Made by a program: the position numbers and the translations under genes
The notes under the pieces: generated by a model
What the model was told of the DNA's origin: nothing
Database searches by the model: none
Seen by the model: the letters and a program-made list of their open reading frames with translations, nothing else
Shown here: positions 1 to 64,000 of the stretch, one piece after another
Position numbering within the stretch: the stretch's first letter is position 1
How the letters are laid out: each line of letters starts with the position of its first letter
From: Nymphaea colorata
Lineage: Eukaryota > Streptophyta > Magnoliopsida > Nymphaeales > Nymphaeaceae
Direction of reading: 5' to 3'
Length of the DNA: 64,000 bases
Assembly (NCBI RefSeq): GCF_008831285.2
Contig: NC_045139.1
Coordinates: 34,879,706 to 34,943,705 of the forward strand

Positions 1-1324
1 GTGTCTTTGCTCTCCTGTCAAAATGCCTTTCATTTCATATCTTTCAGGAAACCTTTTGACAGCGAAATTAAACATTGTGGGGCAATTCAATTTTCTTGGT
101 AGATGGACGGAGGCTATTTCTTAAATGAAACTTCATTAAAAGAGAAACTATGGATCATAAGGGGCTGGTTGGTAATCTGAGCAGCAGCATACTGTTCAAT
201 GCATGTGACTTAAATGTTGGGTTAAATTCACAAAATGTTGTAACATAGTGTTTCATGAATTGGACTTAATCTATGTAGTAGGTACATGGAACTCTGCACC
301 TTCATCTGCAGACAAGACGCTAAAACTTAAGTGTGTTCTCTCTCTGTCTGTCTCTTTCTTTTTGAGCAATTTTTTTCATTTACATGTTGGTGCCCCTTCA
401 AAATTTAAAATTTTATACCTAGTGCCCCTGTGCCAGAATCTTTTAGCTCTGCCCCTGCATCCAACCATAAACCATATAGACATATTGTAAGGCTTATCAT
501 GCAAGTTATTATTATTGAGACGCCCATTCGAAGGCCTCATCTTTAATGATCCCATCTTTGGACCTAACTTTGCCATATCCTCTAACTCAGGCTAAAAAAA
601 TGGCATTAAGAACAAGAGTTTTTGGCATAAGGTTGTCTTCCTTGTTGACTATATTGCAAAATAGTCATTGCCTTATTAAGTTCTTCAAATGGCTCCTGCA
701 TTTTGCATTGTCGAGCATTCGCAGCTGTTAGAAAGTATTAAAAGTAAGCACAGTTAATTCTTTGCCTTGTTTGGAACTCCCTAGCAGAAACTCAGGTCTT
801 GGACATAAACTATATAGTATATATAGTTTAGTTTCAAGATCAAAAACTGGAAAATCAACAAAGTAACACATTATTTTGTAACTGCTTAAAGGTTTATTTG
901 GTTTACACCCTTAATGTTATCCTTTTGCCTCCAAAACAGTGTTTAAGTGTAACAAATTTTTTATTTTTACCTATCTGACAACATCCAGTCAGTCCGAGTC
1001 CCCCAAAATAATGATCATCTGCCTTTGCAAGATTTCCTCCTTGGATCTAATGCTGGCAAATCGATCTAGGAGCTGGATCCAATGTAGACGATCCCTCTAG
1101 ATTCTTTTGGACATAGGCACACTATTTAGATTTTTGATTCGTTAAAAATTGAAAAAGGTGTTTGGCTTTTTGTTATCTTAATTGCATAATACTGTTTTCT
1201 TAATTAGTTAAACTTGATTTACAAATATCTTTTGAGCGTAGAAAGTCTTTACTTTCTGTTAATTATCACATCATCATCCCGCAGCCATTAACAGGTTCCT
1301 CCCCATTCCCAACTCCGTCACTCA

Positions 1325-1364
<40 letters not shown>

Positions 1365-1600
1365 GGGAAAATATTAAGTCTCTAGAATAAACATATATCT
1401 TATGTAAACTAATCCAGCTGGAGATGAACTGGACAACATTCGGATTAATCTTTTACTACTGAAATTAGTCGGAAGAAATAAATATGCAACTTAGCTTCTA
1501 GCAAGGCTACAAGATATTGATAAAAATTTCATAGTTAGAAAAATCAAGACTTTTGGTTTCAATATTTTACTTGAAAAATGATACCAAACTAAAACCAGTG
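1..1600. other. AT-rich intergenic DNA, no gene seen
   Basis: No long or spliced coding signal is recognised on either strand. A CT run passing into a TA run lies at about 1327-1363. The stretch near 385-465 is composed like the end of a small transposon (low complexity with a repeated 'gtgcccct' phrase), but I cannot define its borders. Confidence 0.5.
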
Positions 1601-1608
1601 ATAAGAAT

Positions 1609-1623
1609 TTTTATTAAGAATTG
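1609..1623 (-). terminator. snRNA 3'-box of U1 copy 1 (one mismatch)
   Basis: Plant snRNA genes carry a 3'-end box of the form CA(N3-10)AGTNNAA. Here the RNA end runs into CAATTCTTAATAAAA: spacing fits, but AGT is changed to AAT. The second copy has the exact consensus. Confidence 0.6.
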
Positions 1624-1784
1624 GTGGGGGTCGCGCGAACGCGTTCCCCCGCTACCACAAATTATGACGTCCACTCTCCCACTTGGGGAGATGGTAGAAC
1701 AACTCTCCTCCTAAGTGCAATGGAGGCAGTTGCTCTAGGCCATCGGCCTTTTGGATCACCGATCGACCCCGTCCAGGTAAGTAT
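1623..1784 (-). ncRNA. U1: U1 spliceosomal snRNA, copy 1
   Basis: This is the RNA core of U1 snRNP, which pairs with 5' splice sites. Read from 1784 downward, the RNA starts with ATACTTACCTGG, the invariant splice-site-pairing end. It then has stem-loop I, a loop II containing CCATTGCACTT (U1A-binding core ATTGCAC), the Sm site AATTTGTGG, and a closing stem-loop with the CGCGTTCGCGCG core. The 162-nt length fits plant U1. Upstream are a USE-like box and a TATA box at Pol II spacing; downstream is a 3'-box-like sequence with one mismatch. Loop I reads GATCCAAAAGG, whereas plant U1 usually has GATCAAGAAGG as I recall it, so binding of U1-70K may be weakened. The copy could be functional, a variant, or decaying. 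A second copy lies 1.56 kb away on the same strand. A 63-codon ORF across it is a shadow. Confidence 0.93.
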
Positions 1785-1809
1785 GACTTGACCGGAGTCG
1801 CTCGAGCTC

Positions 1810-1816
1810 TTTTATA
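1810..1816 (-). promoter_or_regulatory. TATA box of U1 copy 1
   Basis: TATAAAA begins 32 nt upstream of the first U1 base on the minus strand. It is 32 nt from the USE-like box. Plant Pol II snRNA genes use this wider spacing, while Pol III types such as U6 have about ten bases less. Confidence 0.75.
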
Positions 1817-1848
1817 GCCCTCTCTGGGTAGGCCCCTTTCCATTTCAA

Positions 1849-1859
1849 CGATACAGGAC
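1849..1859 (-). promoter_or_regulatory. Upstream sequence element (USE) of U1 copy 1
   Basis: GTCCTGTATCG matches the plant USE consensus RTCCCACATCG at 8 of 11 positions; all three differences are transitions. The same variant occurs at the same place in the second U1 copy, within a conserved block ending TGAAATGGAAA. Confidence 0.7.
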
Positions 1860-2667
1860 TATTTTTCCTTCCTTTACCGACGACCTCATGGCGGCAGCCA
1901 TCAGAGTATTGCGGCCTCTGTTTGCTCTCTTCCCTGAATATAAGCTTATATCCTTTTTCAATCAAACAATCATATGCAGCCAAAAATTACTTCCTTTAGA
2001 TTTGGATCTAGTTCTGGTTTTGATCATGCCTCTCCTTTTCTTCAGGAGAAGCGAAATACAAAAAGTTTCTTGAGAATTTTGGTTCTGTTTCAGCATCTTC
2101 GTTGGTGTTTGATGCCCTGCACCTCCCTCTCTCTTCAACGACCTTCTTTTCACTTGAGCACATAACAGGATCCACAAAGTATCTGCTATGTTGGTAGAGA
2201 TCATCTAGATAATATGAATTGTTACTGCAGTTTGGCTGAAAGCAAAAAATTCTTCCTTTGAATTTTCATCAGCTTCTCTTTTTCCCTTGATTTTTTATTC
2301 TGAAGAAGGAAGTTATGCAACTCCGATTACGATGCTGAGCAGTGATTCTCCTGTCCACCACATCAATAAATCATGACTGTCAAGAAAACTGCCAAGTTAG
2401 TCAGGTCATGCTACCCTGCTGCCATCTTAAAAAGAATATGAAAAATGTATATGTTTTCCAAAACGCCCAAGTTTCTCGCACAAGTTTACTGAAAGAAACA
2501 TTCACTTATCTAACTTCGTTCATAACAAAGAATGACTTAAACATGATGTCTATAATTTTTCATATGGATCTTAAAATTGGAATCAACAACATCACATTCA
2601 GTGTGTTCATCCTCAGATGAAATTTTCAAGCTTCCTAACAAGATGAGTAAACAAAAAATATGCAACA

Positions 2668-2825
2668 GAGTCCCTCGAGCCCTTTTTCCGCCCTCTCTCC
2701 CTCGGCCCTTTTCCATTTCATCGACACACAACTATTTTTCCCTTTCCGCCAGAGAGAACGTTCCACACACAACAGCAATCTGTTTGCGGCTTCTGTTACT
2801 CTCTTTCCCTAAACTATCTCATAAT
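2668..2825 (-). pseudogene. Promoter-only relic of a U1 snRNA gene
   Basis: This block aligns with the promoters of both U1 copies. It has a degraded USE (GTTGTGTGTCG, 2722-2732), then TCGATGAAATGGAAAAGGGC, a G-rich spacer, and the GGGCTCGAGGGACTC region seen before the U1 start. The TATA box is lost and no U1 RNA sequence follows. It sits between the two U1 genes, so I read it as the remains of a third array member. Confidence 0.6.
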
Positions 2826-3173
2826 TCAATTGAAAAAACATATGAAAGCCAATTTTAGCAACTTTTTGCTTCAAAAATCCATTCTTTAACTTAATCCGTT
2901 CGGATTTAGTTTCTGTTTTTCAGCAATTTACTGATTGGAACGAACAATTTACAGAAGTGAAAAATAAGTCGCCTCTTCAGGGTTCGATTACGTTTCAACC
3001 TCAATAGATTCAAAGCCATTTATCGGACAGGAGTGATTCTTCATGGAAATCCTTCACGTTGACATGAATTTTGTATAATTCATGGATCGAAGACTCGAAA
3101 AGCGTGAACCGAATAACTTTTGGATTCAATACTTTCCTTGAAAGTGTCACCCAAATAAAACCACTGCAAAACT

Positions 3174-3188
3174 TTTCACTAAGAATTG
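3174..3188 (-). terminator. snRNA 3'-box of U1 copy 2
   Basis: CAATTCTTAGTGAAA, directly after the U1 3' stem, matches the plant snRNA 3'-end signal CA(N3-10)AGTNNAA exactly. This signal directs 3'-end formation of Pol II snRNA transcripts. Confidence 0.8.
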
Positions 3189-3349
3189 GTGGGGGCCGCG
3201 CGAACGCGTTCCCCCGCTGCCACAAATTATGACGTCCACTCTCCCACTTGGGGAGATGGTAGGACAACTCTCCTCCCAAGTGCAATGGAAGCAGTTGCCC
3301 TAGGCCATCGGCCTTTTTGATCACCGATCGACCCCGCCCAGGTAAGTAT
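3188..3349 (-). ncRNA. U1: U1 spliceosomal snRNA, copy 2
   Basis: This second U1 gene is also 162 nt and on the minus strand. It keeps the ATACTTACCTGG 5' end, the ATTGCAC loop II core, the Sm site AATTTGTGG, and the terminal stem-loop. Its USE and TATA box are spaced as in Pol II snRNA genes, and the 3'-box matches the plant consensus exactly. It therefore looks the more likely active of the two copies. Loop I reads GATCAAAAAGG, one base from the plant form GATCAAGAAGG that I remember. It differs from copy 1 by about a dozen substitutions, so the duplication is not brand new. Confidence 0.95.
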
Positions 3350-3375
3350 GATTTACCTGACGCCCCCTCAAGCCC

Positions 3376-3382
3376 TTATATA
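3376..3382 (-). promoter_or_regulatory. TATA box of U1 copy 2
   Basis: CTTATATAG reads as a TATATAAG box on the minus strand, about 33 nt before the U1 start and 33 nt after the USE-like box. Confidence 0.75.
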
Positions 3383-3415
3383 GCCTTCTTCTCCGCACGC
3401 GCTTTTCCATTTCAT

Positions 3416-3426
3416 CGATACAGGAC
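3416..3426 (-). promoter_or_regulatory. USE of U1 copy 2
   Basis: GTCCTGTATCG is the same USE variant as in copy 1, inside a shared AATAGTCCTGTATCG block. Confidence 0.7.
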
Positions 3427-3530
3427 TATTTTTTTTTCCGTTCCCGGCTAACGTGCGAGACCGATAACCGCTTAAGACAGCCGACGCTGCTGCGGCTTTT
3501 GTTGCTCTCTTACCTGAATATTTCAAGCCT

Positions 3531-4079
3531 AAGGCATTCAGCTGCATGCATTTGAGCTGTTACTAGCTTCCAACATGACTTCTACCATATATTACCTGAT
3601 GAAAAATAATTAAGGTGGAAGACATAGCCATGAGAAATCAATATGCCGCAGGAAGAAGCAAAACAAGGCAACTGTGCCATGTCGAAACTAAATGTCAGCA
3701 AACAAATTACTGAAACCACAAGTATCTAACACTAATATTGATTTACAACGCACAAACTTACTCATGGCTTGTGAAAAGACCTAAAATGATTCAATGCACC
3801 TCACGAACACAAAACCTTAGACGCCTTCCTTGCATGGATGCAACGAATAGTTCCATAAGCACATTGTGTCAGCATGTCAAGGAAAGAAGAATATGGAAAG
3901 CTCTTTGGTGTTAGTGTTAGTGGCGTCAGAGGAATTAAGGACTAGATTGATGTCCTCGCCCTTGAGAAAAGAAATAAGTTGCATGCTGTCCTTAAATTTA
4001 CTAATGTTTAGCCAATCAAATGCACTTAACTGCAATATTCAGTAAGCCTTAAACTGCTGATGCATATGAACCACATTCC
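3531..4079. other. Intergenic, no gene seen
   Basis: AT-rich DNA upstream of the U1 promoters. I see no coding or RNA signal. Confidence 0.5.
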
Positions 4080-4590
4080 TACTCAATAACTGTTAAAAGA
4101 CCAGAAAGACTGCATTTGCAATCATGATGCGCATATGTATAGTAGAGAGTTTGCTGGAAGAAAAGAGAAGCAAGACGCAAGACCCGTTATTAGAAGAACA
4201 TACAAGAGAGAAAACATCAATAAGAAAAACATGACTTCATATGAAGCATTTTTTAATTTTGTTAATAGAGACTAATTTAAAGAACTTACGACACACTAAA
4301 AATAGTTAAGCGCTGAATTCATTAGTCCAGATACAACCAAATCTGTGTGTCATTTGGATCAGTGTCTCAGACTCGATTCAGGAGCAGCATCGGTAACCGA
4401 CTCAGCTGGGTTGATTGGGATTTGGGAAACAGCAAAAAATAAATATAATTAGAAACAATAAACTTTTTAAAAAATAAATAAAATGTCATTTACTTACAAC
4501 GACCGCTAGCGATTCGGTAACTGATTTAAATAATGTGATTTGCAAAAAAAGAAAAGAAAAAGAGAGAGGGAGAGAAAGAGACATCCGCCA
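4080..4590 (+). repeat. Dispersed ~510-bp repeat, left arm of a spaced inverted pair
   Basis: This segment is the reverse complement of 22935-23447, roughly 90% alike by eye with small indels. It includes a GC-richer core around 4350-4420 with several nested GATTCGG/CCGATTC inversions, and purine-rich GA tracts at its right end. No coding capacity is seen. The pair encloses the TEB and ACAP fragments and the 7-10.7 kb repeat array. I cannot assign a transposon family. Confidence 0.7.
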
Positions 4591-7207
4591 TTTGGATCAT
4601 TGAAACATCATTTGCCCCTGCAAGTGACCATAGATGAACACAAAATCAAGGTTTTGTCCCAAAAGCATACCGAAAGTATGTTGCATTGCCTTTTAGGTAA
4701 ATATTTGCAACTTTAGTTAGTGTTCAAGATTGTTCAGTTTCACTTTCCTTTTAGAATTTAGAACTTTTTTCATTTGCTCTGGGCATTGGTGGAGAGGTTT
4801 GTAGTTTTGCTTGCCTTATTATTTTGGTTTTCTTTTTCGGTGTAAGATTTTATTTCTTTGATGGTCAAGGGTTCAAAAAAGATCGATGAGGCAGACACTA
4901 TATTCCTTTACAAACAGGGTTGCGGATGGCATTTAGGATTTTTTTTATCACATGTTTGAGTGGACTTTTTTTTTTTTTAAGGGAGTAACCCTTATCAAGG
5001 ATTAGGGTGTCACATGTGTGTTTAAAGGGTTTGGATTAGGGTGTTAGATGTGTGTCTAGAAGGTTTTAGAATGAGGGATTCATAAGGTTTTGCCTGATTT
5101 CCAATTTATAGGACTTGAAAAAATCATTTTTGAGGTACTGCAGTCATTGAAAGAGATTCCCAAGGGCAACTGGTTTTGCTTCTGCAGATTTTTGGAATTG
5201 GAGAATGAATTCAAGAATCTATAAGCTCCTATGAGCCAATGGATGGCCTTATTTTCATATTGTGAAATTCCCTTGAGTGAATGGAGATGGTCTTATTCTC
5301 ATATTGTTGGTGATACACCAGAAGTGATACTTTGGCCCAAAGTAACAATCACTTGTGCGATATGCTCAATTTTTTAGGGAAATGTTCAAAGATACATAAA
5401 TGAAAAAAAAAAAAAAAAAACAAGGGATGAGTAATTTGTAAATGAGTCAATTTTATTTTTTCAAAAGGAAGAAACAGATGGACGATTTTGATTAAGAGGT
5501 TTATCTTTGTAAGTTATTGTTTTGTTTTCATATTTTTCATCCAAAAGTGGTACCTGAAAATTTTCCTCGAAAGTTCAGCTTGCATAAAAGTCAACAGGAG
5601 CAGAAACTATGTCATAGCATTTTTATTTTTATTGCCTTCTCAAATTTATATGGCATTTTGAATTATTTGGAAGGGGCCCTGGCATTTTAAGTTGTTTCCC
5701 AAATTTCAACCATATGATGTGATTTTTCCATTGTTTAAAACGTAATAAAAATAGAATTTGGTTGTATAATCACCAAATGCTTCCCCTGAAATAGAATTTG
5801 ATTATGCAATTCCAGTTAATAGCGATAGTAAAATAAATGAACTACATTAAATGAAACATAATTACTAAATAAATAGAATTAAACCACAACAGTCCAACAT
5901 AAAATACTAATCCTACCAAGAAAACTGGATTTAGACTTAAATGAACTAAAACACCAAATAGTAATTTAATGACAAAGAACAATGATCTAAATAAAAATTA
6001 ATTGCATGCAAAAACCAAAAGGCACAAATAACTTTTAACTACTCCTAGAAGGAAAATAAATAAATAAAAATATCATAGAGTTTTAAACAGAACATCACCT
6101 GAACTTTTGAGACCTTTTTATTTTTCAATATCTAAAGAAGGGAGAAGAATTCCGAGGGAAGAATTGTCGCTTGAGTTTGATGTTGTCTATCTCCCAACTA
6201 CGTACTCGACAAGTTAGGTTTTATCTTCTATATGCCTTTTGTAATTTCACACCAGATTGTGTACTCCCTTGAATCGGCGGGCATTATTATTTTTTACTTT
6301 TCTGGGAAGGTGAAATACAAAGGTATGCAAGAGGCAATTAAAATTTTAAGACCTTAAAATGTATGTGACACTTGACTCGCCCCTGTCATCATCAATTTTA
6401 TAAAAGTTCAATTTGAGTTGACCGATTCAATCCAAAAGAGCAATATATAAGAACATGACAACGGCCACGAGAATTGAATCTCAAACGCATTAATTAAGTG
6501 TGAGCCGTGTTGCCGTGTCACGAGAATTAAGCATAGCTATAATAATAATTATTATAATGGTGTTTTGGAAATTTATTAATTTACTGAATAATGTTTAAAT
6601 TAAAAATCTACTATAGATTTTTATGATATAAATATAAAAACGACATATATAAATATAGATATATAAGAAAATTCAAATTTCTCAGGCGAATGATTAAATA
6701 TTTGAGAAACAGTGGCTAAATCTTTCATCCGCTGTTAACAACACCATTAACCTTTACTATACTATAAATTCTCATGTCTCAACGTATTTTTAGCAACATG
6801 TTCGCTTTAAACAAAATTAAAGTTTAACAGATCTATTTATCTTAAAGTAAGTACGCCATATTTTTCAGAAAACAAATCGTGGGTACCCTCCATGTTCTGG
6901 ATATACTTAAATAGTTCGATTCTCCTTTATTTTATTAAAAAGAACATAATAATTTTTTATTAATGACTCAGGTTCACCGAATCGACATCCTGATTCATTC
7001 CACTTAATTCCAGATTTATACAAAACTAAAATCTTGGCCATAATAGGATTAATCAATTGGTGACACAAATATCCGAAAGATAAATGAATGGAAAATATCC
7101 ATCAAAATATTCACCGTCAGTGGACGACTGAAAGTCACAATCAAATCTGATGACGATTTGAAAGTCGCATTCAAATCCAGTAACTGCGGACGCTGGGCTT
7201 ACAGGTA
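4591..7207. other. AT-rich intergenic DNA, no gene seen
   Basis: Long A/T tracts (for example near 4960 and 5401-5420) and no open or spliced coding signal. Related AT-rich filler recurs across the window. Confidence 0.5.
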
Positions 7208-7959
7208 AAGCTATGAAGCTGGTTATACATGATTTAGGGACTCATATTTGGATTACCCTTATTTGAGTCTCATAGAAGCAAACCCCGCTAATCTCTTCGT
7301 CTTCTTCCTTTCCTTTCTTTAGTTGCTGATATTACCTGCCCTTGTTCCTCTCTTTAGTTGCTGATATTACCTGCCTTTGGTGCCCACACCTTGAAGCCGC
7401 CGCTGGTAAAGAATGATGTTAATGGTAACCTTGGAACCTCCTCAATTGATCATAAATCTGATCTACGACTTAACATTATATATAAGCATTAAAATAACCC
7501 GATTAATAGCATGCATAATCACACTCCCGTTCATTGTACTTGGCTTTACGAAGAATAATCATACAAGAAAAGAAAAAATCTTTAATTCTGATCACTAATT
7601 AACCTTTTATTGAAAAAGGAGGGAAGGATATGGTCCTTCCAAGGGAATACAATATAAAAAATCTAAAAAAAAAATTGTTCAACTTCGAATTTCATTCGTT
7701 TATTTAGATGTCTGCATTGAACAAGAAAACATAAATAATTAAGAATGATTCTTAATTTTGAGAAATTTTTGCATGCATTTCTTTAGCAAAATGTTTTTGT
7801 TAGGATGGTAGGTGTTGGCACAATCGAAAGGAGTGCTCATAGGTTTTTGTTTTGAACTCGAAGCGTAGGTGTTGGCACAATCGAAAGGAGTGCTCATAGG
7901 TGGCCAGTTTTTGTTTTGAACTCGAAGCATCAACTTTATATATTATAAAAAGAATGTAC
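7208..7959 (+). repeat. ~780-bp repeat unit, left arm (copy A)
   Basis: This segment is an inverted copy of 9906-10706. Landmarks shared by both are the start 'CTATGAAGCTGGTTATA', a block around 'GTTGCTGATATTACCTGCC', 'GGAGGGAAGGATATGGTCC', and the end 'TATATTATAAAAAGAATGTAC'. It holds an internal duplication of 'GTAGGTGTTGGCACAATCG'. No protein is encoded. The unit could be a long-TIR element arm or a solo terminal repeat; I cannot tell which. Confidence 0.7.
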
Positions 7960-7982
7960 AAACATGCAAGTTGAAACATATA

Positions 7983-8170
7983 TGGGGAAACCTATGAAGC
8001 TGGTTATATAAGCCCCACAATTACATGATTTAGGAACTCATATTTGGATTACCCTTATTTGAGCCTCATCGAAGCAAACCCGGTGAATCTTTTTGTTTTC
8101 TTCCTCTCTTTAATTGCTGATATTACCTGCCCTTAGTGCCCACACCTTGGAGCCTCCGCCCGTAACTTTG
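7983..8170 (+). repeat. Truncated direct copy (B) of the ~780-bp unit
   Basis: This copy starts with 'ATGGGGAAACCTATGAAGC', the fuller outer end also seen in the right arm. It follows copy A for about 190 nt and then stops. It makes a head-to-tail A-B tandem on the left side. Confidence 0.7.
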
Positions 8171-9585
8171 CCTAGGAAGCAAACGAGGTTGCAGGCGTCT
8201 TACACCTGCATGAACTTCTCTACATATATTGTTTGTCTAGATTTGGAGCCGTTCCATGCAAGTCACAGTATAAAAATTTCCTACGGGATATATTGTTTTT
8301 GATACATACCAAGTTACATTTGTTGAGTAAAAAGGGAATACTACACGGACTATTTCTAAAATTTTAATTTTTAAAATAAGAGTTTCTCGACAGTTTTTTT
8401 TTTCAGGGGATGGGTTTCTTTATTGCCAGTGCCAGTGCTATTATAAAAACAATTTCTTCAATTGAGGCTTGTCTAATTTTGGTTTGTATTGCAAAAATTT
8501 TCCGGGCCAGGCCATTTAGTTTCTTCAAACATGAAGTCTTCCATTTTTTTCAAAAAAATAAAGTATCAACAACTTTGGTGCCCACGGTCTTAACTTTTTC
8601 CTCTTTAAAGCCAATCTTCATGAGCCAAATGCATGGGAACACCACCACAAGCTTAGTATGTTGAGAGAGATCGATCGATCGATCGATCTACGTTTCAAAG
8701 CTGAAAGTGAAGCAAAAAAATAGAAAAAACTGGGATTAAAGCACACGATATCATGACACCCAACTCATTCCTGACGCAGAGAGCACATGGTTTTTGCGGG
8801 CCGGGCCGGTGCACAAGAAATTGTGCATCAGCATCAGCATGCTTAATGACCAAAATGTTTCTATAAATTAATAGGGAAAAGAGACTTTTTTGGGATAAAC
8901 AAGGAAACAAAAAAAGTTAACAAGATTAAAAATAACATTTTCTTGTAAATACCCCAACTCCTCATTTAGACCCGTTTGGTGGTTGACTCTTTACGCAGAC
9001 AAGTTTTCTGCCCGTTGGGGCTTTGGTTCAGACTCTCTTCTTCATCTTCTTGCAGGTGCCCGCCGTGGAGCTGAGGGTGAGGGAAAGAGGAGGATCGGTG
9101 GTTGAGAGAGGGAGAGGGATGGTGTGCTTTGGAAAGGAAATAAAACTTTCAATCACACCACACCAATTTCTGATGCCCCATTCTAACCTGCAAACTCATC
9201 GGTCACGCCACTCAACACTCAGGCGACCTGAACCCATAATGGTGGATGATTCAGACGGACAGAATGCATTTTTTGGCACCCAACAAGCAGTCGTCCTCCA
9301 CAACAATCCATGGATGCCTGCTCAGGTAGGTCCATCTTCTCACCTCCCCACTTATCGACCCCTTCACCCTCTCTAATTTCCAATAGGCCCAATGCCATTT
9401 CAAGACAGATTGCGCTTTTCTCACTCTCGAGCTCCAATTTCTCATCCCCAGCTCTCAATTCGACTTTCCCTTGCCGAATCGACCTTTTCCCCAATCCAGC
9501 TGTATCCTCTTCTCTTGATAGAATCGGAAGATTCCTGCTGGCTTTCCATGACCGAAGCTACTTGTGCGCTGTACTCTGTAGGCTT
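8171..9585. other. Spacer inside the inverted array, no certain gene
   Basis: The stretch contains a GATC tetranucleotide run at about 8668-8687. Around 9230-9326 a short open stretch on the plus strand ends at a plausible splice donor (CAG/GTAGGT), so a gene fragment may be present. No family is recognised and I do not call a gene. Confidence 0.4.
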
Positions 9586-9850
9586 GGGCATCAGGCCGGG
9601 CCGGCCCGTCGGGTCAACAGATCAGCAAAGAGGTAGAGGGAGAGGGGAAGCGGAGAGGGAACAGGAGCAGAGAGGGAGAGGGGGAATGATGAGAGCAGAG
9701 GGGGAGCGGGTGGAGAGGGAGGGGAGCGGTCCTGCACTTCTCAATTGACAATTGACTTAGAATCACCATTGATTCCGGCCGGGTCTATGGGGCCGGGGTT
9801 CCATCGGCCCCAGCAACAGTCCGGCCCAGTCCGGCCCCTTGCCTAGGGTT
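9586..9850. mobile_element. GC-rich non-autonomous element (family copy 1) with purine-rich core
   Basis: The ends are built of GGGCC/GGCCC inversions ('GGGCATCAGGCCGGGCC' on the left, repeated 'CCGGCCCAGTCC' on the right) around a G/A-rich core. The same architecture occurs at 42183-42770, 54010-54265 and 62390-62640. At 9735-9776 it holds a 35-nt scrap of a TEB exon. Probably a MITE-like family; superfamily not determined. Confidence 0.55.
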
Positions 9851-9905
9851 ACTTTCTGATTAGTAGGTTATAAATAGTTGTTTCACTTGAGCCTCTGCTT
9901 TTCCC

Positions 9906-10706
9906 GTACATTCTTTTTATAATATATAAAGCTGATGGTTTGAGTTCAAAACAAAGCCACCTATAAGCACTCCTTTGGGTTGTGCCAACACCTACCACCT
10001 AGCAAAAAAAACATTTTGCTAAAGAAATGCATGCAAAAATTTCTCAAAATTAAGAATCATTCTTAATGATTTATGTTTTCTTGTTCAATGCAGGCATCTA
10101 AACGAATGAAATTCGAAGTTGAACAATTTTTTTTTTAAATTTTTTATATCATATTCCCTTGGAAGGACCATATCCTTCCCTCCTTTTTGAAAGGCATCTA
10201 AACGAATGAAATTCAAAGTTGAACAATTTTTTTTTAAATTTTTTATATCTTATTCCCTTGGAAGGACCATATCCTTCCCTCCTTTTTCAATAAAGGGTTA
10301 ATTAGAGATCAGAATTAAAGATTTTTCCTTTTTTTGGGGAATGTGTGGTTATGATTATTCTTCATAAAGCCAAGTACAATGAATGAGAGTACGTTTATGC
10401 ATGCTTTGTGATCTTAATCAGGTTATTTCAATGCTGACATATAATATTAAGTCATAGATCAGATTTATGATCAATTGAGGAGGCTCCAAGGTTACCATTA
10501 ACATCATTCTAGGCAAAGTTACCGGCGGAGGCTCGAAGGTGTGGGTACCAAGGGTAGGTAATATCAGCAACTAAAGAGAGGAAGAAGACAGATTCGCGGG
10601 GTTTGCTTCTATGAGGCTCAAATAAGGGTAATCCAAATATGAGTTCCTAAATCATGAAATTATGGGGCTTATATAACTAGCCTCATAGGTTTCCCCATAT
10701 AACCAG
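9906..10706 (-). repeat. ~780-bp repeat unit, right inverted arm
   Basis: Inverted partner of 7208-7959, with a local ~100-bp duplication at about 10087-10285 ('GGAAGGACCATATCCTTCCC' appears twice). Its outer end abuts the ACAP partial copy without a gap, so the duplication breakpoint lies at this repeat's edge. Confidence 0.7.
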
Positions 10707-13700
10707 CCAAGATTGCAAAGAAGTCCTATTCCATAAGGAGATGACCACAGAAACTATACACACAGAAACACATCGATGATTGAACTATAAACTACAAAAC
10801 TTTGGCCATGTCTTTTTTAAATTTTTCAGGAAATTTTCAACCTAAAAGAGACAAATTTTGAAGTATCTCAACTCTTCCCTTTATACATATTGAGATAGCA
10901 TTAAGGACACTGTCCATCTCACAGAAACTAACATCTGTAACAATGATGATGGGGGTAAAATAATTTTCAAGTTAAAAGAACATATTTGGAATGCTCCAGC
11001 TCTTTTGTTCATGCGAGGAATTGGATGTAATCCCCACTTTCTAATCAAGTTTCGTAATTACAGAAAATTTTCTTGGACCTATTTGCTTCACATTAGCCTC
11101 GGCCTGTTTCAACCAAGGTTTGAAGGAAATCTTTGTAATGAAGCAAGCCTCTGAAAAGGCATTATCCTTGTTGGCTATCGTTGCTTCCTCATGTTTCTGT
11201 AAGGCCAGTAATCAGCTGAATGGTTTTTAATCATGGCACATGCACGATTATAATCTAGGAAAAGGCTCAATTACTTGTAATATCCATATAAATAAATGCT
11301 CCCACTAGAAAGATTTGAAATTGATCCACTAGTAAAAAACATTTTCATAGAAAGTAAATACAGGTGCATGTATGCAAGTAAATGATGGAATATGCTCTTT
11401 CTCAGCTTTTCCTCTTGAAAGATGTATCTGATGCAGCAGAAATTTGGAAATTTGAGAACCTTGGACAAAGGAGTAGCAGAAAACTCAACCCTCATGGCAT
11501 CGTACACGAACAAGTTGTCGCTAATCAATTGAGGGGAAACAATAGATGGAGTAACTAATCCTGAACATAACTATGAATGTAACTTTGATATATGTACACC
11601 AAGATTACGGTGGACACCAGAGCATTCAATGCAAAGGAGAATGCCAAGGTTCAGAGAGGTCCAATCTGGCTCAGGAGCCCCACAATCTGCACATTTGTCA
11701 TTGGCATCAACTCTCCTCAGCACTTCAATGGGCTTCTCGTGTTTCATGCTGGACCTGTGCTGCTGTATGCTTCTAGTTGAATGTTCATGATTTCCTGTAA
11801 TCAAGTTCCTGTCGGAAGTAGTAGATTCCCCCAATGCTGCCTCATCAGCATCAGAAGAGATTTCTAAAGAACTGCTTTCACTAGCAGTATGACGATGGCC
11901 GCTTCCCATTGGGCTAGAAGGCAGTCCCTGGAAAGTTAACAAATCAAAGAAGGAAGAAAAAAGAGCACTTTTATAGTTTGAACAAGAGCTATTTGCATGA
12001 AAATTTTATGGACAACTTACCAACTCAGGCGATTGGAAACTAAGTAATGATGCAATTACTCCAGTTATCTTTTCAATCCAATCCATTTGATCCAGTGCAC
12101 TCTCTGCCTGCAGAAAAAACAGAGATACAAATACCAAAGGCAGTATAAGGTCAAATTTCAGAATCTAGATGCAGCAGTCCAATGCTTGAAGATTGCTAGA
12201 AAGATCAATAACACAATATCCACACCACCAGTTAACCAATCATAATCATACAAACCATTACCTGCAATGTGTAGTTCTTTGATGGAGAAATAATCCTAAA
12301 GCAGAAGCGAAGATCTGATTGTTCTGCATCAACCTAAATTGTGGATGTGAGCAGATTAACAGTATGATGTGGAAAAGCAATCTGCCCAACAAGCCAGAAC
12401 CATGCTCTGAGGAACTATAACCCCTTCTCGAATTTTGGCTTCCACCTCCCTAGACAAATGATGGGATTATAAAGAAAAAAAAAGTAATATAAAAATAAAT
12501 AAAACTAAAGACCAAATGCCTGAAATATTAAATCAAATTCTATGGTAAACAACTTATTGACGGCCTTCCACATTGCGTGCGATAATAATATAGCATTCCT
12601 CAGCTGTCAAGAACAAAGAATCTCCTCTTCCAATCACCTCTCAGGTTTGATGAACGTTTTGAAAGATATCCTTGCCGGATAGTTTGTAACTGAGTCACCA
12701 AATAGAAGCATAATCGAGCAAAATCAAAATTTTCAGGAATTCATTAGAAGGAAACATATAGAATGAAAAATAAAAAAATTGACTCAACAAAGAATGCACA
12801 ACTGCTATCCATCAGGAAAATGAAAATGTCGATTCCAAATAAATTCAACTTCAGAAGCTACCTTTCCCTTTACAGCAGATTGCATGACTGCCTCTATCAT
12901 CTTATGTGAACTTCTACCAATGGTTTGTATTCTGTCCCTTGTAGGTGAACCGTGAGAGCCATTAGAAGACCACCTATTTTCACGATCTATTTGTCTTTTG
13001 TATTCCTGCATTCTCTCGGCAAGCACTGCGTGATCATAATTGGACCTTTCTCTTGACCGTTGTGCATAAATCAACACCTACAGATGTTTTAAATAAAGAA
13101 ACAGCTCAACGTTAGTGGCCAAATGAAAAATGTACAGCCAGTGAAATGTACAGATGAAGGCATTTTAGAAAATACCTTTGACACCAGACAAGTTCGATAA
13201 TAGTTGCATTTTCTCATTTTGCAAGTGTAATTATCTAGCTAGATACATGATAGGTAATTTTCATGTTGTGAATAATTGGTTGTAACATCATCTTCCAGAC
13301 TCCACCTCATAAAATTTTATTAAATGATTCAGATAGACCTTATTTGCCCAGGCATTCAAATTGCTGACAGTTGGTTTATCTTTGCTTTCACACCAAAATG
13401 ACAATGAATTCCTTTCAGTTCAATATGCTATTTTGAGATGCTCAAAGTTCTAACAGTCCTAAAAATCAAATTTCAGAAAAGGGAGATTGGTAAATGTTAT
13501 GTTGTACAGATGCTGTCATTGACAATGTACGACTGAAATTAAGCAGTCTAAATCCTGAATTGCAATTTGATAATACAATCTTCATCAAAAAAATACCATT
13601 CCTGATTCCTCATACAAAATTTTTATGAGACTTCAACCTTTCATCTTAGCAAAAGGCCTGAAAAGTTCTTCTCCATAAAAGTTTGACAAAAAAAAAATCA

Positions 13701-14056
13701 GTGCAGCAAATGCTTCAGGTTATATGAAAGTTCAGAAATATCTGTGCTGTCAAAACGTGCCAACATGATGGATATAAGGCTCCATTTGGTGCAGCAACTC
13801 ATAACCCTGCAAAAAAATAAGTAATAAGGACCTTAATGCTTCACTTAAGCTACCAAATGTTTATATAAATAGGTCAACTGAGGCACTTGCTTAAAATAGC
13901 GAAGAAGAGATTCCATTGTTCCACTAACAGCCTCCAAGAACTCAAACCTTTTCTTTGATTCCACATTTGATAAATCAGTGATCTGTAGATTCTGTACAGA
14001 AGGCATGTTAAGCTCAAGAGGAAACATCATTTGAAGCCATAACTTCAACACTCATA
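10707..14056 (-). pseudogene. Partial genomic duplicate of the ACAP gene (exons 9-15 only)
   Basis: The block copies 47811-51211 with introns, so it arose by DNA duplication and not retroposition. It contains counterparts of ACAP exon 9 (13887-13982), 10 (13765-13806), 11 (12862-13077), 12 (12558-12689), 13 (12262-12449), 14 (12021-12107) and 15 (11583-11927). These cover the end of the BAR domain, the PH domain and the zinc finger of the ArfGAP domain. Exons 1-8 and 16-19 are absent. Exon 13 lacks 40 nt (frameshift), the exon 12 donor GT is now AT, and the exon 15 donor is TT. In exon 11, I count 8 differences in 216 nt (3.7%). The left edge meets the 780-bp repeat arm; the right edge lies about 410 bp from the truncated TEB fragment on the same strand. 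A functional product is very unlikely. Confidence 0.93.
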
Positions 14057-17000
14057 ATCCAATGGCCTAAAAGGGGGAGAAGGTGCACCGGTAGCAACTT
14101 GACTTGGCTAATATGCATATATATAATTATATATACTCTCTCTCTCTCTCTTTCTTACTATCAGCTGTGGTAACTGTAGGCCAACACGGCTAGGAAAAAC
14201 TTAAACAGGCCTTTTGGAGCCCAAGTGGGATCTTTGACTATTCTTTATGTTAGCTAAGGCATGCTGTCATTTATTAAGTTTGAAAAGCAGTGAACTCATA
14301 ATGAAGCAGGCTTTTCATATCCAATTCATGTAATGATGGGCAACATCATCAATAGGAAACATAAATTCCTACTGCCAACAGCCAAAAAAACAGAAAATAC
14401 AACATCTTTTGCAGCAGAAGCAGCTCCATTCTGTTAGATAGTATCATTTGGCTGACGGTTCACACAGAAGCAGCTACATTTGGCATAGTTGCACTCATTC
14501 CAACAATTTGGAGTCCTCGTGCAGTACTGCCATTGCTTAAACATGAGCTATCACCACTAGATTCTTCTAATACCCCTTCACCAGTTGCATATCGAAGTTT
14601 TGTCAACATAGGCTCCAAAAGATAACCTTTACTTGGATCACCAACCTGAGCTCAAAACAATGACTCAGATTCCAACAGGTGATAAGAGATAGAACATTCC
14701 ACTCAGGGAACAATGTAATGAAAAATATTATGACCGTTCGGATTAATGAACTATACAGAAAGAGACAGAGAGAGTACACATTTGCTGAGATCACAGAAAA
14801 AAAACTGAAATTAATGTACAAGATAAGGGGATCTGAATAAAGTAAAGAACAGGTACATGATGTGGAGGATGGCAAGAAATAAAAGGGCAATGATAAAGAA
14901 CATTAGAACAATTCAAAAAACATGAACCGACAAAATAAAGAAATCTCATTCAGTTGTTTTTTGGAGTCGTGCCCTAATTTTTGAGATTGTGGACAGTAAG
15001 GAACAGGAGCACTTTTCATGATCCCGTCTCTTGCACTGAGCAACTGATACAAATGCTCTTCATAAATAGCTGTCAAGATAACCACTTGTCAACCATGTCC
15101 AAATAATGAAGCTTATGGTTTTTGTAGAACTATGTATAAATACATGTCTCATTAGAGACCTAAAACATTTTTTGTCATTTCGGTAGAAAAGCTGCATAAA
15201 TCTGTATGATTTACTAAAATAGCGATTCCATATAAAAGGATTCCAATCACATGATCACGAAGTGTAACTGCTAGACTGGAAAAACTCTAGCAGCTATGCA
15301 ACCCACAGTCTAAGGAGGTTGCCTGTTGAGATTGTCATCGAGGGACATTATGTATTAAAGCAAAAATACCTTTTGGTGTTCTATCAACAGCATTTTCTTC
15401 AGGCATTAACAAACATTTTGTTTCATTAACAAAAGCCATTCCTAGGTTCTAGGCGAGGTTTATCTGAGGTATTAATGGGAAATTTGTTTCCCTCAGGAAA
15501 AATCTTGGCAGATAAACTAAACATGGAAAACCAATATTACGAATTTTGTATTAATTTTTCTTTACAAACATTGATGAAAATTCAAATTTCAAAATAGTTA
15601 TTAAAATTGAAAAGAAATCTAAAACAAAAGTCTACAACATATTTCAAAATGTTTATTAAGGGAGCTCCATAGTCTGGCAAAACCGTCATGAGAAAATTGC
15701 AATAATTTCATTTTCATTTTATTTTCATATTATTTTCATACGTCTTGATTTTTCACTTGTTTCTTGTTTCCCTTTTCCCCATTTGAATGAAATGTTTTTG
15801 AAAAATAAAAATAAACTTTGGGACATTTTTTTGCTTTATCAGCAAAACTTGGGAATTTAAAAAATATTTACATAATAATGATAATATTTACAAGAATAAA
15901 AAATAAAAATAATCATGAAAATTCAACATAAAAATATGCAATGTTTTACAGTTTCTTAATGATAGTCACATTTTGGTGATACTTTCAGAATAGCACAATC
16001 AGTTCCTTCTTTTGTTGCACTGGCTTTTGATATTATCACAATTTCTGAAAACATCACCTGTATCTGTGACTATGATTGAATATTATAAGCCTACCCCACC
16101 TACCAAACTTCAGAACCGAGGGCACCTTTGCACCCACCACTTCTGGATGCACAAGGGAAAAGCAGGTATTTTTTAAAACAATGTATCAGCAATCCCTGAA
16201 ACAATTCATAAGTGACCAAGGAATGCTAGACAGCCTAATCTTTTAGTTCTAGTTTTCGAGTAAAGTCAAACAACAAAATAATTTGAAAGAAGAAAACGTC
16301 AAAGGTCAAGAGACAACAGAACGTTTTTGTTAGCTGAAGAAAAATGCAGAGAAAGTTCCAGAGCTGTTAAAGACAATGCAACCAAAAGGTCCAAAACTAA
16401 GTATCCCACTTTTTCAGCCCTAATAAATACTTAAAGACAACAGATGTTCACCATATGAAGCTCATCAATTACAATAATTCCAACTTCTGAAAGTCGACTT
16501 TCTTCTAATAATCTGTTTATAGAGAGTTTGCCTTCTCAATTGTACATACTACAATAGATGTATCCTTAGGAAGTGTTCCACCACCTTGGCTCCCATAGAA
16601 ACTGCAAACATGCTTGTTTCATTGGCCGACAGAGTGATTCCAAATGTTCAGCCTGGAGGAAGAAGGGGTAAGAAACTATTCATTGCCTTGTCACTAACCT
16701 GAATAGTCTAACTTTACAGAGATAGAATACATTTTCAGCACAGATTGATACATAAGGTAGGACAAGCAGTGCAATCTTTCCAGTGGATAATACTTGGCGA
16801 AGCATTAGGATTGCTGCAACAAAACTCTTTCCTGCACTGAAATGGCAAGTAATTTCAGAAACATAAGCTTAAAATATCCTAGATGATAACTGATGTAGCT
16901 TAAGGCAAGGCAAGCAACAAATCAGACAAGTACACAGTAAATTCTTTGGAGGACATGTTAGTATGATTTTGGAGGATCTCGAGTAAAAAATACAAAACGA

Positions 17001-17174
17001 ATGCCAAATAAGGTACTAGATGTCTTTGTTTCTGTTAAAGAGTGTTTCTACAATATTAGTTGGAGAGTAGGTCTTTAAATATTTTCTTATATTTAGTGGA
17101 CTGAATTTGTAATTGTTACATTGCCAACCCTAATCTCTTTTAATATGAGATTAGGGTTACGTGAAGAGTAACAG

Positions 17175-17180
<6 letters not shown>

Positions 17181-17225
<45 letters not shown>
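17181..17225. repeat. (CT)n microsatellite
   Basis: About 22 perfect CT units lie in what would be a TEB intron. Confidence 0.95.
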
Positions 17226-17228
<3 letters not shown>

Positions 17229-18886
17229 CTCTTCTTCATCCAATATTCAGCAGTTTCTAAAACGAACTTGGAAAGCCACATGAAATGGTGACAAATAACC
17301 TCTTAGTTAATTGCGCAATTCATAATCAGTTTACATAGTTCTTATATTTACTTAGTCCACATATTTCATAAATCTTATATATTTAGGATGGTAGAAGAAT
17401 GTTCTGACCTAGTTAACATCCACAGGTGAAGCAAGCACCTACTGATACATGCATCTGCACCTAATCATGCAAACATAGAGAATATGAAAAAGTAAAATCA
17501 GCAGATGTTTAAAAGAACTAGTATAATAGCACAAGCACTCCTGGAAACACAAAATATTTCAAAGACAAAAGAACAGTTATCTATTTCAGCACATGCCTTC
17601 ACTTGCTATAGCAAAAGATTACATATTCTAGGCACACAAATGTACTTGCCAAGGATAAAGTTTTGTTATCCATTTCCTTGAATATATTATACATACTTCT
17701 GAAGGAACCCAAGCACTCACATCAGCTAAAGTAATAGCACTTGATGGACTGTTGCCAATTCCACACTTCTCAATTGACTTAGGATCACCATTGACTTCTT
17801 TTCCTGCTAAAACAATTGAACATGGAGAATGAACTTTTCCAGGCTTATTTTCTCTATCTACAAAAATCTTAATTTCCATCACCTGAATATTAGTATCTCC
17901 AGCATTTTTGTTGATCATTGGCTCAACATCTGGATCTAGATGTTCAATTTTATACTGCATGTTTACTTGAGAACTCCCAGTGCTAGAATCATGATGCAAT
18001 GACCTAGTCCTAAGTGCATTATTTGCTTTTAGAATGAGACTATTTGGAGTACCAGCTGAATTATGGCAAAAGTTTTCTATCAAAATCATTTTCATCATTT
18101 AAGAAATCAAAATGCTTCACATGCAAGGGAGACTTTTCTTCAACAAATCCTTTTGAAATAGCAGTTGTTCTCATGCTGACGTGTTCTTGAGCATGCTTAA
18201 ATGACCTTTTAGCTGAAGCACGATTACCATGCCAAATACTACTGCTATTCTTCAGCAAATGCTCTTCATAGCATGTATTGTTTAAGTGATCCAATTTTTC
18301 TAAATCATGTTGTTCCAAACTTGTCTTAAATCCTTTATGGACACAACTAAGAGGATCATCATTTGGAGCTAACATATCATCTGCCAATTGTATGGCTTCA
18401 CTCTAGAACTCTTCTCCAGGAGAATTGGGACACCCGGATGTTTCATGAGCATTGCTAATGTTACACAAGAAATTGCATATGGGATTGGCATTCATCTCAT
18501 TAGTCAGTAATGGTGCTCTACTACACCTCCTCAGAATTCTAAAGTCCTCGATACCTATCATGGTAAGATTTTTGCTAGAGCTACCACCCTGCAGAATAAT
18601 TGTAAAAGTTATAATCACTTCATTTAAAAAACAGAGAGTAAATAATCTAGAAGGCTACCTTAGGCTCTTTAGGACAGCTTGAGCATTGCTTCACAGACTA
18701 CTCATTTGATTGGAAAATTATGCCATTTCCACATCCAAAATTTGCTTAAGAAGTGAAACCACTTGAACTCTCAATTTGGCATGACTTTTCTTTCTTTGTG
18801 ATGCATTACTTCTTTTTATTTGTGCTACTGTTGACAATAAGCAATGAAGGGCTAACATTCTGTGAGAGAATATTGATCCAGTTGCT

Positions 18887-19326
18887 TTACCATAGAAGAA
18901 ATTCCACTGTGACAAGTATTCACAAAAAAATGCAAACATGTGAAAAGGGAGCATAGACAAGGATCTGCACAGAAGAAAGTTTAGGTTAGAAGTCATGAAA
19001 GGAAAAGAAAGGCCAAACTGCAATATATAGACAAAAAATTTGTTGCAAAATGTGTAAGCTCCATGTCCGCCCTACTAATTTCAGCATTCACCCCTTCACA
19101 CGTGATTTACCATAGAAGAAATTCCACTGTGACAAGTATTCACAAAAAAATGCAAACATGTGAAAAGGGAGCATAGACAAGGATCTGCACAGAAGAAAGT
19201 TTAGGTTAGAAGTCATGAAAGGAAATGAAAGGCCAAACTGCAATATATAGACAAAAAATTTGTTGCAAAATGTGTAAGCTCCATGTCCGCCCTACTAATT
19301 TCAGCATTCACCCCTTCACACGTGAT
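18887..19326. repeat. Tandem duplication, 2 x 220 bp
   Basis: 18887-19106 and 19107-19326 are head-to-tail copies. I see one base difference between them (near 19010 versus 19230), so the event is recent. Both copies carry part of the TEB exon a sequence. Confidence 0.95.
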
Positions 19327-19942
19327 AACACCAACTTCTGAAGCCTTCATGTTACGCGAACACTCCATCACAGAAGCAGATTTTCCAGAAATAGATTCTT
19401 CACACACACTGAAAAGGGACAAACTCCATTTTGCATTTCTTTGGTGCCTACAGCTCTTGAATCATGACTCTTAACCAAATTATCAGGGTACAAGTTTAAC
19501 TTTTGTGACGAATCTAGATCTTTTATCAATTTCCAACTTCAGACTCCTCTTGATAGGATCCAAGTGTTGAGCAGCATCTTGTTGTAGTACAAAACTTTCA
19601 GGTTTCTTTTCCCTAGCAACAAAGAACTATATGTGGCAAGAAAGTGAAAATATTGGCAAAAAATGTATCAGGTACACAGTAACTAATCATGTTTACACTT
19701 TGCTAAATCCCATGTACAAAAATCAAAATCATCACAAAGAAGGGCTGTTGTACTCATGACAAAGTTGCTCAGCAGGTCAGCAACAACCAAGCTAGAATTG
19801 TAGCTACATGAGGCCTAAGCCCAAGCTAACTCTATGACTAAAGTTGTTTTTAACCACAGTTGAGGACTGAAGCATACCTTGCTAATAATTGATCACAAAT
19901 TTCAGCAAAAGCATGAGGCCCTTTTGTCCTCTCTTGTGTCAT

Positions 19943-22934
19943 GCTTAACTGGTACAGAGGCGGGCATCATGCTGGGTACTCATGGAAACTTAGGTGGGCT
20001 GATAGCTCGCAAATAATTCCATCTTTTCTATTGGTTGAACCTAAGGACCGCCTGATTTGTAGGATTAGGTTTACTATGTTGAAAATCATATCAAAGCTGA
20101 ATGCAGTTTTCAGATTGGTGGACATAATGTTAATGGTTAGAGATGGAAATTAAACCTGTTGGCTCACAGTTGAGCAAGGTGGTCTAATTTGTATTTGACC
20201 TTGATCTCAGTTTACACCTCTTACCAGACATGCTCATGTGAGTGGAACCGTAGGCTTGGATTTAACTTAATCTGTACTTTTGCCAGGTGTATGTTAAATT
20301 TATGTACTCATGCATGTGTATGTGTGCTTTTTGGTATACATAGTATGTTATACATATTTTTTCTTCTTTTATGAAGTTTTTTTTTTTTTGCCTTGTGCAT
20401 GTTCAACCAATGTTTGGCTGGGAGACCTAGCCGTTAGACAGCTCTAATGTCTAGAATTCTAGTTGTCAAAGCTAGCTAAGTAGCAAGTTCCTTTTCGTCA
20501 TATATGTTTAGGCATTGCCTCCCTTTGCAAGTAATGCCGCTGTAGCATTTTTACAGTGTTTTCTGTAATACCTCATGCAAGTAACTTCAACAATGATTTC
20601 ATACTTGATAACATTAAGAATCCTTGAGGGGTTTTAAAACTTTGGTGCCCTACCGCCAATTCCAACTGTCACTTTATAGTCATCTTAGGTGCAAAGTGCA
20701 TGCTGAGATCAACCACTAAGCAGGTAGGGATGGGGTTCAACATCTATCGTGGATGCATTTTGAACCCTATCTTGTGCTTTCCCATGCCATCTTATTTCAT
20801 GGTCTCAAAGCTGAGGTTGTGATTCCATGATTATGTGGTGAGAGTGCTTCTAGGTTTGTGTGAACTTACTCTTTGTTGTGGATTTGTGTTGAGATTCATC
20901 TTGTGCTTTCCCATACCAATTCATCTCAGTATATGCATGATATGATACTATAATTTCTTTATTCAAAATATATGCTTGTCATTTTAGCTTCATTGGTATA
21001 ATGCATAAAAGGACAACTTGGATTGATGCATTGTCGGTTCCATGAAATGTTGGGGACAAACTTAACCTTCTAAGGTGATTACCATAAGCATTTGATTGTC
21101 ATGAATAAATATTAAAGCACTTAAGAAGACCCTCCAAAAAACTCACTTCATGAAGTTTTTTGAATTTATGACAGATCTTCTATGCATTTAGTTTCGCCAT
21201 TTGGCGAGCTCTTCAGAACTATGCTGGAAAGATAGTTGAACTAATTGAGCGATAGAACCCACAATATGGCCTATTTGCACCTAGGCATGATCCAGGCTGT
21301 CTTGTTGGTCAGCAAAAAGGGGAAAACATAAATAAGGAAATGGGCAAGAAAGTATTTTGAGACTCCATCATAATCAACGCATTATAAGATAGAACACAAC
21401 AAAACATAAAACAGCAAAGATAAACTTTACAATAATATTTTTGGTTCGAGCCTCCCAGGCATCTCAATTTACATTCCTGGGCTGCTGCCGGTGCCTAGAT
21501 ATGCTTTTAACCATACAAATTCCTAAGGAAACTCTAAGTGAGGAGCCAAGTTGTTGTTGATAGAGGCTTAAGGAAATAAGGGCACTGAATGTGTATCTGG
21601 CAATTATTGTAGGTGGTACCATGTGCTCTTAGGAGTATCAACAATTCATGGCTTGCTTTGCAAGAGACTATTGTTCCATGGGGACTTGAAAATTTTCTTT
21701 TGACATAGCTCTCTATCAAATAAACTTAACAAGCAAGCACCATCTGATCATCAAGGTTTGACATGAGAAGATTGAGAAGAGACCTCATTGATACGCATTT
21801 GATGTGGGTCCTGATCCATTTGATCAGTGACAACTCAAATCACAAATATCTGTCGTAGAATTGGATAAATCAAACATGTCCACATGCCCTAGCATCAAAA
21901 AGAACAAAGAGTGGTGGTATCAGATATGAACTGATGGAAATAATTCAAAACAGCAGCAAGCATCAAAACAATTGCATCCAAAAAATGATAGCTTCTTTCT
22001 TTTAAGGTTAACCCTGCTGGTGGCTTACAATGCCCTCGTGTTAAAATCAATCCACGCAAAACGTTTGCATGAGACCTACAAGGCAAGACATCTACAGCTC
22101 AGTTTTTACAATCCCAAACACAATAATTCGTAAGAAACAATATAGTAACCACGAGAAGGCACAACCAACTAATTTCCGAACTACCCATTTTGGTCTAATG
22201 AATAGTGAACGGCCAAATCCATTTGGAGCTACTTTGAAGACAACTATAGTTTTCTGCTTGAAGAAGCATGGTCTACTAACTTTCTACTAAATGGCACCTT
22301 TGATTCCAAAGGCCATCTTCTCAACAAACAATAGAACAACTTAAAGATGCAAAACCATAGACGACTTACAGCCATAAAAGCTTCCCTCTACAATGTTCTT
22401 AACTCACTGCTAGGTCCCAACCTGTTAGCCAACTGCTTAGTGAAGTTGACCATGGAAAACGCTTTGGGAAAATTTGAAAAGAATTATAGAGTTTCCACTT
22501 CTTCAAAATCCCTCTAGTTCAAGAGCAAAGATCAAAATCCCTGTAGTTCAAGAGCAAAGACGAAATGAGTGGTTCGACGCCGTTTTTTATGGTTTTGGTG
22601 GAAGAGCCAAGACGAAATGCGAAATGAGTGGAGTGGCTTTTTTGTTTTTTGTGTTACTCAATTAGATTCAGTTATTTTCTTCCGGGTGGTGGCCGTTGCC
22701 ATTTTTTACAGCATTGAAGGTGCCAAGGCGGTCTCGTCCGTCTCTGTGGAGGTGTCAGGCAGGGGCAGACGGGAGGAGGTCGGGGCAACGTGTCAGGGAG
22801 ACGGAGGGGCCGCCTGAGACTTGCCTTGATTGATATTGTGGTCGCGTCAATGAAAAAAAAAAAAAAAAGGCCCAGAAGCTTTTTTTCGTCTTTCAAAATT
22901 TCCTGATTTCATCGAATCGTAAAATTCAAAAAAC
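19943..22934. other. Intergenic, no gene seen
   Basis: No spliced or open coding signal is recognised. A 30-nt unit around 'AGTTCAAGAGCAAAGA' is repeated in tandem near 22510-22565. An A-run lies at 22852-22868, and a CT/T tract follows at 22936. Confidence 0.45.
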
Positions 22935-23447
22935 TCTCTCTCTCTCTTTTTTTTTAGCAAATCACATTATTTCAATCAGTGACCGAATCACTAGCTGTCG
23001 TTTCAAGTAAATAACATTTTATTTATTTTTTAAAAAATTTATTGTTCTAGTTACATTTTTCCAGTAAATGACATTTTATTTATTTTTTGATGTTTTCAAT
23101 CAACCCAGCTGAGTCGGTCACCGATTCGGCTCCTGAATCGAGTCCGAGACACTGATCCAAATGACACACAGATTTGGTTGTATCTGGACTAATGAATTCA
23201 ACACTCGACTATTTTTAGCGTGTCGTAAGTTCTTTAAATTAGTCTCTATTAACAAAATTAAAAATTTTTTTCATATGAAGTCATGTTTTTCTTATTGATG
23301 TTTTCTCTCTTGTATGTTCTTCTAATAACGGGTCATGTGTGTTGCTTCTCTTTTCTTCCAACAAACTCTCTACTATACATATGCGCATTATATTTATGAT
23401 TGCAAATGCAGTCTTTCTGGTCTTTTAACAGCTATTGAGTAGAAATA
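22935..23447 (-). repeat. Dispersed ~510-bp repeat, right arm of the spaced inverted pair
   Basis: Reverse complement of 4080-4590, ending at a CT/T tract that mirrors the GA tract of the left arm. No coding capacity. Confidence 0.7.
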
Positions 23448-23757
23448 GTTATTGAGTAGAAATGTGCTGAAAAATACAGGATCCTGCCATTATTCTTCTT
23501 CATTTCAATGTGCTGTAAAATACATTTGGTATCATAAATTTCAACTGTAACAGAATGATGTATGTGGATTTCACGCCATGAACAACTTGTTCTTTCGCTT
23601 GATCTTTTTGTTGTTCTTACAACCAACGAATTTTGGCTTTACAGCATTGAGTGCCATTTATAGCTTTTGTTTACGAAAACAAATACCCTGCAATCCTGCA
23701 TTCCCAGGCACAGAAGAGGGAATGAGAAAAAAGAAGAGAAAAAGATAAGGATTTCCA

Positions 23758-24417
23758 TTAGTTCATTGTGCAGATACGACCGACTAAGACTCCATTAGGT
23801 GGGCTTGTGAGCTCAACGAAGCACTGTCTAGTGATCCAGTACGTGATGTGGCTCAACCCAAACCCTGCTCTGGTTTTGAAGTTTCCCCTGATCTCATACT
23901 GAATTCTGTTGTTCCTCACCTGTCGCTGAAGTTCCAACAAGAGCATCGATGGCAGAGGGACCCCTCTCGACACCATCTGTATCGTCTGCAGCCTCGACTC
24001 CCCGCTCCTCTGCCCAAAAGGCTTGATGGCCCGGGCAGCGATCAGCGTGCCATGGAAGAGGAGCTCGATGTTCAAATACTCAAACCCCATGTTGATTCTC
24101 TGATTTGGGTTCGTGAAATTGGCGAGGATGAAGAGCTCCCCATTGAGGAAGCCCGGCGAGTCGATGTAGATGCTGCTGAGGCTCGCATTTGCAATATCGA
24201 AAGATGGGTGTCTGGGCTTCACGGCGAGGAAGACGATAAGGGTGATGACGCCGGTGAGTATGAGCAGGAGGCTGAAGGCAGAGCAGAAGATGGCGAAGCA
24301 CCAGACGAGAGCGTTCGTCGGCCGCGAAGGCCGCAGCAGCAGCCCTTCCTGCTTGTAGGGGACTTGACCGACTTGTTGCCGGCCAGTCGCCGGAGGAGGC
24401 GGGTTCTCCTGCTCCAT
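23758..24417 (-). CDS. NDR1/HIN1-like (NHL) protein, LEA_2 domain
   Basis: The gene is a single-exon ORF of 219 aa. The protein has a proline-rich cytosolic N-terminus (residues 1-35), one transmembrane helix at about 37-66 followed by the basic KPRHP, and an outer-face LEA_2 beta-sandwich domain (about 75-190). The domain includes the NFTNPNQRINMGFEY segment typical of NHL proteins. Length and order fit the family (usually 200-260 aa). NHL proteins are plasma-membrane proteins, some of which act in pathogen responses (NDR1, HIN1); which role applies here cannot be read from sequence. The 5' half is GC-rich, which creates a long antisense ORF on the plus strand that I reject. The start is the only ATG before the TM segment with an open upstream frame. 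No intron and no frame defects are seen. Confidence 0.93.
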   Translation of the reverse strand: MEQENPPPPATGRQQVGQVPYKQEGLLLRPSRPTNALVWCFAIFCSAFSLLLILTGVITLIVFLAVKPRHPSFDIANASLSSIYIDSPGFLNGELFILANFTNPNQRINMGFEYLNIELLFHGTLIAARAIKPFGQRSGESRLQTIQMVSRGVPLPSMLLLELQRQVRNNRIQYEIRGNFKTRAGFGLSHITYWITRQCFVELTSPPNGVLVGRICTMN

Positions 24418-26702
24418 GGTAGCAGCTGCCGTTGTTTGTTATCACAAGGCCTAGTTCCTGGACGCCTAGCCCTAAGAAAAACCAGTATTAGAGAGAAGGG
24501 AACTCCATTAACAAAGGAATGTGAGGCAGACGACTCATGGAATTGCAATGGGAGGGAAAGTATAAAGGTAAAAGAAGCATAAGCTTTTGGCATGAGTAAT
24601 CTGAATTCTGAAATATTAAACTTCACACTACGGCTACACTAGCTAGATAATGAAAAGTATTAGGCCGCCATGATTGGGCGTCTTACTGCAGTGGTGGTTG
24701 TGGAGGACCGTCCATCTCTTGAGATGAAGGGGCCTCACGCTAGGTCCATTCTTCGGATTCTAGTTGATTTCAGAACAAAATATGGATGCTTTTGTAAAGG
24801 TGTCTAATAGTCATCTCTTTAATATCCTTGATCAGGTGGAACAGTATCAGGTCACTATTTTTTTAAGTAAATTTTGTTTTATATATATATATATACAGCC
24901 CAGAGGGCATATGTAAGGGATATAAATCAGACCATTAAAATTTAATTATTAAATTTTCCTTTTACTATCGAACATTGAAGATATGATCTTAAAGAGTGAC
25001 TTGATGAGAAACATAGTCACTATTGTCTTTAATACTGTTTTTCTAATGATAACAAAAATGAATTATTCCAATAACATCGGAATTTTGGTTGTAAAAAAAT
25101 CAAGTTTTTTACAAAAATAATTTGAATTGTATTAAATTAGTTATATGAATATATTTCGGGATGTTAATTGTTTGAAATATTTTTGAACACAAATTTTAGA
25201 GGTTTGACTAAAATGCATGATATTGGCATATGCGTAAAAGAATTAAAATCCATCGCTAAAAGAACATAAACAACTGCTAAAGCCCTTATAGCAACTGGTT
25301 TGTTTTCTGATTTTAAGTCAAATTTTTAATAAAAAAATAATGAAAACTAATGCACAAATTTCATCAAATTAATTTTTTTACTTCTCGTTAAGGGGGAGGA
25401 GTATGTTCAACCCAACATCCTTTGACCTTTCTTAAGGTTTAGAGTTGCATCAATGTCTGGTGTGAAGCAGTTGATTTTTTTTTTTATATTACTCAAATTT
25501 TCAAATGGTAGTTAATCCAGTTACAACGTCACTCAAAATTGGTTTGACATGAAAAGGTTAGCCCCAACTTCATTTTGATTTCGTTATAACTTGGAAAATC
25601 CGAGCTTATCTTCCTGGCATTCGCCACAGTATGAATGGATGGAAGAACATAACACATCAGCAAGCATACACTTGATAAGCTTTAAAAAGTAAGGGATTTC
25701 ATTCGAATTTGAAGGTTCTCATCTATCACCTTTTTGTCTGCCGGTTCTGTTTGCAAGATCTGCTTTATTTTATTTTATTTTTCTTTGGATTGTTCCTTAA
25801 GCAAGTGGCAGAGCTAGAAAAGTATAAACCAAGGTAACCAGGCAGAGATCTAAATTAGGATAGGCAAGAACATATCGTAAAACATTAAGAAAAATGATAG
25901 AATAACTTACTAATACAGAAGCATTTAAGTGTTCTAAAGAGCGATACACCGGAAAATGGCACGCCTAACCGGCAAAAGGGTAGAGGATCCTTTTTTTTTG
26001 GGAAATTATTTCACTTTTGAGCTGACTTTTTCACTGTAATTCAGAAAAGAAACCACCATCTACATTTTTGTTAGTGATAGCTACGTTTTCTAAAAAAAAT
26101 ACCAAATAAGGGCTTGAAGTAAACATTTAACTGGAAGTTTTGTTCGCAGGGTGACATCATTGGAAATATAAGAGCCGAAGTATGATAGGAACGGAGGGGT
26201 TTTATACCTCGGTTATAGAGGTGGCGAAGGTCTTCCAACTCAAGAGAAATTTTTTTTTATAAAAAAAAAAAATCACGGAAATCGGATCCAATAGGAAACT
26301 ATTTCATGCAAGCTAAACTCAAGCTAAAAGGGGATTTTCATCCATGAAATATGAGATGTTAAGAAGTTAGTAAACATACTTTTTCATACATTCCCATCAA
26401 TTTTCACAGCATCCACAAGTTGCTCCTACCAATCAGTGGAAACTTCAGCCTTAGGGCCAAGTACAGATAACCCCATCAACCTGGTGACGTCCACAGGAGC
26501 CATTGTGAACAATTCACAGATTGGAACGAACAATTTACAGGATTCTTTTCCTACATCGCTGGCGACACAATATCCAATGCCAAGTTCATCAAATGCACTG
26601 TATCAATCAGGACATAGATCTGCAATACCCACGTTCATTCCTCACAAGATAGAAGGATCAGAAAAGAGAAAGGAGAACATCAAAAAGGAAAGGGACCCAT
26701 CA
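24418..26702. other. Intergenic; possible gene fragment at 26400-26700
   Basis: Mostly AT-rich DNA with no gene. At about 26395-26777 the plus strand is open and S/T/Q/N-rich, and reads like low-complexity protein. It overlaps the 3' end of the DnaJ-type gene antisense, and nearby alternative frames look equally protein-like. I do not call it a gene. Confidence 0.4.
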
Positions 26703-27204
26703 TCAGGCATAACCCTTGCCAAGACAGTTCAGACATCTTTGCACCCTGAAGCCAGCAAAATTGCAACATTACTGTAATATCTGAACCACATTGTTCTGGA
26801 GAAAAAACCATTATCATGGTGAAACAAAAAATTGCAGAATTTGCCTTACTTGTTGCCTTCACACGTTGGACAAAGGCATGGATTTATGACCACTGGATCA
26901 AACAGAGGCGACCATTCAATGGTAGATTTTCCTTTGCACAGTTTACATGGGTAGAAGCCGCTTCCATTGCAGGCCTCACATCTCGTAGCAATCTTTCTCT
27001 GTGCCGGCAGAAGAAATAAAGAAACAGTGTTGAGGTGTCAAGAGAGAGAAGACGTCAGGCAATCGACTTTACCTTCTTGGCGTCAGAAACAGATTGAAGT
27101 GCACGAATGGCAAGAGACGAGGACAGGGAGAGGGTGAACACCCCACCAACGAACACGGCAGCCGTCGTTGCCAGGATTCGCAGTGGCCGAGGAACACCAT
27201 CCAT
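26703..27204 (-). CDS. DnaJ-type cysteine-rich zinc-finger protein (3 exons, 107 aa)
   Basis: I assembled this gene from splice sites: exon 1 27073-27204, exon 2 26850-26998, exon 3 26703-26745 (132+149+43 = 324 nt, in frame, GT-AG throughout). The N-terminus has a hydrophobic stretch (residues 9-33), a likely membrane anchor or transit signal. The rest carries four CxxC pairs, C51/C54, C62/C65, C87/C90 and C98/C101, with CNGSG, CKGK, CEGN and CLGKG contexts. This is the CxxCxGxG zinc-binding module of DnaJ without a J domain. Small plant proteins of this type (BSD2-like and 'DnaJ-related' proteins) act as organelle chaperones or disulfide-type helpers; the exact role here is unknown. Exon 3 (VQRCLNCLGKGYA) is only 43 nt and easily missed. 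Confidence 0.88.
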
Positions 27205-29911
27205 TTTTTCTTCTCCTCACTCCCAATGCCCCCTTACGCTGTCACCACTGAGAGAGAGGGAGGGAGAGAGTTTGTGAGAGTGTGCAAAGGCAGGATTCCA
27301 AGAGAACAAAAACAAAAGATACTTCAGTTGACTCCTACTGCTTCAACACCAGCAACATGACACAAGAATGTTGAATTTACACTCGAATTCTCTCGCGCGC
27401 GCCCTCACAAAAGGAAAGATTCATTCAGTGGGTCATTTTTCTCAAGCATTTCGTCAAACAATTACGGGCACAACTGCTACCGATTGAACAATGGCCGGCA
27501 GAACCGTCTGCCCAAACAAACGATAACCTTCCCAAACAAACGATAACCTTCACAAACAACACTCCATCGAGGCCATGGTTAGTTTCATAAACGAGAGGGA
27601 GAGAACCTGGCAAAGAGCAGAACACGCCATTAGCACGAAGGATTGTCATGAGGTCAAGCTCAAGTGACGTTCACCTCACGAGACTCGGCCCCAACTAGAA
27701 TTGCATTTGGATCTTATTCCAATTCAAAGCTTCTTTCTCTAACCAACTCCCTTACCTATCTGGCTATCTCCTCCTCTAGGAGATGCCTAGGTCAATGAAT
27801 CGACGTAGGCCGCATAAAAGAATTGAATATAGAAAAAATTGGATCTAAAAGAAAAGTCTGATATGGGCTTACGAAATCTGATGAGATTCGGATTTAAGAT
27901 ATGACATCCAATCAGATTCACATTCGAACTTGGATGTAAGTATTCAGACGGATTTAGATTTAGATGAGATATAATTAAAAATAAATATCTTAAATCCAAT
28001 TTCATATACTTTGAAGGTTGTATCTTAACATATTGTAATGCTGTTTGGATTCAGTTTATAAATCAGATTCATATTCGGATGTTAATCTAAAAATTGAATT
28101 TAGATCAGTTCAAATTGTGAATTTGGATTTAAATTCAAACATGATATCAATATTTCTTTATGAAATCAAATTCAAATCCAAATATGTGAACATCAAAATA
28201 AATGGATATGAAAAAGAATACATTCAATTTGAATCCGACTAATTGACATCCCTAATCCTCTACAAACCTGCAACATAGTGCATAAATCGTCGAGGATCTA
28301 AGCCTTATGACTCCTCATCTATTGGAATTTTAGATACTTCCGATTCAAACCAAATGAATGGAGTTAAGAACGATAATTGTTTTTATCCGGCTCCAATTAT
28401 TAATGAAGTACTAAAATAAAAGAATTTTGAAATTTGTTGCCTCCAAGAGGGTTGGTGCAACAGGTTGTGGTAGAGGGTGGTAAACCTCATCAATGTACAA
28501 GTTAAAGTGCAGTAAAGGTGGTACTCGGAGACACCTAAAACAAGCCATACAAAGCCCTTAGGATTTTCCTAGCAACAAGTTCATGAGGGAAGGAGGTCGG
28601 ATTCATGTGGTTGCCTAACTCATTGTATACGCTGTGTAACACTGGGCAATCAGCTACATGTATTAGCTGAACTAAAGGGGAATGCTCATGTACAGAGGCT
28701 GAGTATGGTAAAACATTTAGGCACTGTTTCTAAACAGATTGTTACTGCAACTCCATTTAGAAGACCATAAATTCAACACCATCTTGAAAAATCATTTCTT
28801 ATCCAAACTTTGAAGCATGCATCTTTTAAAAAGTAGAACTAATTCCAATTAAAAGGAATGGTCCATCCAAACACTGTAGCATTTTTTTTTATGAAAACTG
28901 AAACATGGCATCAACTGATGGAAGTGATTAATTGTGTACCATTGCAATGTCAACTGGTCATGAGATAATGCAAGTCAAACAAGAAATTCCAGACCAATAC
29001 AATGAAATACAGTTGATCCTCTTTCCCCAAAGACGAGATATATCATCTAAACCTACTTGTACGAATTAGAAATATGAATTCGTCATTGAATCATGTCAGA
29101 AGATATTTCATCTGGAATACCTGTAGCTTGGTGTTGCGTTATGCATCCGTGGTTTCTTTAGAACCACCACCTCAAACAATTGGATTTTCACAACAAAATT
29201 ATAATATTAATATCTGCAAGCTAGAGCGAATAGTCTAATTGTTGCAAGGTTTAGAAAAGCGGAAAATTTTCACTTCTTTCTCCCTTTATAAACATACAGC
29301 AGCCAGAAGCTTGGGTATTGCAACATACTAAAAAACAGCTGTTAAAAAAAAATAGACACGAAATATCAAAGGAAGACCTTCTCAGCTTGGGTGTTTAACT
29401 AAGTCACACGGACACTAGAAAAGCTGGGTAAGATGGTACGACAGGGTATATATAATCCACAAAATTTCTCAAAATTAAAGAAAAATGACAGGAAAATATA
29501 GAATCTAGGTGGAAGGGAAATAAGAAAGAAGGAAAAGATTAAAATTAATAAGTTGAAAATATAAATTTTTAAGTTTTAAAATACAGTTGTGCGTAACTGT
29601 ACCCACGTACGTGTCGCCAACCCCACAAACAAAGACAGGCCTTTGGGCAGATCACACGTACCCTTGTGACTTAGGTGCGTAGAGACATACATATGTTAAC
29701 ACGAGATGTCCAAGCACCATTTGATCCAATCTAAACCAAACATACGGACAGAAGACAAAAAGGGAGAAGCATAAAAGAACTTACAAAACATGAAACAATA
29801 GTAGAGTGGTGTGGTTTTCACCAACAGACATTTCCGAGGCATTACTTATGCAAAGTTACCAGATTCTTTTCTTAAAATGGGTTTTCCAGGTAACAGAAGC
29901 TCAGGAAAAAG
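27205..29911. other. Intergenic, with an AT-rich imperfect repeat
   Basis: 27205-27420 is probably the promoter and leader of the zinc-finger gene. 27481-27552 has a tandem repeat of 'CCAAACAAACGATAACCTT'. At 27830-28250 the motif GGATTT(A)/TAAATCC recurs in both orientations, ending in 'TTGACATCCCTA', an end typical of small plant non-autonomous elements. The rest shows no gene. Confidence 0.45.
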
Positions 29912-30379
29912 TCAGTCCAGTTCCTTCTGAACCTCAATCCCCATGGTCCTTGCAGTCCCAATAATGGATTTACAGATAGACTCTAGGGGCATATATTGGC
30001 AATAAGGGTCAGATTGCTTAATTTTGGCAATTTCATAGATGTGCTTCAGAGTGAGGGTACTGGCCTTGATGTGACCAGGCCGACTACTACCAGATTCTAT
30101 GCCAGCAGCTTTCTTAAGGTACCATGTCACAGATGGAGACTTGACTGTGAACTCGAATGTGTTATCCTTGAAGGCAGTAATTGTCACAGCCATTGGAGTA
30201 TCAGGCTTGTATTTTTGAGTCCGAGCATTGAAGTCTTTACAGAAGGCCATTAGATTGAGCCGATATTGACCAAGTGCTGGCCCAACTGGTGGAGCGGGTC
30301 GAGCTCCACCAGCGGGCACTGTTAACCGAATGGTTGCTGCAACAGGCCTTCTTGTCAAGATTTCTTTGAGAGTTGACAT
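29912..30379 (-). CDS. Mitochondrial large-subunit ribosomal protein uL11m
   Basis: The gene is intronless in its coding part and encodes 155 aa. uL11 binds the GTPase-associated centre of the large-subunit rRNA and is needed for factor-dependent steps of translation. The N-terminal domain has the hallmark PAGGARPAPPVGPALGQ segment (about residues 22-38) and NLMAFCKDFNART. The C-terminal RNA-binding domain carries KKAAGIESGSSRPGH and a closing SIIGTARTMGIEV. From memory, length and N-terminus (MSTLKEILTRRP) match the plant mitochondrial form, not the longer plastid form. The ATG is preceded by GAAAAGAAGAG. A likely 5'-UTR exon lies near 32.2 kb (donor AAAG/GTAAATATC at about 32208), which would put a ~1.8-kb intron in the leader; this is inference. 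Confidence 0.95.
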   Translation of the reverse strand: MSTLKEILTRRPVAATIRLTVPAGGARPAPPVGPALGQYRLNLMAFCKDFNARTQKYKPDTPMAVTITAFKDNTFEFTVKSPSVTWYLKKAAGIESGSSRPGHIKASTLTLKHIYEIAKIKQSDPYCQYMPLESICKSIIGTARTMGIEVQKELD

Positions 30380-32430
30380 CTCTTCTTTTCACCTTCAGCC
30401 ACCAAAAGGACTTGCAGGGAATGCCACAATCTGATGAACCAGCGATACGATAGATAGAAGTCATTAGTCTGGTTTTGATGTCCATAAGATAGGAGTTAGT
30501 TTGCTTTTGATGTCCATAAAACATTCTCCAAGACATGAAATTCCTTAATTTTCTTGTGCCCTTCTCCATCATCATGAAAACAGAATAACCAAAAGATTTA
30601 GTGATAAATGTTCTAGAAAATGTTATGGCTTAGATCATTGGTGATATCTTGCTTGGCCTAGCTGAAAGTAGAACTGAGTATGTGGACTGATGCATCCCAA
30701 TCCAACCCCTAGTATACTTCAATTCACAAGCAAACATGCATAAATCAAGACAAAGATAATAAGAGGTACAGTATATATAGCCATCAATCTTTCTCATATC
30801 CTTGAACATCAGACTTTTCTCAAGTCACTTCCCCACTTGGGATGTAACAATCCATTTTAAAGTTTGATGGCCTACAAATTTTCTTCCTGAATGAAAGTTC
30901 TAGAAAGGAAAAATCCAGGACGATTGTACAACAAGAAAAAATTACACATTTTCCAAATCCAAGGCATGTTTGCTGGAGAGGAAGAAAAAGTTTACTTTGT
31001 TTGTTACACCTGAAGAATTTTTCTGGCAGAAAAAAAACTGTTGGTGGCCATCACCTAGTGAGCCTAGCGACTTATATGCGACAGGTTTGATGGCTTTATA
31101 ACCCAGTAAAAAAGCTGATATAAAAAATTTAATACTTCAAAAACGATAAATTGAGAGTCAAGATGGCAGTACCTTCATATTCAAATAGGCTACTTTAGCA
31201 AAAAGTAACAAGCAAAAAAACAGAACACAACCATCAAATGGCTGCATCCGTCCATATGGCATCTCTAGTTAAACATAAATGGAGATTCATAAATTGACTG
31301 AGGGAATTGTTTTCATATAGAAATGAAGATGAGAGGAAACTTGAAGCCTATAAGATCAAGGGATAAACCTACTATGAGATGAGAAGAGAGAAAGGACTGT
31401 TCGTTTAATAGTTCCATAACACTTTCAGGTATATAAAGCATGTTCATCCCCCATAGGCTTGCAAATGGAGGATCATTTTCCTGTCCACGCTCTGCCTTGG
31501 CACAAATTGATGGTGCAAAAACAATACGCCTCACTGCTTGCCGGTTTATATGCATAACTATGTTTTTGGTTTTCTGAGATTAATCCTGTCTCCTGCCTTT
31601 TCCAATTACAGAAAGGAGCTAATGGGATTGAAGATAAAACTTCGTAAAACCAAAAAAAGAAACTAAGCTCCTAGATTCTCCGTACAAGTATTGCTCTCCT
31701 TTGTACAGGGTATTACCGTATTGGACAGAAAAGGGCAGATTACATTCTCAATCTGGAGAACAATCACCATGACCTATCAAAACAGCAAAAAAAAAAAAAA
31801 AAACTTAATCCTTTCTGTCAGTATCTAAGTTCGGTGTCTGGAATCATAAACTTATTTGCAAATTTTCTGCCTGGTTTTTGCAGCTATACGATCTGGAGAT
31901 AATAGGCATGTCGTCTAAGCGAGTGGTTCTCATCTTCAGAAAACAAGTTGGAGAAAATGTAAGTGTCCATGATGCACGGATAGAAGCATCGGTGAGAAAT
32001 GAAAAAGCCTCCTGCCTCCACCGAAAAAAGTTGCTGGAAATGAGAGGTTTTCTTGGACGCTGCTGAAAAAAACAAGGTAAAGAGGGAGGGGACGAGGGGT
32101 TTACCTTGGACGCTGCTTCTGTGACCCTCTAAGAGGAAGAAGATCAGAGAGAGAGGGCGTGATTAGAAAGCGAGAGCACCAGAGAAACGAGAGAGAGAGA
32201 GATATTTACCTTTGCCGCTGTTGAGCAAAATCTTGATAAGAAGAAGACCCTGAACCTGTCCCGCTTGCTCGACCGTGGCAGAGGAAGATGGCTGCAGAAT
32301 ATCGGCGAAATGAGACAAAGAAGGTGCCGGAAAAAAGAGAGAGAGAGAGAGAGAGAGGTTTTACGTTTCACCGGTGGCCGGCGCTACTAACGAAGAAGCA
32401 CCGAGGAAGACGGGAAGTAGGGTGCACAAC
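30380..32430. other. Leader/intron and promoter region of uL11m (inferred)
   Basis: No other gene is recognised. Near 32080-32420 the minus strand has CT-rich leader-like sequence with two good donors (AAAG/GTAAATATC and CCAAG/GTAAACC), and GA microsatellites at 32143-32205 and 32338-32356. This suits a divergent or leader region of the ribosomal protein gene. Confidence 0.4.
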
Positions 32431-32745
32431 GAGTAAAGGCTGCTCGAGCGCGAACTCACTCGTGTCGATTCGAACTCGACTCGTTTATAAACGAGTCGAA
32501 CTCGAGTTCTAAATTAAATTCGAAATGTTAAATAAGTGGAGTTCGAGTTATAAGAGCTCACTCGTTTAAACTTGACTTGATTAATGAAAAAATAGTTAAA
32601 TTAGTTGCAACTAAACGAGTTAATGAGTTAAGCAACTTAAAATAAAAGAGGCATGTGAGTCAAGCTCATGCTTGTTCTATCAACCTTGAGTCGGGTTGAA
32701 GTTAATTTAACCTAACTCGAGCTCGACTTAGCTTGTGTGTAATCG
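32430..32745. mobile_element. MITE-like element rich in GAGCTCGA/ACTCGTTTA motifs
   Basis: The left part reads 'GCTCGAGCGCGAACTCACTCG' and contains a hairpin 'CTCGTTTATAAACGAG'. The right part ends in 'CTCGAGCTCGACTTAGC', giving imperfect inverted ends. No ORF. Such sequences are common as small non-autonomous elements in plants; superfamily not determined. Confidence 0.45.
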
Positions 32746-33035
32746 AAAAGGCAGAAGTGATGCATATCGACGAGCCAACTACCAAAACAGGGAAACAGTT
32801 CATTGAATCGAGTTTGGGATGCACTACAATCTTTTTTGGGTTTGTTAACACACGGATAATCCGTACAAAAATGAAAACTTTCATTTTTTATTATCAAACA
32901 CATTGAAGAATACAAATCATTGGATATTTTGATACCAAAGTTGTGACATCTCAAATTTGAACCACCTTGCCCACCATTTTTCCTCAACAACATAAATTGC
33001 CTCGTTCCTCTACTAAAATAGGTTGGATTGTGTGT

Positions 33036-33208
33036 ATCAGTGGTGGAGTCAGAAAATTTTATTTACCTGAGTGGATTTGGTGCTATGAGGCATTAATGTG
33101 AGTCTGGATCCAGATTCAACACTTCCTAATAAAAACTTTCAAAGACTCGTGTTGGTTGGCATGGGCAATGGCCCACACCAGCCCACAGATAGCTCCGCTA
33201 CGCTACTG
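33036..33208. mobile_element. Small MITE-like element
   Basis: The left end 'CAGTGGTGGAGTCAG' and right end 'AGCTCCGCTACGCTACTG' are imperfect inverted repeats about 170 bp apart. The interior has no ORF. Confidence 0.45.
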
Positions 33209-33415
33209 GTTTGTGCAAAATGGGTACTCTATTTAGTTCCTTGAAGAATTTCAAGTATAATCGATTCTTTTTTCTACACTTTACTTTTAGCAAGTCTTAT
33301 GTTAAAAGCAAGATGTTGTCAGATTAGATCATAGATTACAAATGACTTGAAAAGCTCTATTGCTATTTCTTGAGGTAACCTACGTTGACAAAGTGAATGA
33401 ATGACCAACCACAAT

Positions 33416-33608
33416 GACAAACAACCTGACCCACTCCCAAGCTCGGGCTCCTGGTTCGGCAGATCCCAACCCATCCCCTAGCAGTTTCGGTTTCAGTCCC
33501 AAAAAGGTTAGAAATTAAGACAATCATCTTATTAATGACCCCCCCTTTATAAGCCATTGAAGATCTCTCACAATCTTCAATACAAGATTAAACATTTTAA
33601 GCATTACA
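33416..33608 (-). mobile_element. Solo LTR relic, same family as the TRIM at 51.8 kb
   Basis: The 193-bp minus-strand segment starts TGTAATG and follows the LTR of the TRIM element at 51791-52250 along its whole length, including 'GAAACTGCTAGGGG'. No internal region or second LTR is beside it, so it is a solo LTR fossil. It is more diverged than the TRIM pair and probably several million years old. Confidence 0.7.
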
Positions 33609-33707
33609 TGAATAATCAATGCATCACTAAGTAGAGTCTTGTGAAATCTTCCCCTCTTCGTTTTCAATTACATTTGGGGGTGAGTCTAAAGAATAGATTA
33701 AATGGAG

Positions 33708-33915
33708 ACAAGGTGGAGTTTGTAGCTCAGAGAATCATAACACAATCTCAAGGTTCGAATCCAGTGACTAACCATATTGCCTACACCATCCTCACAATGT
33801 TTACTTGTTTTTATGTTAATAAATTGATATATTTCATTGTTTGTATATATAGGTGCCTTATTACTAAAGTTATTGAATTAGTGCTCCTACCAACCAAAAT
33901 TTCTAGCTCCGCTAG
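33708..33915 (+). mobile_element. tRNA-derived SINE-like element
   Basis: A Pol III A-box-like 'TAGCTCAGAGA' (33723) and a perfect B box GGTTCGAATCC (33752-33762) are spaced about as in tRNA-derived SINEs. No functional tRNA fold is claimed. The 3' border, near 'TCTAGCTCCGCTAG', is uncertain. Confidence 0.45.
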
Positions 33916-34245
33916 TATTTGAATCATTCCTTGCCCGCCACCGGCCTCAACTAACATTTACGATACTAAGAAATACATTACCATATCAAAATCAAATTGC
34001 TTCCAAATTGCATGATTGGATAGCCTACTATGTCATTTTCACTTTGATTTAATGATGTAATTTGTCTGATTATTGTTTCTCTTCCTATGTTGGTGTGCAT
34101 TTATTGAACTTGTTTGCTAGGTACCAAGAACTTACCACCACCCTATTGCCACCATTAGGCACTAGTCATTACTTGTCACAACGCATTCAAATGCTTTTAT
34201 TTTTTTTAAAGGAGAGTGGTTTATTCAACCGCCCCTAAGAAAGAA

Positions 34246-34455
34246 CATTGCCCCCCCTTCCTATGCTCGCCCTCGCCCCCCCTTCCTATGCTCGCCCTCT
34301 TGGGTTTTTACAGAACATTATTCGAAACTTTTTACAGTCCAAAAGCAAAGCACACTGGAATGTGATAGTGACCACTCCAAAGCTCGAACCTGAGTTCTTA
34401 GAAGAGCCAAACCATCTTTACCGCTCAATGAGCTACCACCCCCGAGATAAAAAGA
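34246..34455 (-). mobile_element. tRNA-derived SINE-like element
   Basis: On the minus strand, 'GGTAGCTCATTGAGCGGTAA' looks like a tRNA 5' half with the A box, followed by B-box-like GGTTCGAGCTT at tRNA spacing. A duplicated C-rich 'CCTTCCTATGCTCGCCCT' unit lies toward its 3' end. No ORF. Confidence 0.45.
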
Positions 34456-35286
34456 CATTCAGAGGTTAGCTTCTCATAATATTACAAGAAGCCTGATATT
34501 ATAAACAAATATACACAATTTCTTAGTATAAAATTTGAGTGAGTAGACAGATTAATCCCACCACTCGAGCAAAGCCAAAAAACACTTCCCCTGTAGAATT
34601 AGTCCATTGAAGTTTCAATTGATTCAAAAACCAAAATGCCTCTTGTCGGAAAGGTAGCATCTTGGACCACAATCAGGCAGGCAAAATGAGGTATAATGCA
34701 GTGTCCTAAATCTAGTTGTTTAGCCTCCAAACGTTGTCTTGTTATTAAGTTAAAAGTTTTCTACATTTTTATACTATAAAGAAACAAACAGTTATTTACT
34801 GATGTGTTGAAAATAGTGTCATTCAGTCTTTCACATCAGTAAAAGTCAACTTCTATTGGCATATAGCAAAAACATGAGTAAAAATATCAATACCACTTCC
34901 TTTACTTACCTTCATAAGCAAACGTCAATGAAGATTTTAGTGACATTGCATTTTGCTTATTTTTACTAATGTTTTTCTTGTGTTAGTGAAAAGAATTTTT
35001 TTAAGAAAAAATTACATGTAAATTTTTTAAAAAATCATTTATTCTATATAAAAATGTTAAAAAATTATATTTCGGGTTTTCATTAAAATTTTAAAAAACT
35101 ATAATTCATAAAAAATTCTAAACCACAAATACAATGTGGCCTGAAAATCCACACTAGAATATGTAGAAAATTAAAAGTTTAGAACTGCCTGATTAACATG
35201 CAAAAAACAGAACCAGGCATCATAAGTTAACTTCATGGATCATGAAATGTCTGCTCTTCAAAATGGAAACATCTCATCAATACGAA
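34456..35286. other. AT-rich upstream region of the PPR gene
   Basis: No gene is seen. The part adjoining the PPR gene presumably holds its promoter. Confidence 0.4.
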
Positions 35287-35293
35287 TATAAAA
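35287..35293 (+). promoter_or_regulatory. Candidate TATA box of the PPR gene
   Basis: TATAAAA lies 121 nt upstream of the PPR ATG. That would leave a leader of about 90 nt, CT-rich near the start codon. Position only; no other support. Confidence 0.35.
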
Positions 35294-35413
35294 CAATAAA
35301 AAGGATACAAGATCACTGGCAACGTTTTTTAACCCGACCCGTTTCCTCATTGGCAGGCCCCAGAATCACCATTCACCCGTCATTCTCTCTCTCCCCTCTC
35401 CTGAGTGGCGCAG

Positions 35414-38400
35414 ATGAGGAGTCTGAGAGCAAGAGTTTCCGCTTCCGTGCTCAGACAGCCCCATCTTCCTTCTCGGCACTCCAAGAAGCTAGGTTTCTGC
35501 AGCCGCTCTTCTTCCGGCGCCCTTGACGGCGACGAATCGGTGTCCGATCCCAATAACGGCTTGAAATGGGCGGATGAGATCTGCAATATCCTCCGCCACC
35601 GTAAATGGCAAGACTTCCTGAATTCCTCCTCCGATATCCGATCGCGACTCCGGCCGGATGTCGTCGAGAGGGTACTCCTCCGCAACCAGGTGTCCGATCA
35701 CTATCGCCTTCTCGACTTCTTCAATTGGTCCGAGAAGACGATGGGTTGCCCGCCAACCTTGGCTTCCTTCTCCTTTCTTCTCGTTTCCCTGAGCAGTTCT
35801 TCCATGTTCGGTCTCGCGCGCGTTGTCGCCGAACGGATGCTCCGCGCGCACGAGCGAGCCGGTCACGACAGGATCCTGGAATCGGTCGCCGGAGCTAACG
35901 CGAAACTCGGGTTGAATGCCGTGGCGTTTGAGATACTAATGGATGTGTATGTTGGTTCTGGTAGGATGGATGATGCCGCTCGAGCTTTGCATGAGTGCAG
36001 AAAGGTTGGGTTGGCGCCCGGTCTGCGCTTCTGCAATTCGCTTCTGGGATCGACTCTTAAGGTCAATCGGATGGACATATTTTGGAAGGTTTACGATGAT
36101 ATATTGGGCGTCGGGGTGGAGCCTGATGTCTACACGTTCAGCATTTTGATCAATGCGTTCTGTAAGATTGGGCAGGTTGGTGACGCCAGGAAGGTTTTCG
36201 CTGAGATGGAAAGGAAAGGAATCGAACCAAACGCAGTTTCTTACAATTCTTTGATCGGCGGCTTGTGTCGGGCAGGTGCCATTAACGAAGCTGTGGTGCT
36301 GAAGAAGAAGATGGAGGAGAAAGGTTTGGTTGCTGACGGTTACACGTATGGTACTCTTGTGAATTGGTTGTGTAAAGCAAAGAGATCTAAGGAAGCGAAA
36401 CTCTACCTAAATGAGATGCAAAGTATAGGTCTGAAGCCGAACTCTGTTGTTTATACGTCCTTGATAGATGGATTGATGAATGAAAGGGACGTTGAAGAGG
36501 CATTTAGGATTTGGCGTGAGATGGGGGAAGCAGGAGTGCAAAAGAATCGCGTTACATATAATATCATTGTCAACAGTGCTTGTAAGATTGGGAGAATGAA
36601 GGAAGCCCAGGAACTCTTGAACGAGATGATAGAGAAGGGATACAAGCTGGAGACTTTAACTTATAACTCCCTCATCGAGGGTCATTGTTACACGAAGAAT
36701 GCTTTGAAGGCGCTTGAAGTGTTTTATGAAATGACGAAGATGGGTATTCCTCCGAATGTGGTGACTTACAGTGTCTTAATCAATGGGCTATGCAGAAATG
36801 GGGAATCAAAACTAGCTAGTGGTGTTTTGCAGGCGATGGATGGATCACCGATACGGCCCAATGCTGTTATCTATACAACACTTATTGCTGGATATTGCAA
36901 GGAAGGTAAAACCGAAGAGGCTCAGAGGATCTTCAATAAGATGCCTGGAAGCGGTGTTATTCCTGATGTGTTTTGCTTCAATGCTCTTATCAATGGCTTG
37001 TGTAAAGTGGGAAAAATGGAAGAAGCAGTTGCTTGTCTGAAAGAAATGGTACAAAGAGGATTAACACCCACTGTGTATACGTATGGTCCTCTAGTTCACG
37101 GTTACTGTAAGGCTGGGCAAATGGATGAGGCTGATGGAGTGTTTGAGGATATGATAGCTCGGGGTTTATTTCCAAATGAAGTTATCTATACTGCCATTAT
37201 AAGCGGGCACTGCAAATTGGAGAATATGACAAAAGCATTTTCTATTTTCCGTTCAATGTTTGCCAAAGGCATCGTTCCTGGAGTGCAGATGTATAGTGTC
37301 TTGATCCATGGCCTTGCTAAGATTGGGAAGATGAATGAGGCATTGAGGATATTTGCTGAGATGAATGAGAAAAACCTCGCTCCTGATGTTTACACTTACA
37401 CGGGTCTGATATCTGGATTTTGCAAGCAGGGTGATATGGAGAGAGCCTTTCATTTGCATGATGAGATGCTTGTGAAGGGAGTATATCCCAATATCGTCAC
37501 GTATAACGCTCTCATTGCTGGCCTCCTCAAGTCAGGGGACGCTGCAAGAGCTAAAGAAATACTAGGAAACATCAAAGAAAATGGTATAAAACCGGACAAT
37601 TGGACGTACACAATAATGTTTGAAGGTTACTGCAAATTAAAAAATCTTTCGGAGGCATTGATGCTGTACGAGGAGATTGTATCAGAAGGCATCCAATTGG
37701 ACCAGTTTGCATATAACGCGCTTATTCATGGCTGCTGCGTGGAAGGAAACATGGAGAGGGCTCATGAACTGATTCAGTCCATGTCACACAATGGGTTCGC
37801 AATGACGACTTGTTCTTTCAACACACTAATAGGTGGTTTCTGCAGACTTGGAAAGCTTCAAGAGGCTGCACAATTGCTAGATGAGATGACAACAAAGCAG
37901 GTTGTACCAGACGAAATGACCTACGGGACTTTGATTAATGGTTACTGTAAGACAAGCAACATGCAGGAAGCTTATCGCCTGTTTAAAGAAATGCAGGAGA
38001 GGGAATTAGTGCCTGATGCTGTTGTTTATACCTCCCTTATAGATGGATATGTCAGGGTCGGCAGCATGGAGCAAGCTTTCATTTTGATTGATGAAATGCT
38101 GCATAAGGGTTGTAAAGTCGATGAAGCTGTTTGTTCTGTTATTATACGTGCTTTATGTCTCGAAGCGAGCTCCACTAAGGCCTTGATGCTCTACAATGAG
38201 ATCTTAGCAAATGGTATCAGACTGAACAAGGTTCTGTATGACCAATTCATTGGTGTTCTTTGCAGCATAGGAGAAAACTCCAAAGCTTTTGTGCTATTTA
38301 ATGAAATGGGGAAGCATGGAATCGATCCTGAGATGACTACGTATGGAACCTTGATTCAAGGCTTCTGCAAAGCAGTTGATATGGATAAAGCATCTGGACT

Positions 38401-38551
38401 TTTCCAGAAAATGATAGAAAAAGGATTTACACCTGATGCTTCTACTTTGAGCGTAATGGTTGATGGTCACCATAAAATGGGTAATGTTATTGAAGCTGAA
38501 AATATAGCAAAGCAAGTGCTAGAGAAAGCTGCTTGTGGGGGTAACTCATAG
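35414..38551 (+). CDS. P-class pentatricopeptide repeat protein, 25 motifs, probably mitochondrial
   Basis: The ORF is intronless and encodes 1045 aa from the ATG at 35414 (the frame opens slightly earlier at a GTG, which I do not use). The N-terminus is rich in R and S and lacks acids (MRSLRARVSASVLRQP), as in organelle transit peptides. Residues 169 to the end are 25 motifs of exactly 35 residues with no gaps, starting at 169, 204, 239 and so on; the last is cut short by the stop. No E, DYW or SMR domain follows, so this is a P-class protein that binds RNA and affects stability, processing or translation of an organelle transcript. The N-terminal non-PPR region (ILRHRKWQDFL...LLDFFNWSEKT) resembles At5g61990-type mitochondrial PPR proteins as I remember them. 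The 5' end is GC-rich and the rest is balanced. Specificity residues are listed in the findings. Confidence 0.96.
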   Translation: MRSLRARVSASVLRQPHLPSRHSKKLGFCSRSSSGALDGDESVSDPNNGLKWADEICNILRHRKWQDFLNSSSDIRSRLRPDVVERVLLRNQVSDHYRLLDFFNWSEKTMGCPPTLASFSFLLVSLSSSSMFGLARVVAERMLRAHERAGHDRILESVAGANAKLGLNAVAFEILMDVYVGSGRMDDAARALHECRKVGLAPGLRFCNSLLGSTLKVNRMDIFWKVYDDILGVGVEPDVYTFSILINAFCKIGQVGDARKVFAEMERKGIEPNAVSYNSLIGGLCRAGAINEAVVLKKKMEEKGLVADGYTYGTLVNWLCKAKRSKEAKLYLNEMQSIGLKPNSVVYTSLIDGLMNERDVEEAFRIWREMGEAGVQKNRVTYNIIVNSACKIGRMKEAQELLNEMIEKGYKLETLTYNSLIEGHCYTKNALKALEVFYEMTKMGIPPNVVTYSVLINGLCRNGESKLASGVLQAMDGSPIRPNAVIYTTLIAGYCKEGKTEEAQRIFNKMPGSGVIPDVFCFNALINGLCKVGKMEEAVACLKEMVQRGLTPTVYTYGPLVHGYCKAGQMDEADGVFEDMIARGLFPNEVIYTAIISGHCKLENMTKAFSIFRSMFAKGIVPGVQMYSVLIHGLAKIGKMNEALRIFAEMNEKNLAPDVYTYTGLISGFCKQGDMERAFHLHDEMLVKGVYPNIVTYNALIAGLLKSGDAARAKEILGNIKENGIKPDNWTYTIMFEGYCKLKNLSEALMLYEEIVSEGIQLDQFAYNALIHGCCVEGNMERAHELIQSMSHNGFAMTTCSFNTLIGGFCRLGKLQEAAQLLDEMTTKQVVPDEMTYGTLINGYCKTSNMQEAYRLFKEMQERELVPDAVVYTSLIDGYVRVGSMEQAFILIDEMLHKGCKVDEAVCSVIIRALCLEASSTKALMLYNEILANGIRLNKVLYDQFIGVLCSIGENSKAFVLFNEMGKHGIDPEMTTYGTLIQGFCKAVDMDKASGLFQKMIEKGFTPDASTLSVMVDGHHKMGNVIEAENIAKQVLEKAACGGNS

Positions 38552-41086
38552 CACAGTTACCTTGCTGCTCGCATGGCGTTTGGAAGACCTTGATATCCAA
38601 CCATGGCGATGTAATGTGCTGGGAAATCTACTCGCTAATAGCTCAAGTGTCTTTTGAGCCTAAAAGTGTGCCATGGAGATAATAGCACAACTTGCTCTTC
38701 GACATCATTGCGGTCATCCTACCTTCATTTGCCACTTGCCATCCCGCTATGTGAAGAAGGCAGAAGATAATTTGGAGACCACGCAGTTGGCCGGAATATC
38801 AAGCAATTGAATTGCTTGTTATGGTAATTTTGTTTGCAGAATTTTGTTCGAATCTACATCGGATGTGCTCAACTAACAAGCCAATGATCAAGTGTATGAG
38901 CAGGTAAATAGTTTGCTTTTTGTTATGAAGTTGGTATGGCAAGAGAGCATGCTCTTTTTCCCTCTTTGCTTCTCCAGCATCGTAGAACATTTATGTGTGT
39001 CCGACTTTTATTCCTTTTGTAGCTTTAGACGTATGTTCTTATTCAGAAAGTTCTGCCATTATTGTGAAACTAGTGAAGACAGATGGTAGGGTACGGGTAG
39101 GAATTGTATCCTCTGAAGGGTACCAGCTACTAGGGGTTGATTCTCGCCGTAAGACCTGGAATTTTGTTTGGTCAGTGCTGCAAAGCAAGTGGAACTTTAT
39201 AGCATTTTTTATTTTGCTTTCTTGATTTCTCAATTGCATTGACTCTCCTTTTCCATCGTTTTTGGCAGGTTGCATACACCGAATGATTGTGTTTAATTCT
39301 TATGCGGACCATGCACAGATATTGGTTAAGGGTCAATTATCTTCCGCATGTGATAGATCATCATGGTTGAGAGGATGATTTGTTCTACATTTAAGTGGGT
39401 TTCAAGGGTGGGGAGAGAAATTGTTCTTCGTGCCTCCTGGTCCTACTTCATCCTTATATCAATAAGGTAACTATCAAAATGGTTCAGACAGGTAAGGGTG
39501 TACAATTGCAGAATAGTGAATATGCTGCCGCAACATGCTTCTTGGGTCCTTGCTCTCTGTAGGCTATACCATTTACTGTGGGCAGAGATTAATGGATAAA
39601 AGTACATGAAGGACAAGAATAACGTGGAATGCTTGTGCCCTGTTGGCGGTATCATTTTTTTTATCATAGATGGAGAAGGGATTAAAAAATATTGGAATAA
39701 CCACTAAAATGTTTCACAAAAAACTGTACAATTGCAGAACAGTGACTATGCTGCCGCAACTTGCACCTTGGGTTCTTGCTCTCTGTAGGCTATACCATTT
39801 GCTGTGGTCAGAGATGATTAATGGATAAAAGTAGATGAACCACAAGAACTAATGTGGTATTCTTGTGCTCTAGTGGCCGTATCCATTGTTGATCCTAGGC
39901 CGAGAAGGGATTAAAATAGATGAACGTCAAACTAGTCTCTTGCTTGTACATATGTGGCAGCTGGGAGGAAGAGGGAGGTGGCCCACCTCAGCTGGGGGAG
40001 TTACTTGCTATAGGCAGTGATGGTTGATAAAATTCTCCTATATAAGATTCTTGTGATAACATTGCTATAATAAGATCCATTAACTGGTACCTCATGTACC
40101 TAGGAAATATTATACTGTCTATAATTTCATGGAGTAGACTCTGTAAGTTATATCCTTTGACTAACTATAAATTTCTTGTAATTTTTCGTGGGCTGGGCTG
40201 CCTGCCTTTTCCCGCTGTGAATTTCCTTGCTCATTGAAGTTTCATTTTTTATTTCAATCGAAAGAAAGAAAACAATACTTTGTGGCTTTATGCATCACTT
40301 TTAGGAAATGCTTCTTGCAATTGCATGTATGCGTTGCTGTGCACGATGCCGTCACCGGATGCCTACTCGCCCATATGAACACACGAACACGCACACATAT
40401 ATTGGTAATAGTAAGGTGCTCCGAATGTACTTTCATTTGTATTTAGCTCCACAACTAAATGGTGAAAGAGAAAAAACTAATGTCATGCAAAATTCCATTG
40501 TGCATGAATGTTTCAAAATATAAAAGTTTCCGAAACAGAAATTACTTAGCTGTGAAGGTCTCTCTCGCTCGCTCTCTCTCGGACGACCTATCAAGGGTGG
40601 AACTTCGGTTAAAATATATTTGAATTTCTAGAAAAATGATTAATAAGATGAATTCATGAGAATCTCCCTCTTCTCAAGACATCTACTATTAACTGAGGAT
40701 GCTGTTTGGATAGCGTGTGAAGCAAGAGCTTGATAGGGCACTCGTTCCTATTAGATATGCATATTGGGGTCTGTTCTCTAGAACTCATGCAAAATCTGCT
40801 TAAGTCAAACTGTTGCCCGTGTTCTGCTTTTCTCCTTGCTGCAAATTTTTCCTTATGTCCGGCCTGAGGTGCTTTTGTGGCTTGTAAACAGCCAAATCCT
40901 TCACACACCACTGAATATTTTCATATTTGTGAAAACCAGTTCATCTACAAGCTGCATATGATAATTCTAAAAGCAAATAGCACGTACAAACACGCCCTGT
41001 CATCTTGTTAATAGTACATGATCCATCATGTTGGCATGGCAGATAATGCTACAGTGAAAGTCATAAAACACATTTCTGGAAGTTTA
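38552..41086. other. Convergent 3' region between PPR and LIR1
   Basis: Holds both 3' UTRs and intergenic DNA. No further gene is recognised. A tandem duplication lies at 39497-39920. Confidence 0.5.
39497..39920. repeat. Imperfect tandem duplication, ~228-bp period
   Basis: 39497-39685 and 39725-39920 share 'TGTACAATTGCAGAA', 'ATGCTGCCGCAAC', 'TTGCTCTCTGTAGGCTATAC' and 'GAGAAGGGATTAAAA' in the same order. They differ at many positions, so this duplication is older than the other tandem repeats here. Confidence 0.8.
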
Positions 41087-41751
41087 TCATCTACGACCTC
41101 CCTTCTGGTACTCTGCTTCACAGAATTCCCCACCGAGATCATCGCAGGCCTCATCTGGAAACACCCTGGACCAAATAAAGGAAATGTTAGTGAAGTTTTA
41201 CCATCTCTATCCATTTGAATGAGCACAAACTGCAACAGCTTACGTCGTGGGCTCATTGTATTCCAAGTATTCTCGGTCAACTTCCTCCATGGCATTTTGG
41301 CGTCCTCTGCTGCTGGCCATCTCTTCTCTGGGCTTCACCTCAGGATACATGTTGGCAGCACATGCTTCTCCTCCTACCACATCACATGCTTCTGCTGGAA
41401 AGACGCTGTAAAAGTACCAGAGAAATACAGATCCTTCAAAACGGTGTTTGCAGGAGGAACATCTCTAAGGAATTGAGCTTAGTCAAGAAATTGGGGTTGT
41501 CCCTCAATCAAGTTTGGTGCTGTATATAGTCAAATATATGCATAACAAAGACAAAGAGGAACTAGAGAAAGAACAGAGAGAACTCACGAGGTTGCAGAGC
41601 TATAGTCGACTGAGACAGATTCAGCAGCAGCCGCGGTGATTCGTGGGCGCAGTAGAATAGCATTCTTCCTCGGCTTGGCAGTCGAACATGGTAGAGAGTT
41701 TTTATTTCTTGTGATTGAAATCGATGTGGAAAGACTCAAAGCAACCTGCAT
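41087..41751 (-). CDS. LIR1: Light-regulated protein LIR1, chloroplast (3 exons, 134 aa)
   Basis: Assembled from splice sites: exon 1 41588-41751, exon 2 41244-41405, exon 3 41087-41165 (164+162+79 = 405 nt, in frame). LIR1 is a stromal protein that helps attach ferredoxin-NADP reductase to thylakoid proteins TIC62 and TROL. Residues 1-45 form a transit peptide rich in S, T, R and K. The mature part has the two conserved repeats VFPAEACDVVGGEAC (56-70) and VFPDEACDDLGGEFC (110-124) joined by a segment with EEVDREYLEYNEPT. The C-terminus EYQKGGRR matches the family. The gene is convergent with the PPR gene. The upstream region has a TATA-like box and a GATAAG-type I-box, in keeping with light control. 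All parts appear intact. Confidence 0.94.
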
Positions 41752-41830
41752 TTTGGTTAATAGTTGCTGTGAGATCAGGAAATCAAAGAGTTCTCAAGCT
41801 CCTTTTGCTGCTGCAATAGCTTTGCAGGAG

Positions 41831-41838
41831 ATATAAAT
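41831..41838 (-). promoter_or_regulatory. TATA-like box of LIR1
   Basis: GAATTTATATC on the minus strand lies about 80 nt before the LIR1 ATG, which would give a leader of roughly 50 nt. It overlaps an unidentified coding-like block. Confidence 0.45.
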
Positions 41839-41862
41839 TCATGATCTTGAAGCTGACTAGTG

Positions 41863-41872
41863 ACTTGGATAA
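41863..41872 (-). promoter_or_regulatory. I-box (GATAAG core) upstream of LIR1
   Basis: TTGGATAAGG (plus strand) carries the GGATAAG I-box found in promoters of light-regulated plant genes. It sits about 30 bp upstream of the TATA-like box, with an ACGT core (TTCACGTCAAG) a little further out. Function is inferred from position and the gene's known light control. Confidence 0.4.
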
Positions 41873-42182
41873 GGATGCCATTCACGTCAAGCCACATGGG
41901 GGTGTTTGTTTTGCCTGGATAGGGTATGATCACAAGGGACCCATGAAGGTTGTGATTTAGAAAGACCTGTCCCACTCCAGCCAAGAACTCATCTTCTTTG
42001 TGTTCCAAAACTGAGTTCTTTTCCCCTAGATAAGTAGAGACTCATAGCGCTGCCAAACAATGTGAAACTTTGGCCTGATATCGGCAGATATTAAGTCCAT
42101 ACAACATCAAGGAACTTCTGAATATGACCTGGATAGGGATGGGTAGGCATGAGAACCCAGTCTAGCCAGAGGCCTTCTAGAT

Positions 42183-42244
42183 ATGGTGGGAGGATTGGGC
42201 ATCGGGCCTGCTCGTGCCCTGCCCATGCCCATGCCCGGTTTATT

Positions 42245-42319
<75 letters not shown>

Positions 42320-42770
42320 GCCTGGGCGTCAGGCCAGGCCGCCGCCGGCCGGGGCTGGGCCCGATAGGGTGGCCTGGCCAGGCCAGACTCCCGCCCTCGG
42401 GCGGTCGGGCGGCCTCCGGCGCTCGCTCCCCTCCCTCTCTCTTCCCGTCTCCCTCTCCCTTCCCGTCTCCCTCTCCCTCTCCCTCTCCCTCTCTGCTCCC
42501 TCTCCCTTTTCCGTCTCCCTCTCCGCCTCCGTCCCCCGCTCTCTCCTCCCTCTCCGCTCCCCCTCTCCCTCTCCCTTCCTGTCTCCCTATCCCTCTCCCT
42601 CTCCCTCCTCCTCTCCCTGTCCGCTCCCCCTCTCCCTTCCGTCTCCCTCTCCGCTCCCCCTTCCCGTTTCGTCTCCCTCTTTGCGGCGGGCCAGGCCGGG
42701 CCCGGACTTTAGGGGCCGACCCGGGCCGGGTCTTAGCCGGCCCGGCCTATATATATAAAAGTGATGGCCA
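42183..42770. mobile_element. GC-rich non-autonomous element (family copy 2) with (AT)n and pyrimidine core
   Basis: The left end carries TTGGGCATCGGGCC. Then come about 34 AT units (42248-42316), GGGC/GCCC-rich inversions, a ~265-bp almost pure pyrimidine tract of CCCTCT-type units (42415-42680), and a right end GGCCCGGCC followed by TATATATATA. The ORFs of 191-194 codons here come from these simple repeats and are not genes. Confidence 0.6.
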
Positions 42771-43969
42771 TAAAAATCAAACTAATGACGCGCTATGAAC
42801 ATGCCCTTTAAGGGAAATCATGCTCTATTTCAACTGTGTAATCATGCTCTCATGTAAAGCCTGTGGGTACCCCACTCCTGCTTGATCAGGAAGTTCTCGC
42901 TATTGCTCAACCTTGCGGCAAAGGAGGCCCGATGAGATCGAATGCTAGCCTCCCTCTCCTCCATTAAGGGGTTTAATGCATGATCCTTTGGCTCTAGTCG
43001 TCAAGTGGACTCATGAAGATAAGCAATGAAACGTGCAAACCGTAAGCAAGATAGATCCTCACAATGCATGTAGGTCTGGATTTGTGTGTACAAACCATTA
43101 TCACAAATATTGTTTTCGAGAAAATTTTGGCGGGGTTTATCTCAGGTATTTTTGAGCTAAGTTATTCTTCTCGGGTAATTCTAGAGAAAGCCTTGGCAAT
43201 TTAAAAAAACTAGTAAAAATAATAAAAAAACATATGAAATTCGAGATTTTAAAAAATATTAAAATTTTAGGAAAAATCATGACATTTTTTCAAAATCTCA
43301 TGATTTTTCCTGATTTTTTTCATTTTATTTTTTTTTTCATAAATATCTGGTTAATCCCTAATTGCAGTTCACCATTTGAAATTTACTTGGTTGCCCTCAA
43401 TCTTAACCTTGCTCATCTTAACCTCAAGAACCTAGAAACATGCTTTTCATGGAAAAAGAAACAAAGAGATCTGCGAAAGCTTGCTTATCAATAATTCATA
43501 AGGAAATTTTTTTTAAAAAAAAAAAAAAAACGGAAAGGGAACAGTGGCACAAATAGTTGAGTACACATCTTGCGGAGGCAACCGTTTTTGCAGCTCTTTG
43601 GTAGATATCGACAAAGAGAAACCATGCAATATCCAGTACATAATATCTGAGACAAGTTTGGCTTTGAATATTAGATCCAAATCAGGATCCGTCTGTTGAT
43701 AAGGTTTTTTACCTTAAAATTCATTTTGAATACTGCGTTTCTCAGCTAAACGATGTCAATGTCATCTATTTCCTTGAAGCGACATGATCTGGGAGGATCG
43801 CTAAATCCTGTGATTCGTAACTTAGATCAGAAAAGACTTAAATCCAACACTCCTGCTCCGGATCTAGGTATGCCCATGATGAGCCAAGATCCAACTTACC
43901 CACTCCTCTGTTACTGCAGTGACGGAAGATAACTCTAGAGTTTCCACTTTCCTCCCCACATTGTGTGTG

Positions 43970-44013
<44 letters not shown>

Positions 44014-44264
44014 GGGGGATATCTCACCTCTTCCTCCTTTGCCAAAAACCATAGTGATTCTTCCTGAAGTTTGGAGAACCTTGAGCGTGTGAACAACACA
44101 GGCGACAGGATTGTCGCTGTTGCAGTTGAATAAGAGATATCTTGGACTTTCGTATTTGAATTGTGGACATAGACAGTCACTCCACGCCAGTGGGGGAGCC
44201 ACATGGTGACTGGTGAGTCTCTTAAATTTTTTTTATTTTTAATTGAGAATCTTTGAACATTTAT

Positions 44265-44303
<39 letters not shown>

Positions 44304-45423
44304 TGTCACACCAGATATAAGTAATTTTAAAAGTGCCTCTCCAACCATTTTTTCTGGCTCTACCACTTTTCCATGCATCATATTTCTTAAAAACATGTTC
44401 TAAGTCGCTCCATGAAACCATATGAATCGGTTCGTGCAAATGTATACAATTTTTTTCTTCAAGGTAAACTATGTACACTTTGTCCTGTGCACCAATCGCA
44501 GAACTTAGGGTTGCAAACGGGTCGGATCATAGATAGAAATGCGTTGGTTCGATCAACATCAAACCCGGTACAACTACATACTCAAAAATACTAAAAATTG
44601 TTCAGACCCGGTTCATCTGCTAACTCACATGTAAGTAACTCTCACGGAATTCAACGGCAACAGCATACAAAGAACCTACTTACAGAAGTAAAATAGTGTT
44701 GCGTGTTATGATAAAGCCTATGAGAACGGCTGAGCCACTCACAAGCTAGCATATCAGGTCAGATGTGGCTGTCCCTCTTGGTGTGAAACATCACAAGTAT
44801 GTATAGCTGGGCTCTGATCGGTGGGTAACCAGATCCAGTCCCCACTCAACAATACAAGAAGCAAGAAGATTGAGTACATAGGCCCGCCCTTGATCCTTAA
44901 AATCCAGATCCCTGTTTGCAAACATTTTTTGACAGAAGAAAAGTTACGAACAGGAAGGGTTTTTACTTTATACATTAAGAGAATGATACAACAAAGACCA
45001 ATAGCACTCTTCCATCGAGGATTTCAGCAGAAGTCAGTTTACAATAAAAATTATGCACAATAATGATCCATCTGTGAAGAAGATACAGGTGGGAGCACCG
45101 ACAACAGTACTAGGCTACAGGGGGAGAGCAGTCCATAACTGAAAACGCAAGCCAAAGTAACTGGACAGGTGATGGTGGGGCATGATCACAAACTTCACGA
45201 CTGCACCCATGACAATTGACAACAGGCTCAAGGCACCCGTAGTGGCTACCGCTTTAGTCGGATATATACATAACTGACGCACGAAAACAACTGCTTTTTC
45301 CTGATAAGTAACCATGAGCAACTGATTTTAAATTAATGACCACGAGTCTCACCTCATCCTGGAATGAACTGGCACAGGCCCTTAATCATACAGAAGAAAT
45401 TCGCTCTGTTCGGTGCCCTCAAG
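42771..45423. other. Repeat-rich intergenic DNA and ACAP 3' region
   Basis: Includes an AT-rich repeat at about 43100-43350 resembling 15440-15850 ('GGTTTATCTSAGGTATT'), a GA microsatellite (43971-44009), an AT microsatellite (44269-44299), and the likely ACAP 3' UTR next to 45424. The unidentified coding-like blocks listed separately fall in its left part. Confidence 0.45.
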
Positions 45424-46878
45424 TCATCTGTTCATCATATCAGATAAAAGAATGAAAAGCTCTTCTTCGTTGATGGTTCCTGCATCCATACCTAACTGAA
45501 GCGGGGACTTCCCATCTCCATCAACAGCCAAAGTATCGGCCCCTCTGTAGTAATTACCAAGTATCATAAAATTAAGATTATGGGGTAGTAAAGTTCAATT
45601 CAATGTGAATGAAAAGGAGAAAAGGGAAAACTAATATAATACCTAGAAACAAGCAACTTTGCAATTGCATTATGGCCTTTAAGAATGCTATGGTGAAGAG
45701 GTGTTCGACATTTAGCATCAGACGCATTTATTTTAGCACCATATTGCAGGAGAAGCTCTATCATGCCAACATCTGCAGTGTGGCATGCCAAGTGGAGGAG
45801 GGAGCAGCCTTCAAGATCTTCATCCAGCTCACCGCTGTTCTCAGTTGTACCCATAGAGCTCATATTACTTATGGACAGTCCCCGCTCAGCGTGAAAGCAA
45901 GAGGTTCCCCAGGTTGTCGGCCTGGATGAGGACTCTACTGCCACTAACTTATTAGCAGCATCCCATTCTGCATATGGAGTTCCACAATCATGCCGTAAAT
46001 TATGTTGGTCGTGCAAAAGCATAGCATTTGCTATAGTCGGGACTGAACTAATTGATCCCTTCCCATATACAACATTTATATTAGCATTTGAATCCACAAT
46101 GAGGCGATACACAGTTTGCTTGTTGTTGGCACGAACACTGTCCCACATCTGTTGAGCTACAGATACAAGGTTCTGACTTGAGTTCGGACTTTGAACAAAA
46201 AGCTTTTCTGCATACTGAAACAACTTTTATTCTGAGTCATAACAATTAACATGAATCATGAAGTATACTTTCTAGACAGGAAGAATACTGGTGTTTAATG
46301 TAACTAAGAAGAAAATAAAAAATCAAATATTTATTTTTAGAGAAGAAACAATTTTGGATATCCATGTTTTTTTATACAGTCAATGTACAGCTTTGCAGAA
46401 AACAATTCCTACTCTCCAACCATGCATACAGTGGTTCAATTCCATGATTAAAGCACTTCTAGCATGACATCTTCGTAGTTTGTATCAACCAACATGGTTA
46501 AATTCCATAAGGAGTTGGTCATTGTACAGTACATTAGGCTCCCAGCCTCAGTCCAGTATTTACCTCAGGAGCTCTGCTAGCTAAAAAGATCAGTTAAGAA
46601 ACTCAAATGTTAGAATTCATTAGATAAAGGAGAAAAATACAACTGTTCAGCTTCAGGTTTTTTGATCCCCACTTTTCTCTCTTGCCCTCATCTTCTTTTT
46701 TCCCTTTAAAATAATCCCACCTAGTACAGGTGGATCGTAAGGAGGGGAATGTGTATGTGTGTGTGTGTGTAGGACGATCAATCTTGTCTAATGCCAAACG
46801 TTGCTGGATGGCTAAAATTTAGAAATTTGTTGCCAAAATTTAAAAATTTATACACAGGTGCACACACACACACGCACG

Positions 46879-46911
<33 letters not shown>

Positions 46912-49900
46912 GGAGCTTAAACAAACAAACCTAGAAGCAAAATATGCATTTGAATTAGAGTGTAAAGTATGTTAACATCAGTTATTAACAGCTGCATCTG
47001 TACCCATGGCTCATCTGGTGTGAAACCAACCCAGGTGTGGCAGCCAATTTGCTACAGCACCATGTGAAATAGGTTTAAATCCTGAATCATATGTTTTATA
47101 TTCAACAATCAAATACTAAAACTTCAATAGTTTAATAGTTTCTCCATAATCACCCCTCAAAGCTTCCCCTTTCCTGGTATGGCAAGCAAAGTAGCAAGCG
47201 AATTAGCAAAATGACCAAACATTCCATGCATTTCCTCATGCAGCATCGGATGTTAGCACAATTAACAACCAGAAAGTAGGTCATCTTTCACAATTATTCA
47301 ATAAAATTGAGAAATCAGATTGCAGTTACCTTCGATTGAATATACTTTTCCTTTGCTGAAATTGAATCACTAGAAGCAGGTTTGCTCATAAGGATTGGGT
47401 GGTGGTTCTTCACAGATTCACTAGAGCTGAAAGAAAAGGAAAACATTAGTTTCCACTTTCCACAAGTTGATATTAGAATAGAACATACAATACCGAAGAA
47501 TGAGAAATCACTTTAAAATTATCATTATACCTCATGTCAGCATCACCTGAACTCGATTTATTGGTGAAATGCAACTGCTTCTCCCAAATTGAGTTAGCAT
47601 ATGTATTACCAAGTGTCTGGAATAAATTGATTACAGAAAACTCCCATACCTTGACATCAAGTGTTAGAGACCTGACCTGCACAAACAATGTGTATGGAAC
47701 ACCAGGAGCATTCAAATTATCTACAAGAAATAAATAGCAGAACAACCTAGCCAAAAATGAGAAGTCCTGCTCCAGAAAGAGATGACCATACAACTATACA
47801 CACAGAAACACCCAGCCAAGATTGCAAAGAAGTTCTATTCCATAAGGAGATGACCGACAAAACTATACACACAGAAACACATCAATGATTGAACTATAAA
47901 CTACAAAACTTTGGCAGGCCATGACTTTTTTAAATTTTTCAGGAAATTTTCAACCTAAAAGAGACAAATTATGAAGTATCTCAACTCTTCCCGTTATACA
48001 TCTTGAGATAGCATTAAGGGCACTGTCCATTTCACAGAAACTAACATCCGTAACAATGATGATGTGGGTACTGGAGAGCAATAATTTTCAAGTTAAAAGA
48101 ACATATTTGGAATGCTCCAGTTCTTTCGTTCATGCGAGGAATTGGATGTAACCCCCACTTTCTAATCAAGTTTCCTAATTACAGAAAATTTTCTTGGACC
48201 TATTTTCTTGACATTAGCCTCAGGCCCTCAGCCTGTTTCAACCAAGTTTTGAAGGAAATCTTTGTAATGAAGCAAGCCTCTGAAAAGGCATTATCCTTGT
48301 TGGTTATCGTTGCTTCCTCATGTTTTTGCAAGGCCAGTAATCAGCTGGAATGGTTTTTAATCATGGCACATGCACGACTATATTCTAGGAAAAGGCTCAA
48401 TTACTTGTAATATCCATATAAATAAGTGCTCCCACTAGAAAGACTTGAAATTGATCCACTAGTAAAAACATTTTCATAGAAAGTAACTACAGGTGCATGT
48501 ATGCATGTAAATGATGGAATATGCTCTTTCATGGTTTTTCCTCCTGAAAGATGTATCTGATGCAACAGAAATTTGAGAACCTTGGACAAAGGAGTCTCAG
48601 AAAACTCAACCCTCATTGTATAGTACATAAACAAGTTGTCGCTAATCAATTGAGGGGAAACAATAGATGGAGTAACTAATCCTCAACATAACTATGAAAG
48701 TACCTTTGATATATGTACACCAAGATTACGGTGGACACCAGAGCATTCAATGCAAAGGAGAATGCCAAGGTTCAGAGAGGCCCAATCTGGCTCAGGAGCC
48801 CCACAATCTGCACATTTGTCATTGCCATCAACTCTCCTCAGCACTTCAATGGGCTTCTCGTGTTTCATGCTGGACCTGTGCTGCTGTATGCTTCTAGTTG
48901 AATGTTCATGATTTCCTGTAATCAAGTTCCTGTCTGAAGTAGAGTTCCCCAATGCTGCCTCATCAGCATCAGAAGAGATTTCTAAAGAACTGCTTTCACT
49001 AGCAGTATGACGATGGCCGCTTCCCATTGGGCTAGAAGGCAGTCCCTGGAAAGTTAATAAATCAAAGAAGGAAGAAACAAGAGCACTTTTATAGTTTGAA
49101 GAAGGAGCTATTTGCATGAAATTTTGTGGGCAACTTACCAACTCAGGCGATTGGAAACTAAGTAATGATGCAATTACTCCAGTTATCTTTTCAATCCAAT
49201 CCATTTGATCCAGTGCACTCTCTGCCTGCAGAAAAAACAGAGATAGAAATACCAAAGGCAGTATATGGTCAAATTTCAGAATCTAGATGCAGAAGTCCAA
49301 TGCTTGAAGATTGCTAGAAAGATCAATAACACAATATCCACACCACCAATGAACCAATCATAATCATACAAACCATTACCTGTAATGTGTAGTTCTTTGA
49401 TGGAGAAATAATCCTAAAGCAGAAGCGAAGATCTGATTGTTCTGCATCAACCTTAATTGTGGATGTGAGCAGATTAACAGTATGATGTGGAACAGACTTC
49501 TCATCGTGCACACCAACATGGTAGCGGGATGAAAGCCATCTGCCCAACAAGCCAGAACCATGCTCTGAGGAACTATAACCCCTTCTCGAATTTTGGCTTC
49601 CACCTCCCTAGACAAATGATGGGATTATAAAGAAAAAAAAAAGTAATAGAAAAATAAATAAAACTAAAGACCAAATGCCTGAAATATTCTATCAAATTCT
49701 ATGGTAAACAACTCACTGATGGCCTTCCACACTGCGTGCGATAATAATATAACATTCCTCGGCTGTCAAGGACAAAGAATCTCCTCTTCCAATCACCTCT
49801 CAGGTTTGACGAACGTTTTGAAAGATATCCTTGCCGGATAGTTTGTACCTGAGTCACCAAATAGAAGCATAATCGAGCAAAATCAAAATTTTCAGGAATT

Positions 49901-52900
49901 CATTAGAAGGAAACATCTAGAATGACAAATAAAACAATTGTCTTAACAAAGAATGCACAACTGCTATCCATCAGGAAAATGAAAATGTCGATGCCAAATA
50001 AATTCAACTTCAGAAGCTACCTTTCCCTTTACAGCTGATTGCATGACTGCCTCTATCATCTTATGTGAACTTCTACCAATGGTTTGTATTCTGTCCCTTG
50101 AAGGAGAACCATGAGAGCCATTAGAAGACCACCTATTTTCACGATCTATTTGTCTTTTGTATTCCTGCATTCTCTCGGCAAGAACTGCCTGATCATAATT
50201 GGATCTTTCTCTTGACTGTTGTGCATAAATCAACACCTACAGATGTTTTAAATAAAGAAACAGCTCAACATTAGTGGCCAAATGAAAAATGTACAGCCAG
50301 TGAAATGAACAGATGAAGGCATTTTAGAAAATACCTTTGACACCAGACAAGTTCGATAATAGTTGCATTTTCTCATTTTCCAAGTGTAATTATCTAGTTA
50401 GATACATGATAGGTGATTTCATGTTGTGAATAATTGGTTGTACCATCTCTTCCAGATTCCACCTCATAAAATTTTATTACTCTCATCCTTCAAATGATTC
50501 AGATAGACCTTACTTGCCCAGGCATTCAAATTGCTGACAGTTGGTTTATCTTTGCTTCCACACTAAAATGAAATGAATTCTTCTCAATTCAATATGCTAT
50601 TTTGAGATGCTCAAAGTTCTAACAGTCCTAAGAATCAAATTTCAGGAAAGGGAGATTGGTAAATGTTATGTTGTACAGATGCTGTCATTGACAATGTGCG
50701 ACTGAAATTAAGCAGTTTAAAGGCTGAATTGCAATTAGATAATACAATCTTCATCAAACAAATACCATTCCTCATACGAAATTTTTATGAGACTTCAACC
50801 TTTCATCTTAGCAAAAGGCCTGAAAAGTTCTTCTCCATAAAAGTTTGACAAAAAAAAAAATTCAGTGCAGCACATGCTTCAGGTTATATGAAAGTTCAGA
50901 AATATCTGCACTGTCAAAAAGTGCCAACCTGATGGATATAAGGCTCCATTTGGTGCAGCAACTCATAACCCTGCAAAAAATTAAGTAATGAGGACCCTAA
51001 TGCTTCACATAAGCTACTAAATGTTTATATAAATAGGTCAACTGACATACTTGCTTAAAATAGCGAAGATGAGCTTCCATTGTTCCACTAACAGCCTCCA
51101 AGAACTCAAACCTTTTCTTTGATTCCACATTTGATAAAGCAGTGATCTGTACAGAAGGCATGTTAAACTCAAGAAGGAAACATCATTTGAAGCCATAACT
51201 TCAACACTCATTCTTTTAGTTGCTGTCTAACAGTAAGAATTTGTGACCTGTGCGTGTATGTATATGTGCTGTCTGCATGTCTGTGTATGATAAACAATGA
51301 AAAAACAATAAAACATACATACAAGATTGAAGCGAGCCTGTTCAAAAGAAGCTCTTGCACTGTGAAGTTCCTGGAATACATCTATGCCCCAAATCAGAAC
51401 TCATACTAAAACAGTCATAACTTGATCTTAGAAACTTGAAGGTTAAAGTAAAATCAATACCTCCTCTGCAACAGCAACAATATCAATCTTGGTACTCTTC
51501 CTCATTGACAAAAACTTCTCTCGTGTCTAGCAAAAATTGGAATTTAGGGTTAATGAACCCAAAGCATAAACACTTTGTCAATAAATGATGTGATTTTATA
51601 CTATCGTCCTGACTAGCTGCAAAAAATCTATCATTTGATGTAACCTAGATTCTTTACCGACTGATAACTAAAACTACATAACATTAATACATAAAGATTA
51701 GCAGACAAATAACAAATTACACCCTTCATCATCACATTGAAGTGCAAAAGACATATTTTTCAAAACATTCCCAAATAAACTCAGAACATCTGTAATGCCC
51801 CAAATGTTTAGTCTCGTATCGAAGTTTGTGAGGAATCTTCAAAGGTTTATAAAGGGGGTCATTGATAAGAAGATCGACCTGGTTCCTAGCCTTTTCAGGG
51901 TTGGAACCGAAACTGCTAGGGGGGCGGGTTTGGATCCGTCGAACCAGGGGCCCGAGCCCAGGAGTGAGGTCGGGTTGTTATAATGGTATCAGAGCCGGTT
52001 TCAACACTCAGACCTAGGGTGTCACACGCGCTGACGCGTGTGCCTTAAGGGGGGTGGATTGTAATGCCCCAAATGTTTAGTTCAGTATCGAAGATTGTGA
52101 GGAATCTTCAATGGTTTATAAAGGGGGCCATTGGTGAGAAGATCGTCATGGTTCCTATCCTTTCAGGGTTGGAAGCGAAACTGCTAGGGGGGTGGGTTGG
52201 GATCTGTTGAACCAGGGGCCCGAGCTCGGGAGTGGGGTCGGGTGGTTATAACATCTATATAAAAAAAGGTATACATGATCATAGGGCATGATCATCCTAA
52301 TAGCTCCACAGTCATAGTATCAAACAATATTGCTACTTACGGGACTTATCGTTCATGACCACCTCTTATATGTTCAAAAGAAGAATATTAAACCATAATC
52401 TCCTTAAGAAAAAAAATTACAAAGAATTTTAAAATTTCAAAACAGTACATGTTCCACAGGTCTATGTGTCATTTTTGGCAGCAATTTGAGAACTTCCACT
52501 AAGAAATGAGCAAATTCAGTAAACTTTAGAAAATTCTGAAATTTCCAGTAGTAAAAGAAACTTTTTCTGTTTCTACATTTTCAGGACAAATGCGGATGAA
52601 ATGACAACTTCCACTTTGAATGTATAAAGCTGACAAAGACTTGCAGACAACCACTAGGTTGCAGCATCTCACCAACCTTGAGGACAAAGGAACAAGCCCA
52701 CGAAGCAGCAAATGCGAAAAAAAAAGGATAATTCTGGGCCTTTACATATAGGAAAAGGGAGAAAAAAAGGTGATGAAGGCAAACCAAAAGTCTCTCGTGA
52801 GACAATTCAAACACATGAAGGCAATTCAAACTTCTTTTTCTATTGGTGACAATCCAAAAAAATGGAATAAAGGAATTGAAACCATCACCAACACAAACAG

Positions 52901-55900
52901 GAGAACAACATTAGAAGAAGAAAATCACAACTGCAAGACCGACGCTCCACTTCACTGTGGAGGTTTTTTTGGCTGGCGTGGGCGCCGTGCTTGAGAAAAA
53001 AAGGTGATGAAGGCAAACCAAAAGTATCTCGTGAGACAATCCAAACACATGAAGGAAATTCAAACTTCATTTTCTATTGGTGACAATCCAAAAAAATGGA
53101 ATAAAGGAATTGAAACCATCACCAACACAAACAGGAGAACAACATTAGAAGAAGAAAATCACAACTGCAAGACCGACGCTCCACTTCACTGTGGAGGTTT
53201 TTTTGGCTGGCGTGGGCAGGCGCCCACGCCTGCCCCATGATGGCTCCGCTACTGGCAAAAACATATCAAAGACTACCCAAGGAAATACAAACAACTGTAC
53301 TGTTAGTGATGATTAACCAAGATGGAACTGTGAGTACTAGTTGTGCACCAATCTCAACCATTGGATTATGCTAGATCTGTGGTTAACTGGTTATAAGTCT
53401 TCATAACTCAAAAGGAAATTGTCAGCTAACAAAAGTAATTGTTAGTTGGCTTTTTGAAAAACCACTTTAGATGTGTTTATTTGTGCCACCAAAAAATGTT
53501 AATTAGATGGTTGAGGTTACTGCATGCAAATGCTCTATTTTGTGATGCTCATACTTGAAAAATGAAAACTCATATACATAATATATGTGTTACAATTTTT
53601 TTGTTTTCTTACCTTTTTCCTTTTTCGTATTTCATTTATTTTTTTGTAATTTTCTTTGTAAAGGGAAGTTTGGTCGTCAGGCTTATCACCAAACTAGCTG
53701 TTCAGCTGTTCCCAGTGGCTAGAATTCTAGCCATCTGGACTGGCCCAACAGATAGTTTCTATATAGTTTTCCACATAATGCATATAGGGTCCTGAACACC
53801 TTTCTAAATCATCCTCTTAGTAACATTTTGCTGTAACAGAATTTACATTTTTATGTTTGTTTTGTGGCTTAAAGCCCTCAACATCATGACCTTTTGTGAT
53901 TGAGCATAATTGCTTCGTTGTAGCTTATTTGAGCATTGTCTCCCTGTCTTCAAGCCAATGTATGAGCTTGAGAGATTGCATCTTTACAGGCACACCACAC
54001 TATACACCTGTGGCTGGGCATCGGGCCAGACCGGCCCTTCCCAAACCGATTTTAATAAAAAAAGAATAAAGATATTCATATTTAATAAATAAATACGGTA
54101 TTTAATATTTATGATAAAAAATGAATAAAAATTATTTATATATATAAATTATATATGGGCTGAATCGGGTCACGTGCCCGGCACAACTTGGCCCAGCCTG
54201 AATTCAGAATCAGGCTTGGCCAAGCCCTTATTTTATGGCCCGGGCCCTGCTTGACACCCAGTTATATATATATATCCAGTTAAATGTAGAGAGCAAAGGT
54301 AAAATCAAAGAGAAGCTTCAGAGTGCACCTGGTCATAAATGAGGCTTGCCTTATCAAAGTGCTTTCGTGCTTCCTGTAATGAAAGAAATATATGTATAAC
54401 ATGTCAACAATCCAAACAAACCACATTACCATCTTAAACTTTGGAATCAGTTAATATCATTCTCCCTTTGGTTATGCATGTTTAAGGAGGGAATGGAGAA
54501 GAAATCCATGTCACATAAATGCAAGTGTAGGGTGAGGGTGTGGGTCTGCCATTATGTAAGGTAACTGTATGGAATTTAAGGAAGACATTAGAGAAACAAA
54601 AACAAGAGAATGTTTTCCAAGGAGACTTTTGTGCTAGGTCCATTTTCATCTTTATTTGAAAAAGAAAGAACTTACTTCTAGTAGTTCGGAGACAAACCCA
54701 AACTTTGCATAAGAATATCCCAATATAATTGAAACAGCAAAAAATCTGCCACAAATTTCAAGGATGTGTATGCAAAGAACATGAGAATTAAATAGTTGCA
54801 GTTAGATTACTTACAAAATTAAGGATTTTTTAAGTTAGAAGACAAAGAAGAAATAGCTTCTTTCAAAGATCAAGGTGTCTATTCTTTTGAAGTTTGAACT
54901 ATTTTACGATGCAAGAACCATTTAAAAGAGGAACGGGCACAATTTTGAATTCAAAGAATGCAGCCAGACATATCACTTTCTAAGACAATAGGTAACTGCC
55001 AACAAGTACAAAAAATAATTTCCTACTGGACCTGCATATCACACAATTATACTAATCAAATTGTCAAAGCATGGTAGACAACTACCTCTCTGGTTTCTGC
55101 TCTAAAAACGGAAAAACAAATTGAACACCTGCTAAAATTTCTTTCCCTCCTGAAAAACACATTGTGACATCCATACTTTTGGTGGAAATTTAACACAAAG
55201 AACTAGCAGAATGTAGTGACACAGCTAAAACCCAAAAAAGTAAGCTCGATATTTAAATGTTCTGGATCACGGCACATTCTAAGACCTGTATGAAAGAGTT
55301 GGTATGTTTTGGCTGGTTGGGGTAGGGGCCCGTAAAGAGGCAGGTATCTAGTTGGATTCTCATGGATATTGTGTGTGTGTCTTAAGTCGTAGGGCATGGT
55401 ACCTAAGTTGAGGGTTGTACAATTGCCATTACTGACGCTGACAGCCTAGGACCCCGGAGGCATGGGGAATGAGGGAGGCCTCTGGGATATCTACACAAGC
55501 CTCCCTAGCACCTATGAAAACTGCTGTAATAAGGCACACAACATGCATTCGTGAATGGAGAAGACATGCTTCACAAAATAATTTCAGTTTCCATCTAGGT
55601 ATTTTGACATATTCTAATCACAATTCAGTAAGTTCATACTGTTTAAACTGTCAGCTGGTATGCAATGCATCATTTACCACCATAGGACTGCAACCGCGAG
55701 AGGCCAATGACAAATCTCCTGCTTATTAGCAATTGCACCAACATATATTTTTTTGCATTACTTACAGGAAAGGAACTTAGGGACATGAAATTCTTTGGCT
55801 GTATTACCTTGACATCCTGCAAATTGATATTTACAAATTGCAGTAACCTATCATTAAGTACATGCTCAACCTGTCAAAACAAGAGGCTACATATGATTAG

Positions 55901-58527
55901 GAAAGAAACAAGAATAACAACAAAAAACAGCAAGAACAATGTTTTAACATGCAAAGAATGTCTTCACTTGCATGTCTATAGAGTTCACCAAAAATCATGA
56001 CTAATTATCCAAAACAATTGAATGCACAGATAAACACATGCAGTGGGGTGGGAAGAGGAGAATTGCTGCTATGGGGATGTTACAGAGAAAGCAAAAAACA
56101 GAAAAGCAAGCCTCCTCCATTACTAAGATAAGTAAACAATTAAATCTTGTTACTCAAATGAGCTTATGATTGCTTGTGTACTCCAATACCCGGATACCCT
56201 ACATATCTTGTCACAACAAACAACACAAAACACTAATATAAAAACTCATCAGGAACTATAAATAGAAGGATTCAATCATCAAGAAAGTTTTCTAATTACT
56301 TGGAAAGCTCATTGCATCTGTACTAGAAGCTCCTGCCAACTTCAATACAAGTCAGTTTCAATTTTTTTGCTTTTTCGTATGTATGAAACTATGAATACCA
56401 CCACATAAACCATTAGTACAAACTACAAAGACATTATTTAAATTGAAAGTTTTTAACGTGACTTTTAAGAAACTATGATAGGATTATGATTGATCAACTT
56501 ACTATCCAACTTCATTTGCACCGATATTTTTAGAGAAAGCATCAACATTAGCTGTGGATGCCAAATGTTTCTGAAACTATATTAGTCTGCATCTTCAAGT
56601 ACTCAAAATTTTTTAAACCCTTGATATGCCAGTAGTATTCTTACACCATTTACCTACAATCCTACATCTATTATTAGAAACTATAGGTAGGGAGGGAATT
56701 TGAGGTTGCTTTGATGATGAAAGGCTCATCATGATGTAGAGCAGACTATCAAGTGGTCTTATTGGAAAGTCCCTTTTCAGAACTTTCTCAAAATGGTCAT
56801 GTTATTAAAATATAGCTATGATAAATTCAAAAGTACATACAACACAATCAGTACCATCAGCACCAAATCTTGAACTAAGTAACACGAACTCTTCAGAAAG
56901 GTTGCTGCTGACCCTAGTCGACATGACTTAGGTGCATGTGTGGCTTAGATGCAGCAACAAATAATTTGCTTTCCTTTTGACTGTAGAATCACTTGTAGAA
57001 TCATAGCTTTTTTATTGTTAATTTAGTAATTTTGTTGATATATATATATATATAGTCACAAATAATGTTTTGGACTTTTAAATGGCAAGGTTTTTCTTGG
57101 ATATAATATGACGAACTTGAAAAAAAAAAGGGAAAAATACAGGAAAAATATGGTAAATTTTTTAAAACTTTACCATATTTTCCCCCTTTTTTTCAAGCTA
57201 AATAGGGGAAAAATAAAATAAGTGACAAACTAATAACACAAACATCAAAAAATAAGTAGATTTGCAACAAATAAAAAATACAAAATGAAAAAAAAAAACT
57301 GTTTGGCATTAAAAAAACATGAAAAAGCAAAAAACAAAAAACGCGTTAAAGACAAAAAAAAATTAAAAATGTGTTTTTTTCGTTTTTAACGTTTTTTTCC
57401 AAAAAACACATTCTTTTAAAGTTTTAAACGGCAATTTAATTTATCTCGTTTTTTTCCAAAAAAACGTGTTTTTTGTGACCCACACTGTGGCATAGATCTG
57501 GAAGTTCCGGACAGGATTTTACCACCAACCATTCATGCAAAATTGCAAACATTTAGGCTAACCATAATGAAATGAATAGATCCTCTAATGACCCGACCAC
57601 CCCTAGGTTCGGACCCCTTGTCTAGCAGATCCCAACCCTTTTTGACAGATCTAGTCAATCAAGCCTCATAGAATAGGTTGACCAAAAAGGTGTATGTTTA
57701 ATGAGGTAAGATCTACACCATTGAGCTCACAGCTATTTAAAAATTAATAATTGTAGACGTTAGATCCAACCATTTACCTGGGAACGTAGAACCTCCTTGT
57801 AGGTGCCAATTTCCCTCAATGCAATGGTAAATTTAGTCATAGCAGGGCCTAAAATAACAAGAATGTCATTCACTTGTAGTAACCACTACAATAAAGCAGC
57901 ATGATAACACATGAAATCTTGGTGCCAAATTACAAAATGATAACAAGCCTGAACCGCTCAATGCTCACATAAACAGGACCATTCATACATTTACATGCAT
58001 GTATGTAGACCATAATCACAAATATCGTCATTAGGAACTTCTTGCACTCATAAGTTTTTCCAAGCATTTGTTTTCTTTGAAAGGTCTAGAAAATTTTACA
58101 AAAATTGAAAGCTTTTTAAAAGTAACAGAAAAGATTATGAAAAATCTAAGTTTTCTACTACTTCCTTACAAAATGATAGACAAACACTTAGAATGGTTTT
58201 TGAACATTTAAAATATAAATAAAAGATATATTTAAAGTACACATGAAAGGGACTTTTTAGGGGGGAAGACATTTTTAGCAATATTTGAAAGCTTAGCAAT
58301 TTGATTGATTGAAATATATATATATATATAGCTGCCATGTGCCGGATACTTGCTAGATGATTAAAATTTAAAATTTCATCATTAGAAAGGACATAAATCA
58401 TTGCTACAGCCACCGTAAACTGTCACCTCTATGAACTGTGGCTAATGGCAGTTTAATGATTTTTTTTAGTGATAAATTTCTAAATTTTAAATTTTTAACG
58501 ATCCAGCATATGGGAGCACTGAACTGC

Positions 58528-58566
<39 letters not shown>

Positions 58567-60281
58567 TAAAGAGATAGAGAGAGAGTCCACACATAGAAAA
58601 ACTCTATAATAATTGGTAACAAGAGAAACAGTGCAGAACAAATTTTTACGGGAGAAGCAAACCTCCAAAAGCAATACTAACGGGATCATTGTGGCCTCCT
58701 CCAAACATCTCAAGAGCGCTTGCAAAAGCAATGTCCCCATCATATCCTTCACCAAGTCCTTCACTGATGTCAACACCAGAAACTAATCAACCATAAAGCA
58801 TGCATACTTATACATACCCTTGACAGTGGACCAAGAGGGATCTAATGGTGTTATGCTAATAAAGGAGAAAAGGACATACATTGCTTGCATTTACTAGGAT
58901 GCAACATTCAGTCCTCCACCTTCTCCCTTACTAAATATGATAATACATATGAAAGCATGACAATCGTCATACAAGCAATGCATCCATGGTTTGTTTTTTA
59001 TACACAAAGACACGCATGTGTAGAAGTATCTACATGCATATATATAACATAAGTATTTATATAAAAACAAAACAAACAATTTGAACATACAAATCACACA
59101 GGTCCTGTACAATTTGAGCACGACAAACCACCAATAAAGTTTTAAGTAGAGAAACAAGAGTACACATACGTGTATTTGCGACATCCTTTGTAGAACTTCA
59201 GACTTCTTTCTCTCAATGCTTCCGCACTTTCTTCCATCAACTGAATCTGATCAAATTAGTTAAGGCATTAGATACAGAATCACATATACATGTTCAAGTT
59301 AGGAGGAACAGAGTGACCAAAGTCAGTGACACGATTAAAATTTGTATATTTCTGTCAGACTTCAAATCAAGATCGAAATGCGAGGTAACTATGAAAGCAA
59401 TCACAACATACCGTTAAGACATAACAACGTGCAGTACTGGTAATAAACGCATGCAAAAAGCAAACGCGCAGGCAGCTAGATAAACCCTTGAGAAAGGCGC
59501 CTTAAGGACATCCCCTACCCATCAGACAGGGTCATAACAATAAAAAACTAGATTGCGCTTCTTTCCATTTTTGCTTCGCACGAAGATCAGACATGATTTT
59601 TTTAAGGATGGCCAGAAAGAGAAAACGCTGATATTGTCATGAAAGTTATTCACCCGTGCCTTGTCCTCTGGGGAACTTGACCCCAGATGTTCCCCGACCA
59701 CCAGGGAGCACACCCGGGGAGCTCGACCTTTATTAGGGAAAAAATATAAAGAAACCTATACAGACGAATTTCACAATTAGCGTTAGCCCCTTCACCGGTC
59801 AACTTTTGAACATTTATAACACCAGTTCCCACCTTGAATTAAATGAAGGCCTGTTCAGCACTAACAAGAATTATACAAAACAAATGCACTGAAAAGTTGG
59901 AGGACATGACCTATTCCCAGACTTACGAAAGAGGCACTACAAATCATCACAAAGCAACGCAATAGCAGCTCCCGTGAAACAAAACCACGTAAAAAGACAA
60001 CCGTGGCAGCAGCTCTCGGGAAACAAAACAACAGACAAACGTTCGACTCGCTCTTTCTCGGAATTCACAGAGTATCCCATTCGAAGGAAGAAAAACCTCG
60101 TCCAACGAAGGAGCAAAGGGCGGAACTCATCGCCCTTTCAAATGAAAACAGACGTCCAGAACCACTAAAAATTAAAAAATCAGCGGCAACTCGAACACAC
60201 GACCACGTCAAACCAGAAAGATCGATCCCTAACCTGATTCCGAAACATCGGAGAATCGTCGAGCTTCGCGAAATGCGTCAT
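45424..60281 (-). CDS. ACAP-type ARF-GAP (BAR-PH-ArfGAP-ankyrin), AGD1/AGD3 group, 19 exons
   Basis: Full gene of 865 aa. Exons: 60234-60281, 59170-59246, 58663-58763, 57778-57848, 55808-55870, 54329-54373, 51461-51526, 51323-51370, 51051-51146, 50929-50970, 50021-50236, 49717-49848, 49380-49607, 49139-49225, 48704-49045, 47531-47676, 47330-47426, 45643-46214, 45424-45544 (2598 nt, all GT-AG, phases consistent). Residues 1-290 form the BAR domain (starts [13 protein letters not shown]), 292-437 the PH domain ([19 protein letters not shown]), then ArfGAP with zinc ligands C518, C521, C538, C541 and the arginine finger in GVHRNLG, then ankyrin repeats at about 773-850. Such proteins stimulate GTP hydrolysis by ARF on curved endomembranes; AGD3 (SFC/VAN3) acts in vein patterning and AGD1 in root-hair growth. 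Features of both occur, so I do not choose. The introns, some above 2.5 kb, contain repeats. Confidence 0.97.
46859..46918. repeat. (CA)n(TA)n microsatellite
   Basis: CA units with two CG-containing interruptions, passing into TA units, in ACAP intron 17. A TG run lies nearby at 46752-46771. Confidence 0.95.
51791..52250 (+). mobile_element. TRIM (miniature LTR retrotransposon) in ACAP intron 6
   Basis: Two ~192-bp direct LTRs (51791-51982 and 52060-52250) begin TGTAATGCC. After the first comes TGGTATCAGAGCC, the usual primer-binding site complementary to initiator tRNA-Met. Before the second is a purine tract, AAGGGGGGTGGA. The internal part is only about 77 bp and cannot code. Flanking ACATC at 51786-51790 and 52251-52255 is a clean 5-bp target duplication. 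The LTRs differ by roughly 10% by eye, suggesting insertion several million years ago. As an element it looks structurally whole but is non-autonomous. Confidence 0.88.
52764..53230. repeat. Tandem duplication, ~234-bp period, in ACAP intron 6
   Basis: Two copies begin AAAAAAAGGTGATGAAGGC (52764 and 52998) and end in TTTTTTTGGCTGGCGTGGGC. They differ at only a few sites, so the event is recent. The short ORFs in each copy are not genes. 'GGCTCCGCTACTGG' beyond copy 2 is a common plant repeat end. Confidence 0.9.
54010..54265. mobile_element. GC-rich-ended non-autonomous element (family copy 3)
   Basis: The left end CTGGGCATCGGGCCAGACC and right end GGCCCTGCTTGACACCCAG are imperfect inverted repeats. 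The interior is AT-rich with no ORF. It lies in ACAP intron 6, next to exon 6. Confidence 0.6.
57588..57650 (-). mobile_element. Fragment of the same LTR family as the TRIM
   Basis: A short minus-strand stretch with GGGTTGGGATCTGCTAGA resembles the 3' part of the TRIM LTR. Fossil fragment, no borders. Confidence 0.4.
58530..58562. repeat. (AT)n microsatellite
   Basis: About 16 AT units, followed by GA units, in ACAP intron 3. Confidence 0.9.
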
Positions 60282-62390
60282 GATGATGACCCGATCGTCT
60301 CTTCGCCCCGCACCGGATCCTATTCAAAGTCACGCTGCCTCCACGATCCCGACTTCCTCCCGCCCTACACCGTCCATCTGCTCGTCTCTCAGGCAACCGT
60401 AGATAACCTGCGCCCTCAAAGCGCTAAATTTCCAGAAGATCTCCGGAGAAAACAACGTGCGGACCCCCAGAACACGCGCCTCCGTTCCAGAATCTCGTCC
60501 AATCGGAGCTCCCTCGCTCCTCCGGCGATCGAGCAAGCATGAATGGATCATGAGAAAACGGAGAAAGAGAAACAGAGCTCCAATTCCCGATGGCAAGGAG
60601 ACCCAGGTCGCCGGAAAAGAAACGGGCAGTCAAAATTTTTGCGATTACCTAGGCACGCTCTTTTTTGGCCTTTGCCTTTATCTCTCTCCGTCTCGACTAA
60701 CGAGCCAAGCATCCGAAGCAGAGAGAAAAGGGGGGAAGACTGAAGAGAAAGGGAGGGAGCGAACGCTCCCGCCTCGATACTTCGTCTGACGGAAGATTAT
60801 CAGACCGGCCGGCCGGCCGGCCGGCAATCTCCCGCGCTTTTCAGTGGCAGTGGATCCCGCAAGCGAGTGGGCCCAGGTCCCAAATCCCTTCTCCGGCGAA
60901 AGCCACTGAGACCAATCATTCTCTTCCTCTCCCATGGGACCCACAGGTTATATGCGCTCATTCTCTTGTCGACGGCACGTGCGGTTGCTTCTACCTGAAG
61001 CGAAGCGTACGCTGGCTTTAGTTTCCCGCCACAACCGATCGCCGATCGGTGATGCAAACGGATCTGGGCATTTGGATTCCAACCCAAAGGCTAGTATCGA
61101 ACTTAGGTCCGACTACGGGTTGGAGCTTTGGCTTTCAGCCTTAGTAAAACAAAATTTTACAAAATTATGTTCAAGTTTTGACTAAATAACGAAAATGCTC
61201 CTAAGCTTAAATTCTGGTTTTTCCTTTTTTAGCTGCTTAATATTAACGTAGATATCAAGCAGAGCAGGTGATGATTTGTGAGGGGTTTTATGTGATGTGT
61301 TTGTAAATGACTAAAATACCCTTATTAGTTAAATGGAAGACCCATCCTTTATAAGGATAACAAAAGAATTTAACATTTTTTCTCTACATAAAATTATGAA
61401 AATTCCTTTTGGGATAATACGAAACTAGGTCTTAGATATGAAGTGGTCAAATAAAAGAGATCAAAACTTGATTCTACTTTTGTTCTTTTAAAAGTTTTTT
61501 CATAAAAATGTTTTCTCAAGCACGTTGGTCAAAGTTTGGTGGTTTTCTTTATTTCCATTGTTAGACTTCAAATCAAGGGTGGGCCCCACTTCAAATTTTT
61601 TCACTTTACATGTAAATTAAAAAAAAATCACTTGTTATATATAAAAATTTTGAAAATTTATATTTCAACCGTAGTCAAAATTTAAAAACTTTAATTCGGC
61701 TCCCTCGTGAATAATTTTTAGTCTTGCCCTTGCTACAATGGGTAGAACTCTATTTCATGAGAGGATTTAGGAATTTGAGACCAAAATATAATTTTTCTAA
61801 GCTTTTTATATAGGTTAAACTAATTTTTTTTAAATTTTACATGTTAAATTGTAAATTTTAAAAACCTGAGGGACCCATAGCCCTTTGTACTTTTGTTTTT
61901 ACTTCAATTGATAAGTGTACCACTCTTCACCTAAGTTTCAACTCTCCAGTCAAATTTATTGTCGTATTTTAAAGAACGGAAGGCTACAATAGACAATATA
62001 GCCTTATACTTTGAGGGACTACCCATTGAAGATAATATTGAAATATGGTTTTGAGATTGAACTTGTATTTGTCAACTTCACTTGTAATGCACAATATAAT
62101 CGCTCCCACATAATTGGCACTTATTATTGCCCATAACACCATGGCCCCCAATAATGCCTTAAATGACTTTAGAAGAAGAGCAACAAAGACATACGTTGAG
62201 CAGCTTTTCCGTTCCATTCTTTTAAAGCCAAAACCTACTTATCAACCACAACAAGTCTTCTCGCTTTAACTTTTTATTGAAAGAGATAAAATAAAGATAA
62301 ACTGCACAAAAGGAACAACACCCGCAAACAAAGACAAGAAGGTGCTGCATATAAAAAAGCCAAAAGAATCCTCTCACCATTGGCTGCATG
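60282..62390. other. ACAP leader/promoter and intergenic DNA
   Basis: 60282-60790 is GC- and CT-rich on the minus strand, as expected of a leader. A run of five CCGG units sits at about 60809-60830. Beyond 61200 the DNA is AT-rich with no gene seen. Confidence 0.45.
60330..60551 (-). other. Possible 73-codon uORF in the ACAP leader
   Basis: An ATG at 60551 (MIHSCLLDRRRSE...) opens a frame that ends at 60330, 48 nt before the ACAP start codon. If the leader is unspliced here, it would lower translation of ACAP. An upstream short uORF (MLGS) also exists near 60706. Whether this region is exonic is inferred from its CT-rich, leader-like composition. Confidence 0.35.
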
Positions 62391-62640
62391 TAGGCTGGAC
62401 ACCGGCCTGGCTGCCACCGGGTACTCGCTCGATTCGGACCCAAAAAAGGAACCTGAGTTGAGTTGATAATGAGTTTATTTATTTATTTTTTAATTATATA
62501 TATTATAATTTTTATTAAAAATAATTTTTAAATTTAATCGGGCTGAGCTCAGGCCCAGGTTTTGGATGTCGGTGCAGCCCGGGTTATCGAGCCGGGCTGG
62601 GCTGGCCCGATGCCCAAACTTATCTGCCAGCCAGCTAACT
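62390..62640. mobile_element. GC-rich-ended non-autonomous element (family copy 4)
   Basis: Left end GGCTGGACACCGGCCTGGC, right end CTGGCCCGATGCCCAAA, AT-rich interior, no ORF. Related GC-rich sequence follows at 62750-62870. Confidence 0.55.
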
Positions 62641-62939
62641 ACTAGGTTTTACCTGGGGTTGCCTTAAAAGCAATGGCAGAGCAAAAAAAAATTAACTGGA
62701 GAGGCACTCGTTTATAATAGTCATATGTTATATGTACTTTTTTTTTTTTTTGGGTTGGTCGAGCTTTAGATCTAACAAACTTCATGAAGCCTGAGCACTC
62801 GGTCAAGCCGCTGCTAGGTACCCGGTTCCCAGCCCGACTTAGGCCCAGGCTCCGGTGGCAGAAAAACGATTTTGGGCATGGAAGAAACGTGGATTGCTCC
62901 ACTTTTACCAAAAGCCTGGTTTAAGAAAGTTTTCTACCA

Positions 62940-64000
62940 AGCCTTCAATAAGAAAATATACCATGAATACTAGACATCCGATAAAATCGGAGGGCGCACT
63001 ACTTACACATCCACTCATACTGAACCAGAGTCTAAGCTTTGCTATTTTCTGTTTCTTGCAGAGCTCCAAACTGAATCAAACAAAGGTATGAAGGAAGTGC
63101 CCGATCCCTGTGAAAGCTGAGACAGGAAAGAACAGAGAAGTAAGGCAAAAGACCAACATGTGTGGGACATTGACAGAGAATTGCAGCCAACAATTGCTGG
63201 TAAAAGAAGACATAAAGCAAAAAGGTTGAGAGTATTGCATGCCTTCACAGCGCCTCTTTCATGTGCTTGAGCAGTGTCCAATAAGGCATGATACCAACGC
63301 CTCTCCTCCCAGGGGGAGAGTTGATCAGCAAGTCACGTTCTTCACTTGTAAAGCTTTTCTTTTTACTTGGAATATCCTTCTCCTCCAACTTGAAAGCTCT
63401 CTTTGTGGGTAAATAAGGATTGTGGAAAAAAAAAAATTAAAATGTCATCTTAATTTAGTCAAAGTTATTTTTTGAATTTTTTATAAAGTAGATGACATTT
63501 TAATTTTTTTTTTTCCCACAATCCTTATTTACTCAAAAGAGCTTTCAAGGTTGGGAGGAGAAGGGATATTTCCAAGTAAAAGAAAAGCTTTACAAGTGAA
63601 GAACGTGACTTGCTGATCAACTCTCCCCCTGGGAGGAGAGGCGTTGGTATCATGCCTTATTGGACACTGCTCAAGCACATGAAAGAGGCGCTGTGAAGGC
63701 ATGCAATACTCTCAACCTTTTTGCTTTATGTCTTCTTTTACCAGCAATTTGTTGGCTGCAATTCTCTGTCAATGTCCACACATGTTGGTCTTTTGCCTTA
63801 CTTCTCTGTTCTTTCCTGTCTCAGCTTTCACAGGGATCGGGCACTTCCTTCATACTTTGTTTGATTCAGTTTGGAGCTCTGCAAGAAACAGAAAATAGCA
63901 AAGCTTAGACTCTGGTTCAGTATGAGGTGGATGTGTAAGTAGTGCGCCTCCGATTTTATCGGATGTCTAGTATTCATGGTATATTTTCTTATTGAAGGCT
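62940..64000. repeat. Near-perfect long inverted repeat (hairpin), open at the right edge
   Basis: 62940-63450 and 63490-64000 are inverted copies of 511 nt each around a 39-nt loop. The arms differ mainly by single-base insertions or deletions in homopolymers plus a few substitutions. The right arm continues past the window. A C-terminal coding-like stretch occurs in the left arm (minus strand, 63253-63432) and, disrupted, in the right arm. Matching ORFs beginning MDTAQAHERGAVKAC in both arms lie on the opposite reading and are not supported as genes. Confidence 0.95.
63253..63432 (-). pseudogene. C-terminal coding-like fragment of unknown protein in the hairpin arm
   Basis: The minus strand reads NPYLPTKRAFKLEEKD, then charged sequence with SFTSEERDLLINSPPGRR and VGIMPYWTLLKHMKEAL, then TGA. 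The composition looks like a real protein end, but I do not recognise the family. It starts next to the hairpin loop, so upstream exons are absent. The mirrored copy at about 63508-63690 is frame-shifted. Confidence 0.4.

Follow-up and report, generated by a model that had tools for sequence, protein, structure and literature searches.

The USE of snRNA genes is read by a SNAPc-type factor, as has been worked out in animals and in Arabidopsis. In plant snRNA genes, the USE and the TATA box drive transcription, the spacing between them selects the polymerase and the 3' box directs formation of the 3' end (PMC9845283, PMC5079582, PMC545797), the USE of the Pol III genes U6 and U3 being placed one helical turn closer to the TATA box (PMC9845283). 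In the text cited, the USE is stated as a single plant consensus (PMC9845283), and the consensus of the plant 3' box is given as CA(N)3-10AGTNNAA (PMC5079582). In Arabidopsis, seven U1-U4 clusters have been described (PMC545797). Promoters of small RNA genes are also known from mobile elements, namely from TRIMs that contain 5S or tRNA Pol III promoters in their LTRs (TRIMp3, PMC10886601).

Here, a 64,000-nucleotide stretch of Nymphaea colorata DNA (the window) was analysed together with the assembly from which it comes. We propose, with a probability of about 0.88, that the window contains two probably functional U1 genes and the relic of a further promoter, and that a variant USE has replaced the textbook form, RTCCCACATCG, for both polymerases. 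A search of the window with the Rfam model RF00003 yielded two matches to the whole model (positions 1-166, 138.9 bits and E 3.5e-35 each, twice the gathering cut-off of 69.5 bits), copy A at 3189..3349, with its 5' end at 3349, and copy B at 1624..1784, both on the minus strand. These are the two minus-strand U1 genes that a sequence-only reading of this DNA had claimed, and their start-to-start distance, which that reading had put at 1.56 kb, was measured as 1,565 nt. The USE of copy A, TAGTCCTGTATCG, occupies 3416..3428 (exact GTCCTGTATCG at 3416-3426) and is followed, after a gap of 33 nt, by the TATA box TATATA at 3377..3382, which starts 33 nt before +1. Copy B has the same USE at 1849..1861 (exact GTCCTGTATCG at 1849-1859) and, after a gap of 32 nt, the TATA box TATAAA at 1811..1816. 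Copy A has its 3' box, AGTGAAA, at 3174..3180 as an exact match to AGTNNAA, and a 3'-box-like AATAAAA of copy B is found at 1609..1615 with one mismatch to AGTNNAA; all of these elements are on the minus strand. Each gene had been credited with a USE, a TATA box and a 3' box spaced as in Pol II genes; the first two stand for both copies, the last stands for copy A, and copy B falls one mismatch short. The variant USE was also said to be identical in both copies and to depart from RTCCCACATCG at three positions, and this is what was found, with 3/11 positions differing in either copy. Exact GTCCTGTATCG occurs at two sites only in the window, both at the U1 genes. When up to three mismatches are allowed, its frequency in the window is that expected by chance (73 sites versus 81.4 in shuffles), and the same is true for the textbook USE with up to two mismatches (12 sites versus a shuffle mean of 14.7); the two exact variant sites alone stand out. 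Since the variant occupies the position of a USE, it probably works like one.

Both copies could be pseudogenes or silent variants, and loop I, the binding site of U1-70K, indeed departs from the Rfam consensus GAUCAaGAAGg in both of them (GAUCAAAAAGG and GAUCCAAAAGG). Against this, the 5' end, the Sm site and the stems are intact and the promoters are complete. The 5' end AUACUUACCUG, which pairs with 5' splice sites, is identical in all 12 U1 paralogues compared, and the Sm site AUAAUUUGUGG is present in both window copies. The paralogues come from the window's own assembly (407.8 Mb, 783 contigs), in which 17 U1 matches were found, 15 of them over the cut-off. The best 12 score at least 132.6 bits each and all differ in sequence; these intact genes are spread over five places, each of which has two or three copies within no more than 30 kb. 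Across the 12 paralogues, 99.3% of 564 stem cells contain standard pairs. Changes on both sides were found in four pairs, compared with a shuffle mean of 2.1 (reached by 25/500 shuffles), and in 10 stem cells, compared with a mean of 3.6 (reached by 0/500); one measure points in the opposite direction, as further pair types numbered 14 versus 15.3 in shuffles, with 496 of 500 shuffles at or above the observed value. Sliding the partner positions of the stems lowers pairing to 43-51%, a comparison that favours the true pairing over the slid versions because the structure was taken from one of the aligned U1 sequences. With their paired stems and the both-side changes among paralogues, the window U1 genes look intact. 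Nor does loop I single them out, since the consensus loop was found in 0/12 intact paralogues. Loop I is the most variable 7-nt stretch across the 12 paralogues, and 1,743 of 20,000 column shuffles contained some equally variable stretch; variability above chance is hence suggestive only. Overall, it is quite improbable that the two copies are pseudogenes or silent variants and, judged by their sequences, both genes are probably functional. As a pair of U1 genes, they are ordinary; their promoter motif is not.

The two copies are duplicates, as their promoters and genes are 85.6% identical over 334 nt, a unit that also includes the 3' flank; the gene bodies alone are 95% identical. A third U1 promoter, now a relic, is found on the minus strand at 2668..2741 and shares 81% identity with the copy B promoter across 74 nt. 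It sits between both U1 genes and is absent from the sequence-only reading. Its USE, GTTGTGTGTCG at 2722-2732, is changed at 3/11 positions and its surroundings at 14/74; the USE has thus decayed about as fast as the sequence around it, which amounts to weak evidence of selection. No TATA box is present in the relic at 2668-2741, nor does RF00003 match this segment at E<=1. At one time the cluster comprised three units or was beginning to do so, and a local tandem duplication would account for the U1 pair as well as for the decayed third promoter.

Duplication could also explain why the window copies share the variant, if this were a local or U1-only form. Consistent with such an origin is the 85.6% identity of the duplicated unit. 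However, the same 13-mer is found ahead of U5 genes and, exact or with up to two changes, ahead of the five best U6 genes, and the U1, U5 and U6 loci were all found by their RNA models, independently of the motif. The exact 11-mer USE is present at 12/17 U1 matches; a further U1 locus (L003) has a USE with two changes and another (L015) a USE with an insertion, and no USE was found at three weak or degenerate copies (L014, L016 and L017). Exact TAGTCCTGTATCG is present at 10/11 U5 matches. The exception (L090) is an atypical U5, located on a separate unplaced contig, C621, and perhaps from a contaminant. For U6, 15 of the 48 matches in the genome were read for a USE. The five best (111-113 bits) have it at -65, exact in L047 and L049, with one change in L048 and with two changes in L045 and L046, and no USE site within two changes was found at the ten weaker ones read (at most 82.1 bits). 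A genome search for U2 with RF00004, in which 46 of 21,948 candidates were scored, reached no more than 59.9 bits, and its weak matches were not used.

The USE was tabulated for 29 loci, consisting of 14 U1, 10 U5 and 5 U6 and leaving out L014, L016, L017, L090 and 43 of the 48 U6 matches. Across these, TAGTCC and GTA, 9 of the 13 positions, are invariant, and the less fixed positions are the T between TAGTCC and GTA (28/29), the following T (28/29), the C (25/29) and the G (26/29). TA precedes GTCCTGTATCG at all 29 loci, and every one of them differs from RTCCCACATCG at no fewer than three positions. The gap between the USE and the TATA box is 31-35 nt in 13 of the 14 U1 loci, the exception being the broken L015, 32-35 nt in 10/10 U5 loci and 24-28 nt in the five U6 loci; in U1 loci, the TATA box lies 32-33 nt ahead of +1. 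These gaps conform to the published rule by which spacing decides between the polymerases. The suggestion of a lineage-specific promoter form gains support, within this one genome, from the same USE ahead of U1, U5 and U6 and, at loci found through the motif, ahead of U3, U4 and 7SL, as well as from the chance-level count of the textbook form beside a TATA box (below). A U1-specific variant is ruled out by U5, U6 and the genome-wide census of the 13-mer, and the presence of the variant in other classes of gene refutes the local or U1-only reading, leaving it practically no credence.

In the whole genome, TAGTCCTGTATCG has 230 exact sites, compared with 5 for a reversed control. The textbook TCCCACATCG followed by N18-38 and TATAWA occurs 3 times in the genome versus 9 times for its control, that is at chance level, the textbook USE having been counted solely beside a strict TATAWA. 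Taken with the variant USE at the U1, U5 and U6 genes, these counts suggest that the variant has taken the place of the consensus USE in snRNA-type genes of Pol II as well as of Pol III. All 72 exact sites on contigs C1-C3 were taken for classification. Fourteen are genes already found (12 U1, 1 U5 and 1 U6), and the remaining 58 were cut out as 473-nt pieces and classed by cmscan and sequence. The pieces include three U3, two U4 and two plant 7SL genes, which were found through the motif, so that their counts give no share of carriers, and one snoR114 match (45.9 bits, cut-off 45). Another 21 are TRIM-like LTR copies and 14 are copies of a second repeat; 12 were classed as other and 3, with incomplete sequence, were left unclassified, as were two such pieces from C4, which are not among the 58. 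By eye, the 12 others include a U4-like piece (L101), a U5-like fragment (L149) and snoRNA-like pieces (L145-L147).

Two dispersed repeat families thus hold 35 of the 72 exact sites on C1-C3, as would fit a history in which the variant USE was dispersed by these elements, the TRIM and the second repeat, and passed from them to the snRNA genes. Two observations make this most improbable: judged by eye, snRNA genes and repeats share the USE alone and not the surrounding sequence, and the gap to the TATA box is 31-35 nt in U1, U4 and U5 (L015 apart) versus 26 nt in the TRIM. The TRIM-like LTR starts with TGTAA, 18 nt ahead of the USE, in 21/21 copies, and an exact TATA box is present 26 nt past the USE in 17 of them, the spacing also seen in U3 (3/3). 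In the second repeat, the TATA box lies at 26 or 27 nt in 10/14 copies. A primer-binding site (PBS) was found in 4/21 TRIM-like pieces. TRIM-like repeats of other plants may have GTCCCACATCGG as well, with TATAAG placed about 26 nt further on; among the papers that a literature text search for TCCCACATCGG listed, none concerns a plant repeat by its title.

The window itself contains a complete old TRIM at 51791-52250. This 460-bp element, which is without coding capacity judged by its length, has two LTRs of about 191 bp that are 89-90% identical over their aligned parts, a 5-bp target-site duplication (TSD), ACATC, the PBS TGGTATCAGAGCC and a purine tract (PPT), and with its short LTRs, TSD, PBS and PPT qualifies as a TRIM. 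Each of its LTRs has a USE with two mismatches and, 26 nt on, TATAAA. A run of at least four T starts 43-45 nt past the start of the TATA box in 17/21 TRIM-like copies; coming soon after the expected start, it would end Pol III transcription early. Because an exact USE was the criterion by which the 21 copies were chosen, the identity of their USEs is no evidence of selection. In nine old copies with an ungapped USE that had not been selected for it, the USE was not better kept than its flanks (15/117 versus 25/306 positions changed, p 0.19); of the 12 rows available, three that lack a USE in register were left out (L087, L089 and the second LTR of L096). Among the papers listed at the top of the literature searches, none describes a TRIM with an snRNA-type promoter in its title or at the start of its abstract. 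A distant precedent is the trypanosomatid retrotransposon promoter that is bound by SNAP50 (PMC8190864).

Returning to the replaced USE, we hypothesize that the U1 pair would be driven by a promoter of the plant snRNA type, consisting of the USE, a TATA box 32-33 nt further on and a 3' box, in which the USE and the TATA box would drive transcription, their spacing would select the polymerase and the 3' box would direct 3' end formation. The form of the USE used in this plant would be (T)TAGTCCTGTATCG in place of RTCCCACATCG, and it would act from 31-35 nt ahead of the TATA box in genes of the Pol II type (U1, U4 and U5) and from 24-28 nt ahead of it in genes of the Pol III type (U3 and U6). 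The arrangement found agrees with this scheme except in the letters of the USE and in the 3' box of copy B. The same letters stand ahead of unrelated genes of both polymerases, from which the simplest inference is that the preference of the factor changed. A SNAPc-like factor that reads the USE may thus have altered its DNA preference, and its target genes, along with certain mobile elements that share this promoter, may have been re-tuned together.

The direction of this change is judged from one genome set against published consensus sequences. Of the two forms, the textbook USE is probably the older one and the variant derived from it, because four spruce U6 upstream sequences shown in PMC8551722 contain TCCCACATGC, which is close to the textbook USE, and Arabidopsis has RTCCCACATCG. 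Alternatively, the variant would not be derived at all, and would be an old alternative kept in the whole clade of this plant and perhaps elsewhere, the textbook USE being a consensus of eudicots and grasses. One genome was searched and the published USEs come from few species, which leaves room for this reading; however, the near-textbook sequence in spruce lies outside the angiosperms, and a literature text search for GTCCTGTATCG returned papers that by their titles concern fish or mouse, with no plant use described among them. We regard an old alternative as unlikely. Also rather doubtful is a more far-reaching proposal, in which the DNA specificity of the snRNA activating factor was reset in this plant lineage, the Pol II and Pol III snRNA-type promoters read here shifted jointly from CCCACA to CCTGTA, and the TRIMs, with a USE of the new form and a TATA box at Pol III spacing, would have an external, snRNA-type promoter that tracks the host factor, a type of TRIM not named in PMC10886601.

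A plant with a variant USE shared by both polymerases would offer a natural experiment in how a basal factor evolves jointly with its numerous targets. The USE is also what CRISPR designers look for when U6 and U3 promoters are picked, and standard U6 promoters of Arabidopsis or rice are predicted to be poor in this plant, and vice versa. The TRIM finding, if true, connects the machinery that transcribes snRNA genes with a mobile element.

Compared with plant Pol II snRNA genes, the window genes have the same order of elements, the same spacing of USE and TATA box and the same position of the TATA box. The distance of about four helical turns that characterizes the Pol II type is seen in both copies, at 33 and 32 nt. 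In contrast, the core of the USE, CCCACA in plant Pol II snRNA genes, is CCTGTA here, with a constant TA ahead of it. The plant 3' box is exact in 1 of the 14 U1 loci, and in seven others the best match has AAT in place of AGT. With plant Pol III snRNA genes, the U6 and U3 genes of this genome share the closer spacing of USE and TATA box, but their USE shows the same replacement as in the Pol II genes. As in the clusters of Arabidopsis, snRNA genes are arranged in small local arrays; however, those clusters combine U1 with U4, whereas the groups found here are of U1 with U1, and the Rfam model search found no U4 match within the window. The closest described mobile elements are TRIMp3, in which Cassandra and Ajax contain 5S and Helenus tRNA promoter sequences (PMC10886601); the term snRNA is absent from the main text of that paper. 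These elements and the window TRIM alike have short LTRs, a PBS, a PPT and promoter sequence of a small-RNA-gene type, but in the window TRIM this sequence is a putative external pair of USE and TATA box of the snRNA type, located in the LTR.

The variant upstream sequence element (USE) is not confined to snRNA genes in the material compared here. A complete 460-bp terminal-repeat retrotransposon in miniature (TRIM) lies on the plus strand of the window at 51791-52250, flanked by the target site duplication ACATC and equipped with a PBS and a PPT. Both of its LTRs (51791-51982 and 52060-52250) carry a USE-like motif, TAGTCTCGTATCG and TAGTTCAGTATCG, each followed 26 nt downstream by TATAAA. 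A further LTR-like copy is found on the minus strand near 33578. Among the 473-nt genomic pieces around exact USE sites, 14 belong to a second dispersed repeat (L098, L104, L105, L109, L111, L118, L121, L128, L137, L140-L143 and L151; USE site at index 60 of each piece), in which CACCATTCTT, slightly varied, immediately precedes the exact USE. TATA follows 26-27 nt past the USE in 10 of these 14 copies. In several of the 14, GC-rich tracts such as GGTGCGGTTTGGGTGCG lie downstream.

Besides the USE, the 3' box may also have shifted, judging from the 3' flanks of 14 U1 loci, because an exact AGTNNAA is present at only one, and AAT replaces AGT in the best match at seven others (e.g. AATGAAA and AATAAAA). 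Within the U1 RNA itself, loop I (U1 positions 28-38; window 3312-3322 and 1747-1757) is the U1-70K site, and contacts between the two are described in PMC4383343. The 12 intact U1 paralogues (L001-L012) have eight distinct loop I sequences, none of them the Rfam consensus, and this variability was matched in 1,743 of 20,000 column shuffles.

Elsewhere in the window, two ArfGAP-domain ORFs (11571-12005 and 48692-49282 (-)) are highly alike and lie ~37 kb apart, which suggests a duplicated segment. The U5 match L090, on unplaced contig C621, is of a different type, lacks the USE and is possibly a contaminant from another eukaryote.

The five best U6 genes (L045-L049) start with GTCTCTTCGGAGACA in four cases and GTCTCCTCGGAGACA in one, whereas U6 of most plants starts with GTCCCTTCGGGGACA; relative to that form, the N. 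colorata start would be a paired change within the 5' stem.
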